Of a DNA stretch of 64,000 bases, positions 1-64,000 are shown piece by piece. The notes below the pieces were generated by a model. The model had not been told where the DNA came from and did not search any database. It saw only the letters and a program-made list of their open reading frames with translations. Both the position numbers and the translations under genes were made by a program. Origin of the DNA: Mugil cephalus (lineage: Eukaryota > Chordata > Actinopteri > Mugiliformes > Mugilidae); assembly GCF_022458985.1 (NCBI RefSeq), contig NC_061779.1, positions 10,490,501 to 10,554,500 of the forward strand. Direction: 5' to 3'. Every line of letters begins with the position of its first letter. The first letter of the stretch is position 1.

Positions 1-250
1 CCCCTAGGCACAATTTCATAACACTCCCGGGATCTACACCATGATCTAGCTCTATATTTGGGGCTGCAGGAGGAGAAATCTCCAACAAGGCTCCTTTCTG
101 AGGCAGTGCCTCGCTCGGAAGTGGGGCCTTCTCCATTGACTTCACCCTGAACAGTTTAAACTTCCACTGAGAGTACTTAGAGTGGGGATGGTGGAGCTCA
201 GCCGGCATGGAGGATCTGGGACCATCTGTCTCCAGGCTTTCTGCCGCCAT
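1..250 (-). CDS. rag1: V(D)J recombination-activating protein 1, first coding exon (partial)
   Basis: RAG1 is the catalytic subunit of the RAG1/RAG2 recombinase, which cuts antigen-receptor gene signal sequences in lymphocyte nuclei. The visible 83 codons start at the ATG at 250-248 (minus) and run off the left edge, so only the extreme N-terminus is here. The diagnostic block is [19 protein letters not shown] near residues 19-37. It matches the conserved N-terminal block of vertebrate RAG1 (recalled human form: [18 protein letters not shown]). The tail SVMKLCLG resembles fish RAG1 just before the zinc-binding region. A long pyrimidine tract and AG at 274-273 form a strong splice acceptor, giving an exon with 22 nt of 5' leader (251-272). 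The RING, nonamer-binding and DDE catalytic regions lie outside the window. Identification rests on the motif, not on a database search. Confidence 0.92.
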
Positions 251-1337
251 GATGGGACTTAGAGCTTAGACCCTAAAGGAGGAGACGAGAGGAGAGGAGA
301 AGGGAGGAGAAGAGGGAGGGCAGAGGAGAGATTAATTTGATGCACTACAAATGTAAGAACATAATTTCAGCTGTCCATGAGATAACAGATTCAGGGAAAA
401 GATCTAAAGGTTAAAATCCTATGGGGGAATAAAGCCTAATGCCTTCTCAATGTTGAGCCCATGACACAATCTAAAAGCTTTACTTGATTCCTGTTGAATT
501 TATATACCAAGCACCCTGAAATCCCACTGAACAGAGAGTAGTGAGCCCTGACCTAGACTGCTGTATTATACCATAAGTGGCATTTAGATCTTGTGTAAAA
601 TGCATGAGACAAGCACTGGGGGGATCGATACACACCAAAATCTTCATTTCTCTCATCTCCAAACCCATCACTCAGGGAGCTATTGTGAATTTTTCCTTTG
701 ACACAGCAAGTTTGCTAAATGGGCAAACTCATCCCTGCGAGGCTGTCAATCATTTATATTAGTCATTTTCTTGGCTGGAGAGAGAATTGGAGCTCTGGGA
801 GCCCCCGACTGGCATTTTAAATGCAAAGAAAAGATTTGGAGACACATCGCAAACGTATTTCATAATACTCAGATATTGACCAAATGGCAGGAAAAAAGAA
901 AACAAGAAAGCATCATATTGAATAAGCATCATAAAGAATCATTCCAAACAGAAAAATTGTTCAACTCAGAAGTCGTAATTCAAGAGCCAAGTACTCTTAT
1001 GGTAGAGCACAGGTAAGATCAATGACGCTGCTGCACTGACTGACCTATACTTCATCTCCTCCTGCACTATCCAAGTTCCATTACCAGTTCTGACAATAGA
1101 GCGGTCAAACAATCTTTGAAACAATTGCAATTTTGAGTCTTACCATTGTGAACCTATAGCGAACACTCTGTAGAATATTCCGCATGTCCATCTTTCACTG
1201 CTCTCCCTGCATTTTCACCCTGAGATATGTGAGTCAGTCCAACTCCACTCCCTGGCTCTCTGTGTGCATCACATGCTGAACTCTCCTTTGAGATAAACAG
1301 CTGAGCCTGTGTGCATGTGTGTCAGCTGGGCTCTTAC

Positions 1338-1528
1338 CTTGTTTTTCAGTCTCAGCTGGCGTCAGCTCCCTTGGGGGCCCTCTCTCCGCATGGGAGCGCA
1401 AGGAAAGACCCGGAGCCAGGCCCCTTAAAAAAATACAAAAAAACTACATACGCTGTGTAAGCTTGACTCTGTTGCAGCTTGGAGCTTTTGTCACCTAGAG
1501 TTGTGGCTCCATACTGTGGGATTGCTCC
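1338..1528 (-). other. rag1: rag1 non-coding exon 1 (predicted)
   Basis: On the minus strand a good donor (AACAAG, then GTAAGAG) ends an exon at 1338. A TATA box sits at 1557-1551, which puts the start site near 1525-1530. Splicing to the acceptor at 273/274 would remove an intron of 1065 bp and join this leader to the coding exon. A separate 5' untranslated exon is the usual RAG1 arrangement. The exact 5' end is an estimate from the TATA spacing. Confidence 0.6.
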
Positions 1529-1550
1529 CGTCTGCCACATTGTGTCTTGT

Positions 1551-1613
1551 ATTTATACCCCCCCTTTGAAGGGATCCCAACAGTCATCTCCTGCCACCTG
1601 ATACAGGCAGCTG
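1551..1613 (-). promoter_or_regulatory. rag1: rag1 core promoter: TATA box with upstream E-boxes
   Basis: The minus strand reads GGTATAAATACAAG, with TATAAAT at 1557-1551. Just upstream (higher coordinates) are two E-box hexamers, CACCTG at 1595-1600 (CAGGTG on the gene strand) and CAGCTG at 1608-1613. These are the kind bound by E2A-type bHLH factors in lymphoid cells. The motifs are seen; the role is inferred from position. Confidence 0.5.
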
Positions 1614-3471
1614 AGGAAAGAAAAAAAAAAAACAAGGTCAACCCCAAAGCACAGTTGAACACATGTGCATGTACAAAATCCAACAGAAAACAAACAACTA
1701 TCTACCACACCGACCCTCAGCTAGAAACACACAACATGTGTCAACTTTATCTCCCCTTTTCTCATACTCATGTGCAGGCTCGCCTCGTCCAGGTGGCCTC
1801 ACTGTGACAGAAGGAGAAATACTGTTAAACTTGTGAAAAGCAAAGAGGCACAGCAGACCACATTCAAACTACATAGGGGAAGAAATACATTAATAATGAA
1901 AAATTAAGAATTGTAGCTATCGTACTGACTTTTATTGTTATTGCTGTCATTTTAATTAGTGTGTCATCTTTCAGCGTTTGTCGCTGATGCATCAGCAATT
2001 CAGGCGGTGGCTGCTGTGAATCACAATGACAAATGCACCGACACAAGTGAGTCATATTCGGCCGGAAACCAATTAGTAGTGCGTTTGCTGTGGGAATGTG
2101 AGTGTTCACTTGGCAGCTACTGCTTTAATTAATTAGATTTTAAAGCAACACGAGTGACTTACAAAGAGGCTGCATAGCAAAGCACAATTTATTTGGGCAT
2201 CTATTTATTGGTTTTGAAGATAATAGCTGCATGTTTTGTGTGTCCGTTGCTTTCGCCCTGCCCTTGTAGTTTTTATCTGCAGTTTATCTCTTTTTTTTTT
2301 TTTTTACAGCGTGAGCTGCGTTTTTCATCCATCTCTTCAAAGGCTTTCTCTCTGTCTCCTTCCTGAATGGCTTTTAATTAGACTGCATCATTTGATGTGA
2401 TTTCTCAGCAGGTATGGGGAGTATTTGCCCAAGATCATTCTTGTTTGTAATTATCCAGGGGATTAATCTGGTGTATTCACCGCAGGAGCCTGTTGCTGTT
2501 GCATTTGGATTCACCAGCCAAGTCATTAGATACACAGTCAGTGGGCACCGAACAACAGTTGGGTCTCTCCCCCTCTTGTCGGCTTAACAGGGGAGCAGGA
2601 TGAACACTGGCAGGCTCTGCGGCTTATATTTGGTTCATATGGACAAGTGTGACCTTAGACAGTTGCAGTTTTTGTTTCTTTTGTTCATTGTTTTTGACAA
2701 GTACACCTCCTCGCAGGCGTTGCAGGGGAACAAACAAAGGGACAAGTTAGTGGCTAAACACAAAAAAGTGCTGTTTTCCAAGCTTTTTTCCAAATCCATC
2801 AGTCGCGGCTGAGAGATCTGAAGTACACAATGCTTGATTCATTACATATCCAAGAACAAGCAAATGATGGATTGTAGCAAGATGTTCCAAGCTTATTTAT
2901 AGCTGATATTTAGATTTATGATAGCCAAGTAGCCGTGTGTTTCCGAGGCAAACGCCACACCTAGCCCCGTGGCAGACAGGGACAGAGCTGCAGATGTCTG
3001 CCTGACAAACAAGCAGTGACCCCCCGAGACCCTCATCTCTCCACGCCTGCTAATTGACTTGTTATTGATCAACTCAAAGACAGTCTGATTTATGGGAAAG
3101 AGGACTTGTGGAGACAGCCACCTGGCATGGAGCAGGCTGTTATGAATGTGAGGAGCAGACCCTGGGGGACTAGAGACTGCAGTTTAGGGAGGACATACAG
3201 GAGCTTGCAATGCACCACTGAACTGACACCTTGCACCACAAGGGGCTGTTTTTTTCCCTCCCTCTGCCATGATGCATCCAAACAACATCAGTGAGTAATG
3301 TGCGTGCGTATGAGCATGTAGCAGGTGTGGGCAGTGGGAGGGATGAGTGGGAATATGGCTGGGCCAGTACTTGTGTTTGGGAAAAGTGGAGAAAAGACAG
3401 GGGTGGTGAGGGCTGTGGGTCTGTGTTTGTGAGTCTGTGCGTGTGTTGTGCCAAGAACAAGAACCACCACC

Positions 3472-3922
3472 AATCAAGAATAACATTATGACCACCTTCC
3501 TAACATCGTGTAGGTTGTGACTCATCAGAGAATGGACACGGGCCTTTTGAGGGTGTCCTGTGGTGTCTGGTAACAGGATGTTGTTAGTGGGAGGGCCTTT
3601 GGTTGCCATGGGTTGAGGGGAGGGGCTTCTGTGGATCAGGCTTGGTCCAGTGCATCCCACCTAATTGATTAGTTTGGGATCTAGGGAATCTGGAGGCCAG
3701 GTAAAAACCTTTTCTCAACTTATGAGTTGTTCCTGAGCTTAAATCATCATTACTATGGGGTGGGGGTGCCTGTTTTGGTCTGGGTGGGTGGTATATGTCT
3801 AAGTAGCATCCACACGAATGCCAGGTCCAAACTTTTCCGAGCAGAACATTGAATTGTCACAAGATGGTCAGTGTTATTTACTCCTCCCGTCAGTGGTTTT
3901 TAGGGTTGTGGTTGATCGGTGC
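3472..3922 (+). mobile_element. Tc1/mariner-like deletion derivative, copy 1
   Basis: The left edge carries a decayed TAACATTATGACCACC terminus and the right edge ends in TTGATCGGTGCA. Both belong to a very common teleost Tc1-like family. Between them are antisense transposase fragments (around GTGTCCTGTGGTGTCTGG and CTGGAGGCCAGGT) with large internal deletions. No intact transposase remains. A second copy lies at 46488-46764 in the opposite orientation. Confidence 0.7.
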
Positions 3923-6900
3923 ATCTCTCAGTCCAAGTGATCCGTCCTAGTGAAAAATAAAGAGGCAGGCAGAGAACGAGGAGGGCAAGGGAGCAAGAGG
4001 GACGGCAGCGATCTTGCGTAAGGGAGTCGCACAGGATAACAGGCTTAGTTCAGAATGGTGAACACAAAAGGGCTTAGGGCTGAATGCAGGCTGTGACAAG
4101 GAAACGGGGGAAGAGATCAAACCTTCCAGGCACGACTATGTAAGCCAAAGGAAAGATGCTCAGACAGCACAAGTCACATAACAGCTTAAGGAAAAGTGTC
4201 AATAGAAGAAATGGACAATGAATGAATTCCGAAGCAGCGCTGGTATATCCTCCTCGACGGGAGCGAAATGTCAGCGAGGTGCACATTTGAATAGACCGAC
4301 CAAAATTGCGGCATGATATTTCAAAATGTCATGAAGAATGTGGGCATCTTTGTGATTGTATTCGGGGTAAAGAGGGCAATTCACTGTCATATTTCCACCG
4401 TGCGTTATGCAATATATTGAACATTTGGTATGCTAATTTTTAATTGAAATTTCATAGCACTGTTCGACAGCCTCTACCAGCCAATTCGCCGTTAGCCGCT
4501 TCCCACTGTCCACCTCTTCCATCCTTCATCCGGAGACATGATTTGGTAGATAAATAGTCAAAGGGGGTAGACTTTAGAGCAGACCTATTCGTCAAAGCTC
4601 CCTGCCAAAACAAACCCCTTACCCCACTACTCAAATCCCCCCCTCATCCATCTCCCCCGTCGCTCCCGCTCAATGTCTTGTTTCCCTCGTCTCGCCCCCC
4701 CATCCCCCCCCTTTTTTTTCTCCTCCGGTTTTGTTAATAATCAAATATATTCCGACGAGGTGATTAATTATAATCCCTCCCTCCGACCACAGGTTAACAT
4801 GCTCCCTATCGCACAGTGACACGCGGCTGAGTGATGCCGTCTCGAGGCCTCGCGCGACCCCGTATAACTCGGCCGCATTTGTTGTTAGCTCATCCTGACT
4901 GATGGAGCTTTAACAGAGAGCAGAGACACACCACAAACATCACAGCTTCTACAAATAACATCCCCCTCACTCTGCTGACAGCCTGACACCACAATATCTT
5001 CCGTGTCCAGCTCTCCAAATATTCATTTTATTGGATCGTCTAGTCTTGGGACTATATTAGTTCATTCCAAATCTTGCATTATAACGTTCCCTGAGGCGCT
5101 GCAGGGTTATTTTGGTTTTGGACCGGTTCCATTCATCCCTTCTGTTCTGGTGAGTTAGACAATATGGGCAACAACTTAAGCTACAGCAACTGTGAGTGTA
5201 CATTTTAAGTTTAAAAAAGAATAAAAAAGAAAGAAAATAATCCTATTACCATAGCAAAAAGGGCTACATAGAGGTCAATGCTATACATAGAGTGCATTGT
5301 AAATATATGGCAGGATTGCGCTGGTGTACAGGCCTACCGAGAGACCTGCATGTAAGTATAAAACCCAGATGGATGTTGATCCACTCCCAGTAAACCAAAC
5401 GAAATTAAACCCTAAGCCGGATTCAGGAGCACTAGACTAAAGTGGGGGAGCAAAACCAGGATCTTTAATCAAAATAACAATGCTCGTTTGTTCTGTGTTA
5501 ATTAAATGTAGATTTTCCTGATTGGAGAGCAGTCATGTCGATGCCAGGGGACCTGCAGTCACGTAAACATCCATTCACCGAATTTGTCTCATGTTGAACC
5601 GCGTATTAGTTCCCGTTCCCCCAAACTGTCTGGTGCTCGTTTACACAGAAGGTCTGTCAGCTGAGCGATGGTGTCTCGCAAACAACTCCTCAAGTTTTCG
5701 GGATGTCTTGGCAAATTTGTAAAACACGTGGGCTACATCCACACACTTTTCAAACTAAATGAGAAAAATTGTTATTTCTCCCCACTAAATTACTATTTTT
5801 CTCCCGACTGGTCATTCTCCCCCGTTTCTCTTCCTCGGTCGCCTTCCATCAATGTAATGAGCAAATCATGGCCACTAGGGAGAGATGTGGAGAGAAAAAT
5901 AGGCCCCATTATGTGTCAAGCTATGTGAAAAGAGCAGCGCTGTTTTCTGTCAACTCTAACCCCCAACTGTCCCTGGTCCTAACTTCCCACCAAACACAAA
6001 GAGGTCTTTTCCCACACGTAGATGTGCTTATTATTTCCTTGTCTTTTAACTAAAAAGTCCATTATAGGAAATGCCCGGACAGCTGTGCCCTTTTCTGCGC
6101 TAGCTCTGCCAGAGCCCAGACAAGGCAACAATGGACACAGTAACACGCGCCGATTCAGGACTGATTTAGAGTGACTGCTCTTAAACCTGACTTATAGAGT
6201 ACAGTAATTATAGGAGGGGAAGGGAGGGGGCTGTTGAGGATGCCGTGGTGAGATGGGGGCTTGTGCAGGGAGGTTGTTGTCGTTTGGCAGCCAGTCGGGT
6301 TGGAGAGAGAAATGACTACTGGAGCCAGAGCCTGGGTGGCAGAGCATTTATCAACCAGTCATCTCAATGATTCACATGATCCGGCGGGGAGACATTATTT
6401 TACCGGTCTAGTCTCTCGCTGCGACCTGCCGGTGGCGAGGATATTGATAGCTATGGGCTTTATGAGCAAAGGAACAGACGCATACAGTAATTGTTTGAGA
6501 ACAGTTGTTTCAGAAAGTCCTATCTCTTTTCACAGAGTCATGTGGATTGGAAAAAGAACTGAACCCAACTCGGGGGCATATGGCATTTGTTCACTGCAGC
6601 AGAACACAGAGATGCCTCAGGAAGGGACTGACAAACATGAACTCCCCTGTTGCTGGAGGGGAGAGTAACTAGTGCTGAATACATAAAGACCACAAATAAA
6701 TAGACCATCCACCTGCTCAGTGAGTGCTTTGGGGCCGGGGTAGATCTGAAGGTATTGATATAGTTTTGCATTTGTTAGCCTGCCTGTACAAGCAAGTATA
6801 ACAGTCTCCGCATAAGCAAATAAATCCCTAACTGAATGGGGAATAAGGGAAAGAGGCGAGGGAAGCCTGTGATAGCCTTCTCATAATAACTATGATAAAA

Positions 6901-7419
6901 ATGCTATTCTTCCATTCAGCCTGCACTCGCCCTTCTTTTACCAACTTTCGCTCGAGGCTCCTGCGGGAGACACATCATTCGCTTTTTTGTGAAAGGCCTG
7001 CTGGAGAGTCATAAAGGGGGAGAGCGATGGCGGCTGTTTATTTAGTCAGATGGGCTAACGCGTGTGAAATGGGTTTGAGCGAAGAGGACGCCGTCTACAC
7101 AGTGGCAGCTGTCATCGATAAGTGAGAAAATGTTCTCATTTACTGCTTCCTATGACTGACAATTGAAATTTGAATTGACAATTTGGACCGTTACAAGCCC
7201 TCCTCATTATTAAGGTTACAACTTAAGTGCGGGACCAAGACCCCACCCCATATCATTGTATTTCCCATGCTTACCTATAAAGATGTATCCTCTCACTGTC
7301 TCTGTTTGTGTCAGTTCTCAAACCACATCTTCCCTATCCCTCTGCCATTTTCTTCTTCATTCCACTCTGAGTATCTCTCCATGGGTTCCTCTACCATCAT
7401 CCGTCTGCATATTCTTCCC

Positions 7420-7523
7420 ACTTCATCCCATCCCCTTTTCATCCCATCCCCTTGGACCCTTTTCATCCCATCCTCTCGGCCTTCCTCATCCCATCCCCTC
7501 TGACCCTTTTCATCCCACCCCCC
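7420..7523 (+). repeat. C-rich minisatellite
   Basis: Roughly four degenerate tandem units of about 17-32 bp share the core TTTTCATCCCATCCCC with variable spacers. A related degenerate unit recurs near 8050-8090. The open frames across it are products of the repeat. Confidence 0.7.
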
Positions 7524-7530
7524 ATGACTA

Positions 7531-7985
7531 CGGATGGGCATTAATTTTATTATTACCGATGCCATTGTTGATTCTGCTTATTAATTCAATTCTTTGTCAA
7601 ATCCCTTGTCAATTCCTCCTGTGAATTTTTGATTCTTGTAAACAACATAAATTTCATTGAGTTTCTAAACAAGAGTCAATAGCTTGTGGAAGTAAACAAA
7701 TAGGAAATTGGTCACTGAATCCTCACTAGCACTGCTCTGCTGAGACTTGTTGACCGGAGATTATCGAACACATGGCACTCTCTGTATTTAACGCCGTGCG
7801 TCGTTAACAAGTGCTTCAGCATGTTGGTGGTGTTGCCACCCAAATTGCACTGTGCACTGCTACAGTCCCTTCTGGTGAAGTGAAGCCACACTTTCAACCA
7901 TTTCAGTCTCTCGCCATTGCATCTTCTGTGAATGACGTGCTTCGACGTAACAATTCGGCACAAGAAAAATCAATAAGGGCAATCA
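7531..7985 (-). mobile_element. hAT-type DNA transposon relic with BED zinc finger
   Basis: A minus-strand frame at 7963-7712 encodes WLHFTRRDCSSAQCNLGG followed by NMLKHLLTTHG. That is the W-x-HF ... C-x-x-C ... H-x(4)-H pattern of a BED zinc finger with one cysteine lost (only one C is kept at C-x-x-C). The left edge GGATGGGCATTAATTTT looks like a hAT terminal repeat. The catalytic transposase core is missing, so this is a dead fragment. The right boundary is a guess. Confidence 0.6.
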
Positions 7986-8539
7986 ATAAGCATGAAGGCT
8001 AATGATATGGATGAATTGAACCAGTTGGTTCAAATGCCCATCGCTATTCTTGACCCTTCTTATCCCATCCTCCCCGACCCTTCTCACACCTCCGTCCATT
8101 CCTCTCACATCCTGTCTACCAATAAACGTATTTGCTTCAAACAAGGCGTGGTTTTTGTTTGTGAACTGAGCTGCATGTTTATCATCTGTGGTCCTACAAA
8201 GCTGCTCAGTGTTCGTTACTCGCACTTATCTGTTACCACCTAACTGTTAATAATTGCCTGATCTCGTATGCCACCTCATATAAATATACATACATTTTGT
8301 CAGCCCACTTACCTGTAATATAAACGAGTATCATCACTAACCTCGGGGCCCACTACTTTGTACCTGATGTTCATTATTGAATGCTCCGCCTGTTGGCGAA
8401 GTCTATTCTTTTTATCCACTCTTAATCTCCCATGTATCATCCATTACGCACATTACGTATCTGCTTGCTCCTCGACTCCCCCTGTCCCACTTCCCCCTTT
8501 TTACTACCTGGCCAACCTCAAGCAGATGGGCAGCCCCAT

Positions 8540-8604
8540 ATGAGCTGGGTACCGCTCAAGGTTTCATCCTGTTAAAAGGGAGTTTTTCCTTGACACTGTA
8601 AAAT
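8540..8604 (+). repeat. dispersed teleost repeat fragment (TTCCTGTTAAAAGG family)
   Basis: The block with TTTCATCCTGTTAAAAGGG then AGTTTTTCCTTGACACTG belongs to a very common spiny-rayed-fish interspersed repeat. A longer piece of the same family lies at 23278-23420 with its characteristic GGCGCTATATAAATAAAA end. Confidence 0.65.
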
Positions 8605-10141
8605 GGTATCAACAAGGTGAAATCCGCATAGGAATATGTTGAGCAACAGAGACAAAAGTTTAAAGCTGAGAGGGTGTACTTGCAATCTATGCTAATACTT
8701 CATGCTAAGATGATAACAGGTGTCATCGCATTCACCCTCTTAGTTTGGCATGGTAATGCATGCTAAACACGTTTTTTTTTTTTTTTTTTGTTGTTGTGAA
8801 CCAACCTTGGCCAGGTTGCAAAGGTAGATAAAACATCACGAAATGTCCAAAGATGCCTTTGCCAAAAATCATGGCACTCCATTCAATAGATAGATGGAAC
8901 AACGATGGATGTCTGTTCAAAATTTAAAATCTGGTAGCAATCTGCTGAGTAGATATATTATTATATTAAGTGTAGAAAAAGTTTGACCTGATGTCAGTGA
9001 GTGTCGAGGAATCTCTGAGGCTGTCAGGATTCTGTGAGTGTCAGCATGAAATTTCGTGACAAATCAATATACAGAAGTACAGCCTACCAAGAGCGCGGTT
9101 GACAGGAAGTCACTGCATTTCTGTCTGCTGCATCATTTACGTGGCTAAATATTAATGTTCCATGAAAACACTCTATAGTCCTCATATGTGCAATTAAAAT
9201 AAGAATGAAAGCGCAGTTGGTGTAAAGTATGTGTGCCTGGTGTCTTCCCATTGTCACAGATCTTGTCATTGCCTTTTACATTATTCACCAGTGCAAAATT
9301 CTTTTCCCACAATGACAGAAACCAAGCTTCCACGTCTGCATTTTTTTAACTCTGTGTCGTCTCGCTTCCCTTCGTCATGCCTGTCATTGTCATTGCGAAA
9401 AGGTGTTTAACTTCCAAGTAGAGCAGAGCCCATAACCGTAAATAGGCCAATAAGTAACTTCAGCCAATGTCGTCCCCCAAGCAAGCGCGCTCTATATGCC
9501 GAGCAGAAACGCACTCTTAAAGAAACTGCTGCCAAGTGATTATATTTGTAATTTAATTTCCTTGGTCACACAGAGATAAGAGAAGGGAGAAGCTGCAGTT
9601 GGTCGGGTATGAATAGAGTGATGAAAATGTGACTACAGCTTCATTGTCTGCACTGAGATGGCCGAGACGTCACCGCGTACCGGTATGCAGATGTGGTAAA
9701 TGCACAGGGATCTAAGGAGCAAAAAACTCAAAAGAAAAAAATAAAGACTGGAAAAAAAAGTTACATAATGTAAAGACACCTGCACTCTTAAATTCAGTCA
9801 GTAGACATAAGTGCAGACTGATCGAGGAACTCTCTTCCTCTGATCCAGCCTCTGTCTGTCTTCTTTGCACTCACTTCTGCTAAACAAACGTAATCAGCAG
9901 GGTGGTCGGGGTGGGATGTCAATCACAAAGAGCAATGGCTCATCTGCAGCCAAGATAGACTGAGTCCCTGAAAGAGAAATGACTGAAGGGCACAAGGTGC
10001 GCCCTCCACACCCTCATACATCCTCTCTCTTTCCCTCCCCCTCGCTGCTTTTTCAGAGATTGTGGGACTGCAGACATCAAATCTCCTTTTACATTTTCAA
10101 AGATTTTCCACTTATGCTGATGACACTGCAGTGAAGGGCGC

Positions 10142-10171
10142 GCTGCTGCTGCTGCTGCTGCTGCTGCTGCA
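10142..10171 (+). repeat. CTG/CAG trinucleotide microsatellite, ten units
   Basis: Ten uninterrupted units ending at the CAG near 10171. It generates a polyleucine or polyalanine run in flanking open frames, which are not genes. Confidence 0.9.
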
Positions 10172-12555
10172 GTGGTCAACTTCAGATTTCGACTACAAAC
10201 ATCCAGGGCCGCCGGAGGTGAGGGATGGAGAAACAGAAGAAAAAAGTGTACGTTCATCAAAATGTGACACGGCACGAACACAGGGGCAGTGTTGAACTAT
10301 TTTGTGACATCTCAAATCCCCCTCTCCGTCCTTTGTTCTCTCCTCCTCTGATCTTTACGTCTGCTTCTCCCGCCGCCGTCTTGTCTTGCCGTGTATTTCC
10401 TCAGCGTCTTCACTTTGAACCCAGCAAGCATTAACCTGTCAGGAAAGTTACAAATGTTCTGAGTGAATTATGTAAACCACAGAGAAATAAAAACTGCAAA
10501 AAGCACGGAGTTCTCGCTTTATTTCATAATTCATCACGCTCCCGGATCGAGCCAAATAAAAGTTGACTTATTAAGTGCCCCGGCTCATTCTTGGCTCAAA
10601 ATCCTCAGAAATAGTCTGGAGAATATTAATCACACTTTGTCCACCTCACAAATAGGAATCAAACGTACGTAAACACACACAAATATGCACACATGCGCTG
10701 ATTCCATTACTCATCAAATGAAAGCTGTGCCTCCCCCCATTTCACTGAGATTCTGTTGCAACAGGAGAAGCCATAGATGTTACACCAGCACCACCAAAAG
10801 GTTGAAGGCAAAACAACAGTTTTGGGCTTTTCCGTCTCCTTTTCTCCCCCACCCCTCTCTAAGATACAAATGTATAGCTCTAAAAAATCAGATTAAGCCT
10901 CCACTTGGCGCCCAGCGACTTCATTCATCAGCCATCATCAACCACAGACACAAAGGAGCACAAAGGAACACACACACTTTATACTGGGGAATGTCATCGT
11001 GGCAGTGCGGCATAATTAGTAGGACACGGCTGTATAATTGGCCTCTAATTGATATGAAGAGCAGCGGTTTAGCTCGGGTTGTGTTCCACGCATGCTGTCA
11101 GCCGCAGGCAGGAAACGCTCAATCTCCCTGCCATCTTCTGATTGATGTCTCTGTAGCAAATGCCCTTCAACAATCAGAACCCACAATCTCTCCCCGTCTA
11201 TCTGGCCACCTGTCTATCTATGTGTAACATCTCCCCCCCCATTCATCTGTCATTTCTGTCTCTGTGGCTAACTGTCTCACAATCTCCTTCCTTTCGATCT
11301 CCATATTGATTCGGACGCTCTCCCTCTGAAGGCATCCTCCTCCTCTGCGTCTGTTTCTTTCCGGAAAGGTGAAAGAGCAGCATCTGTTGTGGTGGAGGGC
11401 AGGAAAAGGGGGGAGGCAGCCATAGAGAGATGCACTTTCAAGGGGCCCGGAGAGCTCCTACTGAGGGAAATAAAAGCAACTTAAGATGAAAGGGAAAATC
11501 AATGTTAAAAGTTATTTACAATGGAGTGTGGGTGACCTCTCAGTGTAGTGAATGGAAGAAGTTCCTTTTTAAATACCGTCTTTCCTCTAATAGTGGCCGG
11601 AGCCTTTATTTACTCAACTGCCCAGAATACCTGGCCATTATTGGAGGTGGACTTTTATTAGAGGGAGACCTTTATTTCTAATTTCCTTTGTTTCATACTG
11701 ATGTGTACTGGTAAATTTGCTCAAAGTTTTCCTACCATTTACTCTGCTATTTTATTTTTTGCACTGGAAGAAAGCGGTCACATGCAGCGATGTGTACGAA
11801 TCCCAAGTTTGAATGTGGAACCGGTCTGTTCATGGATCGCATGCTGATGCAACGCGACCTTCAAGGACATTCCCCTCATTTACACAGCAATTAAGCACTA
11901 CCCTGTTGGTAAATTGAAAAAGAGACAAAAATCCTCTGTGGATTTAATAACAAACTCATTACCAGGGCCCAACAGGGCGGAACTGCCTTTTAATTAGAGC
12001 AACACCTGATTAACGCCCAATTAACAGAGCCAGAGCCACTTAATTCTCCCCCACTTTGGCAGGTTGAGAACATAAACATAAGCAGCCCAGCATCTGAGTG
12101 CTTCCTCTCCTCCTGGGAAGGTGTGAGAGAAAAGTAAATAACGACTTCTGAGGCAGTCTGGTGGTCCAAATGCTCGGCAGAAATGCATGAGCTAAGTGTT
12201 TTAAGAAGGAGGCAGATGCAGGCGTGGCTGGCTGCTTCACTGCAAGTCCTGATGGGAAACTGTCCAAACAGAGAACCATCGGGTTCAGACACAGAGTATG
12301 AGATGTCTGTTCTCTTTCTCAGATTATATATTTAATTTAATTTTTTTTAAATGTATTTTATGGCAGATGCTCTTTCAACGATGAAAACCTTCTGTTATTG
12401 AAAGTTGCATCAGGAACAAGAGTCTAGACAGCTGACTGTACCACAGGCAGACTAGGAGCACTCTTACTCATTTAATAGTTTTTCGACGATGTTTTCTGAT
12501 GGCTGATGTTAGCTTTAAAGCTTCACGACAACGTCATTCGGGTTTGTTTTTAATA

Positions 12556-13386
12556 GACCCCTTCACAGCCCACGTCACCGTGACGTCATGGCTTTAGCTG
12601 GAGGCAAAACAGAGGGGAATTGAGGCAAAGCTATCACTGTCAGTGTCCTCTGGCTGTATTTCTAGGGGCCAATACTGAAAAAACAAAAACACTAACTTGA
12701 AGGCATACCAGCCGCTGCCAGTCCTAGACAACTTTGGCTGAACACGTGTACAAGAAAGGATTGGATTCAGACAATCATCAACATCAGCTCTCTGTTTGAA
12801 TCGTAGGTTTGATATTAGATAAGATTAATATCTAATACATAATCATTTTTAGCCTGGATAACGTTATGGGTTAGACTAAATTGTGACTGAAATAATGCTA
12901 AGTTTATCATTATTTGGAGGATTATTGATACATGCTAATGCAAATGCTAACAGCGAGCTAACGCAACGTTATGTGTATGTTTCCGGGGTGACCAAGCAGA
13001 AATTGCATTTACTACATTACTCTCCACAGTGGTTCCACTTAATTCTGCTAATGCTGTTTCTTTGTTGGAGAGGCTTCACTTGATAAAGACAGACCAGACT
13101 TCGTCTCCTGTGCGTCCTCCTTTTGTCAAATTGTCCAAAGTGTTGGTGAATGTAGTTCCATCAGTCTGAATCAACTTAAAATACTTTAAAATAACACTCA
13201 CGGTCTCAGAGAGTGCGTGTATTAGAATATTCTCTGAAATATGTGTTTTCCTCGTCCATTCTTGCCAAAACAGTCCATTGAAATATGCTAACCACCGCTG
13301 ACAGGCTATAGTGTTTGAGATGTGTTGCATCCAGTTAAGCCCCGCCCCTCAAAAATGTCACATTGTTTGCAAATCGTGAAGGGGTC
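12556..13386. mobile_element. 831-bp DNA element with terminal inverted repeats, family unknown
   Basis: GACCCCTTCAC at 12556-12566 is matched by its exact reverse complement GTGAAGGGGTC at 13376-13386. Both ends are flanked by TA (12554-12555 and 13387-13388), which fits a TA target-site duplication. The interior has two open frames, a plus frame 12883-13083 and a minus frame 13076-13330, with no motif I recognise. It is therefore a non-autonomous element or a decayed autonomous one. Family assignment is not attempted. Confidence 0.65.
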
Positions 13387-14639
13387 TATATAAACTATGC
13401 CTTGACAAAACTTTCTTCTTGTCTTGCCTCTTAAAACCATTCACGAACGTGTTGCTTAGTGTTGTTAACAACTCAGACAAGGACCGACTTCCCAAACAGA
13501 AACGACAGTAAATCATTATATGATGACATAAAGGTCAAAAAGAAGACATAATCCGAGGCCTCTGCAGCAGAGGAGAAGTTCATTAGCTACCAGCTTCACA
13601 ACACGTCAATTAACGGCACCTTGGATTAGAACCCACCTCAGTGAGTCCTCAACGTCAGCTGTTTGGAGGAGACTGCAGAATTTAACTTCATGGTCGATTT
13701 GCTGCAAAGAAACATTAAGAGGGAGACAAGTGATGCGTACAAAGAAATAAAAAGAAGGGGACGTTTGATCAGTGGAAATCTGTCCTCCGGTCTGTAAGGT
13801 CAACTTTGAGATGTTTTGTTCCAGCCGTTTGTTTGTGAGACAAAGTGAAGAGATTGAATCCACACAAGAAATGTGAAGCATGGAGAAGATTTCATACAAC
13901 TTTTATCTTAATTTTATTCATTCGTTTTACCTTCAAGGGACAAGCGCCGAAAACATTGACAAGCAGAAATAATTTCAAATGCCACTTTTGTTGTACAATG
14001 TATTGTAGAAAATGGTTACAAGAGTCCAAAACTGTGGAACTGATTGTAATAACCAAATGACGGCTAACTCAAAATAAATCACAAGATATTTATATAGTCA
14101 ACAAGGTCATGCTCACATAGTGTACATCGTGCAAAAATGTAATTTTAGTCTTTAATCAGAGAGGACAATGGGATGCTCCTTTCAGTGTCATTTATTTTTA
14201 ATTAAAAAAAGCAGAAACACAGTAATAACATGACATGTTTGCACCATTTGAAAGATTTACGATGTGTTGTACAATATATAATACATACAATCAATTTAAA
14301 GTTCATTTCAACAACATTACTCATAAAACACACAAAAACAAAACTATCATTTCTCTTTACACGACAGTTTATAGTTGAAGTCATCTAAAGGTGCCACTGG
14401 TTTGACAATCATCAAGTACATTGCACCAAGACTGAAACTTTCAGGTAAAAGCACCAGTCGAAAGTTCTGCGACAGTGTTTCGTTTACGTACGTTTGAACT
14501 GGAACACCTGCACACCTGGATCTGTTCCCGGTGTGCGCACCAGGCCAGGTGAGTTAGAGCAAACCTGGGCAGAACTCTGCGAGCTTTGCAAACGCAGTTT
14601 TACACATCAGTAGTTATATTTGGTGCACACGCACTCTTA

Positions 14640-14807
14640 AAATTGATGGGTTGGTTCTGTAAACACATTTCTGGGTTGTTCATGCTGGGTCATATTTCTA
14701 GGTTAATTTGAGGTTTTATAAACACATTGCTGGGTTGTTTTGCGCTGGGTCAGTGGGTTAATTTATAGCTGAACACCTGGTTGGGTTGGTTTGACCCAAC
14801 TCCTTGT

Positions 14808-14852
<45 letters not shown>

Positions 14853-14880
14853 GGTCAAATGATTAACCCAGGATTCTGGG
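14640..14880 (+). repeat. TGGGTT-rich tandem duplication with GATA microsatellite
   Basis: Two degenerate units of about 65 bp each hold TAAACACAT, then CTGGGTTGTT, then GCTGGGTCA, then GGTTAATTT. They are followed by a (GATA)n tract at about 14808-14852, which is bracketed by inverted TTGACCCAA / TGGGTCAAA words. The GATA tract is likely length-polymorphic. Confidence 0.75.
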
Positions 14881-15086
14881 TCAAATGAATTAACCCAAGC
14901 ACAAACACATACTCCACAAGAAGCGAGAAACTTGTTCTCGATCACAGGGCTGCAAGAACAACTAAGAAGTTTGTTTTGGCCGAGTAATTTGTACTTCATG
15001 AGAAGCTCAAGTGCCAAACTCGGGCCGGACGTCCTCACAGGGCCCTCCTGCGCTAAGCTCTGTGGGAGACTGACGAGGATTTCTTT

Positions 15087-15092
15087 TTATTT
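15087..15092 (-). terminator. possible polyadenylation signal for the four-TM gene
   Basis: AATAAA on the minus strand, about 440 nt past the TGA stop. It is one hexamer with no other support, so the 3' end may lie elsewhere. Confidence 0.3.
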
Positions 15093-15529
15093 TTCGGTCT
15101 TGGCCGATCGTTTTGACAACCATGAACTGGCGGATCGCCGCCGTTCATTTGGCATGCACCTGCACACCGAGTGCCGACCTGTACACAGGAAATTAGCGGT
15201 CACATTTAGAACATTAGCACCTGGGAGCTCACAGAGCATTTGTGTTTTTCCACATTAACCACGCCCATTTCGATATGTCGAGAACAAACTTCTCGCTTCT
15301 CGAGGATATTGTAACAGTAGCCTTAGTGTGTCTTCTTTTCCGCCCGTGCTGAACTGGAACTAGAAACTGGCCATCACAATCAGACCCGTAGGAAGCTGCA
15401 GTCCTCTCTCCCACTTTTCCAGCAGCCAGAACTTAATTACGAACACACTTAATCAAATAGAGTCCGTGTGTGTTAATGTGTCAGCTTACACGTGTAGGTT
15501 CACTTCCTCTTTTATGTCCTTATCTCCAG

Positions 15530-18258
15530 TCAAGGTGCTGACATCAACCTCCCCAGAGCCTCGTTGCTTTTGTGGCTAAGGGGGTGATAACTGTCGCTGA
15601 AAGACCGCGTGGCATCGGACGGAGAGCTAATCCGCCACGACTCCACGGCCTTCTCCAAGTCGGGTATGATGTCCGGCACGACGACTTGTTCGGCAATGAA
15701 GACCACTCCCTCCACGACCAGCAGCAGGACCCAGCCTACAGCCCCCAGCCAGTAGGAGGAGCCGAGGCTGGAGAAGTCCTGGCGGATTTCTTCGCGGTGC
15801 TGGTAGGTGAAAAAAGACCAGCTGAGCAGGAAGAAGAAGCCTGCGTGGACAGATGGGAAACACGAGTCAAGGAAAGTATCGTTGGCATTAAAAGAAGAAA
15901 AAAGTCATTAAGATCAATTATTACACGCCTGGAGCTTTACAAAAGCGTTTGTATGATAATGAACTGCAGTCTCAGAGAAATTGAGGGGGAAAAAAAGTGT
16001 CTTTAAAAAACTTCTCTCCTGCAGGGGTATGTAAATGAGCAGTAGATGAAAGAGATTCTGTAGATGCAGGTTTGACATGAACAACCCAAACCAAAGGCTA
16101 TTTGGAGGTAAATTGAAAATGGGTACGTTTTTCTTTTCTTTTTTTTTTTTTTTTTTGACTAATGCACTCGGAGACTCCCAAAACAAGAGCAGTGTAATTG
16201 TTAATAGAGTGAAACTGTTTGTGTTGCGTGTGGCGAAACAGCGCGTCTACCTGTGGAGGCCATGGTGAGCAGCAGCAGGGTGGTGGGGTAGAGCGCCTGG
16301 CCCGCCATCAGGAGGGAGCGAGTGTTGGAGTAGGAGAGCACCGTGCGAGACGTCCAGCAGAGGGCGAACACCAGACACAGGGAGGCAGTGCTGGCAGCCA
16401 TGATGAAGGAGAGGACTCCGAACACTCTCTCTGCTTCAACAGCTGGAGGACAAAAGACCAAAAATAAGTACGGCCGGCTCATGTGTATGTAAATATTCAC
16501 CTTCTCATCAGGTTTCCAGTAATAAGTAAGTAACTGAAACGCGAAGAGTAAGATCAAGAGTACATGTACATTTTATGAGTTATTCTGAAAGTGAGCAAGA
16601 AATGCCCCCCTGGGGTGAGTCGTGGGAGGATATTACCTCATTACTTTTTGTTAAAAGACACCCAGCAGCTTAATTCAGTTTAAGGCGCCTCGCCATCTTC
16701 TCTACTGAGCTGGCTAAAGTCACTTCACATTGCAGACCCTGGTTGTCCGGGATCCAAGCCCAGTCCAGCCTCAGTAGGTCGTAATGCTTTGGACATGTTT
16801 TGGACATATTTGAGGTATTCTCTCATATTTGTAAACAGACTACCGCTTCCATGAAACCATTTTTGTCATCCCACCCCCGCAAAAACTACGAGCAGGAACA
16901 TGCAGTCTAATGCTTTGGCATTTTTGTCCCTGATTGCCTGTGGACTCATCCTCTTTAGCTGGAAATTAAATGTATCCCCATTGTTCCTACAGTGGCTAAA
17001 ACAGATCATTTCCTTTCTACATTTGGAAAAACTCAGGGAGGTTGCTTTGACCCAGAGCCCTTTATGTAGAGTTTGTCCAAGATCTCCTCTTCCATTGAAT
17101 TGGAAATGGTATTAGTTTGCGTCGTCGTTGAAAACCTGAAAATAAGGTTTTCTTAATAATAATTAAAAAAAAAAAGACACCCAGCAGCTGTTTGTGACTG
17201 AGCTGGGTGTTCCTAAAATGGCAACGGCTATCACGACCCCATTTTACACCTGTGCCATTACACCTGTTTGTGATTTAGCTTTCAGTGTGTTTGTTTTCCT
17301 CTGTTGGTCCGTACACTACCTCTCTGATGTCTGATGTTACTAAATCAACACATGGGAAAAACCACCCTTCTCGTTAAATGAGTGTGACAATGTGATTCAT
17401 ATAAACAGGAATAAAAAGAGAAATCTGTCTGAAAAACAAAATTATTCGAACTTTATGGGCAACAGCGTAGTTTAGCTATTAGTTGAATGAATTACTATTA
17501 CTGTACCGGGCTCACAGCTACTATTTCTTTTGAAACTAGATTAACTGAACTAACTGGTTTGTTGGGTTTTTCCAGTTTATAATAAATATAATTTATGTTA
17601 TTTCTCTTGCCCTAATTTTCCACATGTAGAAACGATCTATTCTAAATTAGATTTATTTTGACAATCAAATAAAGAAAACTGCCGGGAGAGCTCCTCGCAA
17701 AGATAAGGTTTCAGCTATTTAGATTGCAAAACATTCGCCTCCAGGTAAATGCAATGGCAGGCTGAGCAGATACAAGGAATGCAGCTCACCAGAACAGGAG
17801 CGAGCTCAAACTTGTTTACTTTACTCCCGAGAACCTCTTCTGTGGCTCTGTGTTTTCTCGATACTGATCCCTTCTACGGATCGAGAGCGAACATATCCCC
17901 CGGATCAGACCAGTCCCTTATCAACACAGCTGTAAATACGTGTTCATGGTTCATCAACGGTTTTTACTCAGCGAAACCTTTAACCTAACCAAGAGCGGCA
18001 TCTTCAGACGGACGACGAAAGGAAGGTGTCAGAGAGGTGAATGGTTAATTAATTTTTTCCCTCACCGCTGAAGGTTATGTCGTCTTTGCGATACGTCTGG
18101 TCACTCCTAGTGTCGTTCCACTCGGCCCACAGTCCCTTCCCGTTCAGCCAGAACGGGGTCCAGACCGCGTAGCACACGCACAGGCAGCCCGCGAACCCCA
18201 AAGAGGACTGGGCGAACCTGAAGCGGCTGATGGAATCCTCGAGCTCGACAAACTTCAT
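15530..18258 (-). CDS. four-transmembrane, claudin/PMP22-like protein of unknown identity
   Basis: Three coding exons read from consensus sites: 18066-18258, 16251-16442 and 15530-15840 (minus). Phases match (193+192+311 nt), giving 231 residues and a TGA stop at 15532-15530. The start MKFVELEDSISR follows a pyrimidine-rich AG, so the ATG lies at the very start of its exon. Hydrophobic segments at about residues 18-38, 71-93, 107-134 and 157-180 give four membrane spans with cytosolic ends. The first outer loop has W-T-P-F-W, then GLW (residues 42-44) and an N-glycosylation site NDT. This resembles the claudin W...GLW signature but lacks its two cysteines. The C-terminal 50 residues are Ser-rich and polar. 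I recognise the fold type but not the gene; membrane-scaffold or junction-type roles are only possibilities. An L1-like insertion sits in intron 1. Confidence 0.78.
16671..17171 (+). mobile_element. 5'-truncated L1-like retrotransposon insertion with 18-bp target-site duplication
   Basis: The 18-mer AAAAGACACCCAGCAGCT occurs at 16653-16670 and again at 17172-17189. The roughly 500 bp between ends in an A-rich tail directly before the second copy, which is the signature of target-primed reverse transcription. Inside, a plus frame reads LQWLKQIISFLHLEKLRE, close to the C-terminal W-L...LEK block of fish L1 ORF2. It lies in intron 1 of the four-TM gene, antisense to it. Confidence 0.7.
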
Positions 18259-18413
18259 TTCTACGGAGGAAGAAAGGGGGTTAGGGTGAGCCGGTTAGGT
18301 GTTATTAGTGTGTACAGAAGTTCTGTCACAGAAGAAAAACCTGCCCTACGACTAAACTCATTTTTAAAACCATTTAAATCAGCTTTAAGGAGTTTATGGA
18401 AGTATCGTCTTAC

Positions 18414-18600
18414 CTTTGTTGAGGGGAAAAGCTGCTAGGAACAATGTGGTTTAAGTCTGAGCACGAGTAGCACAAAGTCTGAAGTCCAACACCTACTTGT
18501 GTTTACTACTGTACAAGCACCTTCTGCGCTCTGACTCATTATTACTCGTGCCGCGCTCATAACTCGAGCCCCCTCAGTGTTACTCCGCCTCTGTTGTGTT
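18414..18600 (-). other. predicted 5' untranslated exon of the four-TM gene
   Basis: A strong minus-strand donor (CAACAAAG, then GTAAGACG) ends an exon at 18414. An acceptor (TTCTTCCTCCGTAG) lies directly before the ATG at 18258. Together they imply a short non-coding first exon. Its 5' end is not visible; 18600 is only a rough limit. Confidence 0.5.
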
Positions 18601-18612
18601 ACTCCGTGCAAC

Positions 18613-18679
18613 GGAAACTCCCCCGAGCCGAGGGCGAAATTTCCCCGTGAATTCTCCACTCCGTAGAGAAAGTGAAAGC
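18613..18679 (-). promoter_or_regulatory. kappa-B-like and IRF/ISRE-like sites upstream of the four-TM gene
   Basis: On the minus strand GGGAGTTTCC (18622-18613) fits the NF-kappa-B consensus. A second near match, GGGGAAATTTC, lies at about 18647-18637. On the plus strand GAAAGTGAAAGC (18668-18679) fits the IRF/PRDM1 type of element. All lie within about 80 bp, just 5' of the predicted first exon. This suggests immune or interferon control; function is inferred from motif clustering only. Confidence 0.45.
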
Positions 18680-19403
18680 CGTTCAGCGTACGAGGAAGCA
18701 GAAGTTTGAGGGTCTGAGATTATGCAAAAAGGAATTAAAGTAAAATATTTAGGGAAGTTTGAAAGTATAAATCCCCTTTGTACTCCAGAGACACTCTTCA
18801 ACGGCTCTCTCACAGCGCTTGTTAATGTCACACAGGGGAGGAGTGGGGCATGCATGACGAATGCTTTTAAGGAAATCCCACTCTTAGTTTCAGTGGCGAG
18901 GTGCCTTGTTGTGGCTTCTGATTTCTACCCGTCGCATAAACACGGCCCCCTTCACTTTCCTTTGCTGCAATGGAACGGCACCTACAGACCACCCAAATCA
19001 AAGTTTCTATAGATGTCACGGTGGAATTGTTTTCAGGAGATGTTTAAACTAGTGTAGAAAATATCTTAAGATAAAAAAATTATATTTATAAACTACAGGA
19101 GTAAAATGACTTCTATAAAAATCTATTTATTGATCACGGGCTGAAATTTGCTATGAAAGAATAACAATAGTCAGACAAAGATACAATTCGTTCACAGATC
19201 ATTAGCTTTACGGAAAGAATACATTCTGGTAAAATAAACTGCATATAACCAAATAACAGAGATGTTATAATATAAGAGGCATTGGAAAAAAGACTGTGTC
19301 TGATTTCTGGGGACTTACATTTCACATGAGGACAATAAAAACAAGGCAATCTTTCTCAGCAGCTGAAAAATGAGGCTTGATCTCACATCCTGGCCTTTAA
19401 TGC

Positions 19404-19409
19404 TTTATT
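19404..19409 (-). terminator. accs: accs polyadenylation signal
   Basis: AATAAA on the minus strand (within AAATAAAGC) lies 184 nt beyond the TAA stop at 19595-19593. That is a normal distance for a short 3' untranslated region. Confidence 0.55.
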
Positions 19410-19592
19410 TTTCTTCACATCTCCTCTTTATCCCCCTCTCGGCTGTTTGACTCCTCCAAAATAGACAGCAGACTTGACCTTGTGTCAGGTGTTTGTGTTG
19501 AGCTTTTCACCGTAAACAAAGGGAGCGAGAGGGATGCTTAAGTATTGCCTCTCGAAATTTGGCAGCTACATTCGTGCCTGTTTATCCTAAGC

Positions 19593-22500
19593 TTATTTTC
19601 TGGCTCTCTGCAGCAAGGCCTTGAATACATCGAGAATTTCTGGATCCTCCCCAGCAGACAGATCTGGTGTGTTTTTCTCCAGCCAATCGGAGGAGTGGAT
19701 CTGATGCCTGAGAGTACCAATCAACGAGTCCAAACTCTCTGCGGGCTTAGAGGCCTGGCAGTCCAGCAACACAAACTCCTCGGCGGCCGCTGGGACCGTG
19801 TCAGGAACGGGGCTGTCCCTCTCCTCCGACCGGTCCGGTGACTTGCTCTGGGGCGATGATGTTGAATTGACAATCGCGGCATTGTCCGAATCTGCACTGT
19901 CCTCTTTCAGTGGCTCTTTGCTTTCCTCGCCGGCCTCCGTGGCGGGGCGTGAATCGGGGCTGCTCTCTGTTTCTTCCGTTTCTTTCAGAGCTTCCCTCAT
20001 GCGCTTGAGGCCTGAAATAACACAAGACATTAACAAAACAAGTCAGTGACTATTATCTGATTCAGGGGCGTCAACGTTTTTAAGGCCAAGGACCCCCAAA
20101 CTAAGTAGGGACCCCCTACCCACTAGTGCTGTTTATAAATATACATTATTACTATAATTTTGTTTTCAATATTAAGCTATTCAAATAACATTTTATTTTA
20201 TTTTATTTTATTTTATTTTATTCAAACATGTGCAACAATAGTTAGACCATGCAACTGTGACAAACAATTGGCTCAGGGCCAACTGTGGGGAACCTGACAG
20301 AGTCAGCATTTAATATGTGTCCTTGTGATTGGCTCAGCAGCGGTAGGGGGTGGGGCCTACAGGAAGCTTAGATTGACAGGTCTCAGCTAACCTACACATA
20401 GCTATGAATGAGTGGAGTGCTGACTGAAAGACAACATCTTCTGCCTCAGTTTATCCATTTAATAAAATATGTTGGATTAATGTTCATATGTAATTAACAT
20501 AAATTTAAAATTGTGGGGGAAAATTAAAAAAAAATAAATAAATAATAATAATATATATATATATATATACCTGGTTTAATATCGGGAAATGATCAGTGAT
20601 TGGATAAAAGAACATAGCTAAGGTATAATCAATTGCTGAGTTTCCACTACCCTTAGAAAGGCGCAAAACCTACATACTGAAATGAAAAGATGGTCACGGA
20701 AACACCTACATTTCGAAAAAACTCTCAAATATCACTAAAACACTTTTACGTTCTCATGAGGTGGTTTTTCAGACATATTGATATCGTTTTTTCCTCCAAC
20801 TGAAGTGTTGCGTGACGAGAAATTGAGAGAGTTACATGATATCGCAAGACGAGACTTTACAGGGGTCACAGCTCATTCTCAAAACACCTTTCAACAGATG
20901 CACGTACAAAGCGCAATTTCAGAAATATCGCTTTCATTTAGTGAAAAACTCTAATGGAAACGCAGTTAATGTTTTGTTGAAGGCAGAAAATCAGAATTAG
21001 AGCAACTACTTGAAACATTTAGGAAGAGTTGTCGACTATTCAGCATATTATTTAATGTGAAAAAGAAACAAATCCTACATTTCAAGATGTTCCCAAACGG
21101 GGTCTACATACATCTGGGCTACTTAGAGAAGGTGTAAAAACCCAGCCTGTGTATAGGTTATTTTACAGAAAGATTTGTGCCAATGAAACCTACACATATC
21201 TGAGATTTACAAATAAATGCATACAACAATAAAACCCAAAGCTAAAACTATAATTGGAGCTTTTACAGATTTGTTTTTCACACCTCTGTCAACTTGTCAA
21301 GATGATGGTGACATCTATGTTTGTCTCAGTCATTTAGAACATAATTTAATTTGATAGATGTGGGGAAAGTCCCAGTGACCTTTAGCCTTTCACAACTTAA
21401 CACAAGTCAGTTCATTCTTGAGTCAATGTGAACATCTGCACAACATCTGCCGCTCTTGAGGCATCGTGACATACTGCATTCACAGGAATGGACCGGACAG
21501 AATTACAGAAGTGTGGACAGGCAACCCAGAAACTTAATACCTCTGGCCATGTCGCTGCACAGTGGTGAAAAGAAATGGTCAAATAGATGTGGGAAAACCA
21601 AACAGGAACTCCATCAAAAGAGGAGACGTTAAAGAGGAGATATTAAAATGTCTGACCAGGCAGAGAAGACATTTTTTTTCTTTTATTGGAGCCATTTTAT
21701 TGGTCCATTTGAGGGACCAAGATGGGGGTGACATTAACTTCCTTAGGACGCAAACTTTACTTTCAGTGTCAGAACATTAACTTACAAGTGGAAGGCATAA
21801 AGAGAGATTTATACTCAGTTTAATCGCTTTAAATGGTTTGGCAGACTGTATTGGCAGATTTTAATACATGCTATAGTTTTCCGATGCCGTTTTGTGACGG
21901 CGATATGTGCCTCGGCTTTTTGTAAACTTTTATTTTCTAACATCAGAGTTGGCGGCACGGCAGCATTTAGAGGCTGACATTCACATTTTGTAAATCACCC
22001 CGATGAAGGCTCTGAGCTGGAACACGTGGGCGACATAAAGAAGATTCTTACTGTTACTCGACGTTGGTGGGGTTGTTTTTCACATTTGGCTGGTGGTGAT
22101 ATGACATGCGTCTTAGCATATACATAATTTCAAACAGAGGGCGGCCGAGCAGCAGCGTGGGCATGAGAGTTTAATGCGTGTAATGTCCTATAGACTCACC
22201 TAGCTGAAGGTGGTGCTGTTGGTCTGCAAAGACGATGCGGAACCACCCAGGTGTGGAGCAGGAGAACGCCTGGCCACAGCTCAACACCACCTTGTGTCTC
22301 AGGAAACGCCTCCACAGGGACAGCTCCTCCTCAAACGATGACTCTCTAAGATACTAATGAAACAACAATGACGTAGTAAGACTTTTGAGGCGAGACACTA
22401 CAGGTCAATAGGGTAAAACTTTTAACTAATAAATATCACCATGACACATCACCTTCAGTTGATCACTTACATTAACACAATATTTTTTTTGTATAACAAG

Positions 22501-25500
22501 TTTTCTGTGAATTTATATTTAAACATGTAAATGAGGAGTTATCTACTTAAATATGTGCTAATTTACATATATTTCCAGAACAGAAATCTGCATAATGGCT
22601 AAAGTGAGGTTTGAAATTCTTGTTTCATTTTGTTAACGTATTAGATTTACAGGTATCTGCAGAGGGCAGATCTCTTTTTATCACTTCATAAATCACAAAA
22701 TACTGTCAACAGTCCAAATCTTTTTTTTGTTTTGTTAAATAAATCCGGCTCTGAATGATATATGAAAAATCCCCTCTGTAAATACCTGCAGAATGTAGAT
22801 AAGAATACACCTGGAAAGGTTGGTATGTGTAAGTGCTACATGATTCTCATTTGCCATGTATAGTTTTACTGGAAAACACTGTGTGCGAAAACCAAATCTG
22901 CTCAAATCCTTCGAAAACATATCACGACTGGGTGCCAATACAAAGGATATGACCATATTTGGACCTGACAGACTTGTGCAGGAGATGAAGAGCTTCACAA
23001 CGGTACCTCATATGCAAGGTTAGAGACGAGGCTCACAGTGCTCAGAAAGCTATTATTTAGCAAATTAAGGAGTAGAGGTGCAACACAGACAAAATGTAGT
23101 GAAATTAACACATAAATGTGTATTTTTATAAAAAAAAAAAAAATCGCAAAATTTATCAGTGGGTGAAAAAATGGCAACGTCTTTGCCTTTTGCAGTGTCT
23201 GGCAAAAGACAAAGACGTGAGAAATGTGCACAATTTGTTTTCAAGTTTTAAATAAGAAAGCAGAGTACATGAGTTGCTGAGGTTTCTTCCTGTTAAAAGG
23301 GTTTCCCTGCCACCGTCGCCCTCAGGCTTACTCTGGAGGTTGCAGGCTGGTTTTTGTGAAGCGTCTTGAGACAATTTGTATTGTTATTGGCGCTATATAA
23401 ATAAAATTGAATTGAACTGAATGAGTGTGATGTGAGTTTATCTATGCACAAGTTGGAGTATAAACCTTTCTGAGGTCGGCCCAGACAAACAGCGCAGCAG
23501 GTTGGCCCAGGTAGGGGACGCCCATACTGAGCAGCTCTCCCGTCAGGAAGCCGTGAGAAGCTTTCAGTCTGCGTCGGTTCTCCGGCAGAAAGTCCTCATC
23601 GATCCACTCTGCAACGCGGGAGGCGACAACACAACAATTGCAGAATTAAACGTTAAACGTCTTTGTGCAGCTTGATGTGCAGCGGAACCACACGCTGTGC
23701 CTCTGTCGTATCAGAGGAAACGAAAAAAAAAGAAGAAGGGGGGACTGATATTTCTAGGAAGCAGACAAATCACCAGGAAGCAGATGTTTGAATGGCTGGA
23801 AAATGCTTTGCTCGAGTGTGAGATTCTCAGCTCAGTTTGACATTAATAGCGCAGTGTGTTTGCAAAAGCACACATTAGATCATACCTCTGTCTTGAAGCA
23901 GCTGCGCTACCTGGTGCTGAGTGGTCCCGGGGATACCGTGGAATGAGCCCAGCTGAGCCAAAGCCTCTATGAGGTCTTTGTTCTGAGTATACAGGGTGCC
24001 TATTCTGATCCCTGCCATTGCAAAGTCCTAGAAATGAGATGAGAGCAAACAAATGAAGCTATGAAAGCAAACACCTACCGAAGATTTTACTGTAGTCTGA
24101 GCACGGATATAAAGAGTCACGCTCTCGGATCTCAGCAGCGTACGTACCTTGCTCATCCCCCACATTACATGTGTCCTCTGCGGGTCGGGCAAACTGAAAT
24201 AAGGCCACATCATTAAGAGATAAGAGGGTGTCGTCAGCCACAACTGCAGTGATGAAGGGTCTAATAGAGTAATCATGCAGAGGTTAGGTTCACGCAGTAC
24301 CTGTCTGTACTGAGGACACTGTGAAAGGTGACAGATTCGTCAAACACTGTCAGCATGTACACTTCGTCCACGATGGCGTGGAGCTCATTTCTAAAGCAGG
24401 AAATGAGAATGAGAAAGGTAATGTCAATATTCTCACAGGTTTTATACGGTTACCGTGTGTTTACGGCAAAGGAAATGCGCCAAAAATGGAAAACGCTTCC
24501 TTCAAAGTCTCGTGTCAGTGGGAAAGCGCGGTGGTTTTATGGTTATAACGGCTCAGTGCCTGGAAGGGTTCTGTGAAGGGAATTACTCTGGCAAGATCAT
24601 TTAGAAAACAATAGATGATGCAGCAGACTCTTTGGCACATGGCTGCACTTGACAATATGTTGATGGTTAAGAAAGGTGATAAAACTCCATCAGGAGCGTT
24701 TGATATTCTGCACACGGGACAGAGCTGCTCGGCCGTAAAATAAAAGAGACACACAGTGGGAACTATATGCGCAGACTTGGCAAGGTGCTTAAAAAAACCA
24801 CAGGACTCTAGACTGGGAGGATTATAGTGCTAGTCTAGAGCGAAGGGATTACAGCGGGGCAAACATACCTTTTGGCAAACTCCAAGAAGGCAATCATGTC
24901 CTTCAGGGTGTAGATCTCAGCCAGGGGGTTGTGGGGGTTCATCAGGATAACAGCTCGAATTACCAGCCCCTTAAAGAAAGGTTGGAAGTAACTATAAATC
25001 GAGACGCTACACAGTCTGTCACGGACAAGCCGCAAAACAAATCTGTGAGAAAAATGGAGCGTATGTCGAACCTGAGAAAAATGCCTGAGCATTTGTGGAT
25101 TGATTATGTCTTTAAGTATTCATTACAGGTGGAGTAAACCATTGTAATCCAATACACTGTTGTCAAATCAATATACAGAGTCACAGGCTGTTCTGTGCGT
25201 GCGGTGAAAAATGCCGCGGTGGGTTTCCACAGCACCGGCTCTGAAAGTTGGCTCCAAGTGTCTTCGATCGAGCCATGCAAACACTATGCAAAATTAATTA
25301 GGTGGAGGAGGAGGAGTTGCGGCACTCCGGCACCGGGAGCAATTCTGGGTTCAGTGTCTTGCTCGATGACGTTTTGGCACGTTTGAGTTTGTGCTGCGAA
25401 TCAAACCAATAGTCCTGTGGTTCATGGACAATCCGCTCTACCTACTGAGCCACGACCAGCATGTTTCACTGAACCAACATACACCGGTCAGGCGTAACAC

Positions 25501-28500
25501 TGACAATCCTCTGACAATATTAGGAAGCTGGTCATAATGTTATGCTTGAACGGTGTACGCATTAACAGTACGAGAGTTGAGCAGAGGGGCAAACTGTCAA
25601 ATCCTAAATGCATATTAGATTTAAGGTTTCTAAACCCCTACCTAGCTAACATTATTTAGATTAGATTAGGATTTTCTCTTTTATTGGTGTATTTCTCAAT
25701 GCAAACATCCCTGAACATTGGGGGGTGACGCTTCTGTGAAAGCTCTGGAGGGAGGAGTTTGTGTGTTTGAGTTCAAATATCAGCCACGTTACTCAGAAAT
25801 ACTTCACTCCACCTTTAACATGCGCTTAAGAAAACATGCTTTTTAGAGTCACCTCCTGCTTAGCCCTCTTCAGACCTTCTTCTAGCTTCCCTACAGTGAG
25901 GTGGAAGGGTCGGCCATCTTTGCCATCATCCTGTCAATAAAAGAAATAAAAAAAAAGGAGAGGAAGCACGTCAGCGTCCACACTGGTCAGCTTTCAAGTT
26001 GAACGTTGAAAGACCAAATGTTTGCAGGTGAATCAGGTTCCGTGTTCCTACCTCACAATCCAGAGGCACGTGGAAGAGTTTCACATCACTATACAAATGC
26101 AGGTCTTCGGTGATAACGCCATAGAAGGGAGTCGGGATGAGGATGGCATCTACAACACAAACATGAAACACATCTAAACATGTGCAGCGTTCATCGGGAG
26201 ACTGATTTTAAATGACCCACATCAGATTTGCACGTTATTAGCGGCCATTTTCATAGCTAATTTACCAAAGACCAACATTTGCTAATCTAATTTGTCCAGG
26301 CAAATTAGAACAAATGCACGTCGCACCGTGGCTTAGTGATCCAATCCGGGCAGTAATATGTGAGTGTGTGCTGCTTTTCAGGCATATGATTTCCCTATTA
26401 AGTTCGTTATTGAGCAAAACAGACACACCACATTGCTTAAAACGAGTGCTGCAGTGGCACTAAGGAATACGCCTATGCCAAATAGCCTGTGTTTTGTTTA
26501 AAAGATCACACAGAACATTTCCCAGTGGGTGTTGTTACACGATGACCATACTGAAACAGAAAGAAACAACAAAACAACAGAAACTTGGGTGGATTTCCAG
26601 CTTCTGCTACTGCGCATTTGCATTCGTACGGACAGAGATGTGGGTGCGGTGTGAACCTACCTTTAGGGTCACAAATTACTGCGGCAATACACGAGAAGAG
26701 GGAGCCGCAACCATTCATCACCACGACCTGAACAAACACACGCATCCACCGTGTTATGAAAGACCCAATTAAGGCCCAGGAGGAGGCCTGATAAATGTGT
26801 CACAGACTCATTCACCTGCCTTGAACAGCCATTCATTACAGCTGCAAATTAAGTTGGTAACCGCAGAAAAGTATTAACTTCAATTTCAGCTTGTGGCGTC
26901 TTCATAACCCATTAGTGAGTGACTCAGATCCATTATTTGGATCCACTGCCTTCATTTCTGATAATGAAAGATGATAATCCATCTAAAGCAGCGGTATAAA
27001 ACCAATAAAAAAAAAAACAGGCTATTTGTCAGTATTTACATAATTTGCTGAACCTCGGTATCAGTCTCTGGGAAAAGAACTCTCTTTTATTTAAAGGCTG
27101 AAAATCTACGCCAAAGCACAAGTGTCAGAAAAAAAAAAAACTGCAGTTCCTTGTGTAGGCACATTCCAAAAATGTCCAAACGTCCAAAGAAGAAATAAAA
27201 ATGTTTACAGCCTAGTGGGCCGTGAGCAGATTCAAAAGGCCACAGCCATTAATCAAATGAATATTTTAACTAAAGGTCCAGAGTGTGGAGTCTTGGGGAC
27301 TCAATAGGTTAAAGTGGAACACAATATAACATAATTATGCTTCCATTAGTGCGTAATAGCACACATTTTTGCAGCCAGGTTCACTTTTATGTTTGGAAAG
27401 AGAGGGGCGAGGTGAGGTGTATTCAGCCGCTTTCAACAAACCACTTTAACACTTTAAAAAGTCTCTTAGAGTCAAACAAGCTTTTTGCTTTTCTGTCATT
27501 AATAATGCTGCTCAGTAGTTTAAACTCTTAGGAGTGTGTTATACTTAATTGCTTTTGCACAGTATGTCGTGCGTGTCAATTATTAATGGGTGTTCTAACT
27601 ATCTAAACGATCCGGGGTCAATATATGATTATTTTTCTTTCATTATTGTTAGAAGAATAAACACTGAGTAATGAGCTTTCGTCACGTGTAGAGCCGCGAG
27701 CGTGAGTAATTACATGCGGTAACATCTCATCTCTGCTATTTATATGTTTTCCCCAAACCCTCTGGGGTTGAATATACTGTGTTCAGATGACTGAAGCTGC
27801 CGTCTTACACACATCGCTCATTCCCACTCATTCTGCGCTCCAGCCATCAAAGCGAGACTCACGTTGTCAGCTTTCAGCGGTTTCGGGGAACAGCAGTACT
27901 GAGTCAGGAACTTGGCGACTTCCTCTCTTAGGCTGAAAGAAAGAACGATAAAAAGGTCGTCGGAGGGGTACGTGTGTGCTCTGAAGCTTTGAAACATGTG
28001 ATTGTCATTAAAAATGCAAATGAAGGTCCACTTAAATGTCTTACAAAGAGTGTCCCCTCCAGTCCGAATACTGCAACAAGGATGGATCAACATGCAGCAT
28101 GTCAGGCTTGGTCAACTGTAAGAAAAATATTGAATTATTAGTGGTGGATGCAGGCAGAAACATTTAGTTGTGTATTTTCCTTTTGTGTAACCGTAATATT
28201 TATCTTACACGTGTGTGAAGAAGGTCGTAGCATAGTTTGTTCTCACTTGTACCCATGTTGATTACACCCTAGAAGAAGAGAAGAGCGTTATAAATAATTA
28301 GTAGTCATTTTTTTATATGACGTCTGTACATTTCTAAAATGATGCCCACTCACATCAGGGTTGTCTGTGTCGTGGTGTCTGTCCATCCCATACTGGGCAT
28401 AGCCCTCCTGGAGGATGCCTTGATGCTGTCGTATGCTGTTACCACGGTTGGACAGGTACGCGCTACGGCCGGGAGCTCCCGCTCCTCTGAGAGTTGCCAA

Positions 28501-30416
28501 ACTGTTCTGAGAGACGTCGCAGGCCTCGACAGTTGCGGGCTGCTTAGCCTCCTGTGCCGTGGGAGCTTCTGAAAGGGGCTGAGACGAGGCGGAGGGGGCA
28601 GCTGTGGTCGTCGGCGAGGGCGACAGATGAGCCTGAGGTGAGACGGAGGGCTCGGCCTGCGTCGCGGTCGGAGCGCCCTGTCTGACAGCGAACAACGCCC
28701 CCGTGAGCATGCTGAACAGGCGCAGCTCGTGCTGGCGCTCCTGCTCCGCCCTCTTCTCCTCCCGCTGCTCCCTGCGCTCCTCGGCCTGCAGCTCCCTCTC
28801 CAGCCGCGCCTCCTCCAGCGAGAGGAGACGCTCCTCCGCCGACTGCTGCCAGCTCAGGAAGCCGGCCAGGGCCTTGTCCAGGCTCTCCTGGCCGACGCAC
28901 GATGCCTTGCCGCCGCGCCTGCGCTTCCTCATTCTCCCAGAGGTCAGGGGATGTGAACCCAGCTTCCTTGGCACGTCCTGTGCTGCGGGACTGCGGGCGG
29001 CCTGGGTGGCAGCTGTTGCCGAGCCAGCGATGTTCAAGTCGCTGAAACCTGCGAATACAAAGAAAAAAATAAAACTTTTAACCAGCGTAACCACTTTCAA
29101 GGTTCAAGGAGTTTGTGTCAATGGTTACACTGAGCAACTTAAATGTTCCTTTGCGAGTACCAAGAAAATAAACTTAATGTAACATACAGTAGGTAAACAG
29201 AACAAGAGAGTAGGAGCATAAGGTGCGGTTGACTGTGCAACACTGACACAAGAATGTGCAAATATTGGTTAGGTTGCAAATTGTCTTGTGTAACTACGCG
29301 CTGTGGTTAGCGGTGATGCCTCACAGCAAGGGGGTCTGGGTCACAATCCAAACGGGGCCTTTCTGTGTGGAGTTTGCGTCCCTGTGTCCGCGTGGGTTCC
29401 CTCCAGGTACTCCGGCTTCCTCCCACCACCCAAAGACACGCTCGTTAGGTTAATTGGTGGGTCTAAATTGGCCGTTGTGTGAGCGTGAATGGTTGTCTGT
29501 CTCTCTGTGTTGGCCCTGGGACAGACAGGCGACCTGTCCAGTGTGCGCACCCCGCCTCTAGAACAATGACAGCAGGGACAGGCTCCAGCAACCCTCTGGA
29601 GGACAAGTGGTTAAAGGAGATGAGGATGAGGACTATATGCTGCTGTTACACTGAATCCCCCCCCCCACTTTGGGACAAATTAAAGGCTTATCTCGTGTGT
29701 GCAGACGTGGCAGTGAGTGTTAAATGTTTCTGGTGTATTATGCTTCAGTGATAACTTTAAGATTTGGTCTGCCAACCTGAAGGGGAGATTAGTGCATGCG
29801 TAGAGCTCTCTGCCCGGTCCAGCGTGTCCTCCGGCTCCAGCAGAGACTGCCCATCCGTTTCATGGTCGTCTCCGGATCCATAATACATCTCGGGGGGCGC
29901 AACCCCGGGGTTCAGCATGCTCTCCTCAACATCTTCACATTTAATGTCCAGCAGATCTTCGGATTTCGGCGGAGGGCCAAAGACAAAACCACCCGCAGTC
30001 ACGGGGCCGAAGGCACCCGGCGTGGATCCCTGCTGGTACGAGTCAGGTGCGCCGGGGCTCTGAAACACCTGTTGAGCTACGACAGCTCCGCCGAGGGAGG
30101 AGTAGGTGATGGCCGGCCGGTTCGCCAGCACCCTGTCCATCACGTCGTAGAACTTCCAGGACCTCATCTTGTGGTTGTCCTTGATGCGGCGGTACTCCAG
30201 CTTCATCTTCTTGATCTTCTCCCTGCACTGGTCCCCCGTGCGGTAGATGCCCTTTTCGCGCAAAACGTGTGCTATGCGGTCAAACACGCGCTGGTTGCGC
30301 AACGAGCTCTCCAGCTCGATCTGGACCGACTTGTCGGACCACAGCTGGAGCAGCTCCACGATCTCCGGGTCCGTCCAGTTGCTGCCCCGCTCGTGCCTCC
30401 TGCCGCGAAAGTCCAT
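19593..30416 (-). CDS. accs: ACC synthase-like PLP protein with N-terminal trihelix DNA-binding domain (fusion form of ACCS)
   Basis: Coding exons, 5' to 3' on minus: 29777-30416, 28354-29048, 28209-28268, 28045-28115, 27863-27932, 26661-26727, 26052-26149, 25853-25930, 24869-24969, 24301-24390, 24148-24193, 23886-24027, 23466-23608, 22200-22353, 19593-20011. All junctions are GT-AG and in phase; the total is 2874 nt, 957 residues. Residues 12-100 are a trihelix Myb/SANT-like domain, 252-261 a basic patch, about 270-335 a coiled coil, 337-405 a Pro/Ser/Thr/Ala linker, about 409-820 the fold-type I aminotransferase domain, and 820-957 an acidic tail. PLP features are kept: TPFYG, NPHNP, DEVYM, the Schiff-base lysine in MSKDF (K672), IRIG and the carboxylate-binding Arg in GWFRIVF. 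Human ACCS is about 500 residues and is reported to lack ACC synthase activity, so the reaction here is unknown. Confidence 0.93.
20064..20140 (+). repeat. probable hAT-like miniature element fragment
   Basis: The words GGGGCGTCAACG, AAGGACCCCCAAACT and GGGACCCCCTACCC resemble an abundant teleost miniature transposon. The right end is not clear. It lies in the last accs intron. Confidence 0.35.
20190..20222 (+). repeat. TTTTA pentanucleotide microsatellite
   Basis: About six uninterrupted TTTTA units in the last accs intron. A separate AT dinucleotide run follows at about 20551-20569. Confidence 0.85.
20638..20968 (+). repeat. miniature inverted-repeat element, in-window family A, copy 1
   Basis: The left edge GAGTTTCCACTA is inverted at the right edge as TAATGGAAACGC. 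Inside are CTCAAATATCACTAAAACAC, GATATCGCAAGACGAGACTT and GAAATATCGCTTTCATT. These are shared with copies at 51729-51889 and 60127-60390. There is no coding capacity. It lies in the last accs intron. Confidence 0.6.
23278..23420 (+). repeat. dispersed teleost repeat ending GGCGCTATATAAATAAAA
   Basis: The block runs from TTTCTTCCTGTTAAAAGGG through GCCACCGTCGCC and GCGTCTTGAGACAATTTGT to GGCGCTATATAAATAAAATT. It is a very abundant spiny-rayed-fish repeat, here inside an accs intron. The 8540-8604 fragment is from the same family. Confidence 0.75.
25341..25455 (+). repeat. dispersed teleost repeat (AGTGTCTTGCTC ... CTACTGAGCCAC family)
   Basis: GGTTCAGTGTCTTGCTCGA, then CGAATCAAACC, then CGCTCTACCTACTGAGCCAC form the conserved words of a common fish interspersed repeat. 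It lies in an accs intron, directly beside the 74-bp element at 25482. Confidence 0.6.
25482..25555 (+). mobile_element. 74-bp miniature Tc1-like element (two terminal repeats only)
   Basis: CACCGGTCAGGCGTAACA at the left is matched in inverted form by TGTTATGCTTGAACGGTG at the right, flanked by TA on both sides. Only the ends of the Tc1-like family seen at 3472-3922 and 46488-46764 remain. Confidence 0.65.
28354..29048 (-). CDS. accs: accs exon 3: trihelix-family coiled coil joined to the start of the ACC-synthase homology
   Basis: A single 695-nt exon encodes residues 214-445. It holds RMRKRRRGGK (nuclear-localisation-like), then FLSWQQSAEERLLSLEEARL with a charged heptad stretch to about 335, which is typical of the C-terminal half of MSANTD-type proteins. 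After an Ala/Pro/Ser linker it runs into SAYLSNRGNSIRQHQG and EGYAQYGMD, the first conserved block of ACCS. No splice site separates the two parts, so the fusion does not depend on exon prediction. Donor GATGTGAGT at 28353. Confidence 0.9.
29298..29633 (+). repeat. SINE-like dispersed repeat with tRNA-like head
   Basis: The head CTGTGGTTAGCGGTGATGCC (A-box-like) is followed by GGTCTGGGTCACAATCC (B-box-like). The body has TTTCTGTGTGGAGTTTGCG, GTACTCCGGCTTCCTCCCAC, TTAATTGGTGGGTCTAAATT and GCGACCTGTCCAG. It is one of the most abundant fish repeats, here in the accs intron between the trihelix and coiled-coil exons. Confidence 0.75.
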
Positions 30417-30437
30417 CGCGAAGTTGCGGGACGTGTT
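29777..30437 (-). CDS. accs: accs exon 2: trihelix Myb/SANT-like DNA-binding domain
   Basis: The exon opens after a pyrimidine-AG acceptor (TGTGTTGCAG at 30438) with 21 nt of leader and ATG at 30416-30414. Residues 12-100 carry the spaced aromatic pattern of the MSANTD/ZSCAN29-type trihelix: NWTDPEIVELLQLW, NQRVFDRIAHVL, TGDQCREKIKKMKLEYRR, SWKFYDVMDRVL. Residues 104-213 are Pro/Gly/acidic linker. The donor (CCTTCAG, then GTTGGC) leaves phase 1, and the next exon starts in the matching phase, forming one Gly codon. This domain is nuclear and DNA-binding in its relatives. Confidence 0.88.
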
Positions 30438-30589
30438 CTGCAACACACAGGGTGAGATGGTGGGTTGGTTAGAAGAAAAACACACGCAGCTTTCACCTGT
30501 CATCTCAACTCCGGGAACACTAGGAACCGCTAAGATTTAAACGCGTTCATGTGTCGTTATTGACAACCGTAAACACAGCCACTTCTCAC

Positions 30590-30800
30590 CATAAATCAAA
30601 AGAGTAGCTCTCGGATTGCTGCGGAGCTGCCACCGGGATGTGACATCCACGCAGGTCCACGCACATGTCACGGCTGCTTAACCCGGTTAGGACGCGTTCG
30701 GGACCGCATAGCTTTGTCCAGCCGGTGCTAAAACATATAAACCTTTTCTGCAGCAATTGTGTCCTAAGTTGGAGGAATGGGGAATATATGCGTACAAAAA
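30590..30800 (-). other. accs: predicted accs 5' untranslated exon
   Basis: A consensus donor (TTTATG, then GTGAGAAG) on the minus strand ends an exon at 30590. Splicing to the acceptor at 30438 joins it to the trihelix exon. An upstream reading frame in this leader would stop at the junction, consistent with non-coding status. The 5' end is not visible. Confidence 0.5.
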
Positions 30801-31514
30801 ACATCTACATCCGGGTTGACGGCACATGCGTGCTATCCTATTCCGGGATAACTTTGGTCCGTGTTGGCGGAGGAGCCGCTGAAAGCAGGCTGGTTTTCAC
30901 TCATACCAGGCTATGACACGGGGGTATACACAACCATGCGAGCCAGAATGAGAGCTTTGTGTTATGGCCCCCTCTACCGTGCAGTGTGTTTTTTCCCCAG
31001 TGTGTGTAAATGCGGAATATATCCACAAGATGGCGGCCACACACTACGGAACAAACCAGCTAACTGGAAAACGAGTATGCGTGTTTTGCATACGGGCGTG
31101 ACCCGGAATTAATTTGTAACGGTAAAATAACGTGCCAACGGCTGGAAAAAAGCGTACTTTTAACTTAATCTTATCATAAGAAGAATATAAAATCACATTT
31201 TCGTGTCAATTTTATTTTTGCGTACGTCCATAAATGATGCTGTCATGTATCATTACTTTAAAAATCGAACGATTTACAAATAATATAGACAAAAGCGATC
31301 CGCCTTTTTGCACGACTACGGTGATACAAATCAAGCACACACGATCGCCCGCTTGCCACTAAACGTGACGTATTTCCTGGAGAAAGGAGGTTTGTGGCAG
31401 TTTGTTGTCATCTCCATCCAATAGTGGACCGTGTTATTGTGTTGGCACGTCGCTTCTGATTCTCTCCCCTTTTTCTTTGCGCGTATAAATATATATATTT
31501 GAAATAAGTCCGGT
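30800..31514. promoter_or_regulatory. head-to-head promoter region of accs (minus) and furin (plus)
   Basis: The region between the predicted first exons contains the YY1 consensus AAGATGGCGGC (31027-31037), a CRE-like TGACGTAT (31366-31373) abutting an ETS core TTTCCTGG, a CCAAT box (31418-31422) and a TATA box TATAAAT (31484-31490). CCAAT and TATA are placed correctly for furin; YY1 is centrally placed and common in divergent promoters. Start sites are inferred. Confidence 0.5.
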
Positions 31515-31839
31515 TAGCAAAACGAAACCACTTGAAACGGCCAGAAGAAGAAAGAAACCCGGCAAAGAAAATAACTGGGCGCGACGCGTGAAGTTGACTG
31601 GCAAAATATAAAAGCATGGTGGCAAGTTGGTGGCGGATGACAAGGAAGACGGGATAGTTGATTTCGGCACTTTTGGGCGAGGATGGGTGCTTGCGGATAG
31701 CGTTTTAACGAGTCTCCCGGAGGTTCGATGTAAAGTTGAAAGTCAAGCCGCAGGAGAAAGGGGAGTCTCCGCCCGGAGGGAGAAGAAGAGGATGAGGAGG
31801 CATGACGTCTCGGTCCTCACTGGCATCTGACTCGCTAAG
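31515..31839 (+). other. furin: predicted furin non-coding exon 1
   Basis: A donor (TCGCTAAG, then GTAACTG) ends this exon at 31839, and a TATA box 25-30 bp upstream of 31515 sets the 5' end. It contains upstream ATGs, for example a 13-codon frame from 31616 with TAG at 31655-31657. These could damp translation if the leader is used. Its link to the exon at 37646 is inferred from the matching order of sites. Confidence 0.45.
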
Positions 31840-34800
31840 GTAACTGTTACGGCTGAAAACTACTTAATTGTTGTTGTTTTTATTTATATATAAAGAAATG
31901 ATTTGTTTAAATCGGGGAGGTGATCTCTCCTAGTGTAGGAGGGAGCAATAGGAGTGTAATATTTGCAGGCATTTCTGTGTAAGTCCCTACCAGCTGTTCT
32001 CCCCAGTCTTCCCAGTGGTCAGGTGAATCCTTCCCCACTGTATTGCTTTTCAACTCAGTATAAGTGGACCTATTTTTATTCACGTATTTATGCTTTTGTG
32101 GGAGACGTAACCTAGCGAGAGCCGTTGCCAGCTTTTAACCGAAGCTCCTCAGAAGTTTATTGTTGGTAAGATAAAGACGTGTTTGTTCCAGCTGTTGTAT
32201 TTATGATGTTGTTTCCTGCAGCATTTTCCCTTTGACAGTGTAAAGTCAGATTTATGCCCCGCTTTCCATCCTCCTCTGTCTCTCCTGCGCACACTCTCAT
32301 ACATTACATTTTCTCCTACTTATTCAGCCCGAAGCCATAACAGGGTAAAACCCTCATCAAGTACTTTTATCTGTGTAAGGTGTGAATTGCTGTAATAAAT
32401 TTCAGTTAGTTCTGCTTCCCGGGCTAGGCTGGAATGATTTAGACCTAGTAGCTACGCACTATTTCTCCTCACACTGGCATCAGATACTGCAAATGTGACT
32501 GTGTAAAGGAAAGCAAAGGGTAATCGGATAAAAAAAAAAAAAATAAAAAATTGGAGATGGATCTCATAATATCTTAATAAGCCATCTTAATAAACTTTCA
32601 GCGGTGGATCTGGTTCCGTTTTATCGTAAGGTCGACAGTGCAGCTCCCGCTAGGATCTCAACAAGGCGGGGAGTCAAGGTCACCAGATGTTGAGGCAAAT
32701 TGATGGCTCCAAACATCCTTCTCAGTCGGATTACACCACATCAGAGATTACCCGATAGACTAATCTTTTGTAGCTCTTTTTGTCAAGCGTATGTCTTGCT
32801 CAGGCTACTTCCTACTACTAAAAGGGGTCGTCCGAGATTCAAGCAATTTTATTTGCCATTTGTGCAAATACACATTAGAACTCTTGGGTGGTTGATTAGA
32901 GAGTCATATAAAAAGACACAGGAAAGACACGCAATTCTTTTTTTAAAAAAAAAAAAAAGACAAGTCAGATTGACTCTTGTCCGAAAAAACAACATCTCCT
33001 TTCCATCCTCTTCAGGAGCTCTTATTTTTATAAGATTCATAAAACAGAAACTCAGTAGAGGAGAACGAGGCGCGAAGACAAACTTGTCAACAATATAACT
33101 CATCTATAAACTAGGGCAGAGAGTGTTGGGTATGAAGTTTAATACGGGGAAGCTTGCCAAGGCTCAAAATGTTGTTAAAAATTGGGTTGGATCTCTCCGT
33201 AGGACATTACTTAAAGAATTGATTATTTCTCCCAGACACGTTGTTGCTGCATGAGAACATTTCCTCTGGCTTTTTCTGTTTGTTTGTTTTCACATCTTTG
33301 TAACTTGTAGACAAAGGGATGGATCAGGCTTTCACAGCGTGTCACCGATGATCTCCGTACAGCCGGCTTCCATCCACTGTCCTGACGGAGCGCGGGGTGC
33401 CTGTGCAGCACCTCTGGTTTTCCAATCACGCTTTAACTTGGAGCAATTTTTCCTCCCTGAAGAGGATACTCGCCTGTCGGTGGTACTTCACAAATGCTGC
33501 AGCTCGCATTTGTGCCTTGGTTTGTCTGTGAGAGGGCAGCCCAGAGCACATGGTGGGTGTTGATTTGGCTGGTGGGTAGCCTGAAATAGAGCTGGAGTCC
33601 TGCATATGGTCTGTCACAGCTTGGTGTGCCTGTCATTACCAATGGAAATTGCCTGTTCGTCCCCGTCGAGAGCAGATATGTTATTTTGTCACATTATGTT
33701 TATCGCATCTCGCCAGTCTGATACTGATGTAGGAGAAGTTAACTGAATGCACACAGTCTTTGTCAGATACATCACATTCACCCGATTGGATGTGTTTATA
33801 TGACAGTAGCCTTCTGCTGTTCGCCGAGCAGCTGGGGGTCGAGTGTTTTCCCCGTGCGCAAAGGAAATAGTCAATTTTCTGCTCTCAGATAAAGTGCATG
33901 GCTCAGTGTCATGGTATTGATCATGACTTTTGCTATTTTAATTACCATTGGAAATAACGACCCAGTCGTTCATTGAACATTTAACCAATCTACAAATGCT
34001 GAAGTCTCATGTCTGAGAGTTTTTTTTTTATTGCTATTATGATTTGGGGTTATTTTTTTTATGTTTTCCTCCAAGTTCAATGAGTCGAGAGCAAAGACAC
34101 TTAACGGTGAAACATATGTTTTTTTTTTTTAAACAAAAACAAGGTGACTGTAAATGTAATGTATGAGGGAATTAACATTAAAGCGTCACATTGAATTGTG
34201 TTATTGAATTATGATGAATAACTGTCATGAATTATGTAAAAGGGTCGTATATTCCTGCAAACTATGCAGATGTATATTTGTCGGAGCCATCAGTGCTAAA
34301 AGCGTTCTGCGATAAGCCAGTTTGGATAGTGTTATACTTCTAGTTTATGTATCTGCTGGGCTGTAAATGTAGCATTAAAATCACCCCGCTGTATTGCATA
34401 ATAACGCCTATGAGATCAGATGAAGAAACCATAATGCTAATTCCATTAACAGTATTGATATCACTGTTGTCTGTTTTTAATTAGAAAAAGATGCTGCGAG
34501 ACTTTCTTGCGTGACACCCAGTTTTGAGCAGTTCGATTTCTAAAAGATCTTAAAGCTGCAAGTTTTTAGTTTGCGCAGGATGTTGCCCAGGGGCCTCATG
34601 AGGTTGTCAAAACAATAATTATTGTGCTATGTTGACGCATTTCTTATCCAGCTCCCTCCCGTCTCGCTGCAGCTGAATAGTGAATGTCAGAGCAGAAATG
34701 GTGTTGTGTGGTTTGTTGCTGCAACAGAGCAGTTCTTCGGCTGGACACCGAGCAGTCAAGGTGAAGTGGGCTCTTAAAGCGCAGCTCAACTGTCGAGGAT

Positions 34801-34856
34801 CGCTAATTAAGATTCTTTTAGCCAGAAGATCCTGGAAATACAAAATGCTTTTAAAG

Positions 34857-35215
34857 CAGAGGTGTCAGTCTCGTTTAAGTCTGGGTTCGACGTGCAGCCC
34901 AATTTGACCTCAAACAGGCCGAACCAAGAGCATTGCAACCTACCTTTTTTTTTTTCAAGTAAATTAGGAGAATGTGAACATTTAACAAACTACACTTAAA
35001 AAAAAATGAAAAAAGGAAGTGCAATTTTTGGGTACTTTTCTGTTCGTTGTTTAGTCCTGGGTCTCAATTTTGTGTTCTGTCTACTTCTCTTCTTAAAACC
35101 GTAGAAATAGTGGGGATAGCAGTTGTTTTTTGTTTTCTTCTATGCAATTTTTGCATTTTGGAAAATCATGCCGCGAGCCAGATTAGACCCTCTAGCGGGC
35201 CTCTTTTTTGTTTGG
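34857..35215 (+). mobile_element. hAT-type miniature element
   Basis: It starts AGAGGTGTCAGTCTCGTTTA with GCAGCCCAATTTGACCTCAA, and ends with GCGAGCCAGATTAGACCCTC and TAGCGGGCCT. These are the two ends of a widespread vertebrate hAT-derived non-autonomous family. The interior has no transposase. It lies in furin intron 1. Confidence 0.65.
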
Positions 35216-35583
35216 TTCAACCTGTTGTTACTGAAGAGCACTTATCCTCATGCGTTTCCACTGGCTCATTCACACCAGCGTGGTGCTAATCTCAAATAAG
35301 TTATACAGCCGATCTTGTACTTTCCCTTTAGTTAAGCTTCTAAAGTCTTAGTCCTCTTGTGTTTTGAAGGTTGAAGTTTCATCTCAGTTTTGGGCCTTTG
35401 ATGTATATTGTAAGGGTAAGCAGCCTCTTGTTAGCTCCTCTCCAGGCAGTGTTTTGAGAAAAGGTGTTTCGGCGTTGTGTTATAATGTGCTCGTTATTTT
35501 CCGCAATGCTGTACGGGGGGGGGAGGGAACGCCGCGCGTCTTTCCCCTCCTCTTTCTCTCTTCCTCTCTCTCAATCTATCCCC

Positions 35584-35608
35584 CTCTCTCTCTCTCTCTC
35601 TCTCTCTC
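35584..35608 (+). repeat. CT dinucleotide microsatellite
   Basis: About 12 CT units followed by CAG. This makes a splice-acceptor-like sequence in furin intron 1, but no exon with a recognisable product follows it. Confidence 0.8.
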
Positions 35609-36473
35609 AGCCATCTCAGTGACAGCAGACCCCTGCTCCTGTTTTTTCGTGGCTCCAGCATTGCATCTAATGAGCTCAGAAGAATTGCTCCACAGGAAGA
35701 GTGACAGCCCTTGGCCATGTTTCCAGCGCCTTCTCCTGCTGTGCTCACAATCACACCCACTCCCGAATGCATCGGTGAATCCGCAGATGTGTTTGGCAAG
35801 CTCCTCCACTCTGAGCCGTTTGGATGCGTGTAACTCCTTCGGAAACGGGATAATTGTTTTTGAGAATGACGGCCGGCTGCATTGTCTACCCTCGGCTGCA
35901 AATTGCGCGCTTCCACTAGCCTTCAATTAGCGTTTGTGGGTTTCGGTTTTTTAAGTCCTCAATACAGGGCAAAAAGTAAGCAAAAAGACCCGTAGTCACT
36001 ACGGACAATCAATATTGAGCCACTAGCTAGACGAGGAACTTATTAAGAGGTGATTGTTTTCTGTTTATCCAAGTTTAAAAGCCGACAGACCTCAGTTCTT
36101 TTCCCAAACACTACCAAAAGACGTTATTGTTCTTTGTTACGTTTTTTTTCCCCCCTTCTGTTTTCAGTTATGCACAAGGTGTGTAACCAGACTGCTCTTC
36201 AACTCTGCCATCATTTTATCCACCAGCATCATATCTCAATATCAATAGTCAGTCTAGGAAGATGCTTGGAACAACTTGCCTGCTAAGTTTCTTCAATACT
36301 TGCACACGAGTGTAACTAAAGAGAACGAGTGGTCCCCACCTTATTTAAAGGCACCTGATGGTGCCACTAGATGATACTTCATACCTTCAGGGATTGAGTT
36401 GTCAGTTGTCAGCCTGATTAGCCCAGTTTGGATACAACAAACAACACGTTGAAGTCATTCTTATACTCTCTTC

Positions 36474-36535
36474 TTAGAGTTGAATTTCCCCCAGGGGATG
36501 AATAAAGTATTTTTCTATTCTTTCTATTCTTCTTA
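36474..36535 (+). repeat. LINE-type 3' tail
   Basis: TTGAATTTCCCCCAGGGGAT, then GAATAAAGTATTTTTCTATT and short TTCTA repeats. This is the standard 3' end of an abundant fish non-LTR retrotransposon family. Nothing coding is attached. Confidence 0.65.
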
Positions 36536-37645
36536 CAACACCACTTCATGTTGTTGTTCTTCCATCACTATCTCTGGTTAGCAGCTGCCAGTATACCTTG
36601 CGCTAGACTGAGGTACTCAAATGGAGTTTCCATGTCAAGGAGACGAGGTGCCGCCATCCAAATTCCCTTTCCGTTTCCACTAAGACGTTTTTTAACGGAA
36701 AATGTATTTTCTTTGAATATTTAAACCTGGATACTAACAGCACCTCCTATTTTTCCTCGCATCAGGAAGTGGTAATACCATGGATTGACTCACTGAAAGG
36801 CATTTCGATGCCTCGTCGGCGGGATCAGCTCCGGGACCGGACGGGCATTTAGCCCTGCATCATCTCCATCCTCTTCATCTTTCCTGGGATGAACTGATGT
36901 ACTTAGCAGAAACCCACACCTTATCTTTCTTCTCACTCTGAGTCAGTTGCCTCACATCAAAGCTTTCCTTTTTATGTGTGACCTACAGGCTCCGTTCGAA
37001 TGACTCAAAGAGCTGCAAATCAAAGACCGGCAGAATGCCCCGGCTTAAAATCCTTTTTGTTTGAACATCCGCTGAAATAATGGTCCTTTCTGTCATGCTT
37101 GTAATTTTACTATTCAATTAAAATGCGTTGAAGAGTGCATTTTCATACCTAATGAGCGTCTGGTTGAATATAATAAATCCTTAAAATTTAAAGCTGTGTA
37201 TGAGTGAGAATTTATATTTCCTCTCTATCAGAAGCCTTTCCTCCCTTATTGCCTTTAACTGTGTATTGGTTTGCTTGGAGCTGTTCCTGTATCGCAGCCA
37301 CATGCCTACAGTATATCATTATCATACCATTACCATCACAGGGCGGGAAAAAAAAAAGAAGAAGGAAGATTGGAAAATAATTTTATTTTTTTTGGGCCTG
37401 CCTGTCTCGACGCAATGTACACCTTATTCTTTCACGGTAAGAAAGCGACCGCGGACGTCGAGCTGAGTAAGACGCTTAACGCAGTCTGTGGGTGTTCATT
37501 TTTTTTTTTTTTTTTTTTTTTTTTTGCCGCAGCCTTGAGTTCGTCTACCGATTGGTATCCGAAGAAAGTAATTCGGGCTTAGGAGTGACCCAGTTAAGAA
37601 GGCCATGTTTTTGGTTTACATCTTGCTCTGTCCTCTCCTCTCCAG

Positions 37646-37772
37646 GCCACTGTTCTACTTTGCTGCTGTAAGGTAGGGCAGCTCCGCTCTGCCTGGGAAG
37701 CAGTGACAGACGGACGGACGGACGGACGGACGGACGGACGGATAGACTGCCCTGTGAAGAGTTCTCCTTTTA
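37646..37772 (+). other. furin: furin 5' untranslated segment with (ACGG)8 repeat
   Basis: The exon begins after the acceptor CCTCTCCTCTCCAG. The leader contains eight ACGG units at 37710-37741, about 30 bp before the start codon, and no ATG. An in-frame TGA at 37755-37757 fixes 37773 as the first possible start. Confidence 0.7.
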
Positions 37773-37949
37773 ATGGATGCCAGGGTGTCCTTGCTGCTCT
37801 CGTGGACAGCCCTTGTCCTGCTGACAGCGGAATTGAAATGGATAGATGCTGCAGACGTCTACACCAACACTTGGGCTGTCCAGATCACTGGGGGACCAGC
37901 GGAGGCTGAGCGCATTGCCACGGAACATGGTTTCATCAACCACGGCAAT
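37773..37949 (+). CDS. furin: furin, first coding exon (signal peptide and start of propeptide)
   Basis: Furin is the trans-Golgi subtilisin-like proprotein convertase that cuts precursors after basic residues. This exon encodes 59 residues: a signal peptide (MDARVSLLLSWTALVLL ...) and then DVYTNTWAVQITGG and HGFINHGN, the conserved first block of the furin propeptide. Human furin exon 2 (recalled) also codes 59 residues and breaks at the same place (TNTWAVRIPGG ... LNLGQ). The donor is GGCAAT, then GTAAGT (37950), phase 0. TNTWAV favours furin over PCSK5/PCSK6 (TNHWAV). The rest of the propeptide, catalytic triad, P-domain and membrane anchor are outside the window. A teleost may have furina or furinb; which one is not decided. 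Confidence 0.9.
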
Positions 37950-38274
37950 GTAAGTTACAACAAGTTATCACTCGTATTAGACTGTCATATGAGATCGGCT
38001 GTATGTTTGTGTGTTTCTCATTAGTCTTTCAAGTATATCACATCACCTGAGAGCTGAGCATCAGAGCTGAGCATCAGAGTGCCTTACTTGACACTTCTGG
38101 GCCATCCTGTTTGTTGCAAGCATGGCCTTCTCCATTTCTTGTGCCTTACGTGAGGCATTCTAACCTGGAAGCCAGTCTGAACTTTTTGCGGTAAAAGGTA
38201 GTAGGTTGGCGGTTGCTTCATTGGGAACTGATTATGCTCCAGCAAAGATTTACCTGGTCCAATCAAATTGTGTG

Positions 38275-38440
38275 TGGGCTTTATGGAAAGTTGGACAGGA
38301 CCCGTCGGGTTGCAGGTTCAGGTCCATCTGGACCAAAGCCACCAGACACCTGAACAGTTTTTTCCCCCGGGCCATCTCTCTCCTGATCGAGCCCTCCCAG
38401 ACCCATACCCCCCCATCATCACACCATTTCTGCATGCACC
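38275..38440 (+). mobile_element. LINE (L2/CR1-type) ORF2 C-terminal fragment
   Basis: A plus frame reads TKATRHLNSFFPRAISLL, the typical C-terminal block of fish L2-like reverse-transcriptase proteins. It is preceded by a GCAGGTTCAGGTCCATCTGG-type sequence. It is truncated on both sides and dead. Confidence 0.65.
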
Positions 38441-41400
38441 ATCCACGGCAACATTTCTTGAATGTAATTACTCCGGTGAATGCATCACATGTATATGTTT
38501 TTTATCCCTCTATATGTATATATTGTTTTTTCTTCTTTCTCGCCAAGTTAACTTATTTAATGTATGTGGCGCTGGTAAAATAGCACATTTGGCCAATAGA
38601 AAGATTCTGATGCTGAGTATCAGCGACATAGTCATACATTTACATATAATTTGAGCTCTGTGGAGTTGAATCTATTGAAAACAAAATGACTCTAATGGCT
38701 GTAGGACTATCCAGCTGCGTGCCGTTTCTCCGTATAAGTTAAAACACGCCCCATAATGAAATCCAAATGCAGTGTGAGTGCGGCTACACCAGGCTACGGG
38801 CATTGATGACTTCCTGACGCACTGGGAGACGGTTGCGTTCGAAATAGACATGAATAATAAGGCTGGTATTTTAAGGTCTGAAGGTCCCTTGTTATGCCTA
38901 ATCATGATGTTGGCACTATAATTTTATTGGCAGTACTTTAGCTTCTGTTTTTGGAATTGCCAAGCGCTATTAATTAATTGAGCTGTTGTGTCACACAGTT
39001 TGCAGATAGGGCAAGAAAAACATTTGTCAGAAGGAGAAGGAGAACAGAGAGGCAAAAGTAGAAATGACGTACTGCTCTTTCAGTCGCGGGTTAGGTCCCT
39101 TGAATAATGCTTCCAAGGGTACGTTTTTTTTTTCATATTTGTGCTCAGCACTTGACAGAGAGTTGCTGCTCGGTCCCCTCTTCCCCTGTTGCTCTACTTG
39201 AGAGTGAACTTCATTTGCATGTGTCTTTGTGGAGCTGCCAGAGTGCAGCACACACCGGTGAACAGCCCTCTGGATTACTTATATGCGTAGGAGGTTCTGC
39301 ACATTGCCATCCCACCTCCACCCACTTCAAATAAAGTGGATTTTCTAAAAGAGGTGGTTGCAAAATTTATTCAGGTTTTCTTTTCTTTTTCTTTTTTTTT
39401 TAAATTTTGTCGAAGATCAAGATTTGCCCGAAGTTCAAATCCAGATGTCTTTCGTCTCATGGTTATCCCGGAGAACAACGGATTAACAGGAATCCAGACG
39501 AGATTAGACGCATGTTGGTATTAATATTTTATCGTCAGACCTGTCGCATCCGTGTGACTTGATATTGACCTGTGTTCCGTTTCAATGTGGAGTTCCTTGG
39601 TATTGATCTGGACTGTTGCAATTGTTTCAGACATGCCTTCATTATGTATTGTACTGCACCCTAACAGAATCTTTGCTCTTAACGGCTTCTGTTAATTCTA
39701 GTGTGGTGGTTTTTGCAACGAGACATTGCTACAGTGTAAAAAAGAAGAAGTCTGAAGCAATCAATCGTTCCTTCTCCCATATTCTGCTTATTTGAACACT
39801 TTCCCCTAAAGGAATCGCTTTCGTTCTCCTGTTTATCTCTCCTTTCCCCATTTCACTCGACTACAAAGGCCCTTTAAGCCTCTGTTCTAGTTACTGTACC
39901 GCTGGATTAATGGGCAAATGTGTGGCTTTATTTTTCCCTTCTGTTAATTAGAGATTGCGTTAAAGGAGGAGATGCTACAAGAAGGCGTAGCTATAAATCC
40001 TAAGGACAACGCCCGGTTGCCGAACCTCCGGTGGCGGCTTGTCAATTTAGTGCATGTGAAAAGTAACCTGCTCATGCCCCGTGAACCTCGAAGAGGAGAG
40101 TGTCACCCCAGTCTGCCAATCAGTACCTTTCTTTGTTTCTGGGTGAAAAGCATCATAGTCCAGCTTCTTTGTGCAGTTTTGATGTCTAGGGGCAGGCTTT
40201 TAAAGACACAGATGCCTGCAGGTTCAATACTGAAAAAAAAAAGGAGAAAAAATGTAGATAAGGACACTTGTGATAGTTAAAAAGCTGTAAGCATGTGTGT
40301 GGGAGACACTACTATAAAAAAGGTATCTAGTGTAGCATGGACTGAAAAGCACGAGCGCCGGATGACTGAGAGGTTGGAAATTAGTATTATCCATTGTCTG
40401 GAATGAGATTTCGTGGGAGTACATCTTCTGTCATTGTTTCGGAGAGGCACCCAAATATGTTTTATTTTAGTCCCCAGTCTGGGAGTGGGTGCTATGAGAG
40501 AATGATGATCTATGGGCCGTGCGCAGTATCTGCACCCTGTTAGCATAGCGTGGGGATGTGTGAGCCCATGGGTTAGACTTTTGTAGGGCTAGGAGCTTAG
40601 AGGGGAAACGGCTTAGTCGTTTTTTTTTTTTTTTCCATCATCCTAGGAGGTGGTCGTTCCACTGCTTGAAGAGAGCAAATAGGCTGATATATAATCAGGA
40701 GGCAATTGGATTTCTATCTAATGTGATTATAGGATCATCATGAAACTGATTATTTGTTCACTAAAATAAATTTCTTATTGTCTAGGAGCAGTTTATGTAT
40801 TTGGAGATTTATTTATTATCTCTAAGCCCAGTTCTGTGTGTGTGCGTGTGTGTGTCTGTGCAGTAAATACCAGGGTTAAAGTGTGAATGTCACAGAGACA
40901 TCCCAGTGTGCATCTGCATTTTAGAAGTTGTCGCAGAGCGTTCTTGTGTCTGTTTCTGTCTGTGTAACGTGTTCAATAATGCTTTCTTTTTTTCTTTGTT
41001 TTGTTTTGTCTCTCTCTCCAATACCACCACGTCTGCGTGGGAGTTCCAGACCAGGGTTTAGAGTTAAATGTCATGCTGTGTTCTTTCTGAGCAGAGTCGG
41101 AATCATTGTTATTATGAGGACGGGCAGACTCTGTGGGCGTTGACGGACTGACTCGCCCCGGAGTAGACGTCTAATGCCAGAGCCTCCCTTCGTCCGTCTT
41201 CGTCTTTCTACCTCTCGCTCTGCATTGCTCCATCTGGGTCTTCCTGGCCTTTGTCTATTTATAGATGACTCCACTCAAAACACACACGGCTGCGGTGTAA
41301 TCTGAAATAAAGGTATTGTATTAAGGTCCCTGCTGTGTGCTCGCCGGTTGTAGCCGGACACGCTCCAATGCCTTTCATGTTGCAGGGCTAACGGGTCATT

Positions 41401-44400
41401 TCCAGGTACAGAGCAATTGTTTGATTGCAGTCATCTCATGTCAACTGATGGCTCTATAATATTCTTTCAAAATCCAATTTTCCAAACACACACACACACA
41501 AAAAAAAAAAAAAACGCTCCGTGCCGGGTGGAACGTAATGCGATCCTAGACCACTGCCCATTACTCTGCTCATATTACCCTGCCAACTGTGCAACGCACC
41601 CGACCCCTACCAGGCGATTCTCTCTCTTCCTTGATTTGATTCTGTGAGCTGTATTTGCATGAAATACAGCCAAATAAATTCATCAAAATACATCTCACCC
41701 TCGCTCCTTTCCCTTTCTCTCTGCCATCCGCTAATGCGGCGGCTGTGGGAGATGGTCACAACACATCAGCGCCGGGTGCAGGCGCAAATGGCAGCAGTGC
41801 TTTTGACGAGAGTGTTTGTTCTGTGGGTGAGAAGCGTTTGATTATTTTCCATTGCGACGCGATTTGTAAAGCGAGTCCCGTCAGAAAAGCTGGTTGTATC
41901 GGCCATGTCGTTGCTTTTATCTCATCTTCATTTGCCGTAAGTGCAGTTTGGAGGCTTTTTCTTGTGCGCGCGGCGGTTCATAGCTGATGTTTCTGTCCTC
42001 ATTTTAAGGTGATAGTTTCATAAAAGGAGCATCAAAAGTGTCTCTCTCTTTCTTTGAGTCCCCATCTCAGCCTGTTCCCGGTGTTTTCTCTCCAGCGCCT
42101 ATCCTTTAGGAAATGTTCATATTCTCACACTTCAGCAGTCTAGTTTCACTCTTAAACCAACACTACAATGTTCTGTAGCATATACAGGGCCAGTAATCCC
42201 TACACCTGCAATATTTACTGTCTTCTATTTCCCACAGGGCTTTAGAGGAAAAATAAGGAGCGCCTGTCTGAATAAAAGCTGTGAAGTCTTGCCGTTGGTG
42301 CTAATGAATCTCAATGGAACGAGTCCGCGGAGCTGCTAGTATTTTCTAATAGTACCAAGGGGTTATTATAAGAAAGAGTCAAATTGTCTCTCATCAGGAA
42401 TCCAGGCTGGGTTTTTTTTCTCCATCAAGCCATTGTCTGAAACGTTTCCGCCTGTTCTTTATTTTTCCTAATTAAGCATTTGTCACTCTGATGATTTATC
42501 ACTTTGGAGGAGTGAAAACTTCAGTTCTGGAAAGCGCAAAAAGTCTCACATTATCGGAGGGTCAGCGTAAACGAGCATTCGGGAGTTTGGTGGATTTATT
42601 CAAATTAGTGGGTAAGAATGTTGTTCAAGCCAGTTGAAATAAATCTTTGGGATCCTTTTTGTTATTTAAAGTAAGTATATCCTAATGGACGAGATGAGTG
42701 GTAAGTTTATTGCTTTTGATAATATGGTGCCAACTATGTGTATGGTATTTCTGTATTTATTTAGGTTTTTAAGTATTTTAGTAGAAGTATTTTAGTATTC
42801 ACTAACTCCACACAGCGGAGATAAGAAATAGACCACCTGCCGTGTTGCTCTTAGTGTTGGTATTTCCAGCTTGCTGGGTAATGCACTTTCAGTGTGTTTG
42901 GAATGATTATAATTCACAATATTAAAGATTGATTGGCAGCACCCTTCCCTCCTGTATCTTTAAACTGCATGAAATGAGCTTTCAACTCAACTCAACTAAA
43001 AGTCGAGGAAGACCCAGATTGCCTATTTTCAGACGCAATTTTTTTCCCGTTCAGTTCTTTTTTCTTTTTTTTTTTTTTGGTTTTTGCTCTCTGACTCTTT
43101 ACTGCCTACTTTCCCATCTCCCACAATTTAATACGTTTTAACCTTACAGAAAATAAGATAGTTCTCTTCTGCGTAAGGTGCCGGAAACCTCTAGCTGTAT
43201 GTCACTTCATAACTACAGGCAGTGCATACAGCCACATGCTCATTGGGCTTATGCAAGAATCCCCTGAGACATTTTGCTAATAAAACTGGATCCTTGGAAT
43301 AGAAAAGCAGCGTCTAAAAGACGGTGTTTAAAGTCGATCATTTCTCCTGCAGATATGCAACACATGATATCATACATACCGATCTAATACTCTGCATTTC
43401 TAGCATCACTCACGCTTCCTCAGACCTGAGTTTGAATCACGAAATTAAAAATGGTAGTGTACTAGAAAGAGAATAGAGGGGGGAAAAAAGCAAACTGCAG
43501 TCTTTTAACCCTGCCAGATTTTGAAATGTTTTCAAGAGATGAATTTCAATTAGCGTGTTTTAAAAGCGTGACTACGTGTCATAAATCCAAACGGTGTGAG
43601 GGAATTCTGTCACAATTCAGCGGATGGGGCCGCAAACCTGTGAGCCATTTCTTGGAAGGAAAAAGAAAACACCTCGTCAGGCACTCGTACAAACAGTGCG
43701 AAAGGTCTCGCTTGTTGTAATCGAGGGATTTAGTTTCCAAATTGGTTTGATTGTCAGAGTTAGAGGGGGGGAAAAAAAATTCCTGGCCAGGCGCCTTCCA
43801 GTGTACGGTATATCTGAGGCTGCTTCTGCTCACGACTTCATAGTCCTACTGTAAAGGCTGTCTACAACCTGGCACACTATCAACCTGCTCTGGCATTACG
43901 TTGCCATGGAGAAAATTGTCGGCATATTATTTCCAGCGTATTGACTCCAGTGTACAAAACCTGGCAGGGAGGGGGGGGGGTCATTTTTTTTATGTTGGTA
44001 GTACACTGCCATGTACGTCTGAAGGCCACAGAAGTCCACTCTCGATTGCCGTTTGTGGATAATTATCACATTTAAACGAGACTCTCCAGAAAGTGATTGG
44101 GTTCTTTTTATGCGCTTGTCTCCCTGTGTTTATTTTAACCATTCCTTCTTGAATATATAGTAGTCAGTCATTTTAACTCATATCCACTTTAATTAATCTT
44201 CCTCTCATAAAATGTCCAATATTTCCAGATTGTTTGCCTGTCTGGTCTCCAGCGAGCCTCCCTTCTTCCCTCTCTCCACGTTATGTTCCCCCTCATTCCT
44301 CTCTTCATCCTCAATCTTCCACTTTATTTCAGTGTTTACTGATCTGAGTGAAGTGTACCACATTTTCCCCAAGCTGTCTCTCATTTAAATGCACCACTTC

Positions 44401-45554
44401 ATTATATGGAGCCCACAGCCGCAGATCTTTTAGCTGTTTCCAAAAATTGACTCCTCGAATTGCGTTGGTGCTGTGCCAGAGAGCCACAGAAATCATTACT
44501 GAAAAGGTTCTAAAAACTATGTTTTATAACTCTTTTACCTTCACATCTCTGACACTAGTTAAGACTGCAGGAGAGGTTTAGGTGGGTTATTTTAGTGGAG
44601 AGGGTAGCTGGATGATTCAGAGGCCAGACAGAATAGATAAAGTGTGTGGAACAGAATTAAGTCTATTACGCTTCCCCCTGTTCCTCTGAGATAGAGAGCC
44701 ATCCGTGCGTGAGCATTGTCTGCCTTCATTTGAGCCTCTTTTCTTCAGGGAGGGCTTTTTAAAGACTACTCACATTCATAATCTGGTCATTATTGACTTA
44801 AGGTGGCTTTGAGTAAGGTGAAGATGGAGCTTTCCTTTTGTAAAGCATTCACTTTTGCACACAGGCAGGAATGTAGAGATACAGTACTGTATGATTTAGG
44901 CTCAACACCAATAGCCACTTGATACCTAGCATTCTTCCCTCCCACAGCTGACTCAGGACTACATCGGTGCATAATTTTGATGCATAAATCCAGTTAGAGA
45001 GTTTATTATGTCTGTTGTTTGCTTGCATGACTCATGTCTGCTTTTATTTACATATTTATGCCAGTGTCTACAATAATTGTCCTTGTAGTTTCATGCGCTT
45101 GGGGAAATTTAGTAGGCAAAAACAATCTTAACATTAAATAAGGGTACAGCAGCAGATGTTCAGCATATTCTGGTATCTCACTGCGGCATGAACGCTTCCA
45201 GTACCAACAGACAGGTTTAAGGCTTCGGTTTAGGGAACTGAATTTAATTCCAGCCCATGAGTAGGGATCAACACAAATAAGAAGTTTGCAAGAATCCAGC
45301 GTGTCAAGTTACTTCTTTCTGTTTTAGAATTGACACAGAAGAATATCAGTTGCATCACTGCATATGGCTTATTCACCCCAGCCACAGTAGTATTAATGTA
45401 ATGTTATTAATGTAATTAAACAAAGCACAAGAACCATAAGTCTGTTAATATTATTTTAAATCTGTAACAAAAAAGGCAACAGTGAAAGGTGTGAATAGAA
45501 AATAAGAAGCACAATTCAGAAAAGATAAATAAATGTATAAAACATAAAACGTGT

Positions 45555-46480
45555 CACATGTAGAATTATGAAGTGAACAAACATTTTGTAAATTCTAGAT
45601 AAAAGTAGCCACCTTTTGCTTTGATAACAGCTTTGAAATTTCTTGGCGTTCTCTCCAGCAGTTTCATGAGGTCTTCACCTGGAGCTTTTCCAACACTCCT
45701 GAAGGAGTTTATACATATGCTCAACACTTGTTGGCTGCCTTTCCTTCACTCTGCAGTTCACCACTCTTCCCAAAGCATGTGGAGGTCAGGTCATCTGACG
45801 CACAACTCAAGTCATTCTCCTTTTTCGTTAAATAGCTCTTACATAACCTGGATGTGTGCCTTATCACTGCAGAACTTTTTTGCAGCCGGTTTAGTGTTGC
45901 CGAAAATTCTGAATAAACTGGTGTTCCCAACACGATCACACCTCTTCCTCCATGCTCCCTGGCCAACGCAGCTCTCTTTCTCTGGTCTACCTCAGTAGTG
46001 GTTTATTTTCAGCAATTTGGCCATGAAGTACTGACTGACTGCCTGACTTGACTGACTGACTGCCGCTTGATCTCTGCGAAGCATTGATGTGCACTGTAAT
46101 GATTGATGACTTCTGTGGCTCATAACTAGTGAACTTGTTCTGTGCGGCAGAGATAACTCTTGAGCTTCCTTTTTGGGGCAGTCCTTGGCAGACCTAGTTT
46201 CATTGTGATGATTTTCGCCACTGCAGTTGAAGAAACTTTTTTATAGGTTCCGTAAATTTCCCTGACTGACCTTCGTGTCTTAAAGTCACGATGGACTCCT
46301 GTTTCTTCCGTTAAAGCCCAGCTTCGTTTATATGGTACCAATAACGATCGAAGCTATCTCGAGCCGTTTTTGAGGATCCAGAGCCTGAAACCCAAAGGGC
46401 AAGAACCAAGACAGTGGTTTCCCTTTATTTAGTTGAGTAGTTCTTGTCATACTGTGGATTATGATAGTAGTCAAATAGTA
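45555..46480 (-). mobile_element. Tc1/mariner transposon relic, transposase on minus strand
   Basis: The plus strand is the complement of a well-known teleost Tc1-like transposase: CTTGGCGTTCTCTCCAGCAG, CCTGAAGGAGTTTATACATA, TGGAGGTCAGGTCATCTGA and CATGATCATC-type remnants. The N-terminal end is at about 46341. The minus frame 46341-46126 keeps parts of the paired helix-turn-helix (KTRRSVREIY ... VAKI). A central part, including catalytic DDE sequence, is deleted, and frameshifts abound. Confidence 0.75.
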
Positions 46481-46487
46481 TTTACTG

Positions 46488-46764
46488 TACACAAAACAAT
46501 TGATGGTATCTTAGCAGTGCTAGGGCACAAATGTAACTGCTCACCATCCTGGGTCACTACCCCATGAAACAGATTGGGAAACTGAAATATTTTGGTTTGA
46601 CACTTGTGGACCTGGATGTTACTTGGACATGCACCAGTCCCCAAGACCTGATCAGGCACCTAAACCCCATAGTAATGACTCTCCTTGATGACAGCCACCC
46701 CCAGCACAAGGGAGACCTACGCAATATTAGCAAGCTTGTCATAATGTTATGCCTGAACAGTGTA
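46488..46764 (-). mobile_element. Tc1-like deletion derivative, copy 2
   Basis: It is the reverse-orientation relative of 3472-3922, sharing TCATTACTATGGGGT and the end GTCATAATGTTATGCCTGAA. It abuts the Tc1 relic at 45555-46480. It is non-coding. Confidence 0.65.
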
Positions 46765-48349
46765 TACAGTATGTAAATGCAGGCCTTGCGTGTGCCATTA
46801 TCTGTACAACTCCAGTTATAAATGTAACTGTCAAGATGTTAACCTGGTTATGCAGCTGTCGGGTGTATGTTACATAATTTGTAAAGTCAACTTTAAGAGG
46901 AGGTTGTATGGCATGCGATCAGATAACTGTTGCTTCAATGCATCAGGCTTATGAAGTCTGCCATATCCAACCGTCTGCAGACATTTACACTGTGCATTCA
47001 TTAGGAAGAAATTGCGTCATGAATGATGCCAAATCAATGCATCGTCCTGCCAAAAAAAAAAAAAAAACAATCCCTCTGGATTCAGCAACAATCGATATAA
47101 AACATTCTGAAACTAACAGTAAAGTGAAATCTCACTCGTTTGCCGAGATTGAACGGATGAAGCTGGCACTGTCATTGCCACTGCCATTACTGACGCCGCT
47201 CTTGCTGCCTGCCTCTGTCATTAAATGTTATGAGTGCTGCTGCTAATGTCGCTCCCGACAGCTACTGCTGCCCCTACACACAATGAACAGCAATGTCAGT
47301 GCTTAAAGTAGAATTTTTGCTGAACCCCATTTAGGCAAAAAGAAGTAAAAACATAATGCCTGTCACGGTTCATGTTCTTCGTTACTGTTGACAACCAGTG
47401 TACACAAAACGGTTTTGGTTAGCCATGATTGACTCTTATTGACTTCGAGATTTAACTAGATCACAAGACAAATGGGTGAATTTCCAGCTTAAGTATTTCA
47501 ATTAAATTGCTGTCAAGGCAGCAATCCACACTCTTTCTTTGCACATTTACTGTAGAGCTGTGGAGTCCATCCTTTATCCTGCCCACAGGTTAAAATGCAC
47601 TGGCCTCGATGCAGCCTCGGGCTCTCCACATGAGGGATACCCTCCCAGCCTTCTGCATGCCAACAGCAGGACTGTTCCGGCAATACAATGGCGACCCATC
47701 GAAGCTCAATCATTTGCTGTCATGTACCTCCAGTTTAACATGTTAGATCCATACCTCTGCTGTTCCAAGTCCAGACGGCGCCGCTCGGCCAACGTTTTTT
47801 GTTTCCACTGATAATTTAGCACAGTCAGATTAGATTTCCCCTCCCCTCCTTTCCTTTTCCACATGAGTATTCCAGTCCTCGTTTTGAGAAGATATTAGAA
47901 ATGCAATGAATATTGAGGTATAAATGAAAATAAGAATTGTGGTTGAGGGGGGATTGTTACCCAAAGATGTGAATGAGATCGGATTAGTGCTCTGCCAGTA
48001 TTACATCCCACTGTGAGAGCCCCTGAACACATCCTTTTATCCCTTCTGCTGTGATACATGAAATGGGAAAGACGGTGCAATCTGAACCCCACAAGTGTAC
48101 AAACAATAAGTAATTTGACTGTGACCGAGAAGGCTAGACAAGTTATTAGGAAGTTATTAGTTTTTTTCCTGCTGCGTGCCAAGATACTGTCATCTGTAAT
48201 GAAATGTCTCATATATCCGAATAACTCCTATCTTTCTATTTGATGTTTTTGCGTTTTATTTCCCATTTTTCAAATGCCTTATCAGTTCGGATGCCGGTAA
48301 TGCATTGGATTTGTCTTGTGATCTTTTTATTAAGTTTTTGGGTCGAGCA

Positions 48350-48900
48350 TACAAACGCTCATGTGACCTATTCTTTTGACGGCGATATCTCCAGACTGCC
48401 TTGAAGAAATTCCTTCAAATTTTATACAAATGTACTTTTTGCATCAATGATTGACCAATTATAATTTGGTGGTGAAATGTCATCGTCATCAAATGGAATC
48501 ATATTATAAAAGATTCACTACATATAGAGTCTGAATCTGCAACTTGAATTGTTTGTGGAACCATACAGACACGAGGTGGTAGTTGTTCTGGGCTGTATTT
48601 CAACTCATCAGTATATCAGGAAAGGCCTTCATAGAATGTCAAGGATGAACATTGTGGTGGGCAAACACTGACATTGGTCCCATTGTATTGATTCTAGACA
48701 TTGATAAAAGTTCTTCAACTTTGGCACAAACATCCACTTGGACTCAAGGATGAACTATTTAATATTGTTCGTCAAATGTTAAGGCCTTTGTGACCTCACA
48801 GTGCCACTCAAAAATTCTATGTGACATATTTTCATGTGAATTCCTCTAGGATAAAAGAATTTTTGCTCAGTGGACAAAAAAATAGTCAAATCAAGTCATT
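48350..48900 (+). repeat. dispersed teleost repeat (CACTTGGACTCAAGGATGAA family)
   Basis: GGCGATATCTCCAGACTGCC, TTGAAGAAATTCCTTCAAAT and TTGGCACAAACATCCACTTG, then TGTGACCTCACAGTG, are landmark words of a common fish interspersed repeat. Here they appear as two degenerate blocks. Confidence 0.55.
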
Positions 48901-51728
48901 GAAATTAATTATACTAACAATACCTTTGCTAATTAATGGCTCATGGCCATGTTTCCTCTAGTTTGAATACAATTGTCATAGCAGATGTAATTCTTTTTAT
49001 TAAGGGGTTAACCAAAGAATTAATCAGCTTAAAAAATCTATATCAACAGACTAATTAAAAAAAATAAATCGATTGAAGAATTGATTAAAAAAAAAACAAA
49101 GAATCATTTGTTGGAAGCCCTGATGCAACTTGATGAAGGCATCCAACTGAGGTGTTGATTCCAGTTTAGACACACAGTCAACTTTAAATGACTGTTTCAA
49201 GAACCCTTAAAATGTAAAGCAGAGCCTGGTAGACAAAGTTAATTTTACTTAAAGAAAGATATGATATGGACAGAATTCCAGCGGTGGCTCATGCTTTAAA
49301 CTCTGACTGCATTCATAACGATTAGTTTCTTTTTAATTTGTGGTTGCATTGATTAAAGCCCCCTCGGATGTGAGGACGTGAGGGTTGTCGTTGAATAAAA
49401 TTTTCACATACATTTTGCAATGGAGCCCCTCATCTTACATTCACATGGAGCCGTTTAAATGACAGATGTTTTCAACTCAAACCTGAAATGGAAAAAGATT
49501 TAATCTAACACATGCACCTAAGAACAAAAGAGGGAACGTGGGTTTACATGTCATAAGCCAATTATGATCAACTATGATCTCTTTACAAGAGGCTGGTGCA
49601 TCTATCAAAGACCAGCATATTATATGATTGTCTTTATTATTTTAATCTGAGCAAAACAAAGAAAAAAATCACCAGCATGCCTGCAGCACTATTTTATTTT
49701 CTATTGTTTTTTTCTCTATAACATTCGTTGACCTCACTGCTGTGTTCTACTCTGACTAAGGATTTGTGTAGGAGGCCAAATAATATATTCACTATCTGTT
49801 AATAAGTAAAAACACATTGAGCCAGCCATTTGTCAGAGAGGACCGAGAGCACTCATTGTAACACACAACCAGTCTTCAGACCATCGTCTGTGAGCTCTTG
49901 TTCTGTCTTTCCCTCCTTATCCTGAAAGAAAAAAGGCTGACAAGTTGAAATGATGCCAGAAAAAGTTGTGCAGAGCAACGTGTACTTTGTACTGCTGTAA
50001 AAGTGAAAGTGTGACCTTTCTGTGGAAAGCTGAATGGAAAAAGTAAAAGGTCTGCGAGGCCGGCGATATCAGGCTCCCCTCTGAAGCGTGACACTCGGTC
50101 AATTGCGGGCTGATGCGATTTAGCAGAGACAAGGAAAAGAGTGATGGGGAAATAACAAGGCAGCTGGACCTCCTTCATTCACACACTATTAGTGATCAGG
50201 TAGCTTCCTCCCAGAGTTTTAAAGAGAGTGGGTGGGTTACGTTATCATCAATAACTATTTACAGTGAAGAGTGACTGCGCTATCATGTCATCCATTATTT
50301 ATACGCAAGTTAAAAGCATTAGTCATTTATTATTTGTGCCTGAAAGAGAGGCCGTCCAATGAATTCCTTTATATCGTCTTATATGGAGCACAGGCAGATT
50401 AATGCTAGTTACTTAAATGAATGTATGGATTTTAAATCTGAACATTTGTGTAATTAGTGTCTAATGATCCATTGGGAGCCATTAGGGAGTTCTCTTGTAT
50501 GGGTGGGTGGGCGCGTAGATGCTATCGCGCAGCTCCGCGCCCGGAGACGGGAGCCGTGTGGTGTATAGTTAAAATACAAGCAGATCATTCTCAGCTTGAA
50601 TAATGTAGAAAGAGTGCCATGTGGACAGAATACGGCTCGCAGTAGAGGATGAGCGCTGAATACTTTCACAGCGCTCACCCAATTTTCATTCTCCTTTAGA
50701 ATCTTTTGAGGGCAAAGACCGACCACGGTGCTGCATGAGCAGTTCCCCCTAAAATTCGAGCGACACGGGGGGTTCTTCAGATTGTGTTCTCTAAAATAAA
50801 ACTGACGTGAAAGAATGGGGAAATTGACCCAGAACACATCAGGGGTTTCTCATTGAAATGGTAGTACAACCTTCAGACTCTTAACTCCTGATAAAGAGTT
50901 TGTATCAGATATTCAGTAATTTAAGTTGAGAGTGTGGAAAATGGCCTCTAGAGGACTTTCTCTTGTGTATGCAAAGCCTGTGCCTGTGTTTCAAACCTTG
51001 TTCCTCTGATGAAAGAAAGACTTTTTTTTTCCCTCCACATTTTGATTTATGGTTTTATCACAAGCACTGTGCAGGCGAGTTTATTTATATTTCCTCACGG
51101 GTCACGCTGAGAAGTTATGCACCGAGTGCTTAAATACTTCCTCATTAAGAGGTTGGATAGAGCAGCGAGCACGACAAATTTGTAGTCTGCAATATGCTAT
51201 AATGGGAAAAGATGACTGCATTATTTATATCTACTTTCTGTGTATAGAGGTAGCTATTGTTAAGTTCCCATCCCCAGTCTCACGACGACGCATGTAACCT
51301 CCATGTGCGGCGCATCTGTATTGCAGAGGAGACTACAAGGCGTCTATCCCAGTTGAACTGATTGGGAATGTTTTAACACTGAATCCTTAATGTTCCTGAC
51401 AGCACCCTCTGGCAATGGAGTCATTTCATTTGCTACACCAGTTCATATTATGATTTTATTATGCTAACCCGGAGAAGTGCTTAATCCATATTTAGGCTTG
51501 TTGGTTGTAGAAAACCCGGACGCCACTGAACACAACTGAATGCGAGCCTGGGTGAACCTTCTGAAGCAGTGTAGAGGTGGAGTAAGTTGTGTTGACAGAT
51601 GATCACACGCAACTGAGACAAATTTCTTTCGAGCTGTTCGGTAAATACATGACAGGGGCTGCTAGAAATGTCTGAAACCCAACTTCTTTTCATCAGCCCG
51701 TCGATTGCTGCGATTCCATTATCGCTAG

Positions 51729-51889
51729 AAATGCGCAAAACTTAAATATCGCATTAAAAAACTTGTAAAACCTCTTCCTTAAAGTGAAGTCTCGCGTGAT
51801 GACAATTTAAGAGAATTATGGGATATCACGAGACAAGACTTTACAAGAGTTATGGCTCATAAATATGGCTTTTATTTTGGAAACGCAAC
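51729..51889 (+). repeat. miniature inverted-repeat element, in-window family A, copy 2
   Basis: It shares a 22-nt identical core (51806-51827, containing AGAGAATTATGGGATATC) with copy 3 (60284-60305), and ACGAGACAAGACTTTACA with copy 1 in degenerate form. It ends TTGGAAACGCAA. It is internally shorter than copy 1. Confidence 0.6.
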
Positions 51890-54800
51890 AACTGAAAGGC
51901 AAATGGCATCCGCTGTGGTTATGTTGTGTTGTTGGACAGAATTACGTTAAAAAAATATATACACATATTTATGTAATGGTTCCCAAATATGAATCCCCCT
52001 GCTCTGTTTTATAGAAATCCTTCCCTGTGTGTTGCCATTCCACACGTAATGGAAAAAGTGGTAAATGCGCTAGTCACATGATGTAGCTTAGCAGAACGCC
52101 TCAGCTATTTGTCATTGTTGTGAAGCCCATCATGGGACCTTGCACGAGAGTCCTTTAAAGTAAGTGCTCCGTTCTCTCGTTTTGGCAGCGCCGCCACACA
52201 AATGCATACACCTCGCACAGCAAATGCGAATAACAAATACGGTAGTTTAGCCCGTCGTGTTTCCGCGGCATTACATTTATATACCCGGCTGTAATGTGAT
52301 ATCTTAAAACTCCTAAATCACGAAAGAAAACGCTGCCGTGCCTCAACTCCGCTCTCCCCTCTTTATTTACTACAGTGTCTGTAATTATTTCGCAGAGTGA
52401 TTATTGGCATGTAGTCAGTAAATCCTCGCCTGTACTGATCACGCTGGTGCTCTGCTGAGATGAAGCGGTTATACATTAAATGTCGTGCCATTTGCAAGGC
52501 TGCGCCTCGAACAGCACTTTAACAGAGCCTTCCCGGCGCCGCTCAGCGTGTTGTGAGAACGCTTCAGTGTCACTGTTTATGCTTGGGTCATTAAGATCAT
52601 TGTCTTAACAGTGTTGCCGATTCTCGCGTTTATGCCTTTAAGACGACAACAAGAAATTACTAGACGGAGCGATCCAACGCGTCAGTGCGAGTGTAAGTTA
52701 AAGGTCGAGGATTTCGCATGTGGATGAGCGCGTCTATAAATGAACACCTCTACGTCCGCGATGCAGACACTTGCGGCTAGGTATTTCTTACTCCCCTTTA
52801 AGGAAGCGGCAAATGTCACCTCGATTTTCGTCGCGACTGCCGCGTTCTCTGCTCCTTTACAAAATCCTGTGCACACACAACCGTGAGTTTTATTTTTCGT
52901 GACACTTACTTTCAGTTGAAAATGTGTAATTTACCGTCACGCCAGCGGTGCCAAGGATGTTAAGGCAGGTTTAAAATAGGGCTTGTTTATGTGTGTTTGC
53001 ATGGATGAATGTGAATGTCTCTTGCCTTTTGCTTTCCCGATGTGTTTGCGCCGTGACTCATAATAATCCATTTGCTTTAAAGCGCTTCACCATCCCATCA
53101 GATTTGGGCACAAAGCCAGCTCTCGTACGCGCGTTATTTCCAGGCGGTTGTGAAGATATGCAGAGCTCCGGTTTTCCATCCTCCAATTCTCAAACTCTGG
53201 AGATGTTTTGATGTCCTCAGCTGTCTGCGCTTTTGAGGTTCAAGGAAGGGCTCTAATGTTCAGTGAATTTGAACGAGGCCTTGTTCAGGGATGTGCAAAG
53301 TAACCCACTCCACTCGTACAGTCTGCTCGCTCTCCTGCTTCCATGGCCACTGCATGTTCTGTCTCGGGAGGGAAACAGAAGGAGCAGCAGTTTTGAGTCA
53401 TAAGTCTTTTTTATTTATCAGTTAGGCCACTGTGAAGGATATTTATAAGCAGTAAAATCACCTAATATGTGTCGAGTGTGTGGTCATGTATGCGGTATAG
53501 ACCTAAGTGTCGCTGCTGTGATCGTTGAGGTGATGTTGTGTGAGATGTTGCTGAGACATCTCGCCATCATCACATTAAGTTCTCGGCTTGGATACACTGC
53601 ATTAGGTGAAATCCTTTAAACCGCTTAAGCCGAAATTTACTTTTCTGTCCAAATTCTCAAATGCTGCGTCGGTTATATTAATATTATAAAAAGTTTTAAT
53701 ACCCATACATGGTGCTTGAGAATGTCAGGAGGTGTCTGGAGCCCCGGCTTACATTTTTGCATATCTGCGCACAGAAAGACCTCAGCCGTCTGGCAGGCTG
53801 CGACACGGCACCGTCTTCCTGCGAGGCAACACTGTTAACTGTGGCAGTGAATGAACAGAATAAACGAAGAAGAAAATGAGCTGTCATTTCACATTGCTAA
53901 CTCTCATAAATGGGCTGCAAATCAGTATCTGTATTAGTTGCCAGCTAAATCCAGTAACGTACAGTAGCTCCTGGCGACAAAATAGTGAAATGCTTCGTCG
54001 GATTTATTTACATTCAGGCAAAGTTCTTGCACAGCTGTTGCGTGTACACAACATTAAGCACTGATGCCCCAGAAGAAGCCTTAATTTGGTTAATGACAAA
54101 AAAAAATATATTAAAAAGTGTTTCTTATTTGATATAATATTCAAAAAGAGGTTTGTTGTTGCTGGTAAAGAAAATCAGCCGCTGGCTTTTATTACTGAGC
54201 ATTGAACATAAAAACATCTCATTTTGTAAATGGAGATGTGCTAAACAATCCATTATCATATACTGTCAGCTTGCGTATGAAATTTTGATTACAATTATGA
54301 CCAAATATTCAGCTGTTCTTATCTTAAAAGCAGCATCCCTAACATAATGTACTGTTATTGCAAACTAATGCTGTTATGTGGGGAGATGAAAAGCCACGCG
54401 AGAATGCACTGAAGCCCAAATGTGGCACGAAGATTGTATAAAGGGTTCACGATTGTCGTCGTCGATTTCACATTTCTAGACATAATCAAATCCAAGCCGC
54501 AGTTTCTGCGCGCGGCGCTATTTGTTTTCAGTAACAAAGGTCATACGCGACAATCGCTTATTCGAAACGGTGGATAATGCCGACGACTGCCGCCGCTGTA
54601 AAACTCTTGACAGTTGTGCTCGCCGCGTGTACTTTTTAAAGATGAACCACACAATGGTCTTTATGTAGTCCGTGTAGCTGAGAGTCTTTCCATTATGTGA
54701 ACATGAAGTCGTTTTCCCTTTGCAACCAGATGAAGTTGAGGAGTGCCTGAAAATCAAAAAGAAGAGCCACTGACCCTGAGCGTCTAGATGGGGACGACAC

Positions 54801-56077
54801 AATCCTGTCTCTGAAATTGCAAGATGTTGCTGGATTAGTGGCGCAACACGGAACCTGCTGCGTGTTTTGACCCGCTGCAAAACGCTGAAGTGGTGCAGGT
54901 GAGGGGAAGCGTGTTTTCGTTTGTAATGTGTTCACCTGCAGCCTGATTGAGCAGGTAGAAGGGCACCGATAATTTGGGCGAGGGATCACGTTTGAGCGCT
55001 CCACGTGCCGGTATTAATAGACCGAACCGCGGGAGGAGGTGTTGGGTGAGCGAAAGACACAGTGTAAAGGGATTAAAGTGGCCGGAGCTGAATGGAAGCG
55101 GAAGTGGGAACCTATTTACTTCAGTTCCTGGAGTCTGACAGAGGCTGTTCAGGCGGCAGTGAATGCAGCACAGGTGATATGGAAAAGAGCAGTGGGCTGA
55201 ATTACACTCGGCTGATGAATAATCCACCAGCCTGGCGGAGTCGCGGGCGCTCCGTGGAAGGCCGCCGCTTGAGGAGGAAGCCGGAGGGGACGGCCGGAGG
55301 AGGCCTGGGGTGTCTTTGTCGCTGACCTCATCGGGCACAGAAAGTGGAAGGCAGACACGGAGAGTGTCTCAGTGTGAGTCTACGGGGAATTCTTTTAAAG
55401 TTTCGGCTTTTTTCATGGACTCTTGTCGCGTCTCCTTGCTGTACGTCAGAAGGCGCAGACAGCTTCCATTTTCCCGAGCCCTTGAAGTAAAGGGCACAAA
55501 CCAGTCGGAGGACATTTCACACGTTTCCTGTTCAGTAGTCCATCAGTGCTGCTGTACACCCTCGGCGCCTCTCTGTGTTTCTGACTCCCTTCTCGCATCC
55601 ATTGATGGATTGAATGATCTGAGTGTATGAAGAATCAATATAACAACCCTGTGAGTGCTCTTCACATTGATTTTTCACGGACTGTAGTTTATTTATTAAC
55701 AAGTAGCAGGTTTTTTTTATTCTTTGGGAACGAGTGCCCCTTCGTGACCCCGCGGACAAAGGACGGAACCGAAGTCGCGGACCTGCACTCGGTGGCGCTC
55801 ACAAAATAAATTGAGCTGGGAGAAAGTGATGTTGTTTTTTATTTATTTATTTATTTTTACACAAGATTGTCAAGTGTGCCTTGTGTGCGCTGTTCACCTC
55901 CGTTCGGAAATTGCTTTTAAAATTTTATGACATGTTAATCAAGGGGACATGCCGCCTTCAGGCATAAAGTAAAGGCCAACAGCACTCAGTTTGTTCTTTT
56001 GCAGCCCGACACTATGAATACTAAACACTCCAACAATCTCAGCATTTCTGAAGATGTCCATTTGTGATGAAGCGTTT

Positions 56078-56107
56078 TCATTTTTTTTTTTTTTTTTTTT
56101 TTTTTTT
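56078..56107 (+). repeat. long poly-T tract
   Basis: About 29 consecutive T in the furin intron. Similar tracts occur at about 37499-37525, 57210-57229 and 63399-63410; the flanks carry no clear retrotransposon. Confidence 0.8.
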
Positions 56108-56871
56108 CAACTCTCTCGGCCTTTCTCTTTATTTGCATAATGCTGTACTTCATTGCCTGAGCCCTTTGTTCACTCACCACGGTGACACATTTGTTTCCAT
56201 GGCCGCTTCCTACCCAAGGAGCGCTCGCTCTGTTCCCCCCGTTCAGAGCGCCTGTTCATCTCTATCCTGTTCCCCCACGGCTCAAAAATTAACCCGGTTT
56301 GATCTCGGCCCTCTGCTTTCCGCCGAAGTCGTGTTCGTGTATCGCAACATCCTCTCCTGCTTCCCCCCCCACCCAACCCCCCACCCCCCGTGGCAAACGG
56401 AAGAGGCCCCCGGTGGCCCCAGCTTCAGCAGAGACTTTTGTTTACCAATGTATCTGAACTTGTATTAGTTTTTCCCTCATCTCCTCTCTGTTTCTCCCTC
56501 TAGTCCGTGTCGCTCTCTTTTGTTCTCCGTCTCTATTTCTTGCTCAACGAATGGTGACAGCAGCATTTCATGGAGTGATGCCGAGCTCCCTTCACCCATG
56601 GGCTTGTCAGATCATTGCTCTGTAATTCCGGGGCAGGTTAACTGTATGATTACGGATTACCACCTCAAGATGAGACCCCTCGCAAAGAGTAATGGATTCA
56701 ACTCTCTCTCGGCTACATGAATATTACACACTCTGGGAAAGCACAGTTGGGGTTGCGAGTGTACTAATTTTGTTAGCACATTGCTGCTACCAAGACAAGG
56801 GATTTGAGACTCGAGAATCACCTCGGAGGAATAGATCTCAAATTAAAAAGGCAGGGAGTGATTTGAAATAT

Positions 56872-56892
56872 TATATATATATATATATATAC
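56872..56892 (+). repeat. AT dinucleotide microsatellite
   Basis: About ten AT units followed by a short AC run. Confidence 0.85.
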
Positions 56893-57088
56893 ACATGCAC
56901 GCACTCCCTCACCAAAAGCTCTTTTTATCTCGCTCCCATTCTTAAGGCCATAGCTCAGAATCTTTGGTGCTCGTGTCCTTCCTTCACATGTGTGCATTTA
57001 CTTTGAACACCAACGTGTTCGTGTGAGTTGGAGATGTATCCGTGCCGTTCTCAGCGAGGTTTGGCTGAGTGATGATACAGCCCTGGGT

Positions 57089-57113
57089 TGTGTGTGTGTG
57101 TGTGTGTGTGTGT
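57089..57113 (+). repeat. TG dinucleotide microsatellite
   Basis: Twelve uninterrupted TG units. Confidence 0.9.
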
Positions 57114-60100
57114 CTCTCCCTTCCCTGTCCCTGCTCTGTCCCTTATCTGCTCTCTGAAAAATCACAGCACGGCGATAAGCTACGTCAGGAATTCTACTTT
57201 TCCTACAGTTTTTTTTTTTTTTTTTTTTTAAACGTCTGCGGCAAATTTTCATTTTCTGGTCTAATTTCTGTGTGGGTTAAGACATGGTGCAGATTCAGAT
57301 TTATTCAGATATGGAAATCCCAGGGGGTGATACTATCATTGATCGAGATTTCAAAGCAGTAGTTACAGAGCCACAGCTGTGTAAGTTTAGTCATATGGTA
57401 ATATTACCCTAAAGGTCTGAACTCTGTGTATCTGCTCTCTTAGAGCAACGCGCCTTTCGTAGGCATTTCTTATTCTTCCGCCTTCTGAATTGATCTGTCC
57501 TTGTATGATGCATTTCTTCTCCTGTTTAACTTTCATTTCTCTCCTTCCTTTCATATTCCACTATGCGCAACTCACCAAGAATAAGAATAGGCTTAGCTGG
57601 ACGCACAATGATTTAGCATCTCTGTTCCTTCAAGGTCTTTGCGTTTTTTTTGTTTTTTTTTCCCCCCTCTGCCACAGCTCTTTATTCACATTGAAGAACA
57701 AGTGTTCAGTAGCACATATTGGTTCACGCCGCCTTTGCCTTGTTTCATTATTTTTTTTTTTCTCCCCCCCGTGACTACTGGAGGGACACTGCTGGCAAAC
57801 ATTTTTGTTAGATGGTGGATTTTCATCCGCACTATTAGGATCGAGACGGGCGACGCTCAGAATCAGAGCTAAGACGCAAACAAATAATTACTCTTCATTT
57901 GAAAACACTCAATTAGCTCCCATTTCAGAGTAAAATAATGAGCTTTTCCCACTAAGCGGAAACCCCAGAGTTCCCGCCGTAATTAGTCCAAAAAAAAGAT
58001 GGCAGCCCGGTGGCTCGGTGGACGTCGGCCGGCGCGACTGTTTTAACAACCTCGGGACAATTTTCACACCGCGCCGACGCACAACGGCGCCCTTGCTGTT
58101 TGTGTAAACAGCAGGCAACAAAGAAAGCGCCCCTTCCTGTAGGGTTTTGCGTAAGGTTTTGGGTAAGGAACGGAAATGAAATGAAAGGCGAAATTAAAAA
58201 AAAAGAGGGAAAGCGAGAGGGGAGGAAGGAATGCGTGGCAATCAATGAGCTCTGCTGTGCCACTGACGTTTCTATCTCAGATGTGAAATAGAAGCTGCCC
58301 CTGAGTGGCTTCCTACAGTACAAAGGAGCAGAAGCACTTATGTGCATACTGAAGCATTTTCCATTAATTTCAGCAAACTGTATATGGTATTAGCGGTTGT
58401 GAATTATGTGTTGAGAGATAATTACTGTTAATGCTGTTGTGACTCTAATCAACCGCTGACGACACTGTTTTCCTTTGAAAGATAAGTTTGATTGACACCC
58501 ATTCCAATAAGGTCGATTTGCCTCTCTGCACTTTCCCAAAGCTTAAGGGGATACACTTAATGTGAAACTGTGTCACAGTCAATATCAGCTTAGTGGATCT
58601 TTAAGCTCCCAGGCTGGATATTCAGTATTTGTATTCAGTCCCCATGCCGAATGCATACCAACATACACATGCCTTATAGCATAAGACAACTGGAATCCAC
58701 ATTCTCATTCTCAGTTTGTGCCCTACCGCCTCTCTGAATGTGGAATTGTTTTGAGCCTCTCTGCAGAATTACAGATTGGTGATACGAAAAATTAGATTTT
58801 ATTGTGCGCCTTTCCCGTCACCATTTTCCATCGTTTGAATAGACCTCAGACGAAACAAAATTCACACGCGCTTTGCCCTCAGTAGTTTGATGAGGGGGGG
58901 GGGAATCACCCCGCTTCAAATCAGTTTGTAGCATCGGAGAGATGCCTTAACACTTGCATCCGCATACACTGCGATGTACAATAACATTAGGTTACAGCCC
59001 AGCGGAAGCTTGCTACATTTTTCTTTTCAGCACCACCGATCTGAAGCCAATCCCCTCCGGCCAATATTGACTTGTAGCTGGAGGTGGCGAGAGAGCAAGG
59101 CAGCCACCGTAGCGCGGACCAGGACGGGACACGGCACAATATGGGATGTGGGGGGGCACACCATGACATTGAAGCCTTAGCAACCCCCCCCCTCCAGGGT
59201 GATGGCATCAGCAGATTGCTGAAACCCCCTGGTGGAGTGTAGAAAAATACTGTGACCTCTGATGTGGAACATCCTGCACTAAACGTCATCTTTTAACTTT
59301 TATTGCCCAACAGTGAGTCATGGGTAAAGAAAATACGTTCGGGATCATTAGAGGGCTAAAAATCCGAAGTAAAAACAAGGACGTGGTGAGGATTGTAAAA
59401 AAACAAGAGCAACTTGTTGACGTTCCTTTGATGCTCCACGTGACTCAAAGACTCACGGAAAGGTTTTGATAAGCGATTTTCGATGTCAGGAGCACTCAAA
59501 CTCAGGCAAGAGTAGACTCCCACATCTGTCTGTATCACACCATTGCACATCCTTGTAAGTTCAAAGTTGCTCAAATTGCAGGCTTCAAATACTTGACATT
59601 CCCATCAGAAGAACCCAATTTGGACAAATCTCCGTTCATAAATAATGTCTTTTTAAAAAAACGAGCCATTTTTATTTGGCTGTTGCGGGAGGTTCCAACC
59701 GAGGTGGCCGACACAGAGGAATATTTTTCCATGCTGAATGCAAATTAACATAATATCACAGATCTGCCCTGGCTTGCGGATGCACTCTCGCTAAATCCGC
59801 CACGAGAGACGACCGTCCCATCGGGACATGGGGACTTTTAGTATTTTACATCTACGTTCCTCACAACAAGTCTGTATTTCAGGGAGTGATTTCTAAGTAC
59901 ATTGGCCCCGATGTTCAGGCTCTTTTAACATTAACGGAGATAAGCCAAACATTTAAGGTGTGAAGATAAAATGAGCATTTCTTAATAGTTGTAAGCAGCA
60001 TACTGAGTTAAGAAATTAGTTTAAAATTAAGCTTCTGACAGTATACATACGTTAGATGTATTATACCAAAGAAATACTGTTCAGCAGTTATTAAATAAGT

Positions 60101-60126
60101 AAAACCTGCAATAAAGGATAAAACAT

Positions 60127-60390
60127 CTACATTTCAAAAAAATGCTCAAATATTGCTAAAATACTTTTACGCTCTTATATCAGTATAAAAGTGTGTCGCA
60201 GCAGTGCAATGGAAACACTTGTTCAATGGAGATGAGGCAGGGAGTCATGTGACCATCCTCCTCAAAGTCGTGTGTGATGAGATTTTAAGAGAATTATGGG
60301 ATATCGTGAGATGGGACTTCGCAGTGCAAACACATACGAAGTGCGATTGTGTTTCATTGAAATTTCTGAAATATCGCTTTTATTCTGCGG
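60127..60390 (+). repeat. miniature inverted-repeat element, in-window family A, copy 3
   Basis: CTCAAATATTGCTAAAATAC matches copy 1 (CTCAAATATCACTAAAACAC). The 22-nt core at 60284-60305 is identical to copy 2, and GAAATATCGCTTTTATT matches the copy 1 right part. An extra segment at about 60190-60260 is not in the other copies. Confidence 0.6.
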
Positions 60391-61854
60391 AGCTGCTGTG
60401 CAGTCACAGAGCTTCGAAGAGCTGGGAATCATGCTTCTGTCCACTCTTCAGGTCCAAATCAAACATCCGTTGGGTTCGCTCGGTTTTCTCGTGTCCTGAC
60501 CGGCTCCTGAGGGAAATATGTGGCTCTCTAATTGCTGAATGCTCCACTCTATTTACCAGCTAGTTACTCTTTCTCTCTGCTTTTTTTTTTTTTCTGCTGA
60601 GCAGGCAGTGGAAGTTACTGCCTCCATCATAAAAATATCAATATATGCTCTTTAAAGCGGAGGGAAAAAGGGGTTTGAATAAGAATGGACATTTCTTCTG
60701 TCGCCTGGGCTGATCTGAGCCAGTGAGAAATAGATCCCCAAAGATTCATGCTGTTTTTTTTTTTTTGTTTTTTTCTTTCTGGTTTTTTCGGGTTGTAGCT
60801 GCAAATTCTGAAAAATAGTAACTATTGAAATGGGGCGATTCTCAGTAAAATTCTGGACTCAGTGGATGAGAAACATGAAGACTGTGAAATGTGAGCTTAA
60901 GTTGTCGATAGCCGTGGAGCTCGCGTCTTTCGGAGAGAGGATAAAATGACATTATCACGCTTCTTTTATCATGTTTAAAAAAAGAGTAATGAGAGTTTTA
61001 TTTTCTTTACAACTTCATACATTGATAAATCCATTCTGTTTTTTTTGTTGTTGTTTTTAAATTTACCCGATTTTGTTAAAACTCTATTTTAATTTTGGAA
61101 TCTTTCATTCACATTTGATATACTGTCAGATACTGTACCTCAGTTTAAGTTCTGGTTGAGTGAGCTCATGGTATATTATATAAATTATATTATATTATGG
61201 TATATTGTATATGGAAAAGGTCAGATATAGCATGATGGACAATCTTAATAGATTTTCGGATATATGGCCTTGATAAATATAACTCTGTTCTTGACCAGCA
61301 AGGGAGTTCATAGAGTGTCATCCACCTTTACTATCTCTGTTCAGTACTTGTGCTAAGACTCTAGTGTCAGTGATGCATTTTTTAAATCTGCCCTGTTTTG
61401 TTTTTGTTTTGTTTGCTGTTTCTTCTTTGTCTTTTTTCTGTGTCTGTTTTTTGTAACTTTTTTTTATTTTTTTTTATATACAAAATTCTAATATAAAAAT
61501 ATATATACATAAATATGCTGTTATTTTACACATTTTAAAGAGTTCAGCCTTCTTGCTGACCAGCCATGTTGTCTTATTTTGATGAAATGTTTCAGAAGGA
61601 TGCAGAGGTCCAGTGTGGTGGGTAGTTTTGGTTTTGACCAGATGGGAACCTCCGGGCATGCCTTACATATTCCCTCACATCTCACTGTTCACCCACAGAG
61701 CAAACATGAGATATATATTATATATTTCCGAAATTTTTTTGGTATCACACTGCAAACTATACCTGTACCAGTATCTTTTGTCAACTTAGATAAACATCCT
61801 ATAATGTCGCATTCCTTATTTTTGATTTAAATATATTGTTTTTTGTGCAAAATG

Positions 61855-62590
61855 ATTACAGCATATCGTGGTGATGACCCAACAAGACTGAATACTGTTC
61901 CCACAAAGTTAGAACTAAGCGGGACAAGCCCAACTCCTTAAAGACAACCTTGCACCATAATCCCTAACCTAAACTTCAAACTTGACACAATACAGTCAGA
62001 CAAGTACCGTTCTCCTGGCAACCTCCATACTCAGATTTGTCCATCGGATAGCCAGATGGAGAAGCTTGATTGATTCTAAAGTCCAGTGAGGGCGTTCTGC
62101 ACAACGCTGCCTCCCACGCTTTGCAGTCCACTTGGTGATGTATGGCTTGGATGCGGCTGCTCGGCCATGGAAACCCATCCCACGAAGCTCTCTGCACACT
62201 GTTCTTGAGCTAATCTGAAGGCCACGTGAAGTTTGGAGGTCTCCGATTGACTCTGCAGAAAGTTAACTATGCTCCTCAGCACCCACCGACTCCGCTCTGT
62301 CATTTTACCTGAGCTGCTGTCGTTCCCAATCGCTTCCGCTTTGTTATGACGCCACTGACTGAGTTGACTGTGGAATATTTAGTAGCAAGGGCATCGCTGG
62401 ACTTGCGGCACAGGTGGCATCCTATCGCAGCACCGCACTGGAATTCACTCAGCTCCTCTTTCGCAAATGTTTGTCGAAGAACCAGTACGCAGGTGCTTGA
62501 TTTTATACACCTGTGGCCGTGGAAGTGACTGGAGCACCTGAATTCACTTATTTGGATGGGTGAGCGCGTACGGTTGATATAATGCATTGT
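61855..62590 (-). mobile_element. second Tc1/mariner transposon relic, transposase on minus strand
   Basis: The complement of a different common teleost Tc1-like transposase: GACAAGTACCGTTCTCCTGG, CACTTGGTGATGTATGGCTT, GCTCGGCCATGGAAACCCAT and CGAAGCTCTCTGCACACTG. The right edge (TTATTTGGATGGGTGAGC ... ATATAATG) is a decayed terminal repeat. Frameshifts break the frame, and the 3' half with the catalytic centre is largely missing. Confidence 0.75.
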
Positions 62591-63074
62591 AAGTGTCAGA
62601 CCGACGGCGTTCAAGGTGCAGACATGGGCGGCAGTTGTAGTCAGTGTTCAAGCTTCAGTTACCTTGCAGAAAAGCAGCTTCTTTTGTGTGAAATGCCACA
62701 ATATGTATTCAGGTCAAGAATGTAGGTTTCATTGCTGCAAAGCATTACTTTCCACTCGACTTTCACCACATATTAGTCGACAAACCGCTAATTAATTGAC
62801 AAAATAATTGGTAGATTACTTAGAAAATTGCTATTAGTTGTGGCCTTAGTTCCTTGAGTTATTTTGAATATTATTTTGTTCAGGGCTACATTAATGTACG
62901 GACCAGATTGAAATGGGGGGGGTTATAATAGCTACTGTAAGAAACGCATGAGACAGCAACTTCTGGCAGTGCCCAGTGCAGAGTGTAAAGGGCAGTGGGC
63001 TTCTAATGCAGACTCAGAGCATAGAGGCAGGGTGACTAATGACCTACAGTGCTCTCAATTATTATCTCCCACAT

Positions 63075-63100
63075 GCACACACACACACACACACACACAC
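63075..63100 (+). repeat. CA dinucleotide microsatellite
   Basis: About 13 CA units ending before CTACG. Confidence 0.9.
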
Positions 63101-64000
63101 TACGATTCGGTCTAGTTCAGGCTTTGGAGAGGTGCGGCCGGTCCCACTTATGAGTAGCTACACAAACATTTCAGTCTCCATCTCAATTTCCCAAGACCCC
63201 GTACACCCTTGGACTAAATGAGGACATCAGCACTCTAGGAAATAGGTTTGTCCCACAGAACAGCCGCCCCGGCGCAACGCAAATTAGCTTTCTGCCCTAT
63301 TGCAATCATTTTGAAAGTGGGTCTCATTAATTCCTTGGGTCACGTGTTTCATCGCATCTCAATCTTGCGTGATTCAAAAGCTTTTTTCTTTTCTTTTTTT
63401 TTTTTTTTTTGCGCCGGTGTGTTTGAGACCGGACGTTGTAAGGTCACTCGCTGATTGTCTAATATAATGATGACTGAGGACCACAACACGATGCCTCCAA
63501 GGGGATTATTGTGTTTTATTAATCCACCTTTCCAGAGGTTCAGCGCTAATTAGCAGGAACGGTGCGACTTAAGCTATTTTGCCTGTGTCTGTTTAGATCA
63601 GTAAAGAAATCTCTTCCGTTTTCCCGTAATTCGCCACATTTTTATTCATTTCATGGTCGCCAGGTTGCCATTCTGTTAAGCTGTCTCCTCGCTAAAGCTG
63701 CCGTATTCATCAGCTCTCCACCCGTAATTGCATGCACTGGAGGGGGGTGGCGTCATTTTTGTGTAACACTGAGTAATTTAAACCAGATCTTCTCTCACAT
63801 TATGGGGAAATTATCACAGCGAGCGATATAAAATCGAGTCTTAATTACAAATATTTGAAAAATGGAGTCGCATCGCGGGGCCTAAGCTGGCATCTCCGTG
63901 TCAGGGTTGCCAGACTAGTCCTCCGAGCTCCAGCCTCCAGTCTGGTCGGCCTGCAGACAGCCTGCCTGCAGATTCAGCCCGCAGCCCCAGGAGAGCCTTC

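What the first reader, a model, noticed from the sequence alone, without database searches (positions are those of the whole stretch)
28354..30416. Predicted DNA-binding-domain / PLP-enzyme fusion: trihelix plus coiled coil joined to ACC synthase-like protein
Seen: 15 exons join in phase to 957 codons with a trihelix Myb/SANT-like domain (residues 12-100), basic patch, coiled coil, and a complete fold-type I PLP domain. Known: mammalian ACCS is about 500 residues without a trihelix. Inference: a nuclear, possibly DNA- or chromatin-bound PLP enzyme, or an enzyme fold used as a metabolite sensor attached to a transcription factor, in the manner of bacterial MocR regulators.
Basis: partly seen in the sequence, partly recalled or inferred. 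Interest (0 to 1): 0.78.

Follow-up and report, generated by a model that had tools for sequence, protein, structure and literature searches.

The report
Ancient trihelix–ACC synthase-like fusion protein
A fish gene named after a plant-hormone enzyme really encodes a DNA-binding-type domain joined to an enzyme-shaped domain, and the same joined protein turns up across jawed vertebrates, with the DNA-binding-type end the best-preserved part.

Summary
The window is from grey mullet (Mugil cephalus). The 15-exon, 957-codon model rebuilds exactly and is an exact suffix of the 965-residue NCBI protein, which adds an upstream start exon. It encodes a Myb/SANT-like (trihelix) domain, a 70-residue helix, a complete ACC synthase-like fold-type I PLP domain and a conserved helical tail. 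It is not mis-joined genes: among long homologues known only from short contigs, 18 of 19 carry both domains in one intron-free ORF. Nor is it a teleost oddity: sharks, a ray, chimaera, coelacanth, lungfish, amphibians, reptiles, birds, monotremes, marsupials, gar and bowfin have it. The short placental enzyme is best read as derived (negative searches plus recall). The trihelix is the most constrained part (88% mean pairwise identity over 36 species, against 66% for the PLP domain). In a stingray and one unnamed ray-like cluster, two nearly invariant PLP-domain arginines are gone while the trihelix is 99–100% shark-like. Most likely it is a dimeric nuclear DNA-binding protein whose PLP fold is a ligand sensor or platform; DNA binding, ligand and location are untested. 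Databases hold it under an enzyme name; ten open-library paper searches listed no description of the fusion.

The parts
29777..30437 (-).
30132..30383 (-). Trihelix (Myb/SANT-like, PF13837) domain, residues 12-95
   Evidence: AlphaFold helices at 16-26, 29-37, 42-54, 61-80, 90-98
29934..29945 (-). Ile-Lys-Cys-Glu motif (residues 158-161) in the disordered linker; fits the SUMO-acceptor consensus (recalled; inference)
   Evidence: IK[CS]E within the first 330 residues of 179 of 220 homologues; position checked
28354..29048 (-). Second exon: basic patch, coiled-coil helix, linker and conserved N-terminus of the ACCS enzyme part in one frame
28906..28935 (-). Basic patch RMRKRRRGGK, resembles a nuclear-localisation signal
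   Evidence: a loose basic-cluster pattern matched in 202 of 220 homologues
28681..28890 (-). Long helix, predicted coiled coil, residues 267-336
   Evidence: AlphaFold model, mostly pLDDT 83-86; position checked
28354..28476 (-). Start of the ACCS enzyme part (YLSNRGN...NPD), same exon as the coiled coil
   Evidence: alignment from sharks to teleosts
22200..28268 (-). [quoted passage not shown]
24148..24150 (-). Codon of Lys672, the expected Schiff-base lysine
   Evidence: K in 218 of 218 aligned homologues, 2 more gapped
22237..22239 (-). Codon of Arg806, expected (recalled role) to bind the substrate carboxylate
   Evidence: R in 205 of 211 aligned rows; the 6 S are 2 ray-type clusters and 4 aberrantly spliced rows
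19593..20011 (-). Last exon: end of PLP domain, disordered stretch, conserved helical C-terminal tail (19733-19596) and stop

Best explanation
[quoted passage not shown] the fusion predates the split of cartilaginous and bony vertebrates. INFERRED: the protein works as a nuclear, sequence-specific DNA-binding dimer. The basic patch takes it into the nucleus, the long helix and the PLP domain (fold-type I enzymes are normally dimers, recalled) pair two trihelix domains, and the PLP fold acts as a ligand- or cofactor-responsive module or a rigid platform that sets DNA binding or partner recruitment. In outline this is like the unrelated bacterial MocR regulators. In placental mammals the DNA-binding half was lost.
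Confidence: 0.5

Rival explanations
1. Chromatin-tethered active enzyme: the trihelix puts a working PLP lyase or aminotransferase at genomic sites, where its product or ammonia acts locally.
For: Lys672 in 218 of 218, Asn607 in 220 of 220 and Arg806 in 205 of 211 aligned rows; PLP domain under clear constraint; a table of a horse study lists ACCS as deaminating L-vinylglycine (passages of PMC12363045).
Against: Two ray-type clusters lost two nearly invariant arginines and kept the protein; the trihelix is much more conserved than the catalytic domain.
Confidence: 0.25
2. The PLP domain is only a dimerisation or partner-binding scaffold (pseudoenzyme) with no ligand role; the C-terminal tail recruits partners. 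(This 0.2 is also counted inside the best explanation's 0.5, as its platform version.)
For: Ray-type substitutions; conserved C-terminal tail (DWL pattern in the last 70 residues of 200 of 220 rows); Tyr of the plant DYHG motif is Trp in 203 of 214 aligned rows.
Against: Near-invariant catalytic lysine and other pocket residues outside the ray-type rows (one further exception is D635N in P0088).
Confidence: 0.2
3. Two neighbouring genes wrongly joined by prediction.
For: A predicted isoform (P0119) and one contig ORF (P0118) start after the trihelix.
Against: The coiled coil and ACCS N-terminus share one exon and frame; intron-free fused ORFs on short contigs; same order of domains across jawed vertebrates.
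Confidence: 0.02

Closest known systems
[quoted passage not shown] recalled as 501 aa, not fetched)
   Same: Same name and, by recall, the same PLP domain and the same exon boundary before GIINLG
   Different: By recall the placental form lacks the trihelix, coiled coil and C-terminal tail; no placental protein with the trihelix appears by name in the lists
Plant ACC synthase (tomato 1iax, apple 1ynu)
   Same: Closest solved structures by sequence (E 6e-63) and by fold (E 9e-33)
   Different: No DNA-binding domain; Trp484 replaces the Tyr of the plant DYHG motif (alignment), so ACC formation is unlikely (inference; recalled reports say human ACCS lacks it)
Bacterial MocR/GabR regulators
   Same: DNA-binding domain N-terminal to a fold-type I PLP domain (PMC6677901, start of abstract in the listing)
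   Different: MocR uses a GntR-family winged helix; Pfam found only PF13837 and PF00155 here. Analogous architecture, not a family member
Trihelix (GT) factors and vertebrate Myb/SANT-like genes
   Same: PF13837 domain and a trihelix-like model
   Different: None carrying an enzyme domain was met here apart from this gene; the 7 other mullet loci fetched, of 107 other PF13837 matches, are at most 39% identical

Membership tests
ACCS family (ACC synthase-like, class I/II aminotransferase fold) | PF00155 domain most similar to ACC synthase | tested here: met
ACCS family (ACC synthase-like, class I/II aminotransferase fold) | Schiff-base lysine and substrate-carboxylate arginine (roles recalled) | tested here: met
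   K672 and R806 present in Mugil; 218 of 218 and 205 of 211 aligned rows
Catalytically competent ACC synthase | Tyr of the DYHG motif (importance recalled) | tested here: not met
   Trp484 in Mugil and in 203 of 214 aligned rows
Catalytically competent ACC synthase | Converts S-adenosylmethionine to ACC | not testable with these tools
   needs an assay
Trihelix / Myb-SANT-like DNA-binding proteins (PF13837) | Domain over the curated cut-off | tested here: met
   66.9 bits against 27
Trihelix / Myb-SANT-like DNA-binding proteins (PF13837) | Trihelix fold as in GT-1 | tested here: inconclusive
Trihelix / Myb-SANT-like DNA-binding proteins (PF13837) | Sequence-specific DNA binding | not testable with these tools
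   needs SELEX, EMSA or ChIP
MocR regulators | GntR winged-helix domain N-terminal to a fold-type I domain | tested here: not met
   Pfam scan at E up to 0.1 shows only PF13837 and PF00155
MocR regulators | PLP or amino-acid ligand changes DNA binding | not testable with these tools
   no assay

The most novel reading that the evidence does not exclude
ACCS is a vertebrate metabolite-responsive transcription regulator, an animal counterpart of MocR: the trihelix reads DNA and the PLP fold reads an amino-acid-like ligand. It existed in the jawed-vertebrate ancestor, became a ligand-blind form in rays, and was cut down to a stand-alone enzyme-like remnant in placental mammals, which would explain why human ACCS has no settled function.
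Probability: 0.3. Interest if true: 0.9.

Novelty: new variant of a known kind. Interest (0 to 1): 0.62.

Why it matters
In the two papers whose passages I read, ACCS is treated as a metabolic enzyme: a horse transcriptome study explains its expression by ammonia from vinylglycine (PMC12363045), and a human IgA-nephropathy association study names it as a locus and describes an aminotransferase-family protein (PMC4458882). If the ancestral protein is a DNA-binding regulator whose best-kept part is missing from the placental form, the gene has been looked at in the lineage that lost its defining domain. Species whose fused protein is listed here (Xenopus P0312, medaka P0064, birds, sharks) would be the right systems, and a metabolite-sensing PLP-fold transcription factor in animals becomes directly testable.

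Tried and rejected
Rejected: mis-joined neighbours (intron-free fused ORFs; shared exon and frame; same order across jawed vertebrates). Rejected: recent capture of a mobile-element Myb-like domain in mullet. The genome has 108 PF13837 matches at E up to 0.001, the window's included (a lower bound); of the other 107, 7 loci were fetched and are at most 39% identical, and the trihelix is 98-100% identical among five cartilaginous-fish proteins. An older transposon origin was not tested; papers on domesticated Harbinger Myb-like proteins were seen only in the listing.

Rejected as evidence: R806S in P0268, P0272, P0304 and P0323, which are frame-shifted or exon-skipped rows; they stay in the counts. 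One search defined conserved columns on the 185 of 214 non-cartilaginous rows with at least 97% PLP coverage; the 13 named bony vertebrates shown there were drawn from those 214 rows, so their low counts (0-2) are partly by construction and only the three sharks and the chimaera are a fair control. The 202 of 220 uses a loose pattern in a window before the first EER; several misses are a misplaced window. The PLP tree follows vertebrate phylogeny broadly, but its rooting split the cartilaginous fishes, so no rate test is claimed.

Led nowhere: searches of the mullet genome for a trihelix-free ACCS copy and for close trihelix relatives (machine did not complete), so copy number is unknown. Pfam gave nothing for 129 aa of the downstream gene. 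Absence from print rests on searches in an open-licence library; 59 was about MocR and 18 about Harbinger, and the listings of 17 (15 of 109), (12 of 17; 20 of 29,129) were capped. Recalled work on human ACCS lacking ACC synthase activity was not seen.

Full report
WHAT IS THERE. On the minus strand of the window, 15 exons between 30416 and 19593 join in phase to 957 codons; all 14 introns begin GT and end AG. [quoted passage not shown] The eight extra residues fit an exon ending in ATG at 30592-30590, spliced to 30437. Pfam finds Myb_DNA-bind_4 (residues 12-95, 2.2e-18) and Aminotran_1_2 (453-811, 2.4e-58) and nothing else at E up to 0.1.

ONE PROTEIN, NOT TWO GENES. The exon 29048-28354 holds the basic patch, the coiled coil and the conserved start of the enzyme part (YLSNRGN...NPD) in one open frame. 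The remaining question was whether the trihelix exon is spliced to it. Among the 120 proteins listed, 16 come only from the source labelled 'lgn', on contigs of 3,127-4,036 bases; 15 of the 16 carry both Pfam domains in a single ORF of 904-987 aa, and the other (P0118, 743 aa) lacks the trihelix. One search lists three more lgn-only rows, all with both domains (852-921 aa, contigs 2,829-3,666). The Mugil coding span is 10.8 kb with 14 introns, so such contigs are spliced RNA or, much less likely in 18 separate clusters, intron-less copies. P0152 (461 aa) also reads through trihelix, coiled coil and the first enzyme exons. Both searches admit only proteins of a suitable length, which favours long ORFs, limited to 184-584 aa, shows many contig ORFs with one exon alone, as genomic contigs would. 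Against the single form, one isoform without the trihelix is predicted in Echeneis (P0119), and one in Polymixia starts inside the domain (P0089).

HOW WIDESPREAD. A search with the N-terminal part of P0156 (a contig protein close to the Callorhinchus one), region 1-360, found 286 proteins; all 120 listed rows carry both PF13837 and PF00155. PF13837 is expected from the query; PF00155 is not. Named species include Hemitrygon, Heptranchias, Chiloscyllium, Stegostoma, Callorhinchus, Latimeria, Protopterus, Pleurodeles, Ambystoma, Xenopus, caecilians, turtles, crocodilians, birds, lizards, snakes, Tachyglossus, Ornithorhynchus, Sarcophilus, Dromiciops, Amia, Polyodon, Lepisosteus and many teleosts. 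Pfam was rerun on five of these (shark, bird, marsupial, echidna, coelacanth) with both domains over cut-off in five of five. Of the 220 distinct proteins listed hold the trihelix core motif. The fusion is therefore older than the split between cartilaginous and bony vertebrates. No placental name appears in the lists; with the recalled human length of 501 aa this points to loss in placentals, but unnamed rows and possible withholding of human-like entries make this an inference.

WHICH PART IS CONSTRAINED. Over 36 species picked by hand from the listed rows, the mean pairwise identity is 88% for the trihelix (43 of 84 columns invariant), 59% for the coiled coil, 66% for the PLP domain (67 of 387), 52% for the C-terminal 60 residues and 19-45% for the linkers, where many pairs were left out for lack of overlap. 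In the 119 homologues compared with the window protein, the means are 95%, 87% and 83% for trihelix, coiled coil and PLP domain. Among eight proteins (five cartilaginous fishes, coelacanth, turtle, bowfin) the trihelix is 95-100% identical. The mullet trihelix is less like them, about 82% identical to the shark-type domain with a short deletion seen also in four other teleosts. A domain this static, followed by a basic cluster (loose pattern, 202 of 220 rows; both marsupials among the misses) and an Ile-Lys-Cys/Ser-Glu motif (179 of 220), is what a DNA-binding regulator would show; that reading is inference.

THE ENZYME HALF. The closest solved structures are plant ACC synthases (tomato 1iax, E 6e-63; apple 1ynu, fold E 9e-33). 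Lys672 is kept in 218 of 218 aligned rows, Asn607 in 220 of 220, Asp635 in 213 of 214 (N in P0088), Tyr638 in 213 of 214 and Arg680 in 215 of 217. Arg806 is kept in 205 of 211; four of the six exceptions are aberrantly spliced rows and two are the ray-type clusters. The Tyr of the plant DYHG motif is Trp484 here and in 203 of 214 rows, so plant-type ACC synthesis is unlikely (roles of these residues are recalled).

A NATURAL TEST IN RAYS. P0242 (Hemitrygon, a stingray) and P0241 (unnamed contig source; taken as a ray because it shares the unusual substitutions) both carry R680H and R806S. Of 75 PLP columns at least 99% conserved in 185 non-cartilaginous rows, 7 and 6 are changed in these two, against 1, 1, 1 and 2 in three sharks and the chimaera, the fair control. 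One change in each (F543Y) is shared with the sharks, and one in Hemitrygon (G682S) with the chimaera. Thirteen bony vertebrates show 0-2, but they come from the set that defined the columns. Of 44 such trihelix columns none is changed in the two ray-type rows. Both proteins stay full length (902 aa) and their trihelix is 99-100% identical to the shark's. The simplest reading is that the protein is kept for something other than ordinary amino-acid catalysis, at least there. This is two clusters, and the lysine is retained.

MECHANISM. I commit to a nuclear DNA-binding dimer with the PLP fold as ligand-responsive module or platform (0.5 in total: about 0.3 for ligand sensing as in the novel case, 0.2 for a platform without a ligand, which is also listed as a rival). 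Active enzyme tethered to chromatin is the main other rival (0.25). The MocR likeness is functional analogy: MocR is a GntR-family winged-helix regulator (start of abstract of PMC6677901 in the listing), and no such domain is found here.

KNOWN OR NEW. The fused proteins sit in NCBI and UniRef under an enzyme name, so their existence is recorded. The ten paper searches (open-licence library, some listings capped) listed no paper whose title or shown abstract describes the fusion. Only passages of two papers were read; both treat ACCS as an enzyme or an association locus.

Noticed in passing
P0241 and P0242: A stingray ACCS protein and an unnamed ray-like one lost two nearly invariant PLP-domain arginines (R680H, R806S) but keep full length and an unchanged trihelix.
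   Followed up: partly
window 19596-19733: A helical C-terminal tail (LIG.L...SDWL.KNT...) conserved from sharks to teleosts, outside the two Pfam domains found; the finding does not mention it.
   Followed up: partly
P0118, P0119, P0089: One contig ORF and two predicted isoforms start after or inside the trihelix, so a trihelix-free form may be made in some teleosts.
   Followed up: no
G000:C22:9515376-9747047: Two groups, 13 PF13837 (Myb/SANT-like) matches in all, in the mullet genome: apparently arrays of trihelix domains or genes.
   Followed up: no
window about 15533-18261, minus strand: Downstream gene with hydrophobic, membrane-protein-like exons; 129 joined residues gave no Pfam match at E up to 0.01.
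   Followed up: partly
window 29934-29945: Ile-Lys-Cys-Glu motif in the disordered linker, fitting a SUMO-acceptor consensus (recalled), kept as IK[CS]E in 179 of 220 homologues.
   Followed up: partly
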